The notes under the pieces are model-generated. The model ran no database searches and was not told the origin of the DNA. It saw only the letters and a list, made by a program, of their open reading frames with translations. Both the position numbers and the translations under genes were made by a program. 64,000 nt of DNA from Planctomycetaceae bacterium (GTDB lineage: Bacteria > Planctomycetota > Planctomycetia > Pirellulales > Pirellulaceae), in the NCBI GenBank assembly GCA_012729315.1, contig JAAYDI010000211.1, positions 62,001-126,000 of the forward strand, in the 5' to 3' direction. Positions 1 through 64,000 of this stretch are shown here, piece by piece (the first letter of the stretch is position 1; each line of letters opens with the position of its first letter).

Positions 1-483
1 CTCCTGGACCGACGTTGGCACGTCATGATCGAGCGGGCCGACGTGAGTGTCCTGCGATTGGTGGACCGCGGGGATCTGGTCGCCCAGGTGAATTTCTCCG
101 CACTGCCAAAACTCAAGGAGGGGGAGACGTTCTCCATCGTCGATTTCCAGCAGGACGTCAAACGGGCCCTGGCCGACCATTTCGGCGAGTTCGTCACCGC
201 CTCCGAATCGGTCACCGACCATGGACTGCGCGTGATGCGTGTCGTCACGACGGGGCAAGCCAAGGACCTGTCCATCGACTGGATCTACTACCACGTGACG
301 GACGAGCAGGGTCGCCGGCTCTCGTGCGTGTTCACGCATGAGGCTGAACTGGCTGAGCGTTTCGGGGCGTGCGACCAGTCGGTGGTGAGTTCGCTGCAGT
401 TCACCGACGTGACGGCGGGCCGCGTCACCGACGCTGCCCAACGCCCATCGACCGCCGGCGCGGCCCGCCAGAAGAAGCGCTAA
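1..483 (+). CDS. Conserved planctomycete protein of unknown function, 3' part
   Basis: The reading frame is open from the first base of the window, so the true start lies upstream; an internal ATG at 25 is unlikely to be the start. The visible 160 residues begin LLDRRWHVMIERADVSVLR and look like a compact alpha/beta domain of the PsbP/DcrB-like size class, with a Gln/Arg/Lys-rich tail ending QKKR. No catalytic motif is visible. I recognise the RRWHVM...LRLVDRGDL pattern only as typical of planctomycete conserved proteins. The assignment to a domain family is a guess; that it is a real coding end is well supported by codon bias and the TAA at 481-483. Confidence 0.6.
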   Translation, partial: LLDRRWHVMIERADVSVLRLVDRGDLVAQVNFSALPKLKEGETFSIVDFQQDVKRALADHFGEFVTASESVTDHGLRVMRVVTTGQAKDLSIDWIYYHVTDEQGRRLSCVFTHEAELAERFGACDQSVVSSLQFTDVTAGRVTDAAQRPSTAGAARQKKR

Positions 484-687
484 TGCCCGGCGACGTCTCG
501 TCTGAAAAGCACTCGGATCGGGGGGCGCTCCCTGGCGCCCCAAGCTCTTCCTCCGAGTTCCGCAGCCCCGTTCCGCCACCTGTCAGGCCGGTTGCTGGCT
601 CTTATCCGAAGCGAGTCAGGCTGGTCGGAATGTGTGGAAAACGCAGCCTGGCGAGGCCTGTCTGGCGGGTCTCTGCCCGGTCGACGC

Positions 688-717
688 TTGATTCTGGGGA
701 AACTGGGCAATTATACT
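688..717 (+). promoter_or_regulatory. Sigma-70-like promoter for the secreted protein gene at 792
   Basis: TTGATT (688-693) and TATACT (712-717) are separated by 18 bases and lie about 75 bases before the ATG at 792. The rest of the 308-base gap between 484 and 791 shows nothing I can name. Confidence 0.5.
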
Positions 718-791
718 GAAGGTCCGGTCTCGCTCGACGTTGGTCTTATCGGGTGGCAATCCTCCCTCTAGCTGAGAGTCTGGATCTTCAC

Positions 792-1757
792 ATGGCATGG
801 CGATTGGCTTCCTGCTCGCTGACTGTATTGATTGCGTTAATGGCAGCTCCTGTGGTATTCGCGCAGAGTCGGCCGTTGGCCCCTGGTGTGCTGACGGTCA
901 TTCCACCGGACCCGCAATATGGAGAGACCTATTCGGGACCGATGACGCTGGTGGAGGTGGCCAAGGGGCTACCGGAGCTGGATTGGCAACCGAACTTCGC
1001 GGCCAAGTCGCGCACCGTATTCGAGCGGTCGCGTCTGGTGGTGTTGCGGCGTCAGATCTGGAGTCTGGAGTTTGCGTTCAAGCCGTTGCGGACGATCGTG
1101 GTGGACGTGCCTCAGGACACGGGGAAGATGCAGCGGAAGGTGATCTGGTACCTGGTGTATCGGCTGCGTTATCTGGGCAACGACATGGTCCCGGAGGCGC
1201 GGAAGGACGCGTTTGGGCACGATTTGTACGACGGCCAGCCGGTCAGTCAGGAGGGTTGGACGTTCTTCCCGCAGTTGGTGCTGGCCAGCCACGATTTCGC
1301 GAAGTCGTATCAGGACCGGATCATTCCGGCGGCCAAGGCACCGATTGAAGCGCGGGAGATGCGTGGCGAAAAGCTGCTCAACTCGGTGGAGATCAGCCGG
1401 CAGCCAATCCTGCTGTCGACGGCGGACGATCCGCAGGAGGTCTGGGGGGTAGCCACCTGGGAGGACATCGACCCGCGTCTGACCTATTTCTCGGTGTTTG
1501 TCAAAGGGCTGACCAACGCGTACCAGCCTGTGGACTTGCCCGACGCGTTCCAGGCGGGTGATCCGCCGGGGACGGGGCGGGACATCCTGTCCAAGACGTT
1601 GCAGCTGAATTTCTGGCGGCCGGGTGACGCGGTCAACGAGGTGGAGGACGAGGTGCGTTACGGCGTGCCGTACGACGCGGACGCCGCGCGGCAGAAGCAG
1701 ATCCTTGAGGCCTACAGCCTGCCGGAACGGGTTGATTACCTGTGGGTTTATCGCTAA
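792..1757 (+). CDS. Secreted conserved protein of unknown function
   Basis: The protein has 321 residues from the ATG at 792. That start was chosen because it gives a classical signal peptide (basic MAWR, hydrophobic core, APVVFA|QS cleavage at about residue 25); an upstream in-frame ATG at 753 would add 13 residues ahead of the signal. The mature part is rich in Trp, Tyr and Arg, with several VxWYLVYRLRYLGN-type beta stretches and no recognised catalytic motif. It lies 52 bases upstream of rpmA on the same strand and takes the position where rplU often sits. It is probably an exported or lipid-free periplasmic protein. The function is unknown. Confidence 0.7.
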   Translation: MAWRLASCSLTVLIALMAAPVVFAQSRPLAPGVLTVIPPDPQYGETYSGPMTLVEVAKGLPELDWQPNFAAKSRTVFERSRLVVLRRQIWSLEFAFKPLRTIVVDVPQDTGKMQRKVIWYLVYRLRYLGNDMVPEARKDAFGHDLYDGQPVSQEGWTFFPQLVLASHDFAKSYQDRIIPAAKAPIEAREMRGEKLLNSVEISRQPILLSTADDPQEVWGVATWEDIDPRLTYFSVFVKGLTNAYQPVDLPDAFQAGDPPGTGRDILSKTLQLNFWRPGDAVNEVEDEVRYGVPYDADAARQKQILEAYSLPERVDYLWVYR

Positions 1758-1809
1758 AAGTTAAGGTTTCTCCAATGGACGACCAAGACTGGTAGCGAGG
1801 ATAGACGCA

Positions 1810-2055
1810 ATGGCTCACAAGAAAGGGCAGGGGTCCAGCCGCAACGGGCGCGACTCCAATGGTCAGCGGCGGGGCGTGAAGCGGTTTGGCGGCCAGCGTG
1901 TGCGGGCCGGCAGCATCCTGGTCCGCCAGTTGGGCACGCGGTTCCAGGCCGGGGCGAACGTGGGGCAGGGCAAGGACTACACGCTCTTTGCGCTCACCGA
2001 TGGCGTCGTCATGTTCGATCGTCACGGGCGGCGCGTCAACGTGGTCTGCAACTGA
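1810..2055 (+). CDS. rpmA: Large ribosomal subunit protein bL27
   Basis: An 81-residue basic protein starting [18 protein letters not shown], the hallmark N-terminus of bL27, followed by [22 protein letters not shown] and a C-terminal [10 protein letters not shown]. bL27 sits near the peptidyl-transferase centre and its N-terminal tail reaches the tRNA ends. Length is normal for the family. Unusually there is no rplU (bL21) directly upstream; a secreted protein is there instead. An intrinsic terminator follows at 2118-2155, before obgE, so the usual rpmA-obg co-transcription may be restricted. Confidence 0.97.
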
Positions 2056-2117
2056 TCGGCTGGTCGGCTGACCGGCCGCAGGCGGGCTTTCCCAGGCGTG
2101 CGGCCGCTTATAACATG

Positions 2118-2155
2118 CAGGGGCCATTCCTGCGGGAACGGTCCCTGTTTTCTTT
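2118..2155 (+). terminator. Intrinsic terminator between rpmA and obgE
   Basis: Bases 2118-2130 pair with 2135-2147 (13 positions, one A/C mismatch and one G-U) around a 4-base TGCG loop, followed directly by TTTTCTTT (2148-2155). It can end rpmA transcription. A TATAAC at 2109-2114, just before the hairpin, means it could instead sit in an obgE leader and act as an attenuator. Confidence 0.8.
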
Positions 2156-2192
2156 GCGCCGGCGCACGCGGATGCGGCGGGTGTGAGGGCTC

Positions 2193-3188
2193 ATGTTTGT
2201 CGACCGGGTTCAGATCGAAGTGCAGGCGGGCAATGGCGGCGACGGGTGCTGCAGCTTCCGCCGCGAGCGCTACATTCCCAAGGGAGGGCCGGACGGCGGC
2301 GACGGTGGGCACGGTGGCAGCGTGATCATGCGGGCCACGGCCGGAGTCGACAGCCTCTCTCCGCTGGCGCATCGGCGGACGTGGCGGGCGGAGGCGGGGC
2401 GGCACGGCAGTGGCGCCGATCGCCATGGGCGCAGCGGCAAGGACCTGGTCATCGACGTGCCGCCGGGCACGGTGGTGTGGGACGCCAGGCAGCAGTTTGT
2501 GATCAAGGATCTCGTGGCGGTGGGGGACCAGTTTGTAGCCGCGCGAGGTGGCCGCGGGGGGATGGGGAACGCGCATTTCAAGTCGGCGACCAACCGGGCG
2601 CCGCGGCAGTGTACGCCGGGGGAGGACGGGGAACGGCGTCTGTTGACGCTCGAGCTGAAGGTGATTGCCGATGTGGGGCTCATCGGCAAGCCGAATGCCG
2701 GCAAGAGCACGCTGTTGAGCCGCCTGTCGCGGGCGCGGCCGACGATCGCTGACTATCCATTCACAACCAAGGTACCGCATCTGGGCCGGGTACAGATCGA
2801 CGCCGACCACTCGTTCATCCTGGCCGACATTCCGGGGCTGATCGAGGGGGCTCATGCCGGTGTGGGGCTGGGGCACGAGTTTCTGCGGCACATTGAGCGG
2901 GCGGGGATCCTCGTGCATCTGATCGAGCCGGCGCCGGCCGACGGCAGCGATGCGGTAGCCAACTATCGGGCCATCCGCAAGGAGCTGGTCGAGTACAAGT
3001 CGTGGCTGGGAGAACGGCCGGAGATTGTGGCGGTCACCAAGGGGGAGCTGCCCGGCGCCACGGACGTGCAGGAGCGGCTGGCGGACGCCGTCTCGGGCGA
3101 GGTGTTGTTGATATCAGCCGTGACAGGCCAGGGCCTGAACCGGCTCGTCCAGGCGATTGCCCGTCAACTTGCGCACGTGTCCGCATGA
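2193..3188 (+). CDS. obgE: Obg-family GTPase, short form with altered G4 motif
   Basis: A 331-residue protein. Residues 1-158 are the glycine-rich Obg fold (QAGNGGDGC, GGPDGGDGGHGG, RGGRGGMGNAHF). The G domain follows with G1 GKPNAGKS (165-172), switch I TTKVPHLG and G3 DIPG (212-215). Obg proteins act in large-subunit ribosome assembly and stress signalling. There are two departures from the usual family. The guanine-specifying NKxD box is TKGE (282-285), and the C-terminal OCT domain is absent, the chain ending soon after the G5-like SAV (308-310). The stop overlaps the coaX start in ATGA, so the two are translationally coupled. Confidence 0.95.
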   Translation: MFVDRVQIEVQAGNGGDGCCSFRRERYIPKGGPDGGDGGHGGSVIMRATAGVDSLSPLAHRRTWRAEAGRHGSGADRHGRSGKDLVIDVPPGTVVWDARQQFVIKDLVAVGDQFVAARGGRGGMGNAHFKSATNRAPRQCTPGEDGERRLLTLELKVIADVGLIGKPNAGKSTLLSRLSRARPTIADYPFTTKVPHLGRVQIDADHSFILADIPGLIEGAHAGVGLGHEFLRHIERAGILVHLIEPAPADGSDAVANYRAIRKELVEYKSWLGERPEIVAVTKGELPGATDVQERLADAVSGEVLLISAVTGQGLNRLVQAIARQLAHVSA

Positions 3189-4042
3189 ATGCACAGTCGC
3201 TTCAGCATCTGATGGTTGCCGATGTGGGCAACAGCGCGATCAAGCTCGGCCGCTTCCTGATCACGGCTGATGTAGAGGAGGCATCGCAGCGTGTGGACCT
3301 GCAACTCGACGGTGCCTGTCCGACGGTGGTGCAGGCGAAGCACATCCCGCCGCAGGCGGCCGGCGGGACGCTGCCCGTGCATCTGGAGGCGGACCTCATG
3401 CAGTTGCCCCAGACGCCGCTGTACTGGTTTGCAGCCAGTGTCAACCGCACGCTCGAAACACAGCTCTCGGCGTGGGTCCGCGCCGCGCGGCCGCAGGACG
3501 AGTACGTGTTGTTGCAGCACAGCCATTTTCCGCTGCAGATCGATCTGAGCGCTCCGGACCGGGTGGGAACGGACCGGCTGGCGGCCGCGGTGGCGGCCAA
3601 CGAACTGCGAGCGCCCCAGCGCAGCGCGATTGTGGTCGACGCGGGGACGGCCGTAACGGTGGATCTGATCACCGGCGACGGCGTGTTTCGCGGCGGCGCC
3701 ATTCTGCCCGGGATCCAGGCCGCCGCCCAGTCCCTGGCCGCGGCGACCGATGCGCTGCCCCGGCTGGAGAACCTGGACCTGTCCAGCACGCCGGACGCCA
3801 TCGGCAAGTCGACGCAGGAGGCCATCCGCAGCGGGATCGTATGGGGGTGTGTCGGAGCGGTACGCGAGCTGATCCTGCAGGTCAGCGCTGCGGTGCCCGA
3901 CGTGCCATGCGTGTTCTGTACCGGCGGGGACGGCCTGCATTTGGCCCGGCTGATCGACCGGGACATGGAGTTCGACCCCCATCTGGTCCTCCGCGGCATT
4001 GCGGCGACAGGCTACCGATACCTGGCCGGCGCCCACACGTGA
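3185..4042 (+). CDS. coaX: Type III pantothenate kinase
   Basis: A 285-residue protein. It has the three sugar-kinase/actin-fold motifs of CoaX: DVGNSAIKLG near the N-terminus, DRVGTDRLAAAVAA in the middle, and VVDAGTAVTVDLI with GGAILPG following. CoaX phosphorylates pantothenate, the first committed step of coenzyme A synthesis, and typically needs a monovalent cation and resists CoA feedback. The ATG at 3185 overlaps the obgE stop by four bases (ATGA), which fixes the start. panB, the pantoate-forming enzyme of the same pathway, lies separately at 22.6 kb. Confidence 0.93.
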   Translation: MNAQSLQHLMVADVGNSAIKLGRFLITADVEEASQRVDLQLDGACPTVVQAKHIPPQAAGGTLPVHLEADLMQLPQTPLYWFAASVNRTLETQLSAWVRAARPQDEYVLLQHSHFPLQIDLSAPDRVGTDRLAAAVAANELRAPQRSAIVVDAGTAVTVDLITGDGVFRGGAILPGIQAAAQSLAAATDALPRLENLDLSSTPDAIGKSTQEAIRSGIVWGCVGAVRELILQVSAAVPDVPCVFCTGGDGLHLARLIDRDMEFDPHLVLRGIAATGYRYLAGAHT

Positions 4043-4075
4043 CCGGGCCGGGCGGTCACGGCCGCAGAATGGGGG

Positions 4076-5293
4076 GTGGTTGTGGGCGAGCAGGTGACAA
4101 ACGCTGAGCAGTCTCGGACACGGCCGTGGCGCTGCCAGGCGGCGGTCCTGACGCCGCCCGGTCGCGGTGCGGTCGCCACGCTTGTGGTGGACGGGCCGGA
4201 CGCCACGCAGGCCGTCAGCCGGCTGTTCCGGCCGGCCACCGGGTGGCAGCTCGACCGCTGCCCGCCCGATCGTGTCGTGTTCGGATACTGGGTGCCGCAT
4301 GCCGATCCGAATGCGGCGCCGGCGCGTGGCGCGGAGGAAGTCGTGGTCTGCCGGCACAGCGCGGAGCGGATCGAGGTCCATTGCCACGGCGGCTCGGCAG
4401 CCGTCGAGCATGTGCTGGGGACGCTGGCCGCCGCCGGGTGCGAGCCGGTACCGGCCGCCGACTGGGTACTCCGCCACAGCGGTGACCGGCTGGTGGCCGA
4501 AGCGCGTCTGGCACTGGCGCGCGCCCGCACAGTGCGTGCGGCCGCCGTGCTGCTCGATCAACACCGTGGCGCGCTGTCGCACTGCGTGGCGGAGGCGATC
4601 GAGCACATTGGTGCCGGGCGTCTGGACGCTGCGGAGCAGACGCTCGCGGCCACCCGCCGATGGTCGGCGTTCGGTCAGCGACTGGTTCAGCCCTGGCAGG
4701 TGGTGCTGGTCGGCCGTACCAACGCGGGGAAGAGCAGCCTGCTCAACACGTTGCTGGGCTATCGGCGATCGCTGGTGGACTCCGCCGCCGGGACGACCCG
4801 CGACGTGTTGACCGCGGTCACGGCTGTGGGTGGCTGGCCCGTCGAATTCTCGGACACGGCCGGTTCGCGTAGCGCCGCGAGTGAACTGGAGAGTGAAGGT
4901 ATCGCGCGTGCCGTGCGGCAGGCTGCGGCAGCCGACCTGCTGGTAGTCGTCACGGACCTGACAGTGCCGTGGTCGGCCGAAGACGAACGTTGGGTGCAGA
5001 CTGCCGCCCAGGAACCTGTGATCGTGCACAACAAATGTGACCTGGTCAGCGTGATCCCGGCGGATCGTCCGCCCGGGCTGGTGACCAGCGCCGTGACGGC
5101 GGCGGGGCTCCCGGAACTGCTCGACCGGATCGCACAGCGTCTGGTGCCGACCACTCCACCCAGCGGCGTGGCGGTGCCGTTTCTCGCACACCATGACCAG
5201 GGTTTGTCACTGGCGCTGCAAGCGCTGCGGGAGGGCCGTCCGGAGCGTGCGAGCCGCCTGCTCCGGGAACTCCTGGACCCCTGCGGCGCGTAG
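4076..5293 (+). CDS. Divergent MnmE/TrmE-like GTPase
   Basis: A 405-residue protein starting at GTG 4076 (GTG 4082 also possible). Residues 20-120 resemble the folate-binding N-domain of MnmE (HCHGG at 102-106). A helical linker is interrupted by a G domain with G1 GRTNAGKSS (213-221), GTTRD (239-243), DTAG (260-263) and NKCD (319-322). MnmE modifies the wobble uridine of tRNAs with MnmG and needs a C-terminal CxGK cysteine; here the chain ends LLDPCGA, so that motif is lost. The N-terminal glycine signature is also degenerate. It is either a lineage-specific MnmE with changed chemistry or a paralogue with another role. It follows coaX on the same strand after a 33-base gap. Confidence 0.75.
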   Translation: MVVGEQVTNAEQSRTRPWRCQAAVLTPPGRGAVATLVVDGPDATQAVSRLFRPATGWQLDRCPPDRVVFGYWVPHADPNAAPARGAEEVVVCRHSAERIEVHCHGGSAAVEHVLGTLAAAGCEPVPAADWVLRHSGDRLVAEARLALARARTVRAAAVLLDQHRGALSHCVAEAIEHIGAGRLDAAEQTLAATRRWSAFGQRLVQPWQVVLVGRTNAGKSSLLNTLLGYRRSLVDSAAGTTRDVLTAVTAVGGWPVEFSDTAGSRSAASELESEGIARAVRQAAAADLLVVVTDLTVPWSAEDERWVQTAAQEPVIVHNKCDLVSVIPADRPPGLVTSAVTAAGLPELLDRIAQRLVPTTPPSGVAVPFLAHHDQGLSLALQALREGRPERASRLLRELLDPCGA

Positions 5294-5305
5294 GAAGACC
5301 ACGCC

Positions 5306-5447
5306 ATGACCGCATCTCCTTTCGAAGACCTTTCGGACTGCTACGAGGCGATGATCGACTGGCCAAAACGGCTGGCGCGCCGTTCCACCAACAACCGCGA
5401 AGAATCGAGAACCGTTGTTCGGAAGGCTGTTGACAGCGGGAAAATAA
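5306..5447 (+). pseudogene. Remnant of a class I SAM-dependent methyltransferase, frameshifted and truncated
   Basis: The ATG at 5306 opens MTASPFEDLSDCYEAMIDWP, which matches the start of planctomycete methyltransferases (YEAMIDWPKRLA...EPFYRRLF). After residue 24 the frame turns to nonsense, but the next frame over the same bases reads NREPLFGRLLTAGK and then stops at 5445-5447, which fits the expected continuation. No SAM-binding glycine motif follows. I infer a frameshift plus loss of the rest of the gene. The fragment sits 12 bases after the MnmE-like gene. From 5448 to 5759 I see only the weak promoter noted separately. Confidence 0.42.
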
Positions 5448-5457
5448 CTGATACCTT
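5430..5457 (+). promoter_or_regulatory. Possible promoter for the DUF4198/double-cubane operon
   Basis: A perfect TTGACA (5430-5435) is followed after 16 bases by TACCTT (5452-5457), a poor -10. It lies inside the methyltransferase remnant, about 300 bases before the first gene of the operon. Weak evidence. Confidence 0.25.
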
Positions 5458-5759
5458 GGCACCTGAACACGATAACGATACTCAGTCTCAGTTCATGGCG
5501 TTTCCGCGACGGTTGTGCCCGGAGCGGATGCGCGGCAGGGGAACCTGCGATCCCAATCCGCCAGCCCGGCCCGTCCGCCGATGCCAGCCACGCGTTGAGA
5601 AGTCACGCCGGTAGCCTGTTGGGCGAATCAGCAAGGTCTCGTGGGCGCGGCCGGCGCCTCTTCTTAGCGGCCACCGACGCCGGGCATCTTTTCGTGGGTG
5701 TCCGTGCGATGGCGAACGTTCGCAACTTCTTGCGATCCAACGGATTCGAAAGGGAGGCT

Positions 5760-6572
5760 ATGCAACAACGATCGACGACCCTGATTTGGATGTTTCTTAT
5801 GTTGACGGTTTTCACCGGCCTGCCGCCGACGGCCGCGGGACACACGATGTACGTGAACTTGACGGACTACGTGCCTCACCTGCGGCGCGGCGCCACCATG
5901 TTCTTCGGATGGGGCGAGGCTCTTCCCGTGGGGGGCATGCTCGGAGCGGACTGGCTCGAGACCCTCAAGATCGTGGATCCGGAGGGCGAAGTGCGGCCGC
6001 TCGACAAGCCCACTGAGTTCCTGACCCGCGTGGAACTCGCCAAAGAGGGAACGCATATTCTGGCGGCCGAACTCAGGCCGGGATTCTACACGATCTACAA
6101 GGAAGGGGATCAGAAGAAGCATCACATGGGCCCCAAGACGGAAGTGCAGAATGTTGAATCGAGCCACTACTATTGCCAGCAAGGCAAGGCGATTTTCAAC
6201 GCGGGCGCGCTGAGCGATACGTTCAAGCGACCGGTCGGCCACAGTCTGGAGATCATTCCGCTGAAGAATCCGGCTCTGTTGCGCGAGGGCGACATGCTGC
6301 CCGTTCAGGTTCTCTTCGAGGGCAAATCGGTGCCGGGCTATCCCAAGCTCATGGCCACGTACATGGGTTTCTCAACGACGGGCGCGTTTGCCTATGCCAA
6401 GAGCGTCATCCATGGCCGTGCCGAGGTGAAGATATCGCATGCGGGCGTGTGGTACCTCAACGTGAATTACCGCACGCGCCCCACCGGCGATCTGGCCGAC
6501 AAATGCGACGAAGTGTCCTACACCGCGACCATATCGTTCGAGGTTGGCCGCTCTCCCGGCAGCGACGAATAA
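5760..6572 (+). CDS. DUF4198-family exported protein
   Basis: A 270-residue protein. The start at 5760 is preceded by AGGGAGG and gives a signal peptide (MQQRSTTLIWMFLMLTVFTG ... TAAG|H). The mature chain starts with a His and runs YVNLTDYVPHLRRGATMFFGWGEALP, the DUF4198 pattern, with ELRPGFYTIYKEG later. DUF4198 proteins are beta-rich envelope proteins often found with nickel or cobalt uptake genes, but binding is not shown for this protein. An in-frame ATG at 5709 would add a 17-residue N-extension. First gene of a plus-strand operon with a membrane ferredoxin, a double-cubane-type reductase and its activase. Confidence 0.75.
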   Translation: MQQRSTTLIWMFLMLTVFTGLPPTAAGHTMYVNLTDYVPHLRRGATMFFGWGEALPVGGMLGADWLETLKIVDPEGEVRPLDKPTEFLTRVELAKEGTHILAAELRPGFYTIYKEGDQKKHHMGPKTEVQNVESSHYYCQQGKAIFNAGALSDTFKRPVGHSLEIIPLKNPALLREGDMLPVQVLFEGKSVPGYPKLMATYMGFSTTGAFAYAKSVIHGRAEVKISHAGVWYLNVNYRTRPTGDLADKCDEVSYTATISFEVGRSPGSDE

Positions 6573-6581
6573 GGAGGGGTG

Positions 6582-6595
6582 CCAGCCCGGGCTGG
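6582..6595. other. Perfect 14-base palindrome between the two DUF4198 genes
   Basis: CCAGCCCGGGCTGG is self-complementary and can fold as a 5-bp stem with a CCGG loop. It lies 10 bases after the first gene's stop and about 100 bases before the next start. It could be an intercistronic RNA hairpin or a protein site; no T-run follows, so termination is unlikely. Confidence 0.35.
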
Positions 6596-6698
6596 TGAGT
6601 GGAGAAGGGAACAGGATGTCTCCTTCTCCGCTCTCTTCATGATCTGCCTCCCGCGAACTGACAGGAGTGACGGTGTACGGGAGCACGAGGATTCGGGA

Positions 6699-8099
6699 AT
6701 GATGACTGTGACGAAGTGGCTTGTCTGGCTGTCGTACTTGGCCATCGCTTCCACCGCGGCGGCGTCTGATCTGCCGGGCGCGATCTGGTGGTCCGCCGAG
6801 GGCCTCGGCGCAAGGGGCCGCGGCGGAGTTCCCTCGGGCGTCGTGAAATCCGCGGTGGTTGGGCGAGCGGGCCCTGACGGCTCGAAGCACGCCGCGCCGG
6901 GAGACTCGACGTCCGCCGCAACTCATGGCCGCTCGGTGGAGCAACACGCGGTTGAGTCCGCTGCGAAGCGTGGCGGGCGGGGTCATGATGCTGGCGTTCC
7001 GCCGCCTCATGTCCGAGCGGGGCTGAACGAGGGCGGACAACCACCCGTTCACGTGCTGGAGCGAATGCGGCAAGGCGGCATGCCATCTCATTCGATGCCG
7101 GGGACCGACTCCGCCCCGAGTGGTCATGGCGGCGGCCAATCGGGTGGGCGTCCAGGTGGTCAATCACCGAGCCGAGCGGAGATGTTGGCGATGCTGAGCA
7201 AGCCCAAGCCGCTGTTGCTGTGCTGGGGCGCCTTTCCGGCCACGGAAGGCAAAGACAGTCCACTCGGACAACTGGTCGACATCGAGAAGATGAAGACGTG
7301 GATCCGCCTGCCGAACGGCTCAATGGTGGCTGCGGAGGTGAACATGGAGCAGGACACGGTCGTGACCAAATGTCCTCCCGAATCAAAAGCCGACAGCGAG
7401 CTGCCCAACGGTGTGTACGTCGTGGGCATGCACCTGGACGCGGGCATCATGGATTTCGATGCGGACGGAGAGCTGGAACGCGTCCATTTCTATGCCAACG
7501 CGCTGGCATCCCGCTTCAGCCGCGACGGCGACTCGGGCAGCGATCCCGACGTGCTCTTCCGGGACGCTGAGAAGGTGGCTCTCGAAATCGGTCCCATCAC
7601 AACCGGGACGGGCCGTGGTGGCTTCCTGACCACCAGCCAGACGGCTATGGAAGAAAACAAGCTGCAGGTGCTGTATCAAGGGGCACCCCTGGCTAACGCC
7701 GAGGTGAGCGTGTTGTCCGACAGCGGCTGGCAGAATCGACTCATGACGGACGAGCAGGGCATTCTGACGGTCGTCCCGGTGGGAAAGAAGTCGGATGGTC
7801 GGGTGCGCATGACTCCGGCGGATCAATGCCTGTACGTCGTCCTGCACAAGGTGCGGACACCGGGAGAGCTGGGAGGGAGGGCTTACGCATCCGAGTACCA
7901 CTGCGCCTCGCTGCTGCTGGGCGTGCGGATGCCGGGTCCGGAATGGAAGAGCAAGTCCGAGGGATTTCGCCTGGCAACCGTTTCCGGCGTGGGTTTTCTG
8001 GTGCTTGCCGGCGGTTTCGGGATTTATCGCCGCCGCAGGCGCGCCGCGGAAATCATGGTCCAGTTCGATCGGCACCGCATCAGCCGAGGTGACTTATGA
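6699..8099 (+). CDS. Membrane-anchored DUF4198-like protein with His/Gly-rich linker
   Basis: A 466-residue protein. The start (ATG ATG at 6699) was chosen for the signal peptide MMTVTKWLVWLSYLAIASTAAAS. Residues about 25-160 are low-complexity, rich in Gly, Ser, Pro and His (GRGGHDAG, SHSMPG, GHGGGQSGGRPGG). A DUF4198-like domain follows (ADSELPNGVYVVGMHLDAGI, then LQVLYQGAPLANAEVSVLSD, TDEQGILTVVPVG). A transmembrane helix (GVGFLVLAGGFGIY) and a basic RRRRRA cytoplasmic tail end the protein. The order suggests an exported domain tethered to the inner membrane. The stop overlaps the next start in ATGA. The His-rich linker could bind metal, which is inference. Confidence 0.65.
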   Translation: MMTVTKWLVWLSYLAIASTAAASDLPGAIWWSAEGLGARGRGGVPSGVVKSAVVGRAGPDGSKHAAPGDSTSAATHGRSVEQHAVESAAKRGGRGHDAGVPPPHVRAGLNEGGQPPVHVLERMRQGGMPSHSMPGTDSAPSGHGGGQSGGRPGGQSPSRAEMLAMLSKPKPLLLCWGAFPATEGKDSPLGQLVDIEKMKTWIRLPNGSMVAAEVNMEQDTVVTKCPPESKADSELPNGVYVVGMHLDAGIMDFDADGELERVHFYANALASRFSRDGDSGSDPDVLFRDAEKVALEIGPITTGTGRGGFLTTSQTAMEENKLQVLYQGAPLANAEVSVLSDSGWQNRLMTDEQGILTVVPVGKKSDGRVRMTPADQCLYVVLHKVRTPGELGGRAYASEYHCASLLLGVRMPGPEWKSKSEGFRLATVSGVGFLVLAGGFGIYRRRRRAAEIMVQFDRHRISRGDL

Positions 8100-9127
8100 G
8101 GATGTCGACACTTCGCTGGACCGTGCTGGTCATCGCGTTCATCGTGCTGACGTATGGGGGTTTGGTCGGCATTTCCCTGGGAGATTTCCTGCCGACTTTC
8201 GCATGCTGGTATGTCGGGGAATCCCGCGGAGGCGACTGCTTCTTGTGGCACGTGCAGCACCATTTCAGTGGACATGGAGGTCCGGGCTATCTGGTCCGGC
8301 CGAACGCTCCGATGCTTCTCTATTTCTTCCTGCTCCTGCTCGTGCTAGGGAAGGCGTGGTGCGGCTGGATCTGCCCGCTGGGATTCATCATGGACGTGCT
8401 GGATCTGGCCCGCCGCAGACTCAACATGGGTTATCTGTTCTTTTCGCAGCGACTACGGGCCCGCTTGGCGCCGATCAAGTGGGTCTTGCTGTTTCTCTCC
8501 CTCGTCGTGCCACTGTCCTGCTTTCCATTCTTCATGCGGTCCCAGATCGCGTCCGACCTGAGTCAGCCGTACTGCCAGTGGTGTCCCGCGAAATATGTGG
8601 TGCCGCTGTGCGTGGGGAATGTGGAAGAGATCGCCGTCAACTTTCGCAGCGGCGTGGGTATCTTCATGACCGCCGTGGGGCTGGTCGTGGCGGGCCTGTT
8701 CCTGATCGGCGCCCTGACCAAGAGGCGGTTCTGGTGTTCGTTCTGCCCCATGGGATTAGTCATCGGGCTATGCCGCAAGATCAGCATTGTCAAGCTGAAG
8801 AAGAACTGCCAGGCGTGCACCCGCTGCGGGATCTGCTACAACGTGTGCCCGCTGGACATCGAGGAGATCTTCACGGAACGCACGCGGACGAACGTAACCT
8901 ACCAGGACTGCATTCTCTGCATGAAGTGTATTGAAAACTGCCCGGAAGAAGGCGTCCTGAGCGCCACGTTTTGTGGCAGGACGATCTACCGTGCCACGCA
9001 AAAAGGGTTCTTTTCGAACCCCGTCGCGTCAGGCCGACGGGCGCGGCAAGAGCCTGCGGTAGGCGCAGCGGATACGATCAGCGCCGACGAAGGGGAGCCG
9101 GTTCTTTCGGGCTCCCGACCATCATGA
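8096..9127 (+). CDS. NapH/CcoG-type membrane iron-sulfur protein
   Basis: A 343-residue protein with about four or five membrane helices. It carries WCGWICP (C89/C93), CQWCP (C160/C163) and WCSFCP (C214/C217), the Cys-Pro motifs typical of NapH/RnfA-like electron carriers. Two [4Fe-4S] ferredoxin motifs follow: C241xxC244xxC247xxxC251P and C272xxC275xxC278xxxC282P. Such proteins pass electrons between the quinone pool or periplasm and cytosolic acceptors. It overlaps both neighbours by ATGA (8096 and 9124), so it is translationally coupled to the DUF4198-like protein and to the reductase. I infer that it feeds electrons to the activase/reductase pair. Confidence 0.85.
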   Translation: MRMSTLRWTVLVIAFIVLTYGGLVGISLGDFLPTFACWYVGESRGGDCFLWHVQHHFSGHGGPGYLVRPNAPMLLYFFLLLLVLGKAWCGWICPLGFIMDVLDLARRRLNMGYLFFSQRLRARLAPIKWVLLFLSLVVPLSCFPFFMRSQIASDLSQPYCQWCPAKYVVPLCVGNVEEIAVNFRSGVGIFMTAVGLVVAGLFLIGALTKRRFWCSFCPMGLVIGLCRKISIVKLKKNCQACTRCGICYNVCPLDIEEIFTERTRTNVTYQDCILCMKCIENCPEEGVLSATFCGRTIYRATQKGFFSNPVASGRRARQEPAVGAADTISADEGEPVLSGSRPS

Positions 9128-10470
9128 GGAAACGAACATCGATGCCACGACAAGAGGACACCACCGAGGAACTGCAACGGCGGAAGGCGAGGTTTGTGCG
9201 CGCGCTAGGCAGATCGACGGAGAAGGTATTGCACGAACTGGAAGCGGACGACCGCCGGCCGGCCACGATGAATCGATTCCTGGACGTCCTACGGCGGGCG
9301 TTCCTGAGCGGCGAGGAGGTAGACGGCCCGGCGCTTCATCCCGGCCAGAAAGTGATCGGCACCTATTGCATCATGGCGCCCGAGGAGTTCATCTACGCGG
9401 CCGGCGCGGTTCCGATCCGGCTGTGTGGAGGCAGTTACGAGGCAGCTCTGGCAGGCGATGACCTGGTGCCCCGCGACATCTGTCCGGTCGTCAGGGCATC
9501 GGCCGGTCTCACCTCGTTCGGGCTGCTGCCGATCTATCGGCGGTTCGACGCCGTGATCGTGCCCACCACCTGCGACGGCAAACGCAAGCTCGGCGAGGCC
9601 CTCTCGGATTTCCTGCCGGTCTGGATGCTCGAGGTCCCGCACATCAAGGAAACGGAACGTTCTCGGATCGAGTGGCTCGAGCAGATCTATGCTGTCAAAC
9701 GCAACATTGAGAAGCTCACGTGCCGGAAGATCAATCGCAAGACGCTCCGCGAGGCGATCGGCAGGATTGCCCGAGCCCAGTACCAGGCGAGACGGCTGCA
9801 CGAGCTGCGGTCGGCGGATCCGATCGTCGTGCTTGGCCAACACGCCATGCTGGCGCTCAACGCCTACGCCTACGATACGGTGGACGAGTGGGCCGGCGCC
9901 ATGACACGGTTCAACGATGAACTGGAGCAGCGTCGCCGGCAGGGCCGGTCGGTGGCCGACAAGCGCGCTCCGCGCGTCCTACTGGCCGGCTCGCCCGTCG
10001 TCTTCCCGAACTGGAAACTGCCCATGCTCATTGAAGAGATGGGTGGCGTTGTGGTCATTGACGAAACCTGCATGGCCGATCGACTTCTGTACGATCCGGT
10101 CGGGGTGAGTGAAGGCTCGATGACCGAGATGATCCGCGGGATCGCCGCCCGGCTGATCATGCCCTGCACCTGCCCGTCATTTTCGCCGAACGAAGACCGC
10201 ATGTACCGCCTGAGGCAGTTGGTCGAGAAGTTCCGCGTCGATGGCGTGATCTACCACGTTCTCAAGGGCTGCATGATTTATGACTTCGAGGTCGCGCGGG
10301 TGGAGCGCATGATGAAGGAAGCGGGCGTGCCGCTGCTGCGAGTGGAAACGGATTACAACCCGGAGGACGTGGAGCAACTGCGGACGCGGATCGAGGCATT
10401 CCTGGAGATGACCGGAGCGAAGAAGAGCGAAGCAAGGTGCGAGTCCAATGAAATACTATGCGGGAATTGA
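9124..10470 (+). CDS. 2-hydroxyacyl-CoA dehydratase-like D component (double-cubane reductase type)
   Basis: A 448-residue protein. The ATG at 9124 overlaps the previous stop in ATGA; ATG 9142 is an alternative. It contains the HgdB/FldB/BcrC family landmarks: TYCIMAPEEFIYAAGAVPIRL (C82), RDICPVVRASAG (C120), VPTTCDGKRK (C150), DETCMADR (C316), MPCTCPSF (C348/C350) and LKGCMIYD (C383). One such polypeptide paired with an activase and no second dehydratase subunit fits the homodimeric double-cubane cluster proteins (DCCP), where an [Fe8S9] cluster is reduced by an ATP-dependent partner and can reduce small molecules such as acetylene. The true substrate here is unknown. A benzoyl-CoA-reductase-type or dehydratase role is less likely without partner subunits. 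Confidence 0.82.
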   Translation: MRKRTSMPRQEDTTEELQRRKARFVRALGRSTEKVLHELEADDRRPATMNRFLDVLRRAFLSGEEVDGPALHPGQKVIGTYCIMAPEEFIYAAGAVPIRLCGGSYEAALAGDDLVPRDICPVVRASAGLTSFGLLPIYRRFDAVIVPTTCDGKRKLGEALSDFLPVWMLEVPHIKETERSRIEWLEQIYAVKRNIEKLTCRKINRKTLREAIGRIARAQYQARRLHELRSADPIVVLGQHAMLALNAYAYDTVDEWAGAMTRFNDELEQRRRQGRSVADKRAPRVLLAGSPVVFPNWKLPMLIEEMGGVVVIDETCMADRLLYDPVGVSEGSMTEMIRGIAARLIMPCTCPSFSPNEDRMYRLRQLVEKFRVDGVIYHVLKGCMIYDFEVARVERMMKEAGVPLLRVETDYNPEDVEQLRTRIEAFLEMTGAKKSEARCESNEILCGN

Positions 10471-11233
10471 CGCCGGCTCGACGTACGTCAAGACAGCCGT
10501 GATCAACAATGGCTCGGTGCTGGGGTCCCGCGTGGCCCGCAGCGGTGTCGTCTGTGCCGAGACGGCCGGCCGACTGCTCGACGACCTGCTCTCCGATCTC
10601 GGCCTGCACCGTGCCGATCTCGCCTCGGTCATGGCCACGGGGTACGGTCGCAGGACGATCCTGTTCGCCGACGACACGGTCAGCGAGATCGCGGCCCATG
10701 CCGGAGGCACGCGCATGACGGCGCCGGAAGGCGTGCGGGTCAAGACGATTATCGACATCGGCGGCCAGGACAGCAAGGTGATCGTGCTGGACGATGACGG
10801 CGAGGTCAAGAACTTCGTCATGAACGACAAGTGCGCCGCCGGCACGGGGCGGTTCATGGAAGTGCTGGCGGAGACCCTGGAAGCATCTATCGACGAACTG
10901 GGCGAACTCGCCCGCCGGTCGACCAACCCCTGCCAGATCAACAGCCTGTGCGTGGTATTTGCACAGTCCGAGGTCATCTCCCTGCTCGCTCGGGGCAAAG
11001 ACCGCGCGGATATCGTCGCCGGCCTCCACAACTCGCTGGCCGCGCGGGTGGGAAGGATGGCGCGCCGAGACGGGCTCCAACGCGACGTGCTGATGACCGG
11101 CGGAGGCGCGTTGAATTCGGGACTCCAGGCGGCCTTTGAGGAAGAGCTGATGACCGATGTCCACGTGGCCCGGCACGCTCAATTCAATGGTGCGATAGGA
11201 GCCGCGGTACTGGCCCAGAAGCGGACCGGCTGA
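10448..11233 (+). CDS. ATP-dependent activase of the dehydratase/double-cubane reductase
   Basis: A 261-residue ASKHA-fold ATPase of the HgdC/BcrAD activator family. It has YAGIDAGSTYVKTAVI (phosphate 1), IDIGGQDSKVI (phosphate 2) and MTGGGALNSGL (adenosine). The two cysteines that hold the single [4Fe-4S] cluster between the subunits of the dimer are present, C129 (NDKCAAGTGRFME) and C168 (NSLCVVFAQSEVI). These proteins use ATP hydrolysis to push one electron at very low potential onto the partner's cluster. The gene starts inside the preceding reductase gene (23-base overlap), a strong sign of a 1:1 functional pair. Confidence 0.9.
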   Translation: MKYYAGIDAGSTYVKTAVINNGSVLGSRVARSGVVCAETAGRLLDDLLSDLGLHRADLASVMATGYGRRTILFADDTVSEIAAHAGGTRMTAPEGVRVKTIIDIGGQDSKVIVLDDDGEVKNFVMNDKCAAGTGRFMEVLAETLEASIDELGELARRSTNPCQINSLCVVFAQSEVISLLARGKDRADIVAGLHNSLAARVGRMARRDGLQRDVLMTGGGALNSGLQAAFEEELMTDVHVARHAQFNGAIGAAVLAQKRTG

Positions 11234-11351
11234 GGCCTGCCCGGGGCCGTGACAGTCCGCGCACATAGCGACGGTACCTGTAACAACGAAACCACCACTG
11301 AACCCGGAAGGCCGAGCCCGGCCACCCCGCGGAAAGGGCCGGAGCAACTGC

Positions 11352-12029
11352 ATGATCACCGAATCCACCGCGCCTTTGCTCGCCGCCCTGCTGGCAGGCC
11401 TGACCTACGGTACCCTCTACTGTGGGCCCTCTTGCGGCCCCTTCCTGTGCGCCTTCATCATGGGCACCAATACCGGCAGCTTTCAGGCGGCGCGATCGTT
11501 GGCCGTTTTCACTGCGGCTCGAGTGACAACCTACGGGATCGTGGGAGTCGTATCGGGCCTGTTGGGCACTGCCGTCTTCTCCACGCATACCAGCGGTTCC
11601 CCGGTGCTGGGAGTCGTAGTGATCATGATCGGGGGATGGATGTGGCGGCGAACTCCCCAGCGTCAGGAACCGGACGGGCTGGTACAGATTGGCAAATCAT
11701 CGACAGCCCGCGGTGCCCAGTGTATGCGCAGCGCTGGCGCAAGGCCGCTGTGGTTGGCCGGAACGGCCTTTGCGCTGACACCCTGCCCGCCCATGCTGGC
11801 CATGCTCGCCTGCGCAGCCCACACCGGCTCGCCCTGGACGGGTGCCGCCATCATGATGCTATTTGGGCTGGGCACCTCGCTTTCCCCGCTGATACTCATC
11901 TGCCTCATGGCGGGCCACTTCTCGCAACGGTTGAGAAGCTGTGCGCCGGAGCAGGCGGTCCTGTTCCGGCGCACAGCCAGCCTGACACTCGTGGCCTTGG
12001 GAAGCTCCATGGTGTTTCACGGAGGATGA
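11352..12029 (+). CDS. Small TauE/SafE-UreH_2-like membrane protein
   Basis: A 225-residue protein with about six hydrophobic segments in two halves, the layout of the UreH_2/DsbD_2 and TauE/SafE transporter-like families. The N-terminal half carries LYCGPSCGPFLC (C24, C28, C33); the second half has LTPCPPMLAMLACAAH, a matching Cys-Pro site. Paired Cys-Pro motifs in the membrane are used for thiol electron transfer in DsbD-like proteins and for metal or sulfite export in others. Last gene of the operon; a 118-base gap separates it from the activase, and it converges on a PEP-CTERM gene with a hairpin between. Confidence 0.72.
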   Translation: MITESTAPLLAALLAGLTYGTLYCGPSCGPFLCAFIMGTNTGSFQAARSLAVFTAARVTTYGIVGVVSGLLGTAVFSTHTSGSPVLGVVVIMIGGWMWRRTPQRQEPDGLVQIGKSSTARGAQCMRSAGARPLWLAGTAFALTPCPPMLAMLACAAHTGSPWTGAAIMMLFGLGTSLSPLILICLMAGHFSQRLRSCAPEQAVLFRRTASLTLVALGSSMVFHGG

Positions 12030-12212
12030 TCAGGGAGCCTTGCCATGAACTCTCATCGCGGGCTGCTTGCCGCTGTTGCAGGCTTTCAAGCGGGTGAGTG
12101 CGGCCGAGCCGGTTGCGGTGCCGACAGCAACCAGCGTGGCAGAAAAACGAGACCAAAGAATAGATCCGTTCCGGCTACAGCCCCGACGAGGTCGCCGGGC
12201 AGAAACGCCAAC

Positions 12213-12246
12213 CGATTCGGCCGGCCTCTTGGGGCCGGCCGAATCG
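12213..12246. terminator. Perfect 14-bp hairpin between convergent operons
   Basis: CGATTCGGCCGGCC (12213-12226) is exactly repeated in inverse at 12233-12246 with a 6-base TCTTGG loop. It lies between the plus-strand operon ending at 12029 and the minus-strand PEP-CTERM gene ending at 12264. There is no T-run on either side. It is placed to work as a bidirectional terminator or transcript-stabilising hairpin. The 234-base gap around it shows no convincing gene. Confidence 0.6.
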
Positions 12247-12263
12247 ATACGACGTGCTGCGTG

Positions 12264-12971
12264 TCAGACGCCGGTCCTGCCCGTCGTCCGGAGGCGAATG
12301 CGCCTGGCGATGCCCAAGCCGATCATACCGGTCCCGAGCAGGACTGCCGCACTCGGCTCAGGAACCGTCGAGATGTAGGGAGCAGCGCCACTGCCGAAGC
12401 CCGAGTATTTGCCGGGACCACTCGGGTCGACGGGAGCGGAAAAAACCAATCCGTGGTTCTTGATCGAGCCGATGGCCCAGCCGTTGTAGAGGTCCGTGAT
12501 ATCCACGTAATGGACGCCGTTGCGCGTCATGGCGACGCTGTGCAGCGGCTGTTCGGTGAGCAGATAATCCCGAAGCGCCGTGCGCGCGAGCACACCTGCT
12601 TCGTTGTCTGCGGGTTTGAGATTGGCCACGTCGTTTAGCCCCGGATTGTAAAGATCGAGATAGCCGGGTTGATCCGGTGTCGCGGGTTTAACCGACATGG
12701 AGCCCACCCCCTGCAGATCGTAGGCCAGATAGGCACGGTCGACGGCTGAATTTCCGACATCGAATTTGATCCATCCGAAGCCCCAAAAGTCGCGGCCAAG
12801 CGGCTGGCCGAGAAAATAGTCTCTTTCGCTCGTGTAGGCGCTGCCGCCGCCCATGAAGGTGTAGCCCGTCAAGGTACATTCGCCAATGACTTCGGCCGAA
12901 GCCGGTTGGACCAGGGACAAGCCGCCCACAAGCGAGGCGAACACACACGCGATAATCGGTTGTCGTATCAT
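12264..12971 (-). CDS. PEP-CTERM sorting-domain protein
   Basis: A 235-residue exported protein with signal peptide MIRQPIIACVFASLVGGLSL...ASA|E. The C-terminus has the complete PEP-CTERM tripartite signal: VPEPSAAVLLGTGMIGLGIA followed by the basic RRIRLRTTGR. Such proteins are recognised by an exosortase and released to the cell surface or matrix; no exosortase is in this window. The mature domain (ECTLTGYTFMGGGSAYTSER, FGWIKFDVGNSAVDRAYLAYDL) looks like a beta-sandwich of the carbohydrate-binding type. It is the last gene of a minus-strand block with DUF1559 and hemP. Confidence 0.85.
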   Translation of the reverse strand: MIRQPIIACVFASLVGGLSLVQPASAEVIGECTLTGYTFMGGGSAYTSERDYFLGQPLGRDFWGFGWIKFDVGNSAVDRAYLAYDLQGVGSMSVKPATPDQPGYLDLYNPGLNDVANLKPADNEAGVLARTALRDYLLTEQPLHSVAMTRNGVHYVDITDLYNGWAIGSIKNHGLVFSAPVDPSGPGKYSGFGSGAAPYISTVPEPSAAVLLGTGMIGLGIARRIRLRTTGRTGV

Positions 12972-13143
12972 AGTTGTTCCAATTCACATCGTTGAGTTAG
13001 GACTTTGGTCTGTTGGCTGGCTGTCTTCGACATGCGGGTAGACGGCGGGCTAAAACCGATTGCTGCCAATAATCACACGTTGGCGTTTCACTCAGGCATT
13101 CATATGGGTGGCTCCTTTCATTTGCTCGCGGTCAATCATCGAA

Positions 13144-14163
13144 TCACTGGTAACCCGTCGGAACTTCCCCACCGGCACGTGTGCCAAACGCGCGCCAGGC
13201 GTCCAGTTCGATGTGCTCAGCGACGAAACGGACGCTCCCGTCGCCGAAGGTTGTAATGACGCCGCCGGGGTGGAATGAACGGGCAGCATAGATGCCAATG
13301 CCCATCGAAGAGATGTCCGGTATCCGGTCGTTTGGCCGCATATAGGTGGTGAATGCCGTGGCTGGAGGCTTGCCGACAATCCAGCCGAAACCGCGATCTC
13401 CAAACCAGAGCCGGCATCGCGCCGCCCAGAAGGCCACATCGGGATCGACCAGACCGTGCAGGCCGGGCCCGTCGGTGTTGGGGGCATGGCCCGTGAATCC
13501 ATACAGGCGATCGAGGCCGCCCGGCATGTTCGCCGGAGCAGTGATGCTGCTCCGGCGTCCCAAAACGCTCTCGGAGACGACGATTGTGTGGCTGGACCCA
13601 TCCCGCATGTCCCGCAGGCCTAACGTTGACCCGTAATAGAACATTCCGTCGGTGGGATACCGCAAATCGTAGTTGGTCCCCCGGCCCGAACCGCCGCAGA
13701 CGACGTAATTGCCCCCGGCCAGTAGCTCGCCCGCTTTTGGCTCGTACAGGTCCTCGCCGCCATCGCTGGGGCACCGAAATAGCGAAAGCCTCGTTCTGGC
13801 GGCCTCCGCTTGGACGGGATTCAACGTCTGGTTATGACTCGAGCCCAAGTACAACGGTTGCGACAGGTCGATCAGCTCTCGGAGGTTCCTCTGTTCAACA
13901 AATGGCAGCAACCGCGCCTGCACCGAGAAACTGGTCAGCGATGTACTTCCCAAACCAGGAAAACGATCGAATTGCGAGTGGTAGTTGTGCAGCGCCAGAC
14001 CGACTTGCCTGAGATTGTTGGAGCAACTCATCCGCCGCGCCGCCTCGCGCGCGGCTTGCACGGCCGGCAACAGCAACCCGATCAGAATGCCGATGACGGC
14101 AATGACTACGAGCAGTTCGACCAGCGTGAAACCTGTTGGGGGCGCCGCGTTGCGCGTTGGCAT
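13144..14163 (-). CDS. DUF1559 protein with prepilin-type N-terminus
   Basis: A 339-residue protein from the ATG at 14163, preceded by AGGAG; an upstream in-frame start at 14205 would only lengthen the leader. The N-terminus has the type IV prepilin signal TGFTLVELLVVIAVIGILI (cleavage between G11 and F12) and [12 protein letters not shown], then the H-x-Gly DUF1559 core (NYHSQFDRFPGLG) and the C-terminal H-x-GG (FHPGGVITTFGDGSVRFV). Planctomycetes carry many DUF1559 genes, thought to encode pseudopilin-like surface proteins; their roles are mostly unknown. Downstream of hemP and upstream of a PEP-CTERM gene on the same strand. Confidence 0.9.
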   Translation of the reverse strand: MPTRNAAPPTGFTLVELLVVIAVIGILIGLLLPAVQAAREAARRMSCSNNLRQVGLALHNYHSQFDRFPGLGSTSLTSFSVQARLLPFVEQRNLRELIDLSQPLYLGSSHNQTLNPVQAEAARTRLSLFRCPSDGGEDLYEPKAGELLAGGNYVVCGGSGRGTNYDLRYPTDGMFYYGSTLGLRDMRDGSSHTIVVSESVLGRRSSITAPANMPGGLDRLYGFTGHAPNTDGPGLHGLVDPDVAFWAARCRLWFGDRGFGWIVGKPPATAFTTYMRPNDRIPDISSMGIGIYAARSFHPGGVITTFGDGSVRFVAEHIELDAWRAFGTRAGGEVPTGYQ

Positions 14164-14295
14164 GGGAAACTCTCCTAGCCCAGGGAAATGGATAGGGATC
14201 AACAACCTGGCTGGCTAGGAAACGCCCCTCGCGGGAGAATCGCCTGGCTGGCGAACGAAAGATAATCGCAGCCCCGGCCGCCATGGAGCCGGTGG

Positions 14296-14490
14296 TTACT
14301 TCTGCAAAATCAGCTTGTTGTTACGGGTCACTAGCAACCGATAGGTTTCTCCGCCGTGCAGGATCCGCACCTCACGACATCCGGCCAGGATCTGCGACGA
14401 GTCAAGGGTTCGTGCTGGTCCGATCCGTTGCGGGACATCGTGCTCGCGGTGCCCGTCGCCCGCTGGATCCGAAATCGAGTGTTCGGTCAT
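14296..14490 (-). CDS. hemP: Hemin uptake protein HemP
   Basis: A 64-residue protein. The C-terminal half, CREVRILHGGETYRLLVTRN then NKLILQK, is the diagnostic HemP core (GREVRIxHxGxxYxLRxTxxGKLILTK). HemP is a small regulator or accessory factor of haem uptake, usually co-transcribed with TonB-dependent haem receptors. No receptor, TonB or ExbB is in this window; its neighbours are DUF1559 and PEP-CTERM proteins. A 6-1-6 Fur-box palindrome lies about 150 bases upstream (14636-14654), matching iron-repressed expression. The ATG at 14490 has a weak GGGAA before it. Confidence 0.85.
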   Translation of the reverse strand: MTEHSISDPAGDGHREHDVPQRIGPARTLDSSQILAGCREVRILHGGETYRLLVTRNNKLILQK

Positions 14491-14635
14491 GGTTGATTTC
14501 CCGCAGTGAAACTGCGTTTGCTCTCCCGCACCCGCTACCGAACACGGCGCTGAATGTGGCTGGCGACCAGTAATCCACCGGGCTGGCGGTTTTCAAGGCG
14601 CGATCCGGTACGGGCTGCTCCGGCCGCGGCGTGTT

Positions 14636-14654
14636 GTTAATGAGACTCATTCTC
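14636..14654 (-). promoter_or_regulatory. Fur box upstream of hemP
   Basis: GTTAATGAGACTCATTCTC agrees at 15 of 19 positions with the classical Fur consensus GATAATGATAATCATTATC and contains the perfect 6-1-6 palindrome AATGAG-A-CTCATT. Directly upstream of hemP, so iron-dependent repression is the natural reading. The stretch 14655-14987 holds no gene or motif that I recognise. Confidence 0.7.
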
Positions 14655-14987
14655 TACATCTTAGGCCAGTTTGACGTTAACGCCGACACTCGTCAAGAGC
14701 CATTCTGCCGCAGAAGCGCAAAAAGGCGGAGATGTAGTAGAGCGCACGACCTTGCGTCGCGCCAGTGACTCTGCTCGCTGCGGATTGTTACTTGGCTTGT
14801 GACGTCGATTGCGGAATCGGATGTCAACGCCCCCACCCCAAGTCCGGCCTCCGCCGACTGGATGTGCCCGCCCAGCAAGGTTTCGCGCCACCTGGCGGTC
14901 CTGGGCCATCGAGGGACCGGGCGTGCACGGACGCGGCAGATTTCGCCCGTGCCGCTTGCAGTGCAAGTTCTCAATAACCCCGTGATT

Positions 14988-15305
14988 TCACGCATGCACG
15001 TTGGGCGTGCGCAGGGAGCGACGATGGTCGCGCGCCATGGGATGGATGCGCCGGACAGAAGCAGGAGAGGCGCTACGAGCGGGATACGTTATGCCTGTTG
15101 AGCCACTTGCCGCATCAACTCCGGAAGGGTTCGGTCGGATGATCGGTCGTCGCGGCAGTCCTTTCAGACGCGCAATCTCGTCGCGCAACGTTTGAATCTC
15201 CGCCTGCTGTTGTTCGATGACGCGCAGCAAGCGTTCCACCAACGGCGTTCGTTCTTCTGCCGACACCTGGATGCCGGCGACCTTGGTCGGTTTGGATCCA
15301 TCCAT
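14988..15305 (-). pseudogene. 5' fragment of a transposase (IS66-like N-terminus)
   Basis: The frame starts MDGSKPTKVAGIQVSAEERT and runs into a coiled-coil (LLRVIEQQQAEIQTLRDEIA) followed by RLKGLPRRPIIRPNPSG. This is the N-terminal pattern of IS66-type planctomycete transposases, where a leucine zipper precedes a K/R-P-x-I-x-P-S segment and zinc finger. After the PSG the sequence becomes low-complexity and stops; zinc finger and DDE domain are absent. I saw no terminal inverted repeats. It is probably the scar of an old insertion, now lying between hemP and the DUF4405 gene. Confidence 0.5.
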
Positions 15306-15404
15306 GCCCTACAAGAAACACTGAAAATGCCCTCTGAGTAAAGACCAATTTCACGGGGTTGATTGAGAAATTGAGAACTTATCTGCCTCCCGCCTTCTGC
15401 GGAA

Positions 15405-16067
15405 TCACTCGGCACGCTTGCACGGGCCGCCAGGAAGTCCACACTGGTTCTTTCTCAGGTCCTCATAGCGTTTGGTGATGGCGGCATACACGTCGCTGGG
15501 CGCGACGCGAGCCTGGAGTGCCAGTTCCCGCAGAGACACGGAGCGATCGTCGACCGGGAAACCGCCTTCCTCCAGCGATTGCTCCACCTCCTCGACGGAC
15601 AGGCCGATCGTGCGAGCGAGCCGATGCAGCGTGAATTCTTCGGCATGGGGCGTGGGCGCCTTGGGAGCAGACCCTTCCCAGTAGGCCTGGATCCGTGAGT
15701 GGACCTGCATGGTGGTACTGAAGGGAGGGACGGCCAACACCGAGCCGGCGACGACACACGCGGTGATGGATGTCGCGATCAGCAGTTCCCGTTTCAACCG
15801 TAATGCCCAGGTCGCTCGCTTCTTGATATAGCCCAGGAAGATCGTCCAGTTGAGGTACAGGTGTATGCCGGCTGCCAGGAGCAGCAGAATCGCCGTGTTG
15901 GTGTGAAGTGACTCCCAGGCATCCTTGTTCAGTCCCACCAGGGTCCAATCCGTCCAGTACGCGACTCGCCCCTTGGGGCTCGCGTAGAGTGCCGCCCCGG
16001 AGGCGCAGAGCACGACGAATGCCAGCATCAGCAGGAGGGAAGTGAATCCTCGCGCGTGAAGTTTCAT
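15405..16067 (-). CDS. DUF4405 membrane protein
   Basis: A 220-residue protein from the ATG at 16067, which has AGGGAG before it. Helix 1 (FTSLLLMLAFVVLCASGAAL), helix 2 (WESLHTNTAILLLLAAGIHLYLNW) and helix 3 (LLIATSITACVVAGSVLAV) form the DUF4405 membrane part; the His residues of helix 2 (HTN, GIHLYLNW) are haem-ligand-like, as in cytochrome b-type domains. Residues about 145-200 form a soluble helical domain (LHRLARTIGLSVEEVEQSLE) resembling a small helix-turn-helix. The tail has two Cys (NQCGLPGGPC). DUF4405 proteins often occur near iron-sulfur redox genes; the facing double-cubane operon fits that. Confidence 0.75.
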   Translation of the reverse strand: MKLHARGFTSLLLMLAFVVLCASGAALYASPKGRVAYWTDWTLVGLNKDAWESLHTNTAILLLLAAGIHLYLNWTIFLGYIKKRATWALRLKRELLIATSITACVVAGSVLAVPPFSTTMQVHSRIQAYWEGSAPKAPTPHAEEFTLHRLARTIGLSVEEVEQSLEEGGFPVDDRSVSLRELALQARVAPSDVYAAITKRYEDLRKNQCGLPGGPCKRAE

Positions 16068-16172
16068 GAGTACTCCCTTGCATTGCGCATCAAGTTGCTG
16101 TGGAACCTGTCTGTCCAGCAGGATGTTAAAGGCACCGGCAACCGGGGCCATCTCCCCTTCCGGCCCGCCTTA

Positions 16173-17282
16173 TCAGTCGAGTCCATCTTGTTCCCGTATC
16201 GTCTCGCACCCTGCCCGCGTGCTCAGCGCGCGCCAGATGCCTAACTGGATTGTCTCCGAGACGAAGTGGACGCTGCCGTCCACGAACAGGGTGTTGACGC
16301 CCGCGGGATGGCGGCTGCGCGCGGCGAAGAAGCCGGTGCCTTTCGCGTACATGTCGGGAACCCGCGTATTGGGAGGCATGTACGCATTGAACGTCACGAA
16401 CGCCTCTCGCCCCCAGATCCACGTCGCACCGCGAATACCACGCCAGAAATCGGCCGAGGCGAGGAGCGCTGGCAAGTCCGGATCGCTCACGCCCACCAAT
16501 CCGGGCCCGTTGAGATTGAGCACGAACTGGTTGCACATACTGGCCATCTGGCGAATCGATTCCTGTGGCGCCGGACCGTACGTGCTTTCGTCGGAGCCCA
16601 GCAGTGACTCCGACGCGAAGACCGTCTGGCTCGTCCCGTCCCGGACGTCGCCGAATCCAACGACCGAGTTGTTCCAGAGCATCCCGTCGCTGCGAAATCG
16701 CAGGTCATACCGGGTGCCGGTCCCCGAGCCGCCGCAGAACACGTAGCTCGTGCCGGCGGACCGCCCGGCCGGGTCGCCGGAGAAATAGAGCAGGCTGGAG
16801 AACAGCGAGTCTTCTTCGTCACTCGGGCACACGAACCCCGGGACTAACGTCTGGGCGGCTCGTATCTGGGCGGGATGGACCATGACGCTGTTGCCACCCC
16901 CTTGCATCAAAGGCGATTGGAAGTCAATCCGTTCCGTGAGCGATTGTTGCTCCAAGAATGGCAGAATTCTGGCGTGGACGGAAAAGCTGGTGTGTGGCTG
17001 ACCTCCCAGCCCGGGAAAGACACGATGGACGGAGGCGTAGTTGTGAAGCGCCAGCCCGATCTGCTTCAGATGATTCGTGCACTGCGCGCGCCGCGCCGCC
17101 TCCCGTGCCGCCTGCACAGCAGGCAGCAGGAGAGCGATCAGCACACCGATGATCGCGATCCCGACGAGCAACTCCACCAAGGTAAGACCGAAACGGCACC
17201 GCCAACGGCGCGAGGTTGCCTGCCACGTGACCGCGGTTGTGCCGCGTCCGACAGCCGGCACGGATTCCAAATACATGGTCAT
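16173..17282 (-). CDS. DUF1559 protein with prepilin-type N-terminus (paralogue)
   Basis: A 369-residue protein starting at 17282 with GGAG upstream. The prepilin motif is slightly off consensus ([17 protein letters not shown], with L in place of F before TLVE), followed by [30 protein letters not shown]. The body matches the DUF1559 at 13144-14163 closely in order and motifs (CGGSGxGTxYDLR, DGMxxxxSxxGxxDxRDGxS, SESxLG, HPxGVxTxFxDGSVxFV), so the two are paralogues. The long N-terminal leader before the hydrophobic helix (about 30 residues) is unusual. It is downstream of a PEP-CTERM gene, from which it is separated by a strong inverted repeat. Confidence 0.88.
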
Positions 17283-17322
17283 TGGCCTGTCTCCATCTCG
17301 CCATCAAGCGAGCCGTTGCCTG

Positions 17323-17380
17323 CGTTGGCCGGTTGGCGCAGCCTGAGCCACGGGCAGTGGCACGGACCAACCGGCCAACG
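17323..17380. repeat. Perfect 14-bp inverted repeat between PEP-CTERM and DUF1559 genes
   Basis: CGTTGGCCGGTTGG (17323-17336) is exactly complementary to 17367-17380, with a 30-base spacer that itself has a small CCAC/GTGG stem. It sits immediately after the minus-strand PEP-CTERM gene and 41 bases before the DUF1559 start. It may terminate transcription partially or stabilise the upstream mRNA. No T-run. Confidence 0.6.
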
Positions 17381-17393
17381 GTCACTCTTGCAG

Positions 17394-17981
17394 TTACGGT
17401 CTACGCCACTTCCAGGCCGCGAGGAGTCCCGCCGCGGTCAGCATGAGTACCAGCGATCCCGGCTCGGGAACGACGTGCCCCGCGAAGGCATCGAAGAACA
17501 TGCCCGTGTTCGGGCCATTGCCGACGCGCAGCACCTTCACAAACGACACGGCGTCATTGCCGAATTTCCCCGCGAAATCGAAGTAGCTGTCCACGAAGTC
17601 GCCCTGTGCAGTTCCTTCAAGGGTGCCGAGCTCGGTAAATGTTCTGCCGTCGACGCTCGCCAAGACCTGGGCCGACGCCCTGGGCCCGCCGTACAGGCGA
17701 ATCCGCAGATCATCGCCCACCACGTCGGCCAATGGCAAATCCCAGTGCATCACAATGTACTCGCCCGGTGCGTTCGACCGCCAACCGGCGACGAAATCGT
17801 CCGGTTCGCCGGTTAACCACCACTCGGTATCTGCGGTCATCTTGTTACCGGCGTAGTCCTGAATGTTCGAACTGTACTCGTGGACGCCGTCAGCCCAATC
17901 CAGCAGTTCTGCCTCGGCCGCACGCACGGACAAGATCAGCACGGAGGTGACGACAACGAACTTCAACCATGGAAACTTCAT
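17394..17981 (-). CDS. PEP-CTERM sorting-domain protein
   Basis: A 195-residue exported protein: signal peptide MKFPWLKFVVVTSVLILSVRAAEA|E, a beta-sandwich-like body (DWADGVHEYSSNIQDYAGN, then a repeated DxxFVKVLRVGNGPN), and a C-terminal VVPEPGSLVLMLTAAGLLAA helix ending in WKWRRP, the PEP-CTERM signal. A ribosome site AAAGGA precedes the ATG at 17981. The body resembles discoidin/F5-8-like adhesion modules but this is a guess. With the DUF1559 at 16173 it forms a PEP-CTERM/DUF1559 pair parallel to that at 12264-14163. Confidence 0.83.
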   Translation of the reverse strand: MKFPWLKFVVVTSVLILSVRAAEAELLDWADGVHEYSSNIQDYAGNKMTADTEWWLTGEPDDFVAGWRSNAPGEYIVMHWDLPLADVVGDDLRIRLYGGPRASAQVLASVDGRTFTELGTLEGTAQGDFVDSYFDFAGKFGNDAVSFVKVLRVGNGPNTGMFFDAFAGHVVPEPGSLVLMLTAAGLLAAWKWRRP

Positions 17982-18237
17982 CGCAAAGATCCTTTCTCAA
18001 AGGTGCACCAATCAAGGCTTGTGCAGACACAAATGGGGGGAATCGAAAGTTACGAGTGATCACAGCGCCACGGAGGCGCGCTTCCCGCGAAGACCCGACC
18101 GGGCCGTACCCGGGGCGCGACTGAGGCGCAGCTAGACAAGCAGCGAAGATCGACATGGCGCACACGCGCACGATGGCACCGCGCGCACACCCGCTGCAGA
18201 CCGCCGGCACGCTTGCTCACGCGCCGCCCAGGGTCCC

Positions 18238-18633
18238 TCAGACGCGCGGAGGAGCCCGCGCTTGGTGGGGAAGAGAATAGGTGGCAAGCCACTCGTCGCA
18301 GGTGGTGACCAGAAGGTCACCGGCCAGAGGCGCGTCCACTGCTACGGGGTGAAAACCGCCTGGCGCGTGGAACTGACCCACCACGGAACAGATCACGCAT
18401 TCCGCTGGGTCGAGGATCGGAATCTCTTGGTCGGCTGGCCGATCAACGTGTGTCTTGCCATCATCCGTGCGGGCAGGACCCGTACTGCTGATGCCCAGCA
18501 AGATAACCCGATCGCCAACCCACACACCGTGCCCGCATCCGGGCAGACTGTGGAGCGCCTCACCCCCTCCCGCCACCAACATCAGGGTGGCCAAGAGCAA
18601 CAACGTCGTCGGCTTGCGGAGTAAAGCGAACAT
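18238..18633 (-). CDS. Small secreted Cys/His protein, DUF2946-like
   Basis: A 131-residue protein from the ATG at 18633 (an in-frame start at 18708 would place the signal peptide internally). Signal peptide MFALLRKPTTLLLLATLMLVAGGGEA; the mature part has LHSLPGCGHG, CVICSVVGQFHAP and a C-terminal YSLPHQARAPPRV. The His/Cys pattern (HSLPxCGH...CxxC...RAPP) is like DUF2946 and related planctomycete envelope proteins linked to metal homeostasis. No enzyme motif. It heads the minus-strand block that includes DUF4405 and hemP, which makes a metal or haem role plausible but unproven. Confidence 0.55.
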   Translation of the reverse strand: MFALLRKPTTLLLLATLMLVAGGGEALHSLPGCGHGVWVGDRVILLGISSTGPARTDDGKTHVDRPADQEIPILDPAECVICSVVGQFHAPGGFHPVAVDAPLAGDLLVTTCDEWLATYSLPHQARAPPRV

Positions 18634-18884
18634 TGAGTTCAACGACCACGTGCTCACCAGGGCAACCCATCGGTCGACCACGCGAGCATCCCAGGGCATG
18701 CGAGGCAATACCTACAACTGATACATACCGATGCAGTGTAAACCAGTCTAACCCGGCGCACAACCTCATGCAATTCGTCTGGACGCGACGGGAGGGGGGG
18801 GATATGATGTCGCCCCCAATACCCTGGGAGGTGTGCGGACCGGGCAGCCGTTCCGCCCGCGCTGGTGTTCAGGAGGAACTCGCG

Positions 18885-20897
18885 ATGTGTCGTGACCAGA
18901 GAGCGCTACACGGTTCCATTGCCGGTCTGTGTGGTGCCTGTCTGTGGGCGGCGGCCTGGTGGCTGGCGGCCATGCCGGCGTGGGGCATGTACGGTCTGGA
19001 GGAGTCGCCGGAGAAATCGCCGGACGAGCCGCAGGCGCTGCTCGCGCCGGTGGAATTGCTGCCGGTGAATCCGGAATTCGCACCGTCGGCGGAGCTGGCA
19101 GGGCCCAAGCTGTTCGGGCCGCCGGTGAAGTTGGCTCCGGAGCTGAACACGCTGATGGGGCCGGGCGCAGGGCAGACCGCCCGGGCGATCGACCGGATCA
19201 AACCGGCCAATTTCAAGGAGCTCACGCCGGGCGAGGCGACACGCGACCTGGTTCTGGAAACGCTGGGCGAACCTGCCGCAGTGTCGCCGCGGGGCGACAG
19301 CGAGGCGTGGACGTACACGGTCGGCCCGTTCCCCCAGGTGCGTGTGACGCTGCACGAGGACGTGGTGAGTTCCATTGTGATTCACCTGGCGAGTCCGACC
19401 GCGCGGGTGGATGTGTCGCGCGAGTTGGGCCTGGACGACTTGCAGCCAGTAGTCGTGTGTGATGAACAGCAGCAGCCGCTGGGGGAAGTCTATCCCGAGC
19501 GGGGTCTGATGTTTGCGTACGCCGACGGCGCGGCCGACGGCATGGAAGCGCGCGTGGAGCAGGTGATCCTGGAGGCGATCACGGTCGAGCCGTTCCTGCT
19601 GCGGGTGCAGCAGCAACCGGTGGAGCACTACGCGCAGCGGCTGGCGGATCTGAGGGTAGTCCAGCGTCTGGCGCCGGAGGATCCCGTGGCGTTTGGCCTG
19701 GCCGCGCGCATCGAGCTGGCCTGTGGCCGCCCACTGACCGCGCTGGCAGCGGCTCAGAAAGCGGTGAAGTTGCGTGCCGATTCCGTGGAGTATCAGCTGC
19801 TGCTGGCCGATGCGAAACGCCAGCTGGGGCAGACGCGCGAAGCGCTCGAGCTGGTGCGCGGTGCGTTGCGGCAATCTGACCTGTCGCCACTGCAGCAAGC
19901 CCGCGCCCATTATCTGCTCGGCCGCATGCTGGCCACCGCGCCGCCCCGCAACTACCGGCAGGCGATGGAGGAGACGGTGGCGGCGATCAAGGTGGCCGCC
20001 GGGAACGTGGAGGGCGAGGATCGCGCCGCGCGCGTGGAGATCCAGCAACTGCTGGTGGACGCGGAACTGTCGCTGGCGGAAATCCTGGCCTACGGCCCGT
20101 GGAAACAGAAACACCAGGTGATCCCCCAGTGGCTGGTCACAGCCGAGAAGGCGGCGAACGAGCTGATTGAACGGGACGGCGGCCCGCGCGACGTGCTGCT
20201 GAGTGTCTACAATACGTCACTTCACTGCCTGCTGGTCCTGGATGGGCAAGGGACCCCGGACCACATTGCCGATGCCGCGATTCAGCTGGGACGCGACCTC
20301 ATCGCTCAGACGGAAGACGACGAGTATCGCGCCGGCATCGAGTGGCGTCTGGGCACCGCACTGTGGTTGGCCGCGCAGGTGGCCTACCGGCAGGAGCATG
20401 CGGACGCCGCCCTTGAATTTGCGAACAACGCGGAGATCCTGCTGGCCTCGGCCGGCAAGTCGCGCAGCGAGTCCCCAGCGTCGGCACACCACCTGGCACA
20501 ACTGCGGTTCCTGATCGGCTCGATCTACGCGATCAATCGCCAGGACGACGCCTCCGCCATCCGCTGGTTCGACCAGGCGCTGCCTCACCTCCAACCCACC
20601 TACCCCGACAGCCTGCTGGACGAACGCGGGCTGATTGGCGAGCAGCTGGTCAGCATCGGGATTTCGCTCTGGGACACCGGCCGCCGGAACACGGCCGTGT
20701 CGGTGACGGAGGAGGGGGCGAGCCTGATTGCTCAGGCGGTCACGGACGGGTCGGCCAAGCGGGCTACGCTGTCGGTGCCCTATCAGAACCTGGCGGAGAT
20801 GCACCGCCAGCTGGGTAACAGGGACGAAGCGGACCGCCTGGCTCTCAAAGCCGCCGAAGTCGATCCGGACGCGGGGCAGGGCGCGAAGCGGCGTTAG
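18885..20897 (+). CDS. Secreted TPR-repeat protein
   Basis: A 670-residue protein. The ATG at 18885 has AGGAGGA eight bases upstream and gives a signal peptide (MCRDQRALHGSIAGLCGACLWAAAWWLAAMPAWG). Residues 35-110 are Pro-rich. Residues 110-230 form a separate small beta domain (LKELTPGEATRDLVLETLGE, WTYTVGPFPQVRVTLHEDVV). From about 240 to the end there are helical TPR-like repeats (LAARIELACGRPLTALAAAQ, LLLADAKRQLGQTREALELV, NLAEMHRQLGNRDEADRLAL). TPR proteins mediate protein contacts; this one acts in the periplasm. The stop codon lies inside a 14-bp tandem duplication. Confidence 0.75.
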   Translation: MCRDQRALHGSIAGLCGACLWAAAWWLAAMPAWGMYGLEESPEKSPDEPQALLAPVELLPVNPEFAPSAELAGPKLFGPPVKLAPELNTLMGPGAGQTARAIDRIKPANFKELTPGEATRDLVLETLGEPAAVSPRGDSEAWTYTVGPFPQVRVTLHEDVVSSIVIHLASPTARVDVSRELGLDDLQPVVVCDEQQQPLGEVYPERGLMFAYADGAADGMEARVEQVILEAITVEPFLLRVQQQPVEHYAQRLADLRVVQRLAPEDPVAFGLAARIELACGRPLTALAAAQKAVKLRADSVEYQLLLADAKRQLGQTREALELVRGALRQSDLSPLQQARAHYLLGRMLATAPPRNYRQAMEETVAAIKVAAGNVEGEDRAARVEIQQLLVDAELSLAEILAYGPWKQKHQVIPQWLVTAEKAANELIERDGGPRDVLLSVYNTSLHCLLVLDGQGTPDHIADAAIQLGRDLIAQTEDDEYRAGIEWRLGTALWLAAQVAYRQEHADAALEFANNAEILLASAGKSRSESPASAHHLAQLRFLIGSIYAINRQDDASAIRWFDQALPHLQPTYPDSLLDERGLIGEQLVSIGISLWDTGRRNTAVSVTEEGASLIAQAVTDGSAKRATLSVPYQNLAEMHRQLGNRDEADRLALKAAEVDPDAGQGAKRR

Positions 20898-20920
20898 TGA
20901 AGCGGCGTTAGTGAAGCGGC
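20885..20920 (+). repeat. 14-bp tandem duplication covering a stop codon
   Basis: GAAGCGGCGTTAGT occurs at 20885-20898 and 20899-20912, followed by GAAGCGGC (20913-20920). The first copy contains the TAG stop of the TPR gene, the second repeats it out of use. This is typical of replication slippage. Confidence 0.85.
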
Positions 20921-20958
20921 CCACGCCCAGCGCGACTCGGCCTGTCGAAGGAGCCCTT

Positions 20959-21453
20959 ATGCACAGAACGGCAAGCTCCGGCTGCCTCTGGAAACTGGTG
21001 ACGCTGTTCATCCTGGTGCCGCTGTGCGAGCTCTGGGTGCTGCTCGTGCTGGCGCGGTACACCAGCATCTGGACGGCGCTGCTGGTCCTGCTGGTGATGG
21101 GGGTCGCCGGCACGCTGCTGGTGCGCGCCCAAGGCTGGCGCACGATGCGTCGGATCGCCGACGAGTTGCGCTCAGGGCGGCTGCCAACCGACACGCTGCT
21201 CGATGCCGCGCTGATCTTCGTCGCGGGGCTGCTGCTGTTGACCCCCGGCCTGCTGACCGACCTGCTCGGCGTCTTCCTGCTCATTCCGTTCTGCCGGCCC
21301 TGGTGCCGCCAGGCCGTGGCGAGCTGGTTGCGCAAGAACATGCGCGTGGAGTCCTGGACGGGCACAGCTCCCGGTCCCCAGTCGCAGATCGTCGATACGT
21401 ACGTGATCGATCGTCCGGCCGACGAGCGGCCGCCCGATCCTTCCCGTCCGTGA
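20959..21453 (+). CDS. fxsA: FxsA-family cytoplasmic membrane protein
   Basis: A 164-residue protein from the ATG at 20959, with AAGGAG upstream. Two hydrophobic pairs (LWKLVTLFILVPLCELWVLL, TALLVLLVMGVAGTLLVRAQ) and a third (LLLLTPGLLTDLLGVFLLIP) carry the FxsA signature GxxxxLxPGxLTDxxGxxLLxP. FxsA affects phage exclusion in E. coli when overproduced; the normal role is unknown. A polar tail ends in PPDPSRP. It lies just downstream of the TPR gene and 3 bases from the convergent gene at 21457. Confidence 0.9.
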   Translation: MHRTASSGCLWKLVTLFILVPLCELWVLLVLARYTSIWTALLVLLVMGVAGTLLVRAQGWRTMRRIADELRSGRLPTDTLLDAALIFVAGLLLLTPGLLTDLLGVFLLIPFCRPWCRQAVASWLRKNMRVESWTGTAPGPQSQIVDTYVIDRPADERPPDPSRP

Positions 21454-21456
21454 TCA

Positions 21457-22386
21457 TCAGGAAGCCTTGTTGCCGTCCCGTTCGTCCGCCTCGTCCGGCT
21501 TTTTCTCGCGGCTGGCGCGTCGGCGTCCTTTGCTCGCCTTCTCGTCCGGGGCCAGCGGCTGGGAGGCGGTGATCGTGAACCGCTGTCCTTCCGCGCGGCC
21601 GCGCAGCGCCGGGTAGAAGCGGGCGGTCAGTTCGATCTTGTCGCCCGGCCGGACCCACTCGCAGTGCCGCACGTCGACAGACACCTCCGCCGTCTCTGGC
21701 AACTCGGCAATCACCAGGGCGTTGCCGGCGTTGACCTTGAGGCGGTTGTTCTTGTACTCGCGGAGCACGCCGATCACGAGCACGGGCAATTCGTCGGCCG
21801 TGCTGGGCGCCGTCTCCCTAGCCGCCGCACGCCCCCGCTCGCGGGGCGGCGACTTGTCCCGGTCGTCGGCGGTGTCTGCCGGCTTGGGGTCTGCTGGCTT
21901 GGTGGCCCGCGGCTGGGCCGCCGGTTCCGCCTGCCGCAGCTCCGCATCCGGCTGGTCCGCACCGCTGCGGAACATCTCATCCTCCAGGCCGCCCGCATCA
22001 TCGGGATACATGCCGGGCAAACTGTGGGGCAGCACCGTGATGATGTCCAGCGCGGACACGGGGCGCGTGGCCGTGTATTCTCGCTGACGCTTGTCGGTCT
22101 TCCGGAAGGTGGCGTGGAAGCGGACGGCCAGGCCGGGCTGCAGGAACTCCGCCGTCGTCGTGGCGCGGAAGACCACGCTTTCTGCCTCCCTGGGGATGGT
22201 CACCAGCCAGTCGCCGTCCCGTTCGGAGCTCACCTGGAGCATGCCCGGACGGGCACCCTGGATCAGTCCTTCGGTGTTGAGCGTCTGCGGGGGGGCCGCG
22301 CCGCCGCGGCGGCCCTGGGCATCCGCCGGGGGAACGAGGACAGCCCCGAACAAAACCCACATTCCGATCGCCAGACTTGTGCGCAT
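21457..22386 (-). CDS. Secreted conserved protein of unknown function
   Basis: A 309-residue protein with signal peptide MRTSLAIGMWVLFGAVLVPPADA|Q. Two beta-rich segments (GLIQGARPGMLQVSSERDGD ... VSALDIITVLPHSLPGMYPDD and VLVIGVLREYKNNRLKVNAG ... KIELTARFYPALRG) look like a duplicated module. They are separated by a Pro/Ala/Asp-rich charged linker (residues about 150-205), and the chain ends in a Lys/Arg/Glu-rich tail. It resembles planctomycete proteins of unknown role. It is divergent from panB, with a 217-base shared upstream region. Confidence 0.68.
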   Translation of the reverse strand: MRTSLAIGMWVLFGAVLVPPADAQGRRGGAAPPQTLNTEGLIQGARPGMLQVSSERDGDWLVTIPREAESVVFRATTTAEFLQPGLAVRFHATFRKTDKRQREYTATRPVSALDIITVLPHSLPGMYPDDAGGLEDEMFRSGADQPDAELRQAEPAAQPRATKPADPKPADTADDRDKSPPRERGRAAARETAPSTADELPVLVIGVLREYKNNRLKVNAGNALVIAELPETAEVSVDVRHCEWVRPGDKIELTARFYPALRGRAEGQRFTITASQPLAPDEKASKGRRRASREKKPDEADERDGNKAS

Positions 22387-22508
22387 GGAACCCCTGCTCC
22401 CTGGTGCGGTAACTCGGGGTCAGACGGCGCGGACCGTGGTCGCCACCTGTACCCCGGCGCAATTCAGGATAGCGATCAAGGGGCGAAAAAGCCAACAACC
22501 CGCTCAGG

Positions 22509-22537
22509 TTGACAGATCGCGGACGGACAGTAACAAT
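22509..22537 (+). promoter_or_regulatory. Promoter for panB
   Basis: A consensus TTGACA (22509-22514) is followed after 16 bases by TAACAA (22531-22536) or after 17 by AACAAT (22532-22537). It lies about 70 bases before the panB start, in the divergent intergenic region. Confidence 0.5.
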
Positions 22538-22603
22538 GCGGGAACTTGGCGCACGAAAACGCGAAAACGTGGCGCAGACAGTCTGGCAGCAACAGGTGAT
22601 CGC

Positions 22604-23404
22604 ATGGCTGAGCAGATTTCCCGCATGACGGTTCCCCGCTTCATGGCCTTGAAGGACAAGGGACGCAAGATCAGCATGCTGACGGCCTACGACTTCCCCT
22701 TTGCCAAGTTGCTGGATGAGGCGGGGGTGGACGCCGTACTGGTGGGGGACAGTCTGTCGATGGTGGTGCAGGGGCACGAGAACACACTCCACGTGACGCT
22801 CGACGAGATCATCTACCATGCCGAGATGGTAGGGCGCGCGGTGGAGCGGGCGCTGGTCGTGGTCGACATGCCGTTCCCGACGTTTCACCTAGGCCCCACG
22901 GCCGCCGTCGCGCACGCCGCCCGGCTCCTGAAGGAGTCGCGCTGCCAGGCGGTCAAGCTGGAGGGCGGGGTTGAGCAGGCGGCCACCATCGCAACGCTGG
23001 TGTCGGCCGGCATTCCGGTGATGGGCCACGTGGGCCTGCGCCCGCAGACGGTCCATCAGATGGGCGGGTACAAGGTGCAGCGGGACGAAGAACGCCTGAT
23101 GGCCGATGCGCGTGCGGCGGAGCAGGCGGGGGCCTTCGCCGTGGTACTGGAATGCATCCCGCCGGCAATCGCCGCGAAGGTGACCGGTGCGCTGCGCATC
23201 CCGACGATCGGCATCGGGGCCGGGAACGAGTGTGACGGGCAGGTGCTGGTCCTGCACGACCTGGTGGGACTGACAGCCGGCTATGTGCCGAATTTCGTGC
23301 GGCAGTACGCCGATCTGCGGACCACCGTCCGCCAGGCCGTTGAACAGTACTGCCAGGATGTCGCGGCGTGCGTGTTCCCGAGCGAGGGGCAGGCTGCGAA
23401 GTAA
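22604..23404 (+). CDS. panB: 3-methyl-2-oxobutanoate hydroxymethyltransferase
   Basis: A 266-residue protein (start ATG 22604; ATG 22625 is possible). PanB uses 5,10-methylenetetrahydrofolate to make ketopantoate for pantothenate and CoA. Visible family motifs: KISMLTAYDFPFAKLLDEAG, VLVGDSLSMVVQGHENTLHV, VVDMPFPTF, AVKLEGG, GIPVMGHVGLRPQ and IPTIGIGAGNECDGQVLVLH. Length is normal. The metal-binding Asp (GDS) and catalytic Glu (VVLECIP) are present. It stands alone, not in an operon with panC or panD, and is convergent with pntA. Confidence 0.96.
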   Translation: MAEQISRMTVPRFMALKDKGRKISMLTAYDFPFAKLLDEAGVDAVLVGDSLSMVVQGHENTLHVTLDEIIYHAEMVGRAVERALVVVDMPFPTFHLGPTAAVAHAARLLKESRCQAVKLEGGVEQAATIATLVSAGIPVMGHVGLRPQTVHQMGGYKVQRDEERLMADARAAEQAGAFAVVLECIPPAIAAKVTGALRIPTIGIGAGNECDGQVLVLHDLVGLTAGYVPNFVRQYADLRTTVRQAVEQYCQDVAACVFPSEGQAAK

Positions 23405-23544
23405 CCACCAACCACCTGGCCCACGAAACGAGCCCGGACCCGCAGCCGTATTTTGGCGGCACGTATTGACCGCCCACCGCGCGTGGGAGGACGCCGGGCT
23501 TCGATGCCGGATTCAGGATGCCGCTTCAGCGGCTCGGCCGGGCG

Positions 23545-24714
23545 TCAGTTCGCAGCCGGTTTGGGGTCCGTGCCCAGCGCCTGGCGGATCCGCGCGTGGA
23601 CCACTTCACCACGGTGGCAGACGAGTGTTTCGCGTACGATCTCGTCGTCCAGATTCCAGGTCAGCTTGCCATCCGCCACCATGTTGAGGATGAACTTCGT
23701 CACGTTGTTGGAGAACATCTGGCTGGCGTGCAGCGGCACCTCGGCTGGCAGATTGGTCGGTCCGAGGATCACCACGCCGTGCTGCACGACGCGCTGATCC
23801 GGCTGGCTGAGTTCACAGTTGCCACCCCGTTCGGCCGCCAGGTCCACGATCACGCTGCCGGGCGCCATGTTCGCCACGGCCGCCGCGGTCACCAATCGCG
23901 GCGAGGGCTGGCCGGGAATCGCCGCCGTGGTGATGACGACATCGCTTTGGGCCACGACGCTGCCCAGCAACTCGCGTTGCCGCTGATAGAATTCTTCACC
24001 CAGCGCTTTGGCGTAGCCGCCCTGGTCTTCGGCCTGCCCGGTCTCGAGCTTGAGTTCTACAAACTTGCCGCCGAGACTCTCTACTTGTTCGCGTGTCGCG
24101 GCGCGCACGTCGTAGGCATGGATGATCGCTCCCAGACGCCGTGCGGTGGCGATCGCCTGCAAGCCGGCGACGCCGGCACCGACGACGAACACGCGGGCGG
24201 CGGCGACCGTGCCAGCCGCCGTCATCAACATGGGGAACATCTTGGGCAGCTCCATGGCGGCCAGCAGGACGGCGCGGTACCCGGCGATCGTGGCCTGCGA
24301 CGAGAGCACATCCATCGACTGAGCCCGGGTGATCCGCGGGATCATCTCCAGCGCAAACACGCTCGCTCCCGTCTGCGCCATCTCACGCACCGCATCGGGG
24401 GCGCCCAGCGGATCGCAGGTTCCGATCACGGTCGACTGGGCGGTCAGCCGCTCCAGATCCGCCCGGCCCGCCTGCCGATTGGCACCAAAGGTTCGCACCT
24501 GCAGCAGTAGATCTGCCCGAAACAGCTCGTTCCGGTCGGTGACGATCCGCCCCCCCTTGCTGGTGTACTGGTCATCGGCCAAGCCTGCTGCCTGTCCAGC
24601 TCCCTGTTCGACGAGGACTTCGAGTCCGGCCTTGGCAAGCGCGGGGATGCTGGCCGGCACAAGCGCGACGCGCCGTTCATTGGGATACGTTTCTTTGAGG
24701 ACTGCGATCTTCAT
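23545..24714 (-). CDS. pntA: NAD(P) transhydrogenase subunit alpha, soluble part (PntAA)
   Basis: A 389-residue protein from the ATG at 24714 (MKIAVLKETYPNERRVALVP, the standard N-terminus of alanine dehydrogenase/PntA). The NAD-binding GAGVAGLQAIATARRLGAI and the GxxYxKAxGEEFYxRQ region follow. It lacks the C-terminal membrane helices of the E. coli PntA, so it is the alpha-1 type found where transhydrogenase has three subunits. The matching alpha-2 and beta genes would be expected downstream, but panB is there in the opposite direction; they must be elsewhere or missing. An alanine dehydrogenase is unlikely from the DQGGYAKALGEEFY signature. Confidence 0.9.
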   Translation of the reverse strand: MKIAVLKETYPNERRVALVPASIPALAKAGLEVLVEQGAGQAAGLADDQYTSKGGRIVTDRNELFRADLLLQVRTFGANRQAGRADLERLTAQSTVIGTCDPLGAPDAVREMAQTGASVFALEMIPRITRAQSMDVLSSQATIAGYRAVLLAAMELPKMFPMLMTAAGTVAAARVFVVGAGVAGLQAIATARRLGAIIHAYDVRAATREQVESLGGKFVELKLETGQAEDQGGYAKALGEEFYQRQRELLGSVVAQSDVVITTAAIPGQPSPRLVTAAAVANMAPGSVIVDLAAERGGNCELSQPDQRVVQHGVVILGPTNLPAEVPLHASQMFSNNVTKFILNMVADGKLTWNLDDEIVRETLVCHRGEVVHARIRQALGTDPKPAAN

Positions 24715-24940
24715 GACAGTCACGTCTACGTCTTCTAGAGGGTGATGCGGATGGAGGATGTACTTGACTTGATGGTACGCACGGCCGGTGCCGCCCCGCC
24801 ATCGGGGTACGGCATGGTCGGGGTGCGGCCTGCGGGTCTGATCCACACCATCGAACGTTCGATCGTACAATCCGCTGCGGCAGTGTGCCAGCGTGGGTAA
24901 CAGCGGAAATCCTCCGGGTGCTCCGCGGAGCGGAGCGATA

Positions 24941-24982
24941 ACCCTTGTTGAACCTCACCGGTGACCCTTGTGTACCTCACCG
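24941..24982 (+). repeat. Direct repeat overlapping the ribosomal promoter
   Basis: ACCCTTGTTGAACCTCACCG (24941-24960) and ACCCTTGTGTACCTCACCG (24964-24982) differ by a few bases and lie 23 bases apart, on one face of the helix by about two turns. The second copy contains the -35 of the rplM promoter. Confidence 0.5.
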
Positions 24983-24996
24983 CAAGTCGCTAGAAT
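24968..24996 (+). promoter_or_regulatory. Promoter for rplM-rpsI
   Basis: TTGTGT (24968-24973), 17-base spacer, TAGAAT (24991-24996). It predicts a leader of about 165 bases before the L13 start. The rest of the 454-base divergent region 24715-25168 has nothing else that I can name. Confidence 0.5.
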
Positions 24997-25168
24997 CGCG
25001 CGTTTTGGCATCTGAGCGGGGGAACCGAGCGCTGCTGTGCACTGGCCGCTGGGGTCTGTGAGACGCGGTGGGGGGCGGCAACTCCGGCATGCTTTGGCGC
25101 GTGCATGAACCGGTTGCCTCGGAGCGCCCTGAGGCAGAGAGCTGGTTCCGTATCGGGAGGATGGGACG

Positions 25169-25624
25169 TTGGCTGGTACAAAGACCTACATGGCCAAACC
25201 GGGGGAAGTCGAGCAGAAGTGGTGGGTGGTGGACGCCGAAGGCAAGATCCTCGGCCGTCTGGCTTCCGAGATCGCCACGATTCTGATGGGCAAGCATCGC
25301 CCCACGTACACCCCTCACGTCGACACCGGCGACTTCGTGATCGTGACCAACGTCGAGAAGATCGTCCTGACTGGAAACAAGTGGACCAATAAGGTCTACA
25401 CGTGGTACACGGGCTACCCCGGTCTGCGATCGGAGACGGCGGCACGCCGTCGGAGCCGGGAGCCGGAAGCCATCTTGCGGCACGCCGTGCGGCGGATGTT
25501 GCCAAAGAACAAACTGGCTCGCAAGATGTTGTCCAAGTTGAAAATCTACGTGGGGCCGACGCATGAGCATCAGGCTCAGCAGCCGCAGCCGATCGACTTG
25601 GGCAGCAAGCAGACGAACAAGTAG
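25169..25624 (+). CDS. rplM: Large ribosomal subunit protein uL13
   Basis: A 151-residue protein. The start is a TTG at 25169, supported by GGGAGG eight bases upstream and by the family's usual K-T-Y/F-x-AKP N-terminus (here [20 protein letters not shown]); an ATG at 25190 would cut this off. Core motifs: [58 protein letters not shown] and [14 protein letters not shown]. It forms an operon with rpsI 29 bases downstream, the conserved order in bacteria. uL13 is an early large-subunit assembly protein. Confidence 0.96.
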
Positions 25625-25653
25625 ACTCTTTTCGCACGAGAGCGCTGAGACCT

Positions 25654-26067
25654 ATGGTTGCAGTCAAGAAAGACAAGATCAACGGGGACGCGTTGGGCAC
25701 GGGACGCCGCAAGTCGGCGGTGGCGCGGGTCCGGGTCCGTCCCGGCAGTGGCCAGATTACGATTAACCGCCGTCCGCTCGAGGATTACTTTGCGATTGAG
25801 CAGGATCGGCGTCAGGTGCTGGATACGCTGGAGCTGGCCGGCTGTGCCAAGAATGTGGACGTGGTGATCACGGTGCGCGGCGGGGGCACGACGGGCCAGG
25901 CGGGGGCGTGCAAGATGGGCATCGCCCGGGCGCTGGTCAGTTACGACATGGGCTGCTTCGAGCCGCTCCGCAATGCGGGGGCGTTGACCCGCGATTCGCG
26001 GATGAAAGAGCGCAAGAAGTACGGGTTGCACGGCGCGCGGAAGGGGACGCAGTTCTCCAAGCGTTGA
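25654..26067 (+). CDS. rpsI: Small ribosomal subunit protein uS9
   Basis: A 137-residue protein with GTGRRKSAVARVRVRPGSGQ, TINRRPLEDYF, the central VTVRGGGTTGQAGACKMGIA and the C-terminal LTRDSRMKERKKYGLHGARK ending FSKR, the basic tail of uS9 that contacts P-site tRNA. Length is normal, with a short N-terminal extension (MVAVKKDKINGDAL). It is second gene of the rplM-rpsI operon. Confidence 0.97.
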   Translation: MVAVKKDKINGDALGTGRRKSAVARVRVRPGSGQITINRRPLEDYFAIEQDRRQVLDTLELAGCAKNVDVVITVRGGGTTGQAGACKMGIARALVSYDMGCFEPLRNAGALTRDSRMKERKKYGLHGARKGTQFSKR

Positions 26068-26070
26068 GTG

Positions 26071-26350
26071 TTATCTGCCGATGTGCTGCAGCATAAGCTT
26101 CAGGGCGGCGCGCAGTTCGGCCCAGATCTTCTCGGTGGGGCCGACGTAGTAAGCGGTGGCTCCGCCCCCCATCTGGTGCTGTGCGATTCCCGGACGCTGC
26201 GCAGCCGGTGCGGGGGCGCGGTGAGACCGACGACTCTCTTGTGTGGCAGGGCGACCAGTTCCGCAGGCGGTTCGATGCCGGGAATCAGCGGCACGTCGGC
26301 GGCGCGCACACCACGATAGGCGAGACGAGCGAATGGCAGATGATCGCGAG
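26071..26350 (-). pseudogene. Remnant of a PEP synthetase/pyruvate phosphate dikinase regulatory protein
   Basis: On the minus strand, one frame reads HLPFARLAYRGVRAADVPLI, then PGIEPPAELVALPHKRVVGL and TAPPHRL, matching the C-terminal half of the DUF299/PPSR regulatory kinase-phosphorylase (LAYRGxKxANVPLVPGIPPPxEL...VVGLTxxPxRL). A one-base shift near 26155 is needed to continue into AYYVGPTEKIWAELRAALKL, after which the chain stops early. The N-terminal half with its P-loop is gone. The bifunctional family phosphorylates PEP synthetase or PPDK. It fills most of the 363-base gap between rpsI and the aminotransferase. Confidence 0.6.
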
Positions 26351-26369
26351 CTGCTGCGCCACCTGCTGA

Positions 26370-26398
26370 TTGTATCGCCGTGTGGCAATTGGTACACT
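26370..26398 (+). promoter_or_regulatory. Promoter for the DegT-family aminotransferase gene
   Basis: TTGTAT (26370-26375), exactly 17 bases, TACACT (26393-26398); about 30 bases upstream of the ATG at 26431, whose AAGGAG ribosome site is at 26418-26423. Confidence 0.5.
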
Positions 26399-26430
26399 CG
26401 ACGTGGACACGGACCACAAGGAGATTCGAT

Positions 26431-27759
26431 ATGACGCAGCGTCTGGCAATTGATGGCGGCACTCCGATTCTGACACGCGCCGACTACCAGAACTGGCCGG
26501 TGCTCACTGCCGACGACCGGCAGTACATCAACGAGGTGCTGGACAGCGGGATCGTGGCGGGCGGGACCGCTCCGCAGGTCACCGCGCTGGAGCGGGAATG
26601 GCGGGAGTTCACCGGCGCGAAGTACTGCCTGACGACGGGCAGCGGCACGGCGGCCCTGCACATGGCGCTGGCGGCCGTCGATGTCGGGCCGGGCGACGAA
26701 GTGCTGGTTCCCTCCTACACGTTCCTGGCCACCGCCTCGTGTGTGCTGCACCAGATGGCCATCCCGGTGTTCGTGGACATCGACCAGACCACGTACACGA
26801 TGAACCCGGCACAGATCGAGGCGGCGATCACGCCGCGCACAAAGGCCATCATCCCGGTGCACATCCAGGGCTGTCCGGCGGACATGGACCCTATCCTGGA
26901 GATTGCCCGCCGGCACGGGCTGCACGTGATCGAAGACGCCTGCCAGGCCCACGGGGCCATGTACAAGGGACGGATGTGCGGCACGCTGGGCATCGCGGGC
27001 GCGTTCAGCCTGAACAATCTCAAGAACCTCTGTGGCGGCGAAGGGGGCCTGTTCGTCACCAATGACGAAGACGTGCTCAAGAAGGGCGATCTGGTACGCT
27101 ACTTCGGGGACGAATGCGATGAAGTCACCAGCCGCCAGAAGTACAACGCCTCGATTCTCGGCTACATGTATCGCAACCAGGAACTGCCCGCCGCGCTGGC
27201 CCGCGGCCAGCTCAAACACCTGCACGATCTGAACAACACGCGGATCAGCAATGCGGAGTACCTCAACCGCGAACTGGGAAAGATCCCGGGCGTGATTCCG
27301 CCCGTCTGTCCCGCCGACTGCAAGCATGTGTACTGGTTCTACGCCGTCCGTTTCGATCCGCACGCGGCGGGGATCGATGCCGAGCCGCGGCGGTTCCGCG
27401 TGGCGGTCGAGAAGGCGTTGTTCCAGGAAGGGGTGCTGGTCGGGCAATGGCAGACCATGCCGGTGTTGGCGCAGGATGTCTTCCAGAGCATGATCGGCAT
27501 TGGCAAACGGTATCCGTGGGCGATCAACGAAGCGCAGGGCATCACCTACCGGTACGATCCAGGCGACTTCCCGGTGGCCCAGATGCTCTGCGATACCTAC
27601 ACCAACGTCCACTCGATCCATCCACCCAACGGCCTGGCGCTGAACGAGAAAATCGTGGCCGGTTTCCAGAAGGTGTTTGCCAACCTGGGTCAGGTGATGG
27701 ACCACGCAGACGACGACGTGAAGCCGGGCTTCGACGGACGCCTGTACGGGGTGGGTTAA
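26431..27759 (+). CDS. DegT/DnrJ/EryC1/StrS-family aminotransferase
   Basis: A 442-residue PLP enzyme of the sugar aminotransferase family, starting at 26431 (AAGGAG upstream). Signature regions: LTTGSGTAALHMALAAVDVG, DEVLVPSYTFLATASCVL, PVHIQGCPADMDPILEIARR, HVIEDACQAHGAMYKGRMCG, and FSLNNLKNLCGGEGGLFVTN holding the PLP lysine. These enzymes usually aminate a keto-sugar nucleotide, though some are inositol or scyllo-inosose aminotransferases. The following gene is a zinc dehydrogenase and more sugar genes are nearby, so a sugar or cyclitol substrate is plausible; the exact one cannot be told. Confidence 0.88.
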   Translation: MTQRLAIDGGTPILTRADYQNWPVLTADDRQYINEVLDSGIVAGGTAPQVTALEREWREFTGAKYCLTTGSGTAALHMALAAVDVGPGDEVLVPSYTFLATASCVLHQMAIPVFVDIDQTTYTMNPAQIEAAITPRTKAIIPVHIQGCPADMDPILEIARRHGLHVIEDACQAHGAMYKGRMCGTLGIAGAFSLNNLKNLCGGEGGLFVTNDEDVLKKGDLVRYFGDECDEVTSRQKYNASILGYMYRNQELPAALARGQLKHLHDLNNTRISNAEYLNRELGKIPGVIPPVCPADCKHVYWFYAVRFDPHAAGIDAEPRRFRVAVEKALFQEGVLVGQWQTMPVLAQDVFQSMIGIGKRYPWAINEAQGITYRYDPGDFPVAQMLCDTYTNVHSIHPPNGLALNEKIVAGFQKVFANLGQVMDHADDDVKPGFDGRLYGVG

Positions 27760-27813
27760 CCGTATCACGCACCGGGGTCGAGCGCCGGCGGGAAGTCGGC
27801 GCGCAGGTAACAG

Positions 27814-27843
27814 GCTGTTGCCAGGAGGGCTGTTGCCAGGAGG
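27814..27843 (+). repeat. 15-bp tandem duplication of a ribosome-binding site
   Basis: GCTGTTGCCAGGAGG is perfectly repeated at 27814-27828 and 27829-27843. Each copy holds an AGGAGG; only the second is correctly spaced for the dehydrogenase start at 27850-27853. Confidence 0.9.
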
Positions 27844-27849
27844 ATTGTG

Positions 27850-28887
27850 ATGATGCAGAGCCGGGGATTGTTCGGCAAGAAGTACCTGGACATTCAGGAG
27901 CAGGTGCGTGACGTCCCGTCACCGGGTGCGAACCAGGTGCTGGTCCGGGTCCGCGCCTGCGGGGTCTGTGGCACCGACATCAATTTCGTCCGCGACTGGA
28001 CCGACCAGCCGATGCCGCTGGGCCATGAGATTTCGGCGGAAGTGGTGGAGGTCGGCGAGCACGTGACGCACGTCCAGCCGGGCGACAGCGTGATTGTCGA
28101 AGACTGCACGATGTGTGGTGTGTGCGCGGCGTGCAAGAGCGGCCAGCCGCAGTACTGCCGGAACATGTTCGACCTGGAAGGCCAGCCGGGGATGGGGCAG
28201 TACATGCTGGTCCGCTACAACAGCCTGGTCAAATACGACGGCCTGGACCACGTCTCGGCCTGTCTGACGGAGCCGCTGGCCGTCTCGCTCACGTCGGTGC
28301 TCAACGCGCAGATCCCGCTGGGAGGCAGCGTCGTGGTGCTGGGCCCCGGCCCGCTGGGGCTCATGTCAGCACGCGTGGCCCGGCTTTACGGCGCCGGCTA
28401 CGTCGCCATCACCGGGCTGGCGGCCGACACCCCGCGCGAACGCGCACGCTTCGCCGTGGCGCGGCAGTTCGGCTGTGACGACGTGTTCGAAGCGGGCCAG
28501 CACGATCTGCAGGCTGAGATCAAACGCCGATTTCCCGAGGGGGTCGATCGGGTCATCGTGTCCGCGCCCCCTGAGAGCCTGGTGGACGCGCTGAACATCA
28601 TCAAGTTCGGCGGCATCATCACCTTCTATGGGCTGCATTTCGGCGGCCGGAACAAAGTGGAAATCGACATCAACGACCTGGTTTTCCGCAAGATCACCCT
28701 CGTCCCGACCTTTGCGGAGCCGGCCATCAACTTCCCGATCTCCAACCGGCTGCTGCGCGACGGCCTGGTCGACGCGCAGGCGCTCATCACGCACACCTTC
28801 CCCTTCGCTCAGGCCCGCGACGTTCTGCAGGGCGTCATCGAGGGGAGTCAGCCGATCATCAAAGCGGTGATGGTCCCGGAGGACTGA
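27850..28887 (+). CDS. Zinc-binding alcohol dehydrogenase (MDR family)
   Basis: About 345 residues. GTG 27847, ATG 27850 and ATG 27853 are all in frame; the AGGAGG at 27838-27843 favours 27850 or 27853. It has RACGVCGTDINF (catalytic zinc Cys), GHEISAEVVEVG (zinc His and Glu), EDCTMCGVCAACKSGQPQYC (four-Cys structural zinc) and the Rossmann glycine motif VLGPGPLGLMSARVARLYGA. This is the sorbitol/threonine-dehydrogenase-like branch acting on polyols or sugars with NAD. It follows the DegT aminotransferase, 90 bases downstream, and converges with the PIG-L gene. Confidence 0.9.
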   Translation: MMQSRGLFGKKYLDIQEQVRDVPSPGANQVLVRVRACGVCGTDINFVRDWTDQPMPLGHEISAEVVEVGEHVTHVQPGDSVIVEDCTMCGVCAACKSGQPQYCRNMFDLEGQPGMGQYMLVRYNSLVKYDGLDHVSACLTEPLAVSLTSVLNAQIPLGGSVVVLGPGPLGLMSARVARLYGAGYVAITGLAADTPRERARFAVARQFGCDDVFEAGQHDLQAEIKRRFPEGVDRVIVSAPPESLVDALNIIKFGGIITFYGLHFGGRNKVEIDINDLVFRKITLVPTFAEPAINFPISNRLLRDGLVDAQALITHTFPFAQARDVLQGVIEGSQPIIKAVMVPED

Positions 28888-28898
28888 ACCGGGCGGAA

Positions 28899-29714
28899 TC
28901 AGGCGTCGCCGCGCGGAGCGCTGTCATCCGCGCGGGTGCAATGCACTTTGTCGCCAAGGATGTCCGCCAGGGGATTGCCGTCCTCGGCGGAGAACCCCAC
29001 GTGCCGGTGCTGGCGAAAGCCTTCGGCATAGCGCCAACTGCACGCGGGATTCAACCGCGCGACCTCCGCGCTGGATTGCCTCATCGACTCCAGGTAGTTG
29101 TCCATCCCCTGCGTTTCGTCGAGCCACTGCCGCTGGCTCTCGTGGCAGCCGAGCATCTGCAGCTTCGTCTCCATGACGCTCGAGATATCGACGAACAGTT
29201 CGGGGACGATCAGGTTGCGCATCCCGTCACGGTTCGTGTGCGGCTGCGCATGGTAGAGATACACATCCTGCGCCGTCGGGTCGCGCGGCGGAATGCTCGT
29301 GTAGTGCTTCATGGCACGGCTGAAGCAGGCTGTGATCACCAGCCGGGCGGTGTTGGTGTGGTCCTCCATGTAGTCGGTGAGCGAGGGGAGCAGCACGATC
29401 GTAGGCTGGATCTCGCGCACGATGGCAGTCATGCGCCGCAGCAGGCTGTTCTCGTAGAAGATCATCAGGTCGTCGGCGATCGGCGGGTGGTAGACGGCCT
29501 GGATCACCGCGGCGGAATTCTCGGCCTCCCGACGCCGAATGCGGACGACCTCCTCTTCCGGCAACTCATTGCTGTCCAGATTGCTGCGCGACACGTTCAT
29601 CATGTGCGGCTCATAGCCGGCCTGCGCCAACAACACCAGCGTGCCCGCCATGTTGAACTCGACGTCGTCCGGATGTGCCCCGACGGCAAACACGGTTTTC
29701 TTCTCTGCGCTCAC
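28899..29714 (-). CDS. PIG-L family deacetylase
   Basis: A 271-residue protein. It begins KKTVFAVGAHPDDVEFNMAG with the AHPDD zinc motif, and continues with IVLLPSLTDYMEDHTNTARL, holding the third zinc His (EDHxxT). Members remove acetyl groups from N-acetylglucosaminyl or related sugars (MshB, BshB, LmbE). The substrate here is unknown. It is the last gene of a minus-strand set (zf-TFIIB protein, LemA, M48 peptidase), 25 bases after the peptidase, but in content it fits better with the sugar genes that surround it. Confidence 0.87.
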   Translation of the reverse strand: MSAEKKTVFAVGAHPDDVEFNMAGTLVLLAQAGYEPHMMNVSRSNLDSNELPEEEVVRIRRREAENSAAVIQAVYHPPIADDLMIFYENSLLRRMTAIVREIQPTIVLLPSLTDYMEDHTNTARLVITACFSRAMKHYTSIPPRDPTAQDVYLYHAQPHTNRDGMRNLIVPELFVDISSVMETKLQMLGCHESQRQWLDETQGMDNYLESMRQSSAEVARLNPACSWRYAEGFRQHRHVGFSAEDGNPLADILGDKVHCTRADDSAPRGDA

Positions 29715-29739
29715 GTGATGGCTCCTTGGGAGGAATAAC

Positions 29740-30972
29740 TCAGATCCGGGCGCGGCAGCGGGGGCAGGCCAGCACGCGCCCCCGGTGCTGCGGCGGGATC
29801 TTCAGGATGGCTCCGCAGTTGTCGCAGACTACCCGATCGTATCCGGCGCCGGCCAGGTAGGCGTCGGAGGCGGCGCGCAGCCGCGCGCGGGGCGTGGGCA
29901 GCTCCGCCGTACCGGCAGCCGGGGTCTGCGCGGGGGTCTGCGCGGGCGTCGCGGCGGACGCCCCCAACGTGCGCGGCCCCAGCACACGCTTGCCGGTCAC
30001 CTGGGCGAAGGCCCGGTCGTAGGCCGTGAAATCAGCGCCACCGCCCATGCTGCGCAGCACCCGGATCCGCGTTTCCAGCGGCGGGTGAGTGGAAAACGCC
30101 GTGGCGAAGCTCCGCCGCTCACCTTCCCGCAGTGGCCGCACGATGTACATCGGCGCTGTCACCTGGCTCTGGTCGGCCTGGGGCCGCATGTGGTTGCCCA
30201 GCTTCTCCAGTGCGGAGGCCAGCCCCTCGGGCCACCGGGTGAACATGGCGCCCGAAGCGTCTGCCAGATACTCGCGGCGCCGCGACAGCGCGAAGTAGAT
30301 CAGCTGCGCCAGGACGGGGGACAGGATGACGAACACGAGCGCGACGAGCACCAGGATGGCCTGAGCGCCCCCGCCCGCCCCCTTGCCCGCCCCGTAGTCG
30401 TCGCGCGAGCGGCGGGAACCACCGCCGTACCAGAGCGCCCGCAGGCCGATGTCGGTCAGGACGACGATGGCGCCGAGCATGATGCCGGCGGTCGTCATCA
30501 GCGCGACATCGCGATTCCTGATGTGACCCAGCTCGTGCGCGACCACCCCCTGAAGCTCGTCCCGGTTGAGAATCTTGAGCAGGCCGATGGTGACGGCGAC
30601 GGACGCCTTGTCCGGATTGCGCCCCACCGCGAACGCGTTGGGGGCCGGGTCGTCCACAATGAACACGCGGGGCATCTTCGGCAGCTCCGCCGCAATCGAC
30701 ATCTCTTCCACGATGTTGAACAGCTGCGGGTGATCCGACTTGCAGATCTCCCGCGCGCCGGCCATCTGCAGCAGGACATCGTCACCTTGCTGGGCTGTGA
30801 AGAGCCACATCAGGAGCCACACGGCCAGCGCGATGACGCCGCCCAGCAGCGCGGGTTCCGGGCGGTTGGTCAGCAGATAGCCCAGGGCGACCCCGATGCC
30901 TGCGAGCAGCACCCCCATGCAGGTCACGATCAGAGTGCTCTTGCGCCGATTGCTTTCGATCTGCTCCCACAC
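29740..30972 (-). CDS. M48 (HtpX-like) membrane metalloprotease with C-terminal zinc ribbon
   Basis: A 410-residue protein with GTG start at 30972. Two N-terminal helices (STLIVTCMGVLLAGIGVALG, GGVIALAVWLLMWLF), the zinc site HELGH (146-150) within ELQGVVAHELGHIRNRD, further helices, and the RRREYLADASGAMFT segment with the third ligand Glu. The C-terminal part adds a Pro/Thr-rich linker (TPAQTPAQTPAAG) and a zinc ribbon (VCDNCGAILKIPPQHRG...ACPRCRARI), an extension not found in E. coli HtpX. HtpX-like proteases cut damaged membrane proteins. It is preceded by LemA, a frequent partner of this family. Confidence 0.9.
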   Translation of the reverse strand: MWEQIESNRRKSTLIVTCMGVLLAGIGVALGYLLTNRPEPALLGGVIALAVWLLMWLFTAQQGDDVLLQMAGAREICKSDHPQLFNIVEEMSIAAELPKMPRVFIVDDPAPNAFAVGRNPDKASVAVTIGLLKILNRDELQGVVAHELGHIRNRDVALMTTAGIMLGAIVVLTDIGLRALWYGGGSRRSRDDYGAGKGAGGGAQAILVLVALVFVILSPVLAQLIYFALSRRREYLADASGAMFTRWPEGLASALEKLGNHMRPQADQSQVTAPMYIVRPLREGERRSFATAFSTHPPLETRIRVLRSMGGGADFTAYDRAFAQVTGKRVLGPRTLGASAATPAQTPAQTPAAGTAELPTPRARLRAASDAYLAGAGYDRVVCDNCGAILKIPPQHRGRVLACPRCRARI

Positions 30973-31023
30973 CGGTGTTGTCTCTCCCCGTCGCTTGGGT
31001 CGTCACGGTCTGCGCCCCGCAGG

Positions 31024-31575
31024 TCAGTTGAAGTTGACCTGGGGCACCTCCCGCTCCGCGCCGAATTCGATTTCAAACAGCTCGGCCCGGGCAAAGCCAC
31101 CGCTGATCAGGTTCGCCGGGAACACCTCGCGGGCGTTGTTGTACCGCGTGGCGGCATCGTTGTAGGCCTGGCGCGCGTAGCCGACGCGGTTCTCGGTGCT
31201 GCTGAGTTCCTCCTGCAGCGCCAGGAAGTTCTGGTTGGCTTTCAGGTCCGGATAGGCTTCGGCCAAGGCGAACAACTTGCCCAGCGCCGCGCCCAGCACC
31301 CCCTCCGCCTGTCCAGCCGCGGCCGGGCCCTGCGCCGAGACAGCCCGACTGCGGGCTTCGATCACGGCGTCCAGCGTCTCCCGCTCGTGCTTCGCGTATC
31401 CCTTGACCGTCTCCACCAGGTTCGGAATCAGATCGTGCCGCCGCTTGAGCTGCACGTCGATCTGCGACCACGCGTTGTCCTTTTCATTGCGCCGCCGCAC
31501 CAGTCCGTTGTAGATTCCCACGAAGTACAGGACTGCCAGGACCAGGACGCCGACGCCACCAACCAACCACCACAT
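31024..31575 (-). CDS. lemA: LemA family protein
   Basis: A 183-residue protein. Start at 31575, with GGGAGG before it, gives one N-terminal helix (MWWLVGGVGVLVLAVLYFVG) and an extracellular or periplasmic coiled-coil domain: YNGLVRRRNEKDNAWSQIDV, QLKRRHDLIPNLVETVKGYA, AEAYPDLKANQNFLALQEEL, RQAYNDAATRYNNAREVFPA. This is the complete LemA signature. The family's job is unsettled; it is often next to an M48 protease and zf-TFIIB-like proteins, exactly as here. Confidence 0.95.
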   Translation of the reverse strand: MWWLVGGVGVLVLAVLYFVGIYNGLVRRRNEKDNAWSQIDVQLKRRHDLIPNLVETVKGYAKHERETLDAVIEARSRAVSAQGPAAAGQAEGVLGAALGKLFALAEAYPDLKANQNFLALQEELSSTENRVGYARQAYNDAATRYNNAREVFPANLISGGFARAELFEIEFGAEREVPQVNFN

Positions 31576-31604
31576 AGTCTGTCCTCCCGTAGAAGTAGCG
31601 CAAC

Positions 31605-32042
31605 CTATGCCAGCCCATCCTGCGGCCCGCGCCGCACCGATGCGAATTCGCCCAGAAAGCCGCGCATCCGATCCAACGCATCCGCGTCTTCCCCCAGCCG
31701 TGCTGTGAGCAGCGATTCGAGTTCTCCCTGGTCGAACCACAGCCCGTCACCGTGCGGACATTTGTCGAGGATCAGCGCGTCGGCTGGAGAGTGAGCCCGC
31801 ACGGATTCCAGCGGCCGGCGGCATCGGGGACAACGGCGACGCGATTCCACGTGCGGCAACCGATCGACCTGCGCCGCCAGATCGTGGCGACCGTGGAGAT
31901 GCCGAGGGCACCCCGCCAGATCGAACAGGTGGTTCAGCTCCTGAGCGTCAAACCACAGCCCGTGGCAGTCCAGACATGTGTCGAGCTCGATGCTCTGGAA
32001 CTCGACAATGACCATCGGCTTGCGGCACACCGGGCACAACAT
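31605..32042 (-). CDS. Tandem zf-TFIIB domain protein
   Basis: A 145-residue protein with two copies of the zinc-ribbon motif CPxC-x-DxCxxCxGxWFDxxEL: CPVCRKPMVIVEFQSIELDT then CLDCHGLWFDAQEL near the N-terminus, and RCPRCRRPLES with LDKCPHGDGLWFDQGELESL near the middle. The helical C-terminus ends QDGLA. Such proteins are small cytosolic zinc proteins of unknown role. It is first gene of the set zf-TFIIB, LemA (29 bases later), M48 peptidase. Confidence 0.85.
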   Translation of the reverse strand: MLCPVCRKPMVIVEFQSIELDTCLDCHGLWFDAQELNHLFDLAGCPRHLHGRHDLAAQVDRLPHVESRRRCPRCRRPLESVRAHSPADALILDKCPHGDGLWFDQGELESLLTARLGEDADALDRMRGFLGEFASVRRGPQDGLA

Positions 32043-32225
32043 TGGCGTTCACTCACCACCCACAGGGAACCAGGCCATGTCGACACGCACACCCACGCAC
32101 TACTGCCGGCCGAAGCTTCGTTTCAACAATCGTTTCAACGCACTAAGTCTATCAATCGGCCTGGGCCACGTCCACTTCCTGTACACTTCCTGTGCGGCCG
32201 ACGTCCCGCCGGCTAACGGGCCGTC

Positions 32226-32480
32226 TCACGAGCAGTTGCTCTGGATCAGCCCGAGCACCTGGCCGGGCACCACCGGCTCGTCCTCCTCCACATGCCGCTG
32301 CACCAGCACGCCCCCGGCCGGAGCCGCCAGATCGACCGTCGCGTCTCCGGCCAGCAGTTCCACGACCCGGTCGCCCGTTCGGACGTGGGCGCCGAGCGGC
32401 ACCAGCCAGACGCTGACCGTCGCGGCCATCTCGGGCAGCCCCAGCTCGGGAACGATCACGGCATGCACGCGTGCAGGCAT
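32226..32480 (-). CDS. Biotin/lipoyl-like domain protein without the carrier lysine
   Basis: An 84-residue single domain from the ATG at 32480 (longer in-frame starts at 32519 and 32582 would overlap lipA). It reads PELGLPEMAATVSVWLVPLG, GAHVRTGDRVVELLAGDATV, AAPAGGVLVQ, the barrel-sandwich hybrid fold of lipoyl/biotinyl domains. The turn that normally reads ETDKA holds LAGDA, so the modified lysine is replaced by Asp46. The gene follows lipA and lipB in the same minus-strand set. It may be a structural hybrid domain that cannot be lipoylated, or the chain may be a decaying carrier. Confidence 0.7.
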   Translation of the reverse strand: MPARVHAVIVPELGLPEMAATVSVWLVPLGAHVRTGDRVVELLAGDATVDLAAPAGGVLVQRHVEEDEPVVPGQVLGLIQSNCS

Positions 32481-32493
32481 GGGCAGGCTGCTG

Positions 32494-33432
32494 TTACTGT
32501 TCCGGGTGGGTGAACTCATCGACCGGGGCCGCTGCCATGTCGCGCGCATGATAGCTGCTGCGCACGAACGGCCCGCTGGCAACCTGGGCGAACCCCATCC
32601 GCCGCGCCAGGTCGCCCAGTTCCTCGAATTCGGCGGGTGGCAGGTAGCGGACCACCGGCAGGTAGCGTTGGGGATCGGGCTGCAGGTACTGGCCCAGCGT
32701 CAGCAATTCGCAGCCGTGATCCAGCAGGTCGGCCAGGACATCGAGCAGTTCCGTGCGTGTTTCGCCGAGCCCGAGCATCAGGCCGCTTTTGGTCCTGATC
32801 TGCGGGTTGTGCTGCTTGACACGCTGCAGCAGGTGTAGCGTCCAGCGGTAATCGGAGCGCGGGCCGCGCACGCTGCGGTACAGCCGCGGGACAGTCTCGG
32901 TGTTGTGGTTGAACACCTCGGGCGCCGCGTCCACAACACGGTCGATGGCCGCGTCGTTGTTCCGGAAGTCGGGCGTGAGCACTTCCACGGCAGCGCCGGT
33001 GGTGCGGCGGATCGCCTGAATGCAGCGGGCGAAGTGCTCGGCCCCGCCGTCAGGCACGTCGTCCCGCGTGACCGACGTGATCACGACGTAGGTCAGTCCC
33101 AGTCGGCGCGCCGCTTCGGCCACCCGCCGCGGCTCGTCCCGGTCGATGGGCAAGGGGCGTCCGCGCGCGACCGAACAGAAGCTGCAGGCCCGCGTGCAGA
33201 TGTCCCCCAGGATCATGAACGTCGCCGTCTTCTGGGCGTAACACTCCATCCGGTTCGGGCACCGCGCGTGCTCGCACACCGTCTGCAGCGTCAGGTCCTG
33301 GATCAGTTCGGCCGTGAAATGCTGGGAGTTCCCCTTGGGCACGGTCCGTTTGAGCCAGCGGGGCAGACGGGGAGCCGATTGTGGACGCGTGACGATGGGG
33401 AGTTCTTCAGGACGCACGGTGAGTGGCCTCAT
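32494..33432 (-). CDS. lipA: Lipoyl synthase
   Basis: A 312-residue radical SAM enzyme that inserts two sulfurs into octanoyl groups. The auxiliary cluster motif is intact (CEHARCPNRMEC, Cx4Cx5C), as is the radical SAM CTRACSFC (CxxxCxxC), and the C-terminal RSSYHA. Other family signatures: MILGDICTRACSFCSVARGR, VITSVTRDDVPDGGAEHFA, IRTKSGLMLGLGE. Length is normal. It overlaps lipB by 26 bases. Confidence 0.97.
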   Translation of the reverse strand: MRPLTVRPEELPIVTRPQSAPRLPRWLKRTVPKGNSQHFTAELIQDLTLQTVCEHARCPNRMECYAQKTATFMILGDICTRACSFCSVARGRPLPIDRDEPRRVAEAARRLGLTYVVITSVTRDDVPDGGAEHFARCIQAIRRTTGAAVEVLTPDFRNNDAAIDRVVDAAPEVFNHNTETVPRLYRSVRGPRSDYRWTLHLLQRVKQHNPQIRTKSGLMLGLGETRTELLDVLADLLDHGCELLTLGQYLQPDPQRYLPVVRYLPPAEFEELGDLARRMGFAQVASGPFVRSSYHARDMAAAPVDEFTHPEQ

Positions 33433-34195
33433 ACAGGGGCAGGGCGGGCCGCGTCAACAACGGGTGACCGGTCACTATATGATAGCGGTCGGTGCCGAAC
33501 GAGGCGGCCAGGTGCGGGATCAGCGCGGCCCGGACGCCGGCCGCGGAGAGGGCCTGGCGGCGTTCGGCGAACAGGCTGCCCATCGTGGATTTCTGGCCGT
33601 TGTGGGTCGCCAGCGGATCGACGACATCCACGAACTGGAAGCTGCTCATCGCGGGGTTGACATTCAGGAACGCGCCGTGGCAGGTGATCCCGTCCCGTAC
33701 GGCGACCCCGCAGGCGGCCAGTTGACCGCTGCGCCCCCACACGCCGGCCCACGGCGCGTAGGTCGTGGCGCTGACGCGGAAATCCTGGAGCGTCTGCAGG
33801 ACGGCCCGCTGCAGCCGCTGCAGGTAGCTGCCGACGGTCCAGCCATGCCAGGCCAGCGGCACGATGGGGTAGATCGCCAGCTGGCCGGGCGCGTGCAGCA
33901 CGCAGCCGCCACCCCGGTTGACCCAGCGCACCTCAAGCCGCTGGTGGCGGAGCTGTTCATTCGTGCAGCGGATGTGGCCGCGCGAGCCGCGCCGCCCGAC
34001 GCTGATCAACGGCGGATGCTCGCACAGCAGAGTCACAATCCGCCCGTCGTCGCCGCTGCCCGCTTCGTAGACCAGCCGGCGCTGCAGCCGCTGGCAGTCG
34101 GCCCAGTCGACGCAGCCCAGCAGGTGGAACTGCACCGCAAACGGCGCGCTGCCGTGGTCGCCGTCGGCAGGGATTGGGGCGGGACTACAGGACAT
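33407..34195 (-). CDS. lipB: LipB-family octanoyltransferase-like protein, catalytic residues replaced
   Basis: A 262-residue protein of the BPL/LipB fold: LCEHPPLISVGRRG, VNRGGGCVLHAPGQLAIYPI, CHGAFLNVNP. In active LipB a Lys in (G)KKIA-x-xG and a Cys in PCG form the thioester. Aligning by eye, the Lys is Gln158 (SGQLAACG) and the Cys position is Leu195 (VVDPLATHNG). Cys172 (TCHG) is nearby but not at the usual place. So either planctomycete LipB uses other residues or the protein is not a classical transferase. The stop falls inside lipA, and the lipoyl-like domain follows lipA, so the set is a lipoate cluster. Confidence 0.78.
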   Translation of the reverse strand: MSCSPAPIPADGDHGSAPFAVQFHLLGCVDWADCQRLQRRLVYEAGSGDDGRIVTLLCEHPPLISVGRRGSRGHIRCTNEQLRHQRLEVRWVNRGGGCVLHAPGQLAIYPIVPLAWHGWTVGSYLQRLQRAVLQTLQDFRVSATTYAPWAGVWGRSGQLAACGVAVRDGITCHGAFLNVNPAMSSFQFVDVVDPLATHNGQKSTMGSLFAERRQALSAAGVRAALIPHLAASFGTDRYHIVTGHPLLTRPALPLYEATHRAS

Positions 34196-34344
34196 CGAAG
34201 CGGCCTCGCAGCGGCTGGCGGGATTCCGAGCACACGGCTGTTCACTCTAGCAGGCCCCTGCGCACGCCGGAAGATCGTTTTCGCCGCCCCCGGCCGCACC
34301 CGCCCGGCTTCCATTCTTGGTGCTCGTATGGCACAGTGGAACGT

Positions 34345-34842
34345 ATGGCCAAGGGCAAGAAACACAAAGCGAGCGGCAAGGCGGGGCAGCCGGCCCCGCG
34401 CCCCATCACCGAGAACCGCAAGGCCCGGCACCGCTTCGAGGTGCTCGACACGCTCGAATGCGGCGTGGCTCTGGTCGGCAGCGAAGTGAAGAGTCTGCGC
34501 GACGGCAAAATCTCGCTGGACGAAGCGTACGGACGCATGCGCGACGGCGAGTTCTGGCTGGTCGGGTGCGACATCCCCGAATACCCGCAGGCCACGCTCT
34601 GGAACCACGACCCGCGCCGGCCCCGCAAGCTGCTGGTGCACCGCCGCGAGCAACGCCGCTTCGCCGGCCAGGCACATGAAAAAGGCCTCACGCTCGTGCC
34701 ACTCAAGGTCTATTTCAACGAGCGGGGTATCGCCAAAATCCTGATGGGGCTGTGCCGCGGACGCAAGCTGTACGACAAACGCGAGGCACTCAAGAAGGCG
34801 GACGTGCAACGGGACCTCCAACGCGCCATGCGCCGGCGCTGA
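34345..34842 (+). CDS. smpB: SsrA-binding protein
   Basis: A 165-residue protein from ATG 34345. Core motifs: ITENRKARHRFEVLDTLECG, ALVGSEVKSLRDGKISLDEA, YPQATLWNHDPRRPRKLLVH and LVPLKVYFNERGIAKILMGL, then GRGKKLYDKRE-type C-terminus (CRGRKLYDKREALKKAD). SmpB recruits tmRNA to stalled ribosomes. ssrA itself is not visible in the window. An N-terminal basic extension (MAKGKKHKASGKAGQPAP) is present. Divergent from lipB with a 149-base gap. Confidence 0.96.
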   Translation: MAKGKKHKASGKAGQPAPRPITENRKARHRFEVLDTLECGVALVGSEVKSLRDGKISLDEAYGRMRDGEFWLVGCDIPEYPQATLWNHDPRRPRKLLVHRREQRRFAGQAHEKGLTLVPLKVYFNERGIAKILMGLCRGRKLYDKREALKKADVQRDLQRAMRRR

Positions 34843-34899
34843 ACGAACGTGCCACCCCCTCCGTCGCCTCCGACCGAAACTGCCAGAAGTAAACGGAAC

Positions 34900-35571
34900 A
34901 TGCTGCTGCTCAAAGAAGTCAAGAAATCCTACATCGAAGCCAACGGCCACCTGCTCCCGATTCTGGATATCCCGCGCTTCGCGATGCAAGCCGGTGAACA
35001 ACTGGTCCTGCTCGGCCCGAGCGGCTGCGGCAAGACCACGCTGCTGCACGTCATCGCCGGCATCTCCGCCGCTGATTCGGGGGAAATCCGGATCGACGGC
35101 ATCAACCTCGCGCGACTGTCCGAGGCGGGACGCGATCGCTTCCGCGCCGCCAAGCTCGGCTATGTGTTCCAGACATTCAATCTGCTGCCCGCTTTCACCG
35201 CCCTGGAAAACGTGCTGCTTGGGATGACGTTCGCGCGCGGCCGAAAAGATGTCGGCCGGGCCCGACACCTGCTCGACCGTGTCGGCCTGGCGCATCGGGC
35301 CGATCACAAGCCCACGGCCCTGTCGGTTGGCGAGCAACAGCGCGTGGCCGTCGCGCGGGCGCTGGCCAACCGCCCCCAACTGCTGCTGGCCGATGAACCC
35401 ACCGCCAACGTGGACCCCGCAAATCAACAACGCATCATCGACCTGATCCGGGAGACGTGCCACGAAGAAAATATCGCCCTGATGATCGTCACGCATTCCG
35501 CCGACGTAGCCGCCCAGTTCTCGCGAGTCGAGCGACTGCTGGAGCTCAACCGGGTGATCAGCAACAACTGA
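34900..35571 (+). CDS. Orphan ABC transporter ATP-binding protein (LolD/MacB-like)
   Basis: A 223-residue ATPase. The ATG at 34900 (MLLLKEVKKSYIEANGHLLP) gives the usual N-terminus; an in-frame GTG at 34849 would add 17 residues. Walker A GPSGCGKTT, Q-loop VFQTFNLLPAFTALENVL, signature LSVGEQQRVAVARA, Walker B LLLADEPTANVD, and switch His (IVTHSADVAAQF). The LSVGEQQR signature and the NLLPAFTALENV stretch match the LolD/MacB/FtsE branch, which powers lipoprotein or protein export. No permease is adjacent; smpB is six bases upstream of the GTG and a DUF4190-type protein follows. Confidence 0.9.
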   Translation: MLLLKEVKKSYIEANGHLLPILDIPRFAMQAGEQLVLLGPSGCGKTTLLHVIAGISAADSGEIRIDGINLARLSEAGRDRFRAAKLGYVFQTFNLLPAFTALENVLLGMTFARGRKDVGRARHLLDRVGLAHRADHKPTALSVGEQQRVAVARALANRPQLLLADEPTANVDPANQQRIIDLIRETCHEENIALMIVTHSADVAAQFSRVERLLELNRVISNN

Positions 35572-35761
35572 GGCCGCATGCCTGCCGAGACGCGGTATCC
35601 GCCCGGGTGAGCGCCCGCCTCCTGGGGGGGCTGACCGTGCCTGGGTATTATACTAAGGGGGCTGTGCGGCTGCTGAACTGGGGTGGTTCGAGCAGCGTAT
35701 GGGGTAAAGCACTGCCCGTGACGGGATATGGTTCGCACCGGATGAACTTAGAGGCAACGCA

Positions 35762-36475
35762 GTGGCTATGAGCACGGACATTGACGAAAGAGTGGATGTT
35801 GACGACTACCGCGAGGAGTATGAGGCGGACGATCGGGCCTATGAGGCTTACCGGTCGTTGAGCAAGGCGGCCGTGGGATCTCTGGTTGCCATGCTGATGG
35901 GGCTCAGCGCACTGGTGTTCCCGGCGATGTTGGCCTGTGCGGTGCTGGGGGTCGTCCTGGGGATCGTCGCGTGGCGCAGCTTGCGCCGGTATCCAGACGA
36001 ACTGACGGGCCGCCCGATGGCCATTCTGGGGCTGTTCGGGTCGCTCGTCATACTGGTCAGCGGTTCCGCGCTGCACACCTACGTGTACATGACGGAGGTT
36101 CCGCCCGGTTACACGCGTATCTCGTTTGCCCAGTTGCAGCCGACGGCGACGGATGCCAAAACGGGTGAAGCGGTGTTGCCAACGGAACTGGATGGCCAGC
36201 GGATATTCGTCAAGGGCTACGTGCACCCGGGTGTGGCGAGCACCGGGGAGGTGAAGAAGTTCATCCTGGTCCCGGACATGGGGACGTGTTGTTTTGGTGG
36301 GCAGCCGAAGCTGACGGACATGATTGAGGTGACGATTCGCAACGCGCCGGGGGTGCGATACAGCCAGTTCAAGCGACGGTTAGGCGGGACCTTCCGCGTC
36401 ACCGGGCGGGTCAAGGCGGTCGCGGGGGGGCTGCAGGGTGGCCTGTACGAACTGGACGCCGACTACGTCAAGTGA
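35762..36475 (+). CDS. Membrane protein with DUF4190-like helices and DUF3299-like domain
   Basis: A 237-residue protein. The GTG at 35762 has GAGG seven bases upstream; ATG 35768 is also in frame. An acidic N-terminus (residues 1-30) precedes two membrane helices (about 36-70 and 86-107, DUF4190-like). A soluble part (110-237) reads GQRIFVKGYVHPG, KKFILVPDMGTCCFGGQPKL and TDMIEVTI, like DUF3299 with its Cys pair (C176, C177). Its function is unknown; DUF3299 proteins often accompany macrolide-type ABC transporters, and an ABC ATPase gene ends 190 bases upstream. Convergent with the DUF4432 gene. Confidence 0.7.
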   Translation: MAMSTDIDERVDVDDYREEYEADDRAYEAYRSLSKAAVGSLVAMLMGLSALVFPAMLACAVLGVVLGIVAWRSLRRYPDELTGRPMAILGLFGSLVILVSGSALHTYVYMTEVPPGYTRISFAQLQPTATDAKTGEAVLPTELDGQRIFVKGYVHPGVASTGEVKKFILVPDMGTCCFGGQPKLTDMIEVTIRNAPGVRYSQFKRRLGGTFRVTGRVKAVAGGLQGGLYELDADYVK

Positions 36476-36530
36476 GCGCGCCAGCCGGGGCCAGCGAGCA
36501 CCCGCCGAACTGGGCCGTGGGCGGTGGCGA

Positions 36531-37697
36531 TCAGGCGCCTGCGCACCAGTCAGGTTGCGGGCGCGGGTGAATCGTGGGTTCGGCTGTGACCAGCGCTTCG
36601 ATCTGCTCCCGCATGGCGTTCACTTCGGCACTGGTCTGGTGGACGCGCAGTTGCAGGTCGAAGGTGCAGGCGCCGCCCGGCTCCAGGGGTACGACACGTC
36701 CGTGCTGGGCTTCGAACGAGCGGGTGTTGGGGTAGTTGGTGGCCGGCTCGAGTCCGGTGACGTAGCCGTCGGATTCCGCTTCCGGGTTCTTCCACAGCGA
36801 GAAGCACGGGAGTTGCGCGGTGTTGAAGTGCAGGCTCACGCCGCGTTGGCCCTGCGGGTCAATGAGCAGCACGGCCGTCTGTTGCTGGCCATCCCCTTGC
36901 AGGTGGAAGAAAAAGACCTGTTCGGACACCCCGGCCTGAGGTGCCGGGTAGTGGGGCCAATCGGCCAGTGCGGCGGCGGCCACCGGGTCGCGCGGCATCA
37001 TGGTCCGGGTGGGAATGACCACCTCGGCGCCTGGGCCGACGAGCGGGGGTCCGAAGTTGATGTGGTAGAGCAGTTGGATGTCGGCGGGTTTTCCCGACAG
37101 GTTGGAGACGGTATCGCGGATCGACAGCGCGGACTCGCCGACGCGGGTGGTCACGGTGGTTGACAGGCGGAGCTTGCCGCAGAGGAAGCGGACCTCGTCG
37201 ACCACGCCGGCCACGGTCAGTTCCCCCGACTCACCATCGGCATGCACGTCCAGTTGATGCGCCGGCTGGTTGGCCACGCGACCATGCAGGCCGTACCGCA
37301 GTTGGCCGTTGTCGGCGAACTCCGGCGCGCCATTGCTTTCCAGGCCGCAGCGGACGAGCAGTTCATCGAAGCCGCTGAGCCAGCCGAGTCCGCTGGGTTC
37401 AGCCAGCGGCACCAGGCTGGGGTGCACCGGCCCGCGCACGGGTGAGTTCCAGCCGATGGTGAGATCGCCGGCCCAGACTTTCCAGATCCCCATGCCGCGT
37501 GTGGGCAGCACATCGAAGCGCAGGGGACCGTTATCGACATGCACGACATCCACGCCATCGCTCAGGCCGCCGTAGAGGCGTCGTTTCTCGATCATATAGC
37601 CCGTTTTGGGCCCGCCCACCATGTCGGGCGTAATGCGTGCCTGCTCGACGTACGTCTGGTTTGTCCCGTGCATCCAGGTCCAGGTTTTCCGTGCCAT
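36531..37697 (-). CDS. DUF4432 (aldose 1-epimerase-like) protein
   Basis: A 388-residue protein. ATG 37697 has GAGGAG 9 bases before it; a GTG at 37706 would have no spacing. It has the galactose mutarotase-like beta-sandwich features: RFDVLPTRGMGIWKVWAGDL, LLVRCGLESNG, YGLHGRVANQPAHQLDV, LLYHINFGPPLV, with catalytic-type His (GLHGR and YHINFG) and Glu (GLEPATNYPNTRSFEAQHG). DUF4432 proteins are enzymes of sugar metabolism by gene context, mostly uncharacterised. It is divergent from the sugar operon starting at 37918, a likely partner. Confidence 0.85.
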   Translation of the reverse strand: MARKTWTWMHGTNQTYVEQARITPDMVGGPKTGYMIEKRRLYGGLSDGVDVVHVDNGPLRFDVLPTRGMGIWKVWAGDLTIGWNSPVRGPVHPSLVPLAEPSGLGWLSGFDELLVRCGLESNGAPEFADNGQLRYGLHGRVANQPAHQLDVHADGESGELTVAGVVDEVRFLCGKLRLSTTVTTRVGESALSIRDTVSNLSGKPADIQLLYHINFGPPLVGPGAEVVIPTRTMMPRDPVAAAALADWPHYPAPQAGVSEQVFFFHLQGDGQQQTAVLLIDPQGQRGVSLHFNTAQLPCFSLWKNPEAESDGYVTGLEPATNYPNTRSFEAQHGRVVPLEPGGACTFDLQLRVHQTSAEVNAMREQIEALVTAEPTIHPRPQPDWCAGA

Positions 37698-37828
37698 GCC
37701 GACCACTCCTCGTGTCAGGATTCAGGTGCGTGGTGCGATGTGCAGCGCGCAGCCGCTACGGGTACTAATGTACGGCGCGGCGCGCGGCGTGACCAGCAGC
37801 GTTGGGGGTGCTAATTTTGGGGTGTACC

Positions 37829-37857
37829 TTGCGAGTGGGCTGCAAAGCGAATACAAA
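37829..37857 (+). promoter_or_regulatory. Promoter for the 37918 sugar operon
   Basis: TTGCGA (37829-37834), exactly 17 bases, TACAAA (37852-37857). About 60 bases upstream of the ATG at 37918, which has GGAGG at 37906-37910. Confidence 0.4.
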
Positions 37858-37917
37858 ACATGAATGCCAAACACTGGTTGGTAGCCATTCACTGAAGCAA
37901 GTGTTGGAGGATGATTG

Positions 37918-39165
37918 ATGACTGCGTCAAACGTGATTCAAGGCAGCGCTGTGGCTCCTGTGCTGAATGAGGCTCTGGCCGCTGGTGGAGGTCTGTTGCG
38001 ACTGACTCCGACCTGGGTGCCGCGCAACTTCATGCATCCCGGCCGCCGCCTGAAGCTGCATCCGGACGACCTGTACGCGTACGGGGCGGAGCGTGGAGGG
38101 ATCGACGAACGTTGGTTTGGCAGCACGACGGAGGCGGCGAACGAAGGGCGCGTCTGGCATGAAGGGCTCAGTTTCGTCAGCTTCAACGGCCAGCAATTCA
38201 CGCTCAAAGAGGCGGTAGCAGCCGCAGGTCCGCGGTTGATCGGCCAGCGGATGTGGGACACGTACAAACGGTGGCCGGTGTACTCCAAGTTCTTCGACAA
38301 CATGGGCCCCATCCCGCATCACATGCACCAGCAGCAGCAGCACGCTGAGTTGACGGGGCAGGAAGGCAAGCCGGAGAGCTATTACTTCCCGCCGCAGTAC
38401 AACAACGTCGACAACAACTTCTGCTACACCTTCATGGGGCTCGAACCGGGCACGACCAAGGCGCAGCTCCGCAAGTGCCTTGAGGACTGGCGCAAGGGTG
38501 ACAACGGGATCCTCGACCTTTCACGCGCCTACCGGCTCAAACGCGGCACCGGCTGGCTGATCCCACCCGGCGTGCTGCACGCCCCCGGTTCGCTGTGCAC
38601 CTACGAGCCGCAGTGGGGGAGCGACGTGTTCGGCATGTACCAGTCGCTCGTCGAAGGGCGCGAAGTCCCCTGGTCGCTGCTGGTCAAGGACGTGCCCGAA
38701 GACAAGAGTCAGGACCTGGACTACATCATCGACCAGCTCGATTGGGACAAGAACGTCGACACGCATTTCAAGGAACACAACTACCTTGAGCCGATCGTGG
38801 CCCAGCAAGGTACCGGCTGGGTGGATAAGTGGACGAACTACGGCCTGATCGAAGGGAAGCAGTTATTCAGTGGTCGGGAGCTGACGGTGGAACCGGGCGC
38901 GCGGTGCACGATCAAGGATCCCGGTGCCAGCTGCTGGATCACGGTGCAGGGCAAAGGCACGATGGGGAAACTCAACCTGCAGACGCCGGCCATGATCCGG
39001 TTTGGAGCGGAGACGGAGGACGAGGTCTTCATCACGTTTGAAGCAGCCAGCGCCGGCGTGGAGATTGTCAATACGGGCAGCGAGCCGCTGGTCGGCCTGC
39101 GGTATTTCGGCCCGGACACCCATGCCACGGTGCCCAATGTCGGCGATTACAAGAAGTCCAATTGA
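37918..39165 (+). CDS. Cupin-type, phosphomannose-isomerase-like protein
   Basis: A 415-residue protein; ATG 37918 has GGAGG at proper distance, and a TTG three bases earlier is less likely. The first cupin contains a metal-site-like GPIPHHMHQQQQHAEL and a distal YYFPPQYNN; the second half has a His motif (HAPGSLCTYEPQWGSDVFGM). The region VAQQGTGWVDKWTNYGLIEG and TVEPGARCTIKDPGASCWIT closes another beta-barrel. It resembles type I phosphomannose isomerase in fold, but the family is planctomycete-specific; isomerase activity is a hypothesis. First gene of an operon with TIM-barrel isomerase and Gfo/Idh oxidoreductase genes. Confidence 0.75.
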   Translation: MTASNVIQGSAVAPVLNEALAAGGGLLRLTPTWVPRNFMHPGRRLKLHPDDLYAYGAERGGIDERWFGSTTEAANEGRVWHEGLSFVSFNGQQFTLKEAVAAAGPRLIGQRMWDTYKRWPVYSKFFDNMGPIPHHMHQQQQHAELTGQEGKPESYYFPPQYNNVDNNFCYTFMGLEPGTTKAQLRKCLEDWRKGDNGILDLSRAYRLKRGTGWLIPPGVLHAPGSLCTYEPQWGSDVFGMYQSLVEGREVPWSLLVKDVPEDKSQDLDYIIDQLDWDKNVDTHFKEHNYLEPIVAQQGTGWVDKWTNYGLIEGKQLFSGRELTVEPGARCTIKDPGASCWITVQGKGTMGKLNLQTPAMIRFGAETEDEVFITFEAASAGVEIVNTGSEPLVGLRYFGPDTHATVPNVGDYKKSN

Positions 39166-39182
39166 GGAAAAGGGTGAACGCT

Positions 39183-40115
39183 ATGTCGAAACGCACCTCG
39201 ATCGGAACCTGGGCGTTCCTGTTCAATCAGAAAGAGCCGATCGGCTTCGAAGATGTCGTCGTGGGCCTGCACGAGCTGGGCTTCGACGGCCTGGAGTTGG
39301 GTGGGTTCGGGATTCATCCGAATCCCGATCTGATGAAAACCCCCGACGAGCGCGCGGCGGTGCGCGATATGTGGGAGTCGCGCGGGATGGGCTGCAGCGG
39401 TTTTGCGGCAGATTTCTGGGGAGAACGGCTCATTACCGCTCCGGACAACAGCGCCTACATGAGCGCGTTCCGCAAGAACCTGCAGTTCTGCGGCGACCTG
39501 GGCATCGCGGGGATTCGTGTGGACACCACTGAGGATCCCTGGGTGCTGGGGGACGTCCCCGGCGAAACACGTCCGGAACAGGTGACGCAGCAGGTGGACT
39601 ACGACACGGCGTTGCAGCGCGTCTGCAGCACGTGGCGGCAGTGCACCGAGGAGGCAGCCGCGGCGGGCATACGACTGGTCTGGGAGTTTGAACCCGGCTT
39701 CGCGTTTAACAAGCCGAGCGACATTCAGCGCGTCATCGACGGCGTGAACCACGACAACTTCTACATCATGTTCGACACCTGTCACGCCGATAACGTGGCG
39801 GTGCACGGGCAGCGCCAGCCGGGTCAGAAGGAAACGCTGCCGGGCGGCATCCGGGAGCTGGCCGAACGGCTCCGGGGCAAGATCGGCCGGCTGCACCTGA
39901 TCGATTCGAACGGCACGATCAACGAGCACAAGACGAGCACGCACCCGCCGTTTGGCGAGGGTAATCTGAACTTCGCGGAGTTCATGCCGGCCATTGTCGC
40001 GGCCGGCCTGCCCGACGACTGGTGGACAATCGACTTGTGCTTCTGGCCCAACGCCTGGGACGCCACCGCCAAGTGCAAGGCGGCCCTGGATGAGCTGATC
40101 AAGCAATACGGATAG
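39183..40115 (+). CDS. Sugar phosphate isomerase/epimerase (AP endonuclease 2 fold)
   Basis: A 310-residue TIM barrel. The ATG at 39183 was chosen (AAAGGG upstream); a TTG at 39162 overlaps the previous stop. Metal-type residues: [23 protein letters not shown] (Glu), [11 protein letters not shown] (Asp/His), [18 protein letters not shown] (His and Asp). These are the xylose isomerase-like family sites that hold a divalent metal; substrates are ketoses, inosose or similar. 17 bases after the cupin gene and 85 before the oxidoreductase. Confidence 0.9.
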
Positions 40116-40121
40116 CGTGCT

Positions 40122-40137
40122 GGCCGGCGCGCCGGCC
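40122..40137. repeat. Perfect 16-base GC palindrome within the sugar operon
   Basis: GGCCGGCGCGCCGGCC is fully self-complementary; a near-copy (GCCGGCGCACCGGCC) follows at 40142-40156. Located in the 85-base gap between the epimerase and Gfo/Idh genes. It may be an intercistronic hairpin or REP-like element. Confidence 0.5.
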
Positions 40138-40200
40138 CTCCGCCGGCGCACCGGCCATTGTCTGCAAACCGCTGTAACTAACTGTCAGATCGAGGAACCA

Positions 40201-41361
40201 ATGGCAAAACCATTCAACGTCGGCATCATCGGCATGGGCTTCATGGGCCGGACTCATTCGAACGCCTATCGCAAGGTCAGCAACTTCTTCCAGCTCGAGC
40301 ACAAGCCAGTCCTGAAAGCCGTCTGTGCGCTGGAACCGGAAGAAAAGCTCAAGGCGTTCGCCGATACATGGGGCTTTGAATCGTACGAAACCGACTGGCG
40401 CAAGCTGGTCGAACGCAAGGACATCGATCAGATCGATATCTGCACCCCCAATGCCACGCACAAGGAACTGGTGCTGGCCGCCGCGGCGGCCGGCAAGAGC
40501 GTGATCTGCGAGAAGCCGCTGGCCATGAGTGCCGCGGAGGCGGAAGAGATGGTCGCCGCGGTCGAAAAGGCGGGGGTAGCAAACCTCGTCTGTTTCAATT
40601 ACCGCCGCGTACCGGCCGTCACGTTGGCCCGGCAACTGGTGGATGAAGGGCGCATCGGACGACCGTTCCACTACCGCGTCAACTATCTGCAGGACTGGAC
40701 GATCGCCTCCGATGTGCCCCAGGGGGGAGCCACCTTGTGGCGGCTCGACATCAAGACCGCCGGCTCCGGCGTCACCGGCGACCTGCTGGCCCACTCGATT
40801 GATACCGCCGAATGGCTCAACGGCCCCATCCAGTCGGTTGTGGCCAAGACCGAAACGTTCATCAAGGAGCGGATGCATCAGGACACGGGCAAGGTGGAGC
40901 CGGTGAAGATCGACGACGCCTGCATGTTCCTGGCGATGTTCGCCAACGGCTCCATGGGGACGTTCGAAAGCACCCGCTATGCCCGCGGCCGCAAGAACTA
41001 CAACACCTTCGAGCTCAACGGCGAAGCTGGAAGTCTGTACTTCAACCTCGAGGATCCCCAGTACCTCGATTACTTCCGCTACCTTGATCCGGCGACCGGC
41101 AAGAAGGTGGACAGCCACGTCACCGGCTGGCAGCGCATACACGTTACCAACTCCGAACACCCCTATATGAAGAAGTGGTGGGTGCCCGGCTGCACGATCG
41201 GCTATGAACACACCTTTGTGCACACGATCGCCGACTACCTGCACGGCATCGAGACGGGCACTCCTGCGCAGCCCGATTTCCGGAGTGGTTTGCGCACGCA
41301 GAAGGTGTGCGACGCGATTATCGCGAGTGCGGCGAGCGGGAAGTGGGTCGACATCCCGTAA
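40201..41361 (+). CDS. Gfo/Idh/MocA family oxidoreductase (cytosolic)
   Basis: A 386-residue protein from ATG 40201 with GAGGA before it. Rossmann motif [40 protein letters not shown] holding the conserved EKP lysine; the second-domain Asp/His ([17 protein letters not shown]) fits the usual proton-transfer residues. It lacks an export signal. Members oxidise or reduce sugars and cyclitols with NAD(P). Between two TIM-barrel isomerases in one operon, an organisation like inositol or keto-sugar catabolism. Confidence 0.92.
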
Positions 41362-41365
41362 GTGC

Positions 41366-42052
41366 ATGAACTACTTCGCGCACGGCTACCAGTTCATCGA
41401 AGATCCCTATTTCCTGAGCGGGACGGCTGTGCCCGATTGGCTGGCGGTCATCGACCGGCGGGTCCGTGCGCGGGCCCGCCTGGCCCGGCCCTGGACGGCG
41501 GATCCCGACACGCAAGTGGCGGCCGTCGCCGCCGGCGTCGTGCGGCATCACGAAGACGATGCCTGGTTCCACCGTACGCGGGCCTTTGCCGAGCTGAGCC
41601 TGACGTTGACCGTGGAGGCGCGCGAGGTGCTGGCCGGGGAAAGCGGGTTTCGACCGAGCTTTCTGGGGCACATCCTGGTGGAGGTCCTGCTGGACAGCAC
41701 GCTGATCGCCCAGGACGTCGGGCGGCTGGATCGGTATTACCGGGCCCTGGAATCGATCGATCCGGCGGCCGTCACCCGGGCGGTCGAACGCATGTCGACA
41801 GGATTGGTCCCCACGCTGGAGAAGCTGATTTCGCTGTTCTGTACCGAGCGGTTCTTGTATGACTATCTGGACGATGCCACGCTGCTGGCACGTCTCAATC
41901 GTGTTATGAAACGCGTGAAGCTGCCAGCGCTGCCGCCGGCGTTTCTCACGTTTCTGCCCCGGGCCCGCGCGCACGTCGACGGGCGCTGCACTGAGTTGTT
42001 GACCAAAGAAACCAAAGAAATGTATCCCGCGATGCCAGGAGAACCATCATGA
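41366..42052 (+). CDS. Conserved helical protein, AcpH-like size and start
   Basis: A 228-residue protein. It begins MNYFAHGYQFIEDPYFLSGT, then AVPDWLAVIDRRVR and VVRHHEDDAWFHRTRAF, later GHILVEVLLDSTLI. The pattern of an early Asn-Phe-x-His, a DW, a His-His-Glu-Asp-Asp and later His suggests an HD-like or acyl-carrier-protein phosphodiesterase-like (AcpH, DUF479) metal helical bundle. I know the family only as a planctomycete conserved protein. The ATG at 41366 is four bases after the previous stop, and the stop overlaps the next start in ATGA, so it is tightly coupled to the sugar genes. Confidence 0.62.
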   Translation: MNYFAHGYQFIEDPYFLSGTAVPDWLAVIDRRVRARARLARPWTADPDTQVAAVAAGVVRHHEDDAWFHRTRAFAELSLTLTVEAREVLAGESGFRPSFLGHILVEVLLDSTLIAQDVGRLDRYYRALESIDPAAVTRAVERMSTGLVPTLEKLISLFCTERFLYDYLDDATLLARLNRVMKRVKLPALPPAFLTFLPRARAHVDGRCTELLTKETKEMYPAMPGEPS

Positions 42053-42897
42053 AATTCGGACTGAATCTGCTGCTGTGGACAGGCGACCTGCACGAAGGGC
42101 TGCTGCCGATCCTGGAACAGCTCAAAGGCATGGGCTACGACGGCGTGGAACTGCCCCTGTTCAATCTGACGGTCGAGAAATACGCGGCCTGGGGCAAGCA
42201 CCTGGACAACCTCGGACTGGGACGCACCGGCGTCACCGTGCGCGGCGAAGAGGATAACCCGATCAGTTCAGACGCGGCGCGCCGCGCGGCAGGCGTGGCC
42301 AGCAACAAAAGGGCCATCGATTGCTGCCAGGCCGCCGGCTGCACACACCTGGCCGGACCCTACCACTCGGCGCTCGGCTACTTCACCGGTCGGGGCCCCA
42401 CCGAGGACGAATGGAAGTGGGGGGTCGAGTCGATGACCAAGGTGGCCGAACACGCCAAGCAGGCCGGCGTGACCCTGTGCCTGGAAGCGGTGAACCGATT
42501 CGAGTGCTATTTCATCAACACGCACAGCCAGCTCGCACGCTTCGCCAAAGAGGTCAACCACCCGAACTGCCGCGTCATGTACGACACCTTCCACTCGAAC
42601 ATCGAGGAGAAGAACACGGTCGAGGCGATCCGCAGTTGTGCCGATGTGCTGGCACATGTGCACATCTCCGAAAACGATCGCAGCACGCCCGGCTCGGGCA
42701 ACGTCCGCTGGAAGGAAACCTTCGACACGCTGCACGAGGTGGGCTACGATGGCTACCTGATGATCGAGGCGTTCGGTTTGGCTTTGCCGGAACTGGTCGC
42801 CGCCACCAGAATCTGGCGCAAGATGCATGACAGCGAGGAGCAGCTGGCCCGGGATGGGCTGGCGTTCATGAAGAGTCAAGTAGCCGCACGATGGTGA
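42049..42897 (+). CDS. Sugar phosphate isomerase/epimerase (ketose 3-epimerase type)
   Basis: A 282-residue TIM barrel of the D-psicose/tagatose 3-epimerase branch: MKFGLNLLLWTGDLHEGLLP, GYDGVELPLF, GPYHSALGYFTGRGPTEDEW (with the metal-site His), VTLCLEAVNRFECYFINTHS (catalytic Glu), MYDTFHSNIEE (Asp, His), AHVHISENDRSTPGSG (His) and LMIEAFGLALPEL (second Glu). All four metal ligands and both glutamates are present. ATGA overlap with the preceding gene and a 7-base overlap with scpB. Confidence 0.93.
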   Translation: MKFGLNLLLWTGDLHEGLLPILEQLKGMGYDGVELPLFNLTVEKYAAWGKHLDNLGLGRTGVTVRGEEDNPISSDAARRAAGVASNKRAIDCCQAAGCTHLAGPYHSALGYFTGRGPTEDEWKWGVESMTKVAEHAKQAGVTLCLEAVNRFECYFINTHSQLARFAKEVNHPNCRVMYDTFHSNIEEKNTVEAIRSCADVLAHVHISENDRSTPGSGNVRWKETFDTLHEVGYDGYLMIEAFGLALPELVAATRIWRKMHDSEEQLARDGLAFMKSQVAARW

Positions 42898-43649
42898 GAA
42901 GGGCACACTCGGACCAGCCGAACGACCGGGCCGCTGGTGACGGCCGCGATTTGGGCCTGGAGCAATTCGAGGCCGTCACCGACGACCAGGGGATTTCGCT
43001 GGATCAACTGAGCCAGGCCTATGCCCAGCTGCTGGGCAAAGGGGAGGATCCCTACGAACCACCGGCCGCGCCCCGCGAAATGGAAGCGGCCGACGTCATC
43101 GAGCAGGTGCAGGACGCGACGCGGGACGATGCCTGCGAACTCTGCCCGCGCTCGATCGTCGAAGCTGTCCTGTTTGTCGGACATCCCCGGAACGAACCGA
43201 TGACGGCCGCGCAGATTGCCGCGCTCATGCGCGGCGTGCCGACGCGCGAGATCGACGAGCTGATTGACGAACTCAATCAGTTCTACACCGCCCACGGCCA
43301 CCCGTATCAGATCGTGTCGGTCGACGCCGGTTACCGCCTGGAACTGCGCGAAGAATTCTGGTCGATGCGCAACGTGTTCTACGGACGGGTGCGGGAGGCG
43401 CGGCTGTCCCAGGCCGCCGTCGACGTGCTGGCCATCGTCGCCTATCAGCAGGGGCTCACGCGCCCGGAAATCGACGAACGGCGCGGCCGGCCGTGCGGTG
43501 CCCTGCTCAATCAACTCGTTCGCCGCCGGCTGCTGCGCATCGAACGCAGTCCCCAGAAACCGCGTGCGGCGCGCTACTACACCACCGATCGATTCCTGGA
43601 CCTGTTCGGCCTCGCCAGCCTGCAGGAACTCCCCCAGAGCCTCGAATGA
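42891..43649 (+). CDS. scpB: Segregation and condensation protein B
   Basis: A 252-residue protein, longer than usual because of an N-terminal extension of about 80 residues (Gln/Glu/Asp-rich). ScpB core with two winged helices: CELCPRSIVEAVLFVGHPRN, QFYTAHGHPYQIVSVDAGYR, LSQAAVDVLAIVAYQQGLTR, PEIDERRGRPCGALLNQLVR, RRRLLRIERSPQKPRAARYY then TTDRFLDLFGLASLQELP. ScpB works with ScpA and SMC in chromosome condensation. scpA is 8 kb away, at 51.6 kb, instead of adjacent as in most bacteria. It overlaps the epimerase by 7 bases. Confidence 0.92.
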   Translation: MVRRAHSDQPNDRAAGDGRDLGLEQFEAVTDDQGISLDQLSQAYAQLLGKGEDPYEPPAAPREMEAADVIEQVQDATRDDACELCPRSIVEAVLFVGHPRNEPMTAAQIAALMRGVPTREIDELIDELNQFYTAHGHPYQIVSVDAGYRLELREEFWSMRNVFYGRVREARLSQAAVDVLAIVAYQQGLTRPEIDERRGRPCGALLNQLVRRRLLRIERSPQKPRAARYYTTDRFLDLFGLASLQELPQSLE

Positions 43650-43686
43650 GGAGCGCGCGGCGCAGGCAGCGCCCCTCCCCCGGCGC

Positions 43687-45021
43687 TCAGGCCGTGATGT
43701 AGCTGTAGTCGTACGGCTCGCGCATCGGACGGGCCACGTACTGGTTCGCCTCCGCATCCCCCACGAAGGTCTCCTGCACCGGATCCCAGTTCAGCGACCG
43801 ACCCAGGCGGATCGCGATGACACCCAGATGACACAGGCTGGCTGAACGGTGACCGACCCGGGCCGGGCAGATCGTCTCCTGACGCGACTTCACACACGCG
43901 ACGAAGTTGCCCATGTGGTCGCTGCTGGCGTACACACGCGGCGCGCTAGCCGGCAGCGGTTCATTGATCAACGCCGGATCACTGGCCTCCAGCACTCCGC
44001 GCGTGACCCAGATCCAGCCGTCGGAACCGATGAAGCGGATCCCGTGCTGCTGCCCTTCCGGGTCCTTGACGCCGCCATGCCACTCGCTGGCCGTCGTGCT
44101 GCGGCAGGTGTGTGTCACCCCGTTGGCATACGTGTATGTCACGTCATACTCGCTCACCGCCGTGTACCCGCCGGGGATCATCTCCACCTTCGGCTGCCCC
44201 TCGACACGCACCGGCCCGGACCCGTCCAGATCCAGCGCCCACAGCACGATGTCGTTGTGGTGGGCGCCCCAGTCGGTCATCGTGCCGCCAGAATACTCCC
44301 ACCAGTACCGGAAGCTGAAATGCGTCCGCTCCTTGACGTACGGCACCGCCGGAGTCTGGCCAAGCCAGGCATCGTAGTCGAAACCGCCGGGCACCGGCCC
44401 GGCCGCGAACGGCCCGCCCCGCAACCCCGCCGGGAGCCAGACTTCGACCTTCTCGACGCGACCCACACGGCCGTTACGCACCAGATCACAGGCCAGTCGG
44501 AAATGCAGGCTGCTACGCTGCTGCGTCCCCGTCTGCAGCACCCGGCCTGTCTCACGCTGCACGTCCACCAGGCGTCGGCCTTCGTCAATCGTCAGCGTCA
44601 AGGGCTTCTCACAGTATACGTCCTTGCCCGCTTGCATGGCGGCCAGCGACACGAGCGTGTGCCAGTGGTCGACCGTGGCACAGATCACGGCGTCGATGTC
44701 CTGACGCTCGAGCAGTCGCCGGAAGTCGCTGTAACCCTCCGCCTCGGGAAACCGTTTCCGGCCCTCCGCCAGATGACTGGCATCCACGTCGCACAGCGCC
44801 ACGATGGGGCCGAACTGTCTGGCGTGCGCCGCGTCCCCCAGCCCCATGCCACCACATCCGATCAGAGCCAACCGCAACTGCTCGCTCGGCGCGTCGCCCG
44901 ACACGTCGGCCCGTGACGTCTGCCCGGCACATTCCTCCACAAACCAGGCTGGCAGCGCTGAGGCCACGATCGCGCCGGTGCGCTGCAGAAAACGACGACG
45001 CGACAGCAACGAGTGACTCAT
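43687..45021 (-). CDS. Tat-exported Gfo/Idh/MocA family oxidoreductase
   Basis: A 444-residue protein with a twin-arginine signal SRRRFLQRTGAIVASALPAW at its N-terminus, the hallmark of the planctomycete exported Gfo/Idh/MocA subfamily. Rossmann motif LALIGCGGMGLGDAAHARQF; VYCEKPLTLTIDEGRRLVDV; C-terminal YVARPMREPYDYSYITA. The GTMTDWGAHHNDIVLWALDL segment is the expected second-domain catalytic region with Asp/His. The folded protein is exported with bound NAD(P). Substrate unknown; possibly an oligosaccharide glycosidase-type activity, as shown for some relatives. Convergent with scpB. Confidence 0.92.
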   Translation of the reverse strand: MSHSLLSRRRFLQRTGAIVASALPAWFVEECAGQTSRADVSGDAPSEQLRLALIGCGGMGLGDAAHARQFGPIVALCDVDASHLAEGRKRFPEAEGYSDFRRLLERQDIDAVICATVDHWHTLVSLAAMQAGKDVYCEKPLTLTIDEGRRLVDVQRETGRVLQTGTQQRSSLHFRLACDLVRNGRVGRVEKVEVWLPAGLRGGPFAAGPVPGGFDYDAWLGQTPAVPYVKERTHFSFRYWWEYSGGTMTDWGAHHNDIVLWALDLDGSGPVRVEGQPKVEMIPGGYTAVSEYDVTYTYANGVTHTCRSTTASEWHGGVKDPEGQQHGIRFIGSDGWIWVTRGVLEASDPALINEPLPASAPRVYASSDHMGNFVACVKSRQETICPARVGHRSASLCHLGVIAIRLGRSLNWDPVQETFVGDAEANQYVARPMREPYDYSYITA

Positions 45022-45313
45022 GTTTCGGCCTCCTCGTGGGTGGTGGGGACAACATTCCGCTTATGATAGTTGGCACCGAGACCAGGTTCCAGGCGACCGG
45101 CGCGCGGGCCACTGCCAGATCGCTGTCGCGACACGAGTGGACGCACCGTGCCGCGGGCTGCGGGGGAGCAGCGCGCCGGCCGCGCCGCGGCACGTGTCCG
45201 GTGGACCGGGCAACCCGCGCGCGTGGCCGTGCAGAAGGGCCTGCGAGGGATCTTGGGCACGCGATGTAAAAGAGGGTGTGCCATAGACTTGCGCCGATCG
45301 GGGTGAATACGTA

Positions 45314-45342
45314 CTGACGGATTCCCCGTCTGCTGCTACAAT
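45314..45342 (+). promoter_or_regulatory. Promoter for the rpe operon
   Basis: CTGACG (45314-45319), 17 bases, TACAAT (45337-45342), about 190 bases upstream of rpe. The 508-base gap 45022-45529 otherwise holds no gene that I can support. Confidence 0.42.
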
Positions 45343-45529
45343 CGCACGTTTAGTTTCAGGTGCAGGGATACCTGTTTCTCCGCAATCGCGACGCGGCACG
45401 CACACTGAATTGGTGACTGGACGTTTACGTGGGGGATGGCGCACAGGCCATTTGAATGAATATCGATCGTGAGTCTATCCCTCGCTGCCGCCATCCTGTT
45501 TCTGTTTTGTGCTTGGGGAATCTTGCCCG

Positions 45530-46222
45530 GTGTCTCGACGTGATTACTTTCTGACGTTGCGCAACGCTCACCCGATCGTTCTTCCCTCGTTGTTGTCCGC
45601 GGACTTTGGCAATTTAGAACGGGAAGTCGCGAGTCTCGAGAGCGTGGGGGTACGTGCGTTGCATCTGGACGTGATGGACGGGTGTTTCGTGCCCAACATC
45701 ACGTTTGGCTTGCCGATCCTGTCGGCGCTGCGTCGCCTGACGAAACTGCCTTTGGACGTGCATCTGATGATCCAGGAGCCGCAGCGTTATATTGAGCGGT
45801 TCTACGAGGCGGGTGCGGATTGCCTGACCGTGCACATTGAAGCGGTGGAGCGGCCGCGCGAGGTGTTGCAGCAGATACGGGACGTGGGGGCGGCGTCCGG
45901 GATCGCGCTCAATCCGGCCACCGACATCGCGACACTTGACGGGTGTCTGGATCTGTGCGATCTGGTGCTGGTCATGAGTGTGCCGGCCGGGTTTGGGGGG
46001 CAGAAGTTCCACGAGGTCGCTGTGGACAAGCTGCGGCACGTGAGCCGGCAGGTGGGTGACGCGGTGTTTCTGGAAGTGGATGGCGGCATCAACACCTCTA
46101 CCATTCACCGCTGTGCCGTGGCCGGGGCTCAGTTGTTCGTGGCGGGCTCGGCGGTGTTCGGAAGCCCGGATTATGGGGAAGCGCTCAGGCAGCTGAGCCG
46201 CCTGGCAGAGGTTTCTGAGTGA
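45530..46222 (+). CDS. rpe: Ribulose-phosphate 3-epimerase
   Basis: About 230 residues. Start uncertain: GTG 45530 (GGGGA ten bases upstream) is chosen; GTG 45509 is in frame too. The TIM-barrel signatures are clear: IVLPSLLSADFGNLEREVAS, LHLDVMDGCFVPNITFGLPI, LDVHLMIQEP, LVMSVPAGFGGQKFHEVAVD, LEVDGGINTSTIHRCAVAGA. Catalytic Asp and metal His/Asp residues are in place. Interconverts ribulose 5-phosphate and xylulose 5-phosphate. The stop overlaps the start of the next gene (GTGA). Confidence 0.94.
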   Translation: MSRRDYFLTLRNAHPIVLPSLLSADFGNLEREVASLESVGVRALHLDVMDGCFVPNITFGLPILSALRRLTKLPLDVHLMIQEPQRYIERFYEAGADCLTVHIEAVERPREVLQQIRDVGAASGIALNPATDIATLDGCLDLCDLVLVMSVPAGFGGQKFHEVAVDKLRHVSRQVGDAVFLEVDGGINTSTIHRCAVAGAQLFVAGSAVFGSPDYGEALRQLSRLAEVSE

Positions 46223-46875
46223 GGCGCGTAGCGAGTATGTTACGGATTGTTCTGGTCCAACCTGGTTCGACCGACTTCGACGACCAGGGGCGCATCAAGG
46301 GCTCGTTGGATATCCCCTTGAGTGCCAATGGAACGGGGCAGGTTGCCCGGATCGTGGCCGAGCTGGCTGAGGAGCCGATCGAAGCCGTGTATGCGTCGGC
46401 ATGCGAGTCGGCGTTGCAGACGGCGCAGGCCCTGGCGCTGGACCGCCGGCTGAAGGTCAAGTCGGTGCCGAAACTGAAGAACTTGAACTACGGTCTGTGG
46501 CACGGGAAGCTGATCGAGGAACTGCGGCAGAACCAGCCGAAGATCTATCGGCATTGGCGGGAAAACCCGGAGCTGGCCTGCCCGCCGGAAGGCGAGTCGA
46601 TTGCGGCGGCACGCGAGCGTGCTCAGTTGGCGATCGCCAAGATTCTCCGGAAACACCGGCAGGGAATGATTGCCCTGGTCATCCCCGAGCCTTTGGCCAG
46701 CGTGGTGCGCGGGATCCTGCTCAACAACGAGCTGGATGATCTGTGGCAGGCGGAGACGGACGTCGGCGGCTGGACGCTGATCGAGTTGGAGGAAGGAGCA
46801 ATGCCGGTCAACGACGCGTCACACGGGGGCGCGTCACACGGGCGAGCGGGCGAACGTCCGGCGCAGACGTCATGA
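46219..46875 (+). CDS. Histidine-phosphatase-fold protein lacking catalytic residues
   Basis: A 218-residue protein from GTG 46219, with AGAGG upstream; ATG 46237 is a weaker alternative. Fold and order match the phosphoglycerate mutase superfamily, but the sites are changed. RHG is QPG (LVQPGSTD, 12-19), the ASxxxRAxQTA arginine is Ser ([12 protein letters not shown]), the proton-donor Glu is Asn ([10 protein letters not shown]), and the second catalytic His (VSHG) is VIPEP. So it is predicted inactive as a phosphatase and may be a binding or regulatory protein. It is coupled to rpe (GTGA overlap) and accD (ATGA overlap). The C-terminus carries a 15-bp duplication. Confidence 0.8.
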
Positions 46876-47681
46876 AGCGACAGAAACGTGGAGTTCCCGA
46901 AGGGTTGTGGCAGCGCTGTCCAGGCTGTCAGGAGATCATCTTCCGGAAGGAAGCTGAGCGGCGGCTGGGGGTCTGTCCCGAGTGCGACTACCACTTCTAC
47001 GTCTCCGCCCGCGAGCGGATCCGGCAGGTGCTCGACGAGGGCACGTTCGAAGAGTGGGACATGCAGCTCCGTCCCACCGATCCACTGGAGTTCGTTGACA
47101 AGAAGCGGTACGCGGAACGGCTCGTGGAAGAACAGGCCCGCACCGGCCTGACTGATGCGGCGCTGACCGGCACCGGGATGATTCGTGCCCGGCGCGTGGC
47201 CTTCGGAGTGACCGATTCGGCGTTCATCATGGGCAGCATGGGGTCGGTTGTGGGCGAGCGGCTGACACGGCTGATCGAACGCTCCACGGCCGAACAGCTG
47301 CCGCTGATCATCATCAGCGGATCCGGCGGCGGGGCCCGCATGCACGAAGGCATCCTGTCGCTCATGCAGATGGCCAAAGTCTCGGCTGCGCTGGCACGCT
47401 TTGACTCGGCCGGCGGACTGTTCATCTCGGTGCTCACGAACCCGACGATGGGGGGTGTCGCGGCCAGTTTCGCGGCGCTCGGCGATTTCGTGTTTGCCGA
47501 GCCGAGGGCGCTGATCGGTTTCGCGGGACCGCGCACGATCAAAGCGACTCTGCGGATTGAACTGCCCAAGGGATTCCAGACAAGCGAGTTTCTGCTGGAG
47601 CACGGGTACATCGATCGGATCGTGCCGCGCTCCAAACTCAAAAGCGAGATCGCCCGGACCATCGATTACTGCGGCAAGTAG
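46872..47681 (+). CDS. accD: Acetyl-CoA carboxylase carboxyltransferase subunit beta
   Basis: A 269-residue protein; ATG 46872 overlaps the previous stop (ATGA). N-terminal zinc finger [10 protein letters not shown]...[10 protein letters not shown] (two CxxC), then the crotonase-like core: [60 protein letters not shown]-type sequence, [20 protein letters not shown] and [20 protein letters not shown]. It catalyses malonyl-CoA formation with AccA. accA, accB, accC are not in the window. It is followed by a protein kinase 54 bases later. Confidence 0.96.
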
Positions 47682-47735
47682 CAATCCGGTCCCCAGGATG
47701 TTGCCGAAAACCGATCTGGCACCTAGATTGGAGCC

Positions 47736-48611
47736 ATGGGCCTGTTCGATCGACTTCAAGCCATGTTCCAGGGCGGTCGCGTGGATCTGCGCGAGCGGTT
47801 TGAGATCCTGCGCAAGGCCGTCTCCGGAACCATGTCCAAGTTCTACATGGCGCGCGATCGCAAGACTGACCGGATCGTGGGTTTGAAGATTGCCGATCGA
47901 GACAAATGGAACGCTTTTGAGGCCCGGTTTAAGGGGCTGCAGAAACCCAGTGAGGGGGAAATCGCGGCCTCGCTCCGTCACCCGCTGGTCGTGGAAACCT
48001 TCGAATACGGGATGAGCACCGAAGGGCTGCAGTACATCGTGATGGAGTTCGTCAAAGGGCCCGGACTGCACCATCTGCTCAACAACCGTGATCCGTGCAT
48101 TGAAGGGCAACGCGCGCGCCTGGTGCGGCAGATGGCGGAGGCCTTGGAGTACGTGCACGAGCAGAAGTACATCCACCGCGACATCTGTCCACGGAACTTC
48201 ATCTACGAGAGCGAGACGGGCAACCTGAAGCTCATCGACTTCGGGCTCTCGCTGCCAGCCCGTCCGGAGTTCATGACGCCCGGCAATCGGACGGGCACAC
48301 CGCTGTACATGGCCCCCGAAGTGGTGCGCCGGCGCGCGACCGATCAGCGGCTCGATATCTTCGCCATGGGGGTCTCGGCCTTCCAGATCTGCACCTTCGA
48401 GATGCCGTGGCCCGTCGTAGAAACGACCGGACAGGCCGCTCTGGCCCACGACACGCAGGTCCCGCGGGATGTCCTGGAGTACCGCCCGACTCTCAACCGG
48501 ACACTGGCCAAAGCGATCATGCGCTGCATGGCGCCCAAGCCCGATGACCGCCCTGCCACCGTGACCGAGTTCCTCCGCACCATCCGCACTGTCGAACACG
48601 ACGACGAGTAA
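47736..48611 (+). CDS. Serine/threonine protein kinase
   Basis: A 291-residue single-domain kinase without a membrane anchor. Catalytic Lys51 (IVGLKIAD), Glu in the helix C region, YIHRDICPRNFIYESETG (HRD 147-149, N154), DFG (168-170) and the APE (193-195) are all present. The glycine loop is degenerate (AVSGTMSKFYMAR), though this still can bind ATP in some kinases. IDFGLSLPARPEFMTPGNRT and GTPLYMAPEVVRRRATDQRL fit the Hanks-type architecture. Target unknown. Co-directional with accD. Confidence 0.9.
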   Translation: MGLFDRLQAMFQGGRVDLRERFEILRKAVSGTMSKFYMARDRKTDRIVGLKIADRDKWNAFEARFKGLQKPSEGEIAASLRHPLVVETFEYGMSTEGLQYIVMEFVKGPGLHHLLNNRDPCIEGQRARLVRQMAEALEYVHEQKYIHRDICPRNFIYESETGNLKLIDFGLSLPARPEFMTPGNRTGTPLYMAPEVVRRRATDQRLDIFAMGVSAFQICTFEMPWPVVETTGQAALAHDTQVPRDVLEYRPTLNRTLAKAIMRCMAPKPDDRPATVTEFLRTIRTVEHDDE

Positions 48612-48866
48612 CCGGCCGTGCAACTGGATACCCGCCACGGCCGCCACTTCGCCGGCTCTTGCGCTCTTGCGGACAAGCAAGCAGCATGCAACCCGCCAGG
48701 ACGGGGGGCCTCCGGGGGCGGTCGCCTGCCGGGTGCTTGCCGCCGGGCGCCAGTGTGCCCGGTGTTGTGCATGGACCGCATGTCCGGTGCCGCGAGGCGC
48801 GAGCCGTGCTGCAATCATCGGCGATCTCGCGCGGCTGCGTGTGATGCCGCGCTCGTGCGGCGGCCG

Positions 48867-48895
48867 TTGCCGATAGTGGCCCAAGCCCCTATACT
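48867..48895 (+). promoter_or_regulatory. Promoter for the small basic protein gene
   Basis: TTGCCG (48867-48872), 17 bases, TATACT (48890-48895). The start codon is 47 bases downstream, with AGGAG at 48928-48932. The 330-base gap 48612-48941 contains nothing else I can name. Confidence 0.6.
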
Positions 48896-48941
48896 CGGTG
48901 GTTTCCCGACAGTACTGGTAATGCGGCAGGAGCGTATGCCG

Positions 48942-49163
48942 ATGACGATCGACAAGAGCCTGAAGATTCACAGTGGAACGTCCCGTTCGCGGAACGTGCT
49001 GACGCGGGCGGAACGGCTGGCGAAGCTGAAAGAAGCGGAGCGGTGGGAAGAAGGGGACAGCGTGCTCGGGTTGCCCAAGGTGTTGGTCCCCAAGGTCGCG
49101 TTGAAAAAGAAGAAGAAGGCCAAGAAGGCCGATGAAGGGGAAGGCGAGCAGCAGGGTAAGTAG
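48942..49163 (+). CDS. Small basic protein (Chlamydiae/Verrucomicrobia/Planctomycetes family)
   Basis: A 73-residue protein from ATG 48942 (nine bases after AGGAG; ATG 48936 is too near). MTIDKSLKIHSGTSRSRNVL, TRAERLAKLKEAERWEEGDS, VLGLPKVLVPKVALKKKKKA. This is the phylum-restricted family of very basic short proteins whose tail (KKKKKAKKADEGEG) has a Lys-rich stretch. The function is unknown; a ribosome-associated role has been suggested by its basic character only. It has its own strong-looking promoter and sits four bases before the larA-like start. Confidence 0.88.
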   Translation: MTIDKSLKIHSGTSRSRNVLTRAERLAKLKEAERWEEGDSVLGLPKVLVPKVALKKKKKAKKADEGEGEQQGK

Positions 49164-49166
49164 TCC

Positions 49167-50438
49167 ATGCGCTGCCGGTTGGAGTATGGTCGCGAGGGGC
49201 TGGAGATCGACCTGCCAGATGCACGGGTCGTGCGGTCGCTGGCGTACAAATCGGTGCCACCGCTCCCGGATCCGGCGGCCGAACTCCGCGCGCTGCTCGA
49301 GCGTCCCACAGGCACGGTGCCGCTGCAGCAGCTCGCGCGTGGCAAGCGGACGGCCTGCATTGCGATCTGCGACATCACGCGCCCGGTGCCCAACGAGCTG
49401 ATCCTGCGCCCGCTGCTGCAGACGTTGGAGGACGCGGGGATTGACCGGCAGGAGATTCTGATTCTGCTGGCGACCGGCCTGCACCGGCCGAACGAGGGCG
49501 AGGAACTGGTGGAGATCGTCGGCGCCGAGATTGCGGCGCACTATCGCGTCGAGAATCATCACGGCCAGGTGCTGGCAGAACATGCGTTTCTCGGCGAGAG
49601 CCCGCGCGGTGTGCCGGTCTGGATCGACGCGCGCTATGTCGCGGCGGACCTGAAAATCACGGTGGGCCTGATCGAACCGCACCTGATGGCCGGCTACTCG
49701 GGCGGCCGGAAACTGATCTGCCCGGGCCTCGCGGCGCTCGAGACCGTGCGCGTCTGGCACAGCCCGCGGTTTCTCGAAGACCCGCGTGCCGATTGCGGCA
49801 TCCTTGACGGCAACCCGGTGCATGAAGAGAACACGTGGATCGGCCGCCGTGCCGGATGTGACTTCATCGTGAATGTCGTGCTCGACGACCAGCGCCGACC
49901 GCTCAAGTTCGTGACCGGCGACATGGAAGCGGCGTTCCTGGAAGGGGTCGCATTCGTGCGGGATGTCGTGACTGATCGGGTGCGTCAGCCGGTGGACATC
50001 GTCGTCACCAGCGGTGCAGGCTACCCCCTCGATACGACGTTCTACCAGGCGATCAAAGGGATGGTCGGCGCGCTGCCGATCGTCAAGCCAGGGGGCACGA
50101 TCATCATCGCCGCCAGCCTCACGGAAGGCATCGGCAGCCCGGAGTTCCAGCAGCTGTTCCAGGACAACGAGGACCTGGAGTCATTCATGCAGCGGATCCA
50201 GCACACCGATTACTTCGTGATGGATCAATGGCAGCTGGAGGAGCTGGCCAAAGTCCGCCGCCGGGCGCGCGTACGCGTGGTCAGCCACGGGTTGCCCGCC
50301 GCCGTGATCGATCGGCTCTTTGTGGATAGCGCCCCGAGCGTGGAAGCGGCAGTGTCCGACGCACTGGAAACCTACGGCCCGGAGGCCACGATCGCCGTGA
50401 TCCCCAAGGGCCCATACGTATTGGCACAGGTCGGATAA
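49167..50438 (+). CDS. Nickel-pincer lactate racemase-like protein (LarA/DUF2088 family)
   Basis: A 423-residue protein. Both domains of LarA are visible. Site residues by family alignment: [10 protein letters not shown] (H106), [20 protein letters not shown] (H172 and K182, the residue that carries the NPN cofactor), and VWHSP (H198, nickel ligand). All four are retained. LarA uses a nickel pincer cofactor made by LarB, LarC and LarE; none of these is in the window. Relatives racemise other 2-hydroxy acids, so the substrate is uncertain. The small basic protein gene ends three bases before it. Confidence 0.87.
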
Positions 50439-50482
50439 CCGCCCGGCCCAATGCGGCCGCCGCAGGGAACCGCGTCCCCCGT

Positions 50483-50506
50483 AGCTCCAGAACTAGCTCC
50501 AGAACT
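50483..50506. repeat. 12-bp tandem duplication at the end of the pentapeptide gene
   Basis: AGCTCCAGAACT is repeated at 50483-50494 and 50495-50506. The minus-strand stop codon (TAG, 50493-50495) is at the junction. It repeats the same kind of gene-end slippage as at 20885. Confidence 0.8.
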
Positions 50507-51125
50507 GCCACCAGGGCCGGGATGACTTGCGCCGCCCGGCAACGTTGGCGCCCACCCGCTGGCCATGCGGACCGATAGCCCCTTCCATCTTGATGCGCGA
50601 CATCTTGGCATCGGCCAACTTCGCATCAAACATATTGGAGAGCGTCAGGTTGGCGCCGATCAGATTCGCGCCGGTCAGATCTGCCCCGCGCAGATCCGCA
50701 CGCGTCAGATTCGCCTCGTTCAGGTTCCCACGCAGGTCGGTAACACTCAGATCCGCGGCGGTCAGATTCGCCCCGGTCAGGTCGGCCTGGGGCAGCCGTG
50801 CATAACGAAAGACGGCACCCGAACATTCTGCATCACAGAAGCGTGCCGCCTCAAGCAACGCGTCCGTGAAGTTCGCCTCACGCAGATTCGCCTTCTCGAA
50901 ATTCGCGCCGCTGAGACTGGCACTACGAAAGCTCGCCCCCTGCAGGTTGCAGCCACTGAAGTCTGCACCGCGCAAATCGGCATTGTGAAAATCAGTTTTT
51001 GCAAGATTCATGCCGGCAAAATTGGCACCCGGCAGTCGACAGCTGTCGAACGAATAGGTGCTGGCATCATCTGCTTCAATTTGCAGCAGAACTTGACCGG
51101 TTTCTCTGTGCTTGATTTTCATCAT
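50493..51125 (-). CDS. Pentapeptide repeat protein
   Basis: A 210-residue protein. After a start of about 30 residues (MMKIKHRETGQVLLQIEADD), about 26 tandem A(D/N)LxX repeats run from residue 30 to 185 (LPGANFAGMNLAKTDFHNAD, LRGADFSGCNLQGASFRSAS, LTRADLRGADLTGANLIGAN). They predict a right-handed quadrilateral beta-helix. The C-terminal tail ends RRKSSRPWWQFWS, a Trp-rich tip. Such proteins can mimic DNA or serve as scaffold; no signal peptide is seen. The tail is followed by a 12-bp duplication. Confidence 0.9.
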   Translation of the reverse strand: MMKIKHRETGQVLLQIEADDASTYSFDSCRLPGANFAGMNLAKTDFHNADLRGADFSGCNLQGASFRSASLSGANFEKANLREANFTDALLEAARFCDAECSGAVFRYARLPQADLTGANLTAADLSVTDLRGNLNEANLTRADLRGADLTGANLIGANLTLSNMFDAKLADAKMSRIKMEGAIGPHGQRVGANVAGRRKSSRPWWQFWS

Positions 51126-51518
51126 CCTCTCGACCCGCTAATACGCGCACCCGAGAAGGCATACGAGGACCCAAAGGTCTGCCGTCAAATCTCTATTCTG
51201 TCCTGTGTGTCAACCCTCCACTCCGTCGGCCGCCGACACTCCACCACCGCCTTCCTGTTTCGCTTGCGGTCCAACACTCCGTCGTGACATGCGACCATGC
51301 GACTCCGTTGTGACATGCGCTCTTCCGAGCAACACGAATATACCAGACCGGAGCCCCTCCAACTATTCAAATTCTTGCCAAAATGTCCGCCCCACACGTT
51401 CCCCCGAACCAGTTCCGATTGGAGAAGCGATAGGGGTTGTTCCGATTATAACACACGGTACTCCCCGAGGTACAACTGGTCGCCGAAATCAGTATTGGCT
51501 AGAATCTGGGCAATCTGG

Positions 51519-51534
51519 GCGGGGGTGCCCCCGC
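51519..51534 (+). other. GC hairpin upstream of scpA
   Basis: GCGGGGGTGCCCCCGC folds as a 6-7 bp stem, about 90 bases before scpA. A 9-bp tandem repeat (AATCTGGGC twice, 51503-51520) runs directly into it. Nothing else that I recognise lies between 51126 and 51622. Confidence 0.3.
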
Positions 51535-51622
51535 ACCTCGCAAATGGGGGAGCATGACCAGTTGATAGTGGGGCCGGAAAAGCGTCAATCGGTCGATTGC
51601 GCTAACCCGATCTGCGGTGGCT

Positions 51623-52420
51623 ATGTTTCGCGTCGAATTGCACACCTATCGAGGTCCGCTGGACCTGCTGCTGTATCTGGTGCGAAAGCACGAGGTGGAG
51701 GTGTTCGACCTGCCGATCGCCGAGATTACCCAGCAGTACCTGGGTTATCTGGAGGTTCTGGAGACGCTGGACGTGGACGACGTGGGGGATTTCCTGGAGA
51801 TGGCCAGCATACTGGTGGAGATCAAATCCCGCTCGGTGCTGCCGCACAACGACGAGGACGAGGCTCCTTTGGAGGATCCCCGGCAGCAGCTGGTCGAGAA
51901 GCTGCTGGAGTACAAGAAGTACAAAGACGCGGCGAGCATGCTGGAGGAGCGGAGCCGGCAGTGGCAGAAGCGTTATGCGCGTCTGGCGGACGATCTGCCA
52001 CCCCGGCGTGTGGACCCGAGCGACCAGCCGATCCAGGAGATCGAGCTGTGGGACCTGGTCAGCGCCTTTGGCCGCGTGATGCGTGACAGTCGCGCCTCGC
52101 AACCGTCGAACATCGTTTACGATGACACGCCGATCCACGTGTACATGCAGCGCATACACCAGCGGCTGGTGGCGCAAGGCCGCGTGGCGTTTTCCGAGAT
52201 GTTCGAGCCGGGGATGCACAAGTCGGTGCTGATTGGCGTGTTCCTGGCCATCCTTGAGCTGGTACGGCACCACAGTGTGCGGACGGAGCAACCGGTGACG
52301 CAGGGCGAGATCTGGGTCTTGCCGGGGTCTCGGTTCAACCCGCTCCTGGATCTCTCGGACGTGGATCAGTACACGCACGCGCCGGCCTCCGACCAGGTGC
52401 TGCCGACGCAGCCGCGTTAG
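51623..52420 (+). CDS. scpA: Segregation and condensation protein A
   Basis: A 265-residue kleisin. ATG 51623 gives the standard [21 protein letters not shown]-terminus; GTG 51617 adds two residues. Motifs: [37 protein letters not shown], and the C-terminal winged helix ([40 protein letters not shown]). The C-terminal stretch has an extra tail after QGEIWVLPG. It bridges SMC heads together with ScpB. It is separated from scpB by 8 kb and preceded by a 500-base non-coding interval. Confidence 0.93.
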
Positions 52421-52607
52421 CCGCTTCGGCGGGTCCGCCGGTCCAGGCCACAGCCACCGTGTGCCCAGTGCGGCGGAACGTGCGGTATCGTGCGGTGGAT
52501 CGTGCGCTCTGGCCGGCAGGCACCCTATCCCACCTGTCGCGAATTCCGGAATCGTCGTAAACTGGCCTGACTCCGGCGGTTGCAATTACACCATCTCAGG
52601 ATGCCCC

Positions 52608-53447
52608 ATGCCCAAGAACGCCCCGATTCGGACGCTGGTCCACCAAGGCCTCACGATTGAAGGCTACTCGCGTGCCGCGGTGCAGACCTACTGGCGGATC
52701 CCGGAATACAAGGTGGGTTTCGACCTGGGTGGACAGCCGTGGGAGTTCATGGGCACGCCCACCTGGTTCGTGACGCACACGCATCTGGATCACGTGGCGG
52801 CGCTGCCTGTCTACGTGGCGCGGCGGCGGATGATGAAGATGGATCCGCCGACAATCTATCTGCCCGCACATGCGGTGGAGTTGTTCCAGCACCTGCTGCG
52901 GATCGTCAGCCGGCTGGACCGTGGCCGACTGCCGTGTGAGTTGGTGGCGGTGCGAGCGGGGGACGAGATTACGCTGTCCCGCGAGCTGGTGGTCACCGCG
53001 CACGCCACGGCGCACACGATACCGTCGCTTGGCTACATCGTGTGGGAGCGGCGCAAGAAGCTCAAACGCGAGTTCCAGACGCTCACGGGCGAGCAGATTC
53101 GCGACATCCGCCTGTCGGGCCAAGAGGTATCCGAGGAGACACGTCTGCCGCGGGTGGCGTATCTGGGTGACAGCCGGCCCGAGGGGCTCGACGCCAATCC
53201 CGACATGTATCGCGCTGACGTGCTGATTGCCGAGATGACATTTGTTGCGCCGAGCCACCGCAAGGACAAGATTCACAAGCACGGACACATGCATCTGGAC
53301 GACATCGTACAGCGCCGGGATCGGTTTCAGAACGCGCAGATCATCGCCGCCCATTTCAGTACCCGCTATCATGCGGGCCAGATCCGCGACTACATCGCCC
53401 GGGCGCTGCCGGACATGCTGGGAGGCCGCCTGCACGTGTGGCTGTGA
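52608..53447 (+). CDS. Metallo-beta-lactamase-fold hydrolase (RNase Z-like)
   Basis: A 279-residue protein from ATG 52608. The signature HTHLDH (zinc His/Asp) is in [19 protein letters not shown], with [20 protein letters not shown]-type His, [15 protein letters not shown] (Asp) and [15 protein letters not shown] (His). The HFSxRY ending is that of tRNase Z (ElaC). It lacks the complete flexible exosite arm, so the substrate may be different. A ribonuclease Z role in tRNA 3' processing is the best guess. Upstream of hemW on the same strand. Confidence 0.83.
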
Positions 53448-53480
53448 GTGCGGGTCGGGCCGCGTGAGGAGAAGGCAGCC

Positions 53481-54608
53481 ATGTTTGCTCCGGCTCGCGC
53501 CGCCTACATTCACGTGCCGTTCTGTCTCCGCCGCTGCGGGTACTGCAACTTCACGGTCGTGGCCGGCCGGCCCGAGCTGCACCAGGCTTACCTGCAGGCA
53601 TTGGAGCGGGAGTTCCAGACGCTGCCCGGCCCGGTTCCGGTCGACACGCTCTACGTCGGCGGAGGCACGCCGACGCAGTTGCGCGCGCGGGAACTCTCTG
53701 AACTGTGCCGTCTGCTGCGGACCGCGTTTATCCCGCAAAGCGGGTATGAATGGACGGTCGAAGCGAATCCCGACGGGTTGGACCGCGTCAAGCTCGACAT
53801 CCTGTGCGAGGCCGGTGTGAATCGGATCAGCTTGGGGGTACAGTCCCTGCAGCCCGGCAAACTGCAGTTGTTGGAGCGGGCGCACCGAGCGCCCGATGTG
53901 CTCCGTATCCTCCCGCTGCTGCGCGCACGGTTCCGCTCGGTGTCGCTCGACCTGATCTGTGCGGTGCCGGGCGAATCGCTCGCCGCCTGGCAGGCGGATC
54001 TGCTGGCCGCCGTGGCGCTGGATCCCGATCATCTGTCAATCTACAGTCTCACGTTTGAAAAGGGGTCTCTGTTCTGGGGACGGCTGCAGCGCGGGCAGCT
54101 GCAGCCGGTTGCTGAAGAGACAGAGCGTGCGATGCTCGAAGCGGCCTGGGATCACCTGGCCGCCACCGGCTGGGACCACTATGAGGTCTCGAACTTCGCG
54201 CGGCCCGCTCACCGCAGCCGGCACAACGAGGTCTACTGGCGCGGCGAATCGTACTGGGCGTTCGGGCCGGGCGCCACGCGGTACGTGGACGGTTGGCGGG
54301 AGACCAATCACAGGAGCACCACGACCTACCTGCGCCGCGTCCTGTCGGGGCAATCGCCGGTAGCGGAGCGGGAGAAGCTCGCGCCGGTCGACCGCGCCCG
54401 CGAAATGCTGGTCTTCCGCCTGCGGATGCTCGAGGGCATCTCACGCGTGGAGTTCCGGCAGCGGACCGGTCTGGAACTGGACGATCTGGTGGGGGTGCCG
54501 CTGCGCAAGTTCGTCGACCTGGGGTTGCTCCAGGACCAGCACGGCTGCATCCGGCTGACGCGGGCAGGGCTGTTGGTCAGCGATGCAATGTGGCCCGAGT
54601 TCCTGTGA
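53481..54608 (+). CDS. hemW: HemW-type radical SAM haem chaperone
   Basis: A 375-residue protein from ATG 53481, with GAGGAG before it (GTG 53448 would add 11 residues). Begins AAYIHVPFCLRRCGYCNFTV with the radical SAM CxxxCxxC, then DTLYVGGGTPTQLRARELSE, VEANPDGL, ISLGVQSLQPGKLQLLERAH and SLDLICAVPGESLAAW. The HNEVYWRGESYWAFGPGATR pattern is shared by HemW and HemN-like proteins. HemW loads haem into respiratory enzymes; family members are often mislabelled coproporphyrinogen oxidases. Converges with the giant gene on the minus strand. Confidence 0.9.
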   Translation: MFAPARAAYIHVPFCLRRCGYCNFTVVAGRPELHQAYLQALEREFQTLPGPVPVDTLYVGGGTPTQLRARELSELCRLLRTAFIPQSGYEWTVEANPDGLDRVKLDILCEAGVNRISLGVQSLQPGKLQLLERAHRAPDVLRILPLLRARFRSVSLDLICAVPGESLAAWQADLLAAVALDPDHLSIYSLTFEKGSLFWGRLQRGQLQPVAEETERAMLEAAWDHLAATGWDHYEVSNFARPAHRSRHNEVYWRGESYWAFGPGATRYVDGWRETNHRSTTTYLRRVLSGQSPVAEREKLAPVDRAREMLVFRLRMLEGISRVEFRQRTGLELDDLVGVPLRKFVDLGLLQDQHGCIRLTRAGLLVSDAMWPEFL

Positions 54609-54758
54609 CCACCCAGACGCGCGCTACCGGGGGCTCGTCCAGCGGAGACCGGGGGACAGCCAGCCAAACATCGATGCTGCCTCTCGCGAAGAGCCGAACA
54701 AAGGGGCCACCCGATGGGTGCTGCCTGCAGTGCCAATCGGTGACGGTGCCCGGTGACA

Positions 54759-57700
54759 CTAGTCGGCGGCACAGGCGGCCAGCTGAGCGCTGACGGCTTC
54801 CCGCGACAATGCAACGCTCGGTATGGCAGCCGCGATCTCCTGTTCAAAGTTCCGCCGGTGCGTCGGCTCCCGCGCGCGATCCACCTCCTCTTCCAGCGCC
54901 AGCAGCCAGACGGGTACGTCGAAGCCGATACCGGTCGATTCGCCCATGAGCACTTGCGCCTCGTGCTCCAGCAACTCGAACATCGGTTTTGGGCCCGGGC
55001 GTCTCGCTTCCTCCATGGCCGGCCGCACCAGTGCGCGCATGCGGTCGATCGACATGGGACGCACGAACCGTTCGGCAATCCGGTCCGCCACGGTCGAGAG
55101 GCGGATGGCATAGGTTTCCTGCAAGGCCTGGAGCCGCGTCAGATACTGCTCGGCCTCGGCCCCGATGCGTTCGGTTAGCGCGCGGCGCCAGAGCCGGGCG
55201 GCCTTGTCCTGGTGCCGGGTGACCAGGATCTCGTGCGCCAGGATCACGGGCTTCAGGTGCCAGCAGACGCGGTCGTACTGTGTGCGGAGGCGGAGGAAGT
55301 CGAGCAGGGTGTACAGCATGTCGCCGCGGTCCGACTGCGTCGTGGTGCTGTTGTAGTCGCGGTACTCGCCGTAGTTCTCCAGGATCGCTTCGAGGATGAG
55401 CGACAGGTTGTCGGTGGCTTCCTGCCGCGACACGTGTGTGTCGAGTTCCTCGAGCAGTTTCAGCGTCCCGGAGCGGCCCGTGTCGCGCTCGAGTCGTCCC
55501 AGCCATTCGCCGACCCCCTGGTGCAGGATGGCCCGCACGTTGCCCAGGCTGAAGAACCGCTGGGTGAACAGCTCCGCCCCGTAACGCCGAATGAACTGCA
55601 CGAGACGTTCCCAGCTCGTGGTATCGGCAGTCCGCTCCAGCACCGACAGACGCAGCGTACGGCTGTGATTGAGCCAGCTGGCCAGCAGCACTTCGGTCAG
55701 TTCTTCCAGCGCCGACGCCAGACTCTGCTCCAACAACTGCTCCGCCTGTTCCGCCTGTTCCGCCTGCTCTGTCGTCCAGGACTCGGCCGACGTCACGAGG
55801 TTCTCCACCAGCGCGCGGTAGCCGACCTTGAACAGCTCATCGAACTCCGTCACGGCACCGGGACCGACCGGATTGTTGCGTTCCATGCGGCGAGCGGTCT
55901 CGATGAGCTGGCACGTTTCCAGCCACAGGCCGCGGCGCGGGAGCCAGGCCAGCAGATCCTGGAGCTGACACTGCCGGCAGCGGGCGGCGATGATCTGCCG
56001 GGTATCCCCTTCCTTGGACAGCGGGACGTAGAGCAGTGATTTGCCGGCCAGCGTCTGCTGGAGCGCGGGCCACACCTGCGTCACCTGCTCGTTGGCACCG
56101 CGCAGCACCGCGGCGATGACGCGGACCATCAGCGGCGCTTCGTCGCCGAAGGCGTCCGCCAGTTCGGTGATCTCGCGGTCCTCCTTGCTCGACCGCGATG
56201 CCAGCGCGGCGAGCATGGTCTGGCCGACGCTCGACAGGTCGACACATGCGGCGGCAATCCGCTCCAGCAGCGTGTCCTTGACCAGCCGCTGTCGATCGTA
56301 CTGCATCAGCGAGTCGGGATCTGTACCGGCGGTGGGGATGCGGTAGCGGCGGACCGTATCGAGCAGATCGAGCAATCGGTGATGGTTGCGGATCGCCTGC
56401 TGCAGCCAGTGCCGCATGGTCGCGAGCGACTCGAACGGACCGCCGTCTTGACCGCCCTCCGACGGCGTGTGCAGCACGTCGCTGACCGCCGCCAGTTTCC
56501 ACAGTTTGGCGACGGCGCTGAGGAACGCGACGCGATCGGTGATCCGTTGGGATTCGTGCGACAGTTCATCGGAGGTGGTCTCGCCCATGTCGAACAGCTC
56601 GCTGTCGACGCCATCATCGGTGCTGTCCGTGTACACCACCCCCTCGTAGGCTGCGCTGAACAGACTCTCCTCGGCTTCGTCATCGTCTCCGGGATCGGTC
56701 GCCGCCGCGCCGTCTGGCGGCCGTTCCACGGCGGCCAGCAGCGAGAAGCTGGGCGCGCTCCAGTACTCGTCGGCGTTGGCCTCGAGGTAATCGAAGAACT
56801 TCCGCACCAGCTGCCGGGGCGGCTGCGGCGAGGGTCCCGCATCTCCGGCCGTCTGGGCCTGGTGCAGGAGTTTGAGCAGCCACTGCTGGGACAACTGATG
56901 GAACGAGCAGGTGCCCTGTTCCAAAGGCACATGCTGGGCCTGGCTGAGCCAGTGGATCAACAAAGCCATGGAGGCGACGAAGTCGTCGCGTTCCAGCAGC
57001 GCCTCGATGACCAGCGAGAAGGCCTTGGGCGAGTCGAACATGTGGGCATACCGCGCCCAGAACCGGATATCGCCGGTCTCGGCGCCCCCTTTGTGCCACA
57101 GGTTGAGACTCTCCGCCACATGCTCCGCCGCGCGGAAGGCCTCCTGTGCGTCCACCGCGTCGACGCTGGAGACCGTGTGCGCCGCGAACTGCCGCCACCA
57201 GGTGGCCGTAGCCTCGAATTCGCTCCGCACCTGCTGGCACAGCTGCTGCTGGTCTTCTGCCGCCGCCGCGCTCCAGATCCGCGAAAACAGGCCGAAGATC
57301 TGCTCCATCAGCGCGACCAGCTCGTCGGCGCGATGGTCGTGGACGCTGTTCTCGAGCGCCGGGAAGAGGCTGAAGTGCGCATCGAACCCCAGCAGGTTCC
57401 AGGGGTCAATGATCGCGCCGCACGCGATCGCGCGATGCAACAGGTCGACGATACCCCGCGCCAGCGTCATGGCGAGCGGCAGGTCGCCGGCCAGGACCGC
57501 CTGGCCCCCCGCGGTCAGCCGGCAGTCGATCTCGCACAGCATGCGCGCCGAGGCGACGGGGACGATGCCCGCCTGGCGCGCGGCCGCGTCCGCGTGCCCC
57601 ATGCGAGCGAAGATTTTCGCCAGATGCACGTGTTCCAGCTGGCTCGCGCGACGGCGCGCCAGCCAGGCGTTGAGATGCTGGCGCGCGCCGCCAAACGGCT

Positions 57701-58748
57701 GATGCCGCGTCCGCGCCTCCTGCTCCAGCCGCTGGCGGTGTACCGGCGGCGCCAAGCGTATCAGCTGCTCGTAAAACGCGTCCCGATACGCGGCTACCGT
57801 GGGCAGCAGACTCGACAGAGTCACGGTCGAATCGTGCGCGCTCGGACCGCTGCCGCTGATGCCCGCCGCCATCAACATCGTGCCCGCCAGCACCGCCGCC
57901 GCCTCATACAGTATCTGCTCCCGCGGCAGCTCGGACTCGGCCTCCACGCGTGCCAGCAGCGCCTCGAGCGTCACCTGCTGGACGACGAAGCGGCGATAAC
58001 GCCCCTCGTTGTCAATGCGGTGCGGATCCCATTGCCCGAAATGATAGTTGGGACGTTTGTTCACCGGATGGTCGAAATCGTAGGCGCGCGGATCGAAGGC
58101 CAGCTCTTCCAGCGACGCCGGGTCAAACTGCGCCGCACGCAGGATGTACTCGTCGGTCGCACGCAGGATCGCCAGGGCGTGCGTCACCACGTCGTGATAG
58201 CGGCCGAACTCGACCCCGGCACCCTCAATGTACAACGGCACCGGCCGCACCCACTCGTGCGGGTACGGCTCGTGCCGCCGCGTCTCCAGCACCGCCACCG
58301 GGCGGTGCCCGATGTAGTCGTTCAGCCGCGCCAGCGCCCCCGGCACAATCCGCGCGGACTCGTCCCACGGCGCCCCCTGCTGCAGGATCGCTTCACACGC
58401 GCGCCCCACAAAGAACGCCCCGAACAACGCCTCCTCCGCCTGGTGGAACAGCAGATCCGTGTGGAACTCGCGATAGGCCGGCAGCAACCCGCCCCCCAGC
58501 AACCGCAGCACCGCATGCGCCTGCCCCGCGTCCGCAAACGTCGCCGAGCGCCCCGACAACCGCGGCAGCTCCTCCTCGAGCCGTTCGAGTGCCAACCGCC
58601 AGGCTGGGCCGTCTCCCGAGCAGTGAGCAAACAACACATTGAGATTCGCCAGAAACTGCGGATCGGACGCACCCGATGAGAAATTCAGATAGCCCAGGAT
58701 GTGGTCGATCAACTCCCGATCCATCGGCTCGAGTTCTCGACTTGCCAT
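54759..58748 (-). CDS. Giant protein of unknown function (1,329 residues)
   Basis: Begins at ATG 58748 (MASRELEPMDRELIDHILGY), with GGAG nine bases upstream. No signal peptide or membrane segment is evident. It is mostly alpha-helical throughout, with local patches such as GQWDPHRIDNEGRYRRFVVQ and a low-complexity acidic region (TDPGDDDEAEESLF and DDGVDSELFDMGETTSDE, in the middle). A QAEQAEQAEQ tract reflects a 9-bp tandem repeat at 55741-55766. The codon use and the internal absence of stops are consistent with a real gene. I do not recognise the family and can suggest no function; it may be a large structural or scaffold protein. Confidence 0.7.
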   Translation of the reverse strand: MASRELEPMDRELIDHILGYLNFSSGASDPQFLANLNVLFAHCSGDGPAWRLALERLEEELPRLSGRSATFADAGQAHAVLRLLGGGLLPAYREFHTDLLFHQAEEALFGAFFVGRACEAILQQGAPWDESARIVPGALARLNDYIGHRPVAVLETRRHEPYPHEWVRPVPLYIEGAGVEFGRYHDVVTHALAILRATDEYILRAAQFDPASLEELAFDPRAYDFDHPVNKRPNYHFGQWDPHRIDNEGRYRRFVVQQVTLEALLARVEAESELPREQILYEAAAVLAGTMLMAAGISGSGPSAHDSTVTLSSLLPTVAAYRDAFYEQLIRLAPPVHRQRLEQEARTRHQPFGGARQHLNAWLARRRASQLEHVHLAKIFARMGHADAAARQAGIVPVASARMLCEIDCRLTAGGQAVLAGDLPLAMTLARGIVDLLHRAIACGAIIDPWNLLGFDAHFSLFPALENSVHDHRADELVALMEQIFGLFSRIWSAAAAEDQQQLCQQVRSEFEATATWWRQFAAHTVSSVDAVDAQEAFRAAEHVAESLNLWHKGGAETGDIRFWARYAHMFDSPKAFSLVIEALLERDDFVASMALLIHWLSQAQHVPLEQGTCSFHQLSQQWLLKLLHQAQTAGDAGPSPQPPRQLVRKFFDYLEANADEYWSAPSFSLLAAVERPPDGAAATDPGDDDEAEESLFSAAYEGVVYTDSTDDGVDSELFDMGETTSDELSHESQRITDRVAFLSAVAKLWKLAAVSDVLHTPSEGGQDGGPFESLATMRHWLQQAIRNHHRLLDLLDTVRRYRIPTAGTDPDSLMQYDRQRLVKDTLLERIAAACVDLSSVGQTMLAALASRSSKEDREITELADAFGDEAPLMVRVIAAVLRGANEQVTQVWPALQQTLAGKSLLYVPLSKEGDTRQIIAARCRQCQLQDLLAWLPRRGLWLETCQLIETARRMERNNPVGPGAVTEFDELFKVGYRALVENLVTSAESWTTEQAEQAEQAEQLLEQSLASALEELTEVLLASWLNHSRTLRLSVLERTADTTSWERLVQFIRRYGAELFTQRFFSLGNVRAILHQGVGEWLGRLERDTGRSGTLKLLEELDTHVSRQEATDNLSLILEAILENYGEYRDYNSTTTQSDRGDMLYTLLDFLRLRTQYDRVCWHLKPVILAHEILVTRHQDKAARLWRRALTERIGAEAEQYLTRLQALQETYAIRLSTVADRIAERFVRPMSIDRMRALVRPAMEEARRPGPKPMFELLEHEAQVLMGESTGIGFDVPVWLLALEEEVDRAREPTHRRNFEQEIAAAIPSVALSREAVSAQLAACAAD

Positions 58749-59042
58749 CACACGGACTCCAAGCGATCCACACGACCGAACACGGCCTGACCCACAGAGA
58801 GAGGGGGGGCCAAGCGCCACTCCAGCCAGACTGTCCCTCATGGTATTGGTCGATGCGGAAGTGGTCTAGCGGTTGCAGCGTGCGGGGCGACCGATCCCGG
58901 AGGGGGGGGAATTCGGCCAGCCGGCGTGATCCACCCGGTTTTCCAGGTGTACGGCAGCACAACTCGAATTATGATAGAAGCACATGGAACGATCGGCGCG
59001 GTGCCGCAACCGGTGCTGCGCGCGCTCGGGCTGCCATTTCTT

Positions 59043-59065
59043 GGCGGGCCCCCTTGGGGTCCGCC
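59043..59065 (+). other. Leader hairpin before the beta-propeller gene
   Basis: Bases 59043-59052 pair with 59056-59065 (10 pairs, one G-U) around a 3-base loop, about 40 bases before the start. A TATGAT at 58970-58975 could be the -10 of the promoter. The rest of the 358-base gap 58749-59106 shows nothing more. Confidence 0.35.
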
Positions 59066-59106
59066 CGGTCTTGAGGTGTCGCCGCTCGTCACAAGAGAAC
59101 AGCACT

Positions 59107-60819
59107 ATGATTCGCCGCGTCGTTGTTGTGGCTCTGTTGTCATTCACCTGTCTGGCCTGGACTCCTCTTCTGGCGGCAGAATCTGACCGCGGTGGACTGA
59201 TTTCGCAGTCGGTCGCACAGCAGCATGGACTGGAACGTGCGTGGTTTACGCAGGCCAGCGTGCTTCCCCAGCGGGGTGAAGTGGCGAACCTGCGACTGCA
59301 CGTCAACCTGAACAAGGCGCAGACGATCTTCCGCGTGACCGATCAGCACGGGCGGAACACCGTTTTCTCGGAACGGCATCTGGACAACTTCGGCCAGGCG
59401 CTGGGAGTGGCAGGTGCGGAGAAGGCGGCCGCCGAAAAGGTCCGGCTGCTCGGCCTGGAAGGCATCCAGGCATCGGTCGATCAGCAGGTGGTGCCGGACG
59501 CCACGCTCTACATGTCGAGCAGCAGCGGCATGGTGCAGGCGCTGGACGCCGAGACGGGCCGCCTGCTGTGGTCGACCCAGGTGGGACGGCCCGACTACGT
59601 GACGACGGAGATGGCAACCACGGACGACCTGGTAGCCCTGGTCAACGGCCAGCACATTTACGTGTTGCAGGCAGCGGATGGCGCGTTGGCAAACGAACGG
59701 CGAGTTGCTGGCGGAGCGCCGGCAGCCGGACCGGCGATGGTGGGCACGCGGCTGTTCGTTCCCACGCTTAGCGGCCAACTGCACGCGTATCGCTTTGGCC
59801 CCGACGATCCGGGTTGGCCGGAGGTCTATCCGGCGCGAGGCTCGGTCCGCTTCGCACCAACCGCGATCGGCAATCATGTGATGTGGGCCACCAATGCCGG
59901 TGTCGTCACGTCCATCATCCCCGGCAAACCGGGCGTCAGGTATCGACTGCAGTTCGATACGGCCATTGCCGGACCACTCGTGTATGCACCTCCAACGCAC
60001 ATGCTGACGGTCACCGATACCGGGTTCCTGTACTGCTTCGACGTCCTGACAAGCGGCCTCGTGTGGCGCTTTTCCAGCGGGGATGCGACGGCCGAACCAG
60101 CCTCCGTGGTGCGGGACACCGTCTACCTGGTGAGCCGCCATGCGGGCATGCGTGCGGTGGACGCCGCGACCGGTCAAGAGAAGTGGTGGGCACGCGGCGT
60201 CCGACATTTCGTGGCCGCCACCAAGGACCGAGTCTACGCCACGTCCGGCAACAATGTGATGATGGTGATCAACGGCAGCACCGGCAAGACGCTGTCCCAA
60301 TTCCCGATGCCCCCCACCAACCGCCTGTTCGTCAACAACCAGACCGATCGTATTTACGTCAGCACCGAGTCGGGGCTCATCCAGTGTCTCCGTGAACGCG
60401 ATGCCTACTGGCCCACCGTGCACGTCACCGGAGCCGAGATGGCGGCCGCCGAAGCGGCGGCCGAAGCGGCCACTCGGCCAGGCGCAAAGCAGCCAGAAGC
60501 AGCGGAACCGCAGCCGGAGGACGCACAGCCGTTCGATCCGTTCCGGCGCGAAACGGACGACGCCGATCCGTTTGCCAAGCCTGCGGCAACTGGCCAGCCA
60601 CCCGCCGCCGCACCGGCCAGGAACCCGTTCGAGGACGACGATGAGTCGGATCAGGCTGCACCGCCGGACGAGGCAGACGACGCGGGGGACGCAGATGACT
60701 GGACCGAGGCGGACGACGAGGAGGATGCGGATAGCTGGACCGATGCGGACGACGAGGAGGACGCGGACGACGAGGCCTATGCGGACGAGGCGGACGAGGC
60801 GGACGACGAGGGACCGTGA
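59107..60819 (+). CDS. Secreted PQQ-like beta-propeller protein with acidic tail
   Basis: A 570-residue protein from ATG 59107. Signal peptide MIRRVVVVALLSFTCLAWTP...LLAA. Residues about 130-440 carry PQQ-repeat-like blades (LYMSSSSGMVQALDAETGRL, LFVPTLSGQLHAYRF, FLYCFDVLTSGLVWRFSSGD, VYATSGNNVMMVINGSTGKT). The tail from residue 460 to the end is low-complexity, Ala/Pro then almost wholly Asp/Glu/Ala (repeats of WTEADDEEDAD and EADEADDEGP). It probably works in the periplasm as a scaffold, and the acidic tail could bind cations or another protein. Spaced 124 bases from purH. Confidence 0.8.
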   Translation: MIRRVVVVALLSFTCLAWTPLLAAESDRGGLISQSVAQQHGLERAWFTQASVLPQRGEVANLRLHVNLNKAQTIFRVTDQHGRNTVFSERHLDNFGQALGVAGAEKAAAEKVRLLGLEGIQASVDQQVVPDATLYMSSSSGMVQALDAETGRLLWSTQVGRPDYVTTEMATTDDLVALVNGQHIYVLQAADGALANERRVAGGAPAAGPAMVGTRLFVPTLSGQLHAYRFGPDDPGWPEVYPARGSVRFAPTAIGNHVMWATNAGVVTSIIPGKPGVRYRLQFDTAIAGPLVYAPPTHMLTVTDTGFLYCFDVLTSGLVWRFSSGDATAEPASVVRDTVYLVSRHAGMRAVDAATGQEKWWARGVRHFVAATKDRVYATSGNNVMMVINGSTGKTLSQFPMPPTNRLFVNNQTDRIYVSTESGLIQCLRERDAYWPTVHVTGAEMAAAEAAAEAATRPGAKQPEAAEPQPEDAQPFDPFRRETDDADPFAKPAATGQPPAAAPARNPFEDDDESDQAAPPDEADDAGDADDWTEADDEEDADSWTDADDEEDADDEAYADEADEADDEGP

Positions 60820-60943
60820 CGAGGCGGGGGGCACACAATTCGCCGTAAACTCGCCGCACTCGGGTTGACCATGATGCCGCGCCCTCGTAAACCATGGTTG
60901 TTTGTCTAATCCGCACGAACCACGAAGGGACGGAAGCAGCACC

Positions 60944-62557
60944 ATGGAGTCACCGGCCGTTGCGCGCGCGTTGATCAGTGTCAGTGACAAAGTCGGACTC
61001 GTCGATTTCGCCCGCGCGCTGGCCCAGGCCGGTGTCGCGATCTACAGCACCGGGGGCACCGCACAGTGCCTGCAGGAGGCCGGTCTTACGGTCCAGGAAG
61101 TTTCGTCCTACACCGGGTTCCCCGAGATGCTGGACGGACGCCTCAAGACGCTGCACCCCAAAATCTTCGGCGGAATCCTGGCGCGGCGCGATCGGACCGA
61201 CGATATGGCGTCCCTCGCCGAACACGGCATCGTCCCGTTCGAACTGGTCGTAGTGAATCTCTATCCGTTCGAGGCCACCGTGGCCCGGGCCGGCGTGACG
61301 CGCGACGAGGCGATCGAACAGATTGACATTGGTGGTCCGAGTCTCGTGCGGGCGGCCGCCAAAAACCACGCCTTCGTGGCGATCGCCACACACCCCGGAC
61401 AGTACGCAGCGATACAGGAGGAGATTGCCCGGACCGGCACCACCTCACGCGCGCTGCGCCAGCGTCTGGCGGCAGAAGCGTTTGCCCATACGGCGGCCTA
61501 CGACCGCGCTATTGCCGCCTATTTTGCCAAGCCTGAATCTACCACGACGGAATCTACCACGACGGAATCTGCCACGACGGAATTGAGCACGACGTTCCCG
61601 GCGTCCCTGCACCTGTGCCTGGAGCGGAAGGCGCTGTTGCGTTACGGCGAGAACCCCCATCAGGGCGCGGCGCTGTACGCGATACCGCAGGCACCAGGAG
61701 CCGATCTGGTGTCGGCCCGCCAACTCAATGGCAAGGAGCTGTCCTACAACAACCTGATGGACCTGGACGCAGCGCTGGCAATCGTCCGCACGCTGCCGGA
61801 CGCCGCGGCGGTGGTGATCAAGCACACGAACCCCTGTGGGGCGGCCTGTGCACCCACGCTGGCAGAAGCGGCGCGGCACGCCATGGAAGGGGATCCGATC
61901 AGCGCCTTCGGCTCCATCCTGGCCTTCAATCAGCCGGTGGATACGGCGACGGCCGAGTATCTGGCAACTCCGGGGCTGTTCGTCGAGGCGATGGTTGCGC
62001 CGCACTACGATCCGGCCGCGCTGGAGATCCTGACCACCAGGCCGAAGTGGAAGAGCAACGTCCGGCTGATGGAAGTGGGATCGCTGCGGATGCCGCAGGA
62101 CGTCCGGCACTACCGCCACATCGACGGCGGCCTGCTGGTGCAGGAGGCCGACCTGCTGGCGGACGAACCGCAACAGTGGCAGGTGGTCACGCAGACGGCC
62201 CCCACACCGGCGCAGCTGAGCGAACTCCAGTTCGCCTGGGCCATCGCGAGGCACGTCAAGTCCAATGCCATCGTGTTGAGTCGAAACCGCTGCCTGTGCG
62301 GCGCCGGCGCTGGGCAGATGAGCCGCGTGGATTCGGTCGACATTGCCATCCGCAAGGCGGGCGACCGAGCGGCCGGCTGCGTGCTGGCTTCCGATGCCTT
62401 CTTCCCGTTTCCCGACTCGATTGACCGGGCGGCGGAAGCGGGTATCGTGGCCGTCATCCAGCCAGGCGGATCGCGCAAGGACCAGGAGGTCATCGACGCC
62501 TGCAATGCCCGGCAGTTGTCCATGGTCTTCACCGGCCGCCGGCACTTCAAACACTGA
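60944..62557 (+). CDS. purH: Bifunctional AICAR formyltransferase/IMP cyclohydrolase
   Basis: A 537-residue protein from ATG 60944. N-terminal MGS/IMP cyclohydrolase domain (LISVSDKVGLVDFARALAQA, TGFPEMLDGRLKTLHPKIFG), then AICAR transformylase (KALLRYGENPHQGAALYAIP, AAVVIKHTNPCGAACAPTLA, FGSILAFNQPVDTATAEYLA and SDAFFPFPDSIDRAAEAGIV). The KHTNPCG motif keeps the active-site Lys-His pair. Completes the last two steps of IMP synthesis. Between the two domains sits a Thr/Ser/Glu insert from a 15-bp tandem repeat. Upstream of trpC. Confidence 0.97.
   Translation: MESPAVARALISVSDKVGLVDFARALAQAGVAIYSTGGTAQCLQEAGLTVQEVSSYTGFPEMLDGRLKTLHPKIFGGILARRDRTDDMASLAEHGIVPFELVVVNLYPFEATVARAGVTRDEAIEQIDIGGPSLVRAAAKNHAFVAIATHPGQYAAIQEEIARTGTTSRALRQRLAAEAFAHTAAYDRAIAAYFAKPESTTTESTTTESATTELSTTFPASLHLCLERKALLRYGENPHQGAALYAIPQAPGADLVSARQLNGKELSYNNLMDLDAALAIVRTLPDAAAVVIKHTNPCGAACAPTLAEAARHAMEGDPISAFGSILAFNQPVDTATAEYLATPGLFVEAMVAPHYDPAALEILTTRPKWKSNVRLMEVGSLRMPQDVRHYRHIDGGLLVQEADLLADEPQQWQVVTQTAPTPAQLSELQFAWAIARHVKSNAIVLSRNRCLCGAGAGQMSRVDSVDIAIRKAGDRAAGCVLASDAFFPFPDSIDRAAEAGIVAVIQPGGSRKDQEVIDACNARQLSMVFTGRRHFKH
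61535..61594 (+). repeat. 15-bp tandem repeat inside purH
   Basis: GAATCTACCACGACG occurs at 61535-61549 and 61550-61564 exactly, at 61565-61579 with one change, and in diverged form at 61580-61594. It encodes ESTTT repeats in the linker between the two PurH domains, so expansion is tolerated there. Confidence 0.9.
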
Positions 62558-62604
62558 CAACGGCCATCTGACGCGCCTCGCCAGACCTCCCGGATCAAAC
62601 CTTC

Positions 62605-63399
62605 GTGACCACCATTCTCGACCAGATCGTCGCGGTTAAACGGCAGGAGATCGCCGCGGCCCAGATCCAGCGCACGCAGGTCGACCTGCGTGCCGCGGTG
62701 AAGGATGCCCCCCCGGTGCGTGATTTCCTGGCGCAACTGGCGGCCGGCGGACCGATCAAGCTGATCGCGGAAATCAAGAAAGCCAGCCCGTCGAAGGGGG
62801 TCATCCGCGAGCAATTCCAGCCGCTGGAGATCGCCCAGACCTACGCCACTCACGGCGCAACGTGCCTGAGCGTGCTGACCGATCGGCAGTTCTTCCAGGG
62901 CGGCCTCGACGTGCTGCAAGCGGTCCGCCACCAGGTCCGCCTCCCGGTGCTCCGCAAAGACTTCATTCTCGATCCCTACCAGGCGTGGGAGGCACGTGCC
63001 GCCGGCGCCGACGCGGTGCTGCTGATCGCGGAATGTCTGGACGACGACCACTTGACGCGGCTCTACGACACGGTCTGCGAACTTGATATGACGGCTCTGG
63101 TGGAACTATACGAGCCGGGCAACCTGGAACGAGTGCTCAGACTGGGCGCTCCCCTGATCGGCATCAACAACCGCGATCTGCGGACGTTCGTGACAGATGT
63201 TGGTCACACTATCCGGCTGCGGGCACAGATCCCCTCCGATCGTCTGGTGGTAGCGGAGAGCGGCATTCATACGCGGGCCGATGTGCTGCGGCTGGAACAG
63301 GCCGGCATTGCGGCCATGCTGGTGGGGGAACGTTTGATGGCGGCCCCCGACATCGGCTTGGCCGTGCGCACCCTGCTCGGAGCGGAAAAACCCGCGTAG
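62605..63399 (+). CDS. trpC: Indole-3-glycerol phosphate synthase
   Basis: A 264-residue protein with a GTG start at 62605 (MTTILDQIVAVKRQEI). TIM-barrel motifs of TrpC: LIAEIKKASPSKGVIREQFQ, VLTDRQFFQGGLDVLQAVR, PVLRKDFILDPYQAWEARAA, GADAVLLIAECL, LIGINNRDLRTFVTDVGHT and VVAESGIHTRADVLRLEQAG. Catalytic Lys, Glu and Asn residues are in place. Closes the indole ring in tryptophan synthesis. It lies 47 bases after purH; no other trp genes are in the window. Confidence 0.96.
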   Translation: MTTILDQIVAVKRQEIAAAQIQRTQVDLRAAVKDAPPVRDFLAQLAAGGPIKLIAEIKKASPSKGVIREQFQPLEIAQTYATHGATCLSVLTDRQFFQGGLDVLQAVRHQVRLPVLRKDFILDPYQAWEARAAGADAVLLIAECLDDDHLTRLYDTVCELDMTALVELYEPGNLERVLRLGAPLIGINNRDLRTFVTDVGHTIRLRAQIPSDRLVVAESGIHTRADVLRLEQAGIAAMLVGERLMAAPDIGLAVRTLLGAEKPA

Positions 63400-63536
63400 C
63401 CACTGCCGGACGCGAACACTATGATAGTGCCGGAGTCAGCTTTTGGCCGGCACCCGTGCCGCGGGGTGGGCACCTGCTTGCGTGCGATCGGGTCCCGGGT
63501 GCGCCGGCTCACCACAAGCAACGTGGAGTCGAAGTT

Positions 63537-64000
63537 ATGCCCGGTGTGATTGAGTCGTTGTCCACCATCAACAGCCTGCTGCGCACTGGACTGGCCATCG
63601 TCCTGGTCGGCTTGATCGGGGCCGGCGGGTGGTACGGCTATCGCATCCACACCGAGGGGGACCGCGCCCTGAAACAGCGGGACGAGCAGTTGGCCAGTTA
63701 CCGCAACGAGTTGCTGGCCAAACAGGATCTGCTCGACCAGCAGAAACTGCAGCTGCAGGAACGGGACACCACGATTGCGGAGCAGGAAGTCGCACTGCGC
63801 GAGAAGGATGAGCGGATCCAGAAGCTTGACATGTCGTTGCGGCTGCTGAAGGTGAATCACCGGGTCGGCTGGCTCACGGTCCTGGAACAGGATGTCGACC
63901 CCGCCACCAACCGGTTATACACGGTGGGCCAGTTTGTCGAAGTCAATGACCAGGGTCAGCCGATCAGTGCACCGAAGGAGTTCCGGGTCAACGGCGACGT
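63537..64000 (+). CDS. Membrane-anchored coiled-coil protein, 5' part
   Basis: Open to the end of the window from ATG 63537, which has GGAG upstream. A TATGAT at 63420-63425 might serve as the -10. The first 154 residues contain an N-terminal membrane helix (LLRTGLAIVLVGLIGAGGWY, 16-35), a Glu/Gln-rich coiled coil (residues about 45-100: LASYRNELLAKQDLLDQQKL), then the start of a soluble domain (LKVNHRVGWLTVLEQDVDPA, LYTVGQFVEVNDQGQPISAP). Planctomycete conserved type; function unknown. The stop lies beyond 64000. Confidence 0.75.
   Translation, partial: MPGVIESLSTINSLLRTGLAIVLVGLIGAGGWYGYRIHTEGDRALKQRDEQLASYRNELLAKQDLLDQQKLQLQERDTTIAEQEVALREKDERIQKLDMSLRLLKVNHRVGWLTVLEQDVDPATNRLYTVGQFVEVNDQGQPISAPKEFRVNGD

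Follow-up and report, generated by a model that had tools for sequence, protein, structure and literature searches.

The closest known relatives of the locus reported here are the double-cubane cluster proteins (DCCPs) with their reductases (PDB 6ENO and 7YYL; E. coli YjiM/YjiL), which share with it an HGD-D protein carrying six Cys and an activase encoded by the next gene. A 2025 paper still calls it unclear what physiological relevance the reactions of DCCPs have (PMC11971306). Other known systems resemble the locus in part. PepSY-DUF2271-DUF4198 flavinylated clusters, proposed to carry out extracytosolic iron reduction, combine a transmembrane carrier with a secreted DUF4198 protein and, in some clusters, with TonB genes (PMC8238504). 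NapH/NosR-type ferredoxins have in common with one of the proteins studied here (P0003) a membrane Cys motif and two 4Fe-4S sites at the C-terminus. The MCR activation complex (PMC12176620) and the corrinoid activators (PMC6739815) are alike in the ATP-driven reduction of tetrapyrrole metals in anaerobes but, as presented in those sources, use other proteins and apparently no membrane conduit. Zcp (PDB 9MHI-9MHN) and IsDUF4198 (9GCB) have the fold predicted for the exported part of P0002 and are sequence kin of P0001.

The locus comprises six co-directional genes at positions 5760-12029 of a 64,000-nucleotide stretch of Planctomycetaceae DNA, hereafter the window (Table 1). All the overlaps and cysteines that the initial annotation had listed for them were seen in the sequence, with ATGA overlaps at 8096 and 9124 and a 23-base overlap at 10448; gaps of about 126 bases (P0001-P0002) and about 118 bases (P0005-P0006) separate the outer genes. 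We tentatively read the six genes as an envelope-spanning, ATP-driven low-potential reductase of a periplasmic metal ion or chelate, with a rough probability of 0.45. In contrast to the PepSY clusters, the locus has a Fer4_5 ferredoxin instead of PepSY and an ATP-driven pair, and Pfam matched neither an FMN-binding domain nor ApbE in these genes or in four ORFs next to them; the remainder of the window was scanned in part.

Table 1. Genes of the cassette, with positions in the window and profile matches.
Gene	Coordinates	Strand	Assignment	Profile matches
P0001	5760..6572	+	secreted DUF4198 protein	Pfam DUF4198 117.6 bits (cut-off 34)
P0002	6699..8099 (start 6699 or 6702)	+	exported, DUF4198 fold, C-terminal membrane anchor ~aa 418-461	
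P0003	8096..9127	+	NapH-like four-helix membrane ferredoxin	Pfam Fer4_5 + Fer4
P0004	9124..10470	+	double-cubane-type HGD-D protein	HGD-D 315.7 bits; NCBIfam NF040772 double_cubane 350.5 bits (cut-off 350)
P0005	10448..11233	+	ATP-hydrolysing activase	BcrAD_BadFG 198.1 bits; NCBIfam CoA_E_activ (TIGR00241) 252.4 bits (cut-off 125.4)
P0006	11352..12029	+	small DsbD_2-type membrane protein	Pfam DsbD_2 92.9 bits

Sequence comparisons support P0004 and P0005 as a putative double-cubane-type pair and not a dehydratase. P0004 barely passes the double_cubane cut-off, and 84/84 cassette D proteins match the same model on an E threshold (E<=1e-10) and not on the curated cut-off. In alignment, P0004 has all six Cys at the positions of 7YYL that we take to be cluster ligands (candidates C82, C120, C150, C316, C350 and C383), and its matches to PDB 7YYL/6ENO reach E values of 3e-77 to 4e-77. 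The activase P0005 matches PDB 4EHT (E 5e-62) and 7YYL_E (E 4e-40), and its cluster residues C129 and C168 are both Cys in 73/73 aligned activases, the window protein included. A single D component with conserved Cys and an activase with these two residues had been proposed in the initial annotation, as had their double-cubane type; the HGD-D and BcrAD_BadFG matches and the alignments bear out the former, and the NF040772 match, the six Cys and the rejection of a dehydratase clade the latter. P0004 is nevertheless distinct from the characterized DCCPs: it has C348 in addition, its gene is immediately preceded by a NapH-like one, and it falls in a separate clade, outside the one formed by 7YYL and YjiM (support 96/99). 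Constraining the window protein to group with 7YYL and YjiM alone gave p-AU 2e-4. The first D tree held 128 rows after five poor or short D rows were dropped, and the careful tree used for the p-AU tests left out 94 of those 128.

An ordinary 2-hydroxyacyl-CoA dehydratase or benzoyl-CoA reductase would share the HGD-D and activase Pfam families with this pair, and BzdN likewise has all six candidate ligand Cys. Placement of P0004 in a dehydratase clade, which the initial annotation had set against its own reading, was however rejected by the tree (grouping with HadC, BzdN and MbdN, p-AU 2.5e-7), and the protein scores far below the cut-offs of the HadC (105.5 of 700) and BzdN (77.1 of 453.8) models. 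The genome, 96.65% complete, has one HGD-D match in all. We regard this alternative as extremely improbable. A conserved partner D subunit, likewise set against the double-cubane reading at the outset, finds a partial counterpart among relatives but not in the window's genome: a second HGD-D-like gene adjoins the NapH-like gene in 10 loci, those placeable taxonomically being Bacillota, and its product keeps 0 or 1 of the six ligand Cys in 7/7 aligned proteins.

The neighbourhood search over other genomes, suggested with the initial annotation, returned a NapH-D-activase core conserved in several phyla, and the locus is therefore not a chance arrangement. In 74 of 83 related loci the gene immediately preceding the D gene is NapH-like (150-base overlap limit; a looser limit adds L075, giving 75/83), and in 72 the activase gene immediately follows the D gene, three loci (L078, L099, L116) ending at contig ends; the loci were collected by D-protein similarity and include many closely related Campylobacterota, so that these counts are not independent. 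In 21 control loci of the known DCCP clade, by contrast, a NapH-like gene was found near the D gene in 3, at 34-53 bits, whereas the usual cassette NapH score is at least 105 bits. The link with NapH is not unique to the cassette clade, since NapH-like genes also adjoin D genes in planctomycete rows outside it (L018, L025, L038, L042). Monoderm Bacillota and archaea are also represented among the cassette loci, and no shared clue was found among the neighbours of the monoderm cassettes. One Ruminococcus cassette is adjoined by non-ribosomal peptide genes. Among the holders that can be cultured are bacteria of the Desulfobotulus alkaliphilus and Acetobacterium wieringae type.

P0003 agrees with the NapH-like membrane ferredoxin described at the outset in its Fer4_5 domain, its two 4Fe-4S sites and its fixed position beside the D gene in relatives. 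It scores below the NapH cut-offs (TIGR02163 77.4 of 213.05; PRK09477 74.2 of 234), and a Foldseek search with its model against solved structures gave nothing at E<=0.001, an absence that proves nothing. Its 16 Cys comprise eight ferredoxin residues (241-282), a membrane motif (89/93/214/217) and four in predicted periplasmic loops (37/48/160/163), and an alignment of 67 cassette homologues shows each in 65-67 of them. The last four, placed by a topology drawn from helices and the positive-inside pattern, are missing from E. coli NapH. C37/C48/C160/C163 may form a putative four-Cys site, for which cluster binding is a candidate role, and with these extra conserved residues P0003 looks like an electron wire across the membrane.

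The direction of such a wire is where our reading departs from the initial annotation, in which the pair takes electrons from the membrane. On that model electrons drawn by the NapH-like protein from quinol or from a donor in the periplasm pass to the pair, which reduces a small molecule in the cytosol, and the DUF4198 proteins only buffer metal. Quinol sits at too positive a potential to reduce a low-potential pair without ATP making up the difference. Inward flow also has no need for the four periplasmic Cys, and it leaves unexplained the TonB receptors found directly upstream in 39 of the 61 loci usable for this count (those with 2.5 kb upstream). In its favour, some NapH-like proteins probably draw electrons from quinol (PMC8238504), and DCCPs are described as reducing acetylene, hydrazine and azide (PMC11971306). 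In a Sulfurimonas locus (L104), the Fer4_5 ferredoxin, NosL and DUF4198 are fused in one 918-aa protein; this fusion and the four extra Cys fit electron export at least as well as inward flow. We hold inward flow to be rather unlikely. The metal handling that the initial annotation foresaw gains from the TonB, RND, CobN, FecCD and riboswitch neighbours described below and from metal-bound DUF4198 structures.

Of the two proteins initially described as exported DUF4198 proteins, P0001 is one by Pfam; P0002 scores 19 bits, under the 34-bit cut-off, and qualifies by predicted fold. Residues 93-265 of P0001 match Zcp at 53-55 bits and a Ni-bound DUF4198 PDB chain at 25 bits. Its His28 is present in 5/5 aligned homologues; at the His of the GWGH motif that the other four carry, the window protein has Glu. 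Comparing the AF2 model of P0002 (pLDDT 79.7) with Zn-bound Zcp gives Z 15.1, and with the Ni-bound DUF4198 structure Z 12.9; the exported part is thus predicted to share the fold of DUF4198 structures that have Zn, Cu, Co or Ni bound. Unlike Zcp and IsDUF4198, P0002 has a C-terminal membrane anchor (hydropathy segment 424-442), and its metal site is only putative. The DUF4198 proteins are less constant across loci than the NapH-D-activase core. P0001-like proteins occur in 4/83 loci and P0002-like proteins in 39/83, with more than 50 bits in only 5; P0002 matches the gene directly upstream of NapH at 127-207 bits in L053 and L055-L057, and by single-sequence search a P0002-like protein occupies that position in 32/75 loci. 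The alignment of upstream genes left out 16 of 64, ten of them unchecked for P0002 likeness.

P0006, initially called TauE/SafE-like, matches DsbD_2 without a TauE hit, and a relative is annotated as 'sulfite exporter TauE/SafE family'. The family is present in 62/83 loci (54/83 by single-sequence search). Its C24, C28 and C145 are kept in 57, 55 and 57 of 57 aligned proteins, and at aligned position 115, Cys in 56/57, the window protein has Lys. A DsbD_2 protein together with metal-binding folds could also belong to a maturation machinery for assembling or loading the metal centre of an envelope enzyme, in the manner of the Nos accessory proteins. The NosL domain of the fused Sulfurimonas protein and weak matches of P0003 to NosR (20.5 bits) and CcoG (16 bits) point the same way; against this, no client enzyme appears in the ten annotated recurrent neighbour families, the others being only partly annotated, and we consider such a role quite improbable.

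TonB receptors occur at 2.19 per 10 kb directly upstream of the cassette versus 0.064 per 10 kb further downstream. The 22 usable loci with none directly upstream include those of monoderm Bacillota and archaea and of the close relatives L055 and L056, where the receptor lies about 4.8 kb from the cassette, and no TonB receptor match was found in the window's genome. ExbB, ExbD, TonB, RND and CobN families also recur, under names that rest on one representative each. The class of the receptors proved uninformative as a substrate clue, as B12, siderophore and other models alike matched all 33 receptors that were scanned.

A more specific possibility is that the pair serves as a reactivase of corrinoids or haem-like tetrapyrroles, making Co(I) or assisting metal removal in the salvage of an imported tetrapyrrole. 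The cobalamin riboswitch RF00174 immediately precedes the operon of the cassette in L033, L057 and L125; FecCD, an ABC ATPase, Peripla_BP_2 and a tetrapyrrole methylase stand beside the cassette in L057, and the CobN family is found in 6/83 loci. As reported in PMC10100974, CobN-like HmuS is required for iron release from haem and some hmu-like operons have a cobalamin riboswitch, and ATP-dependent enzymes that reduce corrinoids are known (PMC6739815). These three riboswitches are, however, set against 52 of the 55 scanned loci with none near the cassette, though 40 of the 49 genomes searched, all with a cassette, contain a match above cut-off at some position. In the tree L033 and L125 form sister rows (L004 being the gene of L033), so two independent origins is the safe count. 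Neither the window nor its genome has RF00174. These counts weaken any interpretation that ties the whole family to B12 alone, and we judge the reactivase role unlikely.

Returning to the envelope-spanning reductase, in the cytosol P0005 would hydrolyse ATP and drive electrons onto P0004, and P0003, with its cytosolic 4Fe-4S sites, membrane motif and four-Cys loop site, would provide the connection from the pair to the periplasmic face. Electrons would then arrive at the DUF4198-fold proteins, of which P0001 is free and P0002 anchored in the membrane, and would reduce a metal ion or chelate; P0006 may handle metal or thiols at this membrane. We infer the outward direction of the electrons, the periplasmic site of reduction and the class of substrate. 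The substrate, possibly a corrinoid or a haem-like or metallophore-like compound, would be taken up by many diderm relatives through a TonB receptor; in the window organism it would have to enter without one. A broader version, which we hold possible but doubtful, is that across several phyla ATP drives electrons through a double-cubane cluster and an outward Fe-S wire to periplasmic chelates too stable for NADH or quinol, such as corrinoids, tetrapyrroles and tight metallophores.

The combination of the pair with a membrane conduit, accompanied by TonB receptors in many relatives and a cobalamin riboswitch in few, offers a concrete and testable job for DCCPs. If true, it would give double-cubane proteins a physiological role within an ATP-driven extracytosolic reductase, and would provide anaerobes with one route to reduce very stable metal chelates.

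P0004 is the D component (HGD-D), and the window's genome holds no second HGD-D match. Against the NCBIfam double_cubane model it scores 350.5, just half a bit over the cut-off of 350; it falls far under the dehydratase and benzoyl-CoA reductase models, and its top solved relatives are the double-cubane cluster proteins (DCCP) 7YYL and 6ENO (E about 4e-77). Its Cys 82, 120, 150, 316, 350 and 383 are common to 7YYL and the E. coli relative YjiM; across 84 cassette D proteins each of these positions keeps its Cys in 83 or 84 (the single miss is a fragment, L063), and the C348 position does so in 79. Since BzdN carries all six as well, they fail to tell the double-cubane from the BzdN family. The initial annotation had called for a tree of the D component against DCCP, HgdB, FldB and BcrC. 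A careful 34-row tree rejects a shared clade with HadC, BzdN and MbdN (p-AU 2.5e-7); the 7YYL/YjiM clade (96/99) also leaves the window outside, and the window groups with three rows each of delta/desulfobacterial and Bacillota origin (support 100/99). A quick 128-row tree, which carried long-branch warnings, sets it next to the same five loci (SH-aLRT 94). The six-gene set that includes P0004, with the overlaps first described, was borne out by reading the window sequence (Table).

Table. Features of the window and of related loci (L###), with Pfam/NCBIfam assignments for P0001-P0006.
Feature	Coordinates	Strand	Assignment
Six-gene set	5760-12029	+	
P0001		+	DUF4198
P0002		+	DUF4198, weak match
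P0003		+	Fer4_5/NapH-like membrane ferredoxin
P0004		+	HGD-D
P0005		+	activase
P0006		+	DsbD_2
Genes just 3′ of the cassette	12264-12971, 13144-14205, 16173-17282	opposite	PEP-CTERM protein and two DUF1559 pilin-like proteins
Other window genes	40117-41361, 58984-60819		GFO/IDH/MocA oxidoreductase and PQQ-type beta-propeller protein
Split NapH-like gene, planctomycete G354	L033:6930-7870		two ORFs; frameshift or assembly error
Genes 5′ of NapH	L032:5664-6674, L064:7935-8933, L065:7959-8969		HxSCxxGH-type motif
Sulfurimonas fusion	L104:6294-9047		Fer4_5 membrane ferredoxin + NosL + DUF4198, 918 aa
Ruminococcus flavefaciens genes directly 5′ of the cassette	L074:2332-7068		condensation, AMP-binding and carrier domains (non-ribosomal peptide genes)

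The core of NapH-like gene, D gene and activase (the cassette) was followed through 83 related loci: 80 from named genomes (the best among 118 confirmed), two from planctomycete genomes and one from a Sulfurovum plasmid. The loci were picked for likeness of their D proteins, many come from Campylobacterota, and counts over them are not independent. The NapH-like gene lies directly 5′ of the D gene in 74 loci, the activase directly 3′ in 72, and a DsbD_2-type family is present in 62. Single-sequence searches found a P0002-like protein in 39 loci, mostly weakly (>50 bits in 5), and directly 5′ of NapH in 32/75; P0001-like proteins occur in four, and all six families co-occur in L054, L055 and L056. 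In the control, 21 loci that fall in the known-DCCP clade of the 128-row tree, viewed with flanks reaching 8 kb for about half and 1.5 kb for the others, the top NapH-like match near the D gene reached 53 bits (34-53 bits in 3/21). NapH-like genes of at least 100 bits also adjoin D genes in planctomycete rows L018, L025, L038 and L042, outside both groups, and one planctomycete cassette has its NapH-like gene split.

Sixteen Cys are kept in 65-67 of 67 aligned cassette NapH-like proteins, P0003 included. Eight lie in the C-terminal ferredoxin and four in membrane motifs (89, 93, 214, 217); the remaining four (37, 48, 160, 163) sit in two loops predicted to be periplasmic by hydropathy and the positive-inside pattern, and E. 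coli NapH is without their equivalents. The AF2 model of P0003 is fair (pLDDT 82.2), and Foldseek returned no match to it at E ≤ 0.001.

The exported partners resemble solved metal-bound DUF4198 proteins, P0001 in sequence and P0002 in predicted fold. P0001 scores 53-55 bits against Zcp and 25 bits against the Ni-bound chain, and its His28, conserved in 5/5 aligned sequences, could be the first mature residue; it is likened to the N-terminal His by which some DUF4198 proteins bind Ni (PMC12537917). The GWGH His of the four P0001 relatives is Glu in the window. The P0002 model (pLDDT 79.7) reaches Z 14.7-15.1 against Zcp with Zn, Cu or Co and 12.9 against the Ni-bound chain, with the next rows far lower (6.2), a likeness of predicted fold, which alone is no proof of metal binding. 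The HxSCxxGH-type motif found in three loci is absent from the window. Three further Campylobacterota loci (L106, L120, L131) hold proteins of 917-918 aa at the place of the Sulfurimonas fusion, alike by length and position.

TonB receptor-like proteins were found in 53/83 loci, TonB_C in 25, ExbB in 22, ExbD in 20, AcrB-type RND in 15 and CobN in 6, with family names taken from one representative each. Of the loci, 61 extend 2.5 kb or more upstream; in 39 of them a receptor on the same strand ends no more than 1.5 kb from the first cassette gene. Receptor density there is 2.19 per 10 kb, versus 0.064 (2 in 311 kb) more than 4.5 kb downstream. The cassette of L057 neighbours FecCD, ABC ATPase, Peripla_BP_2 and tetrapyrrole methylase genes, and that of L033 two Peripla_BP_2 genes. 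Same-strand cobalamin riboswitches lie just 5′ of the operon in three of the 55 loci scanned (L033, with two, L057 and L125), L033 and L125 having been chosen with such neighbours in mind; because these two are sister rows in the 34-row tree, the safe count of origins is two. In L057 a further one precedes the TonB-CobN genes; farther along, L033 also has an AdoCbl-II match. Of 49 cassette genomes searched, 40 hold RF00174, the cobalamin riboswitch, above its cut-off, mostly away from the cassette. The window's genome gave no RF00174 match and no TonB receptor match, the control for the latter search being positive in 3/14 known genomes. The non-ribosomal peptide genes of R. flavefaciens possibly make a metallophore; ABC genes lie 3′ of that cassette.

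Ten loci, Bacillota wherever labelled, carry an extra HGD-D-like gene near NapH (L059, L060, L061, L062, L063, L066, L074, L079, L086, L090), and no TonB receptor was seen in them. Because the seven aligned copies retain none or a single one of the six cluster Cys, at a weak similarity that may misplace single positions, the product looks from its sequence like a cluster-less accessory subunit. In Thermoplasmata (L091, L107) NapH adjoins the D gene beside FG-GAP proteins, with a MacB/FtsX protein also in L107.

Among 246 genomes drawn from the window's order, eight matched P0004 at E ≤ 1e-20: its own and seven of another family (30-32% identity); no match came from the rest of its own family in that sample (20 genomes listed). 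The closest relatives are delta/desulfobacterial loci at 57-61% identity, one a MAG labelled Pseudomonadota, and we infer horizontal transfer. The PEP-CTERM and DUF1559 genes probably have no relation to the cassette.

Every protein family of the set is already known. A literature search, with most subscription journals outside its coverage, found no paper combining all queried terms; the nearest analogue in print is a PepSY-DUF2271-DUF4198 cluster (PMC8238504). The six parts fit ATP-driven reduction of a metal centre or chelate by a system working across the inner membrane, in which electrons would flow outward; the main rival has them flowing inward to a cytosolic substrate. In a class I benzoyl-CoA reductase carrying this kind of cluster, uptake of the second and third electron requires a potential below -600 mV (PMC11971306). 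A Co(II)/Co(I) couple bound to protein lies at -530 mV (PMC6739815) and free F430 at -650 mV (PMC12176620); such reducing power therefore suits stable tetrapyrroles or chelates.
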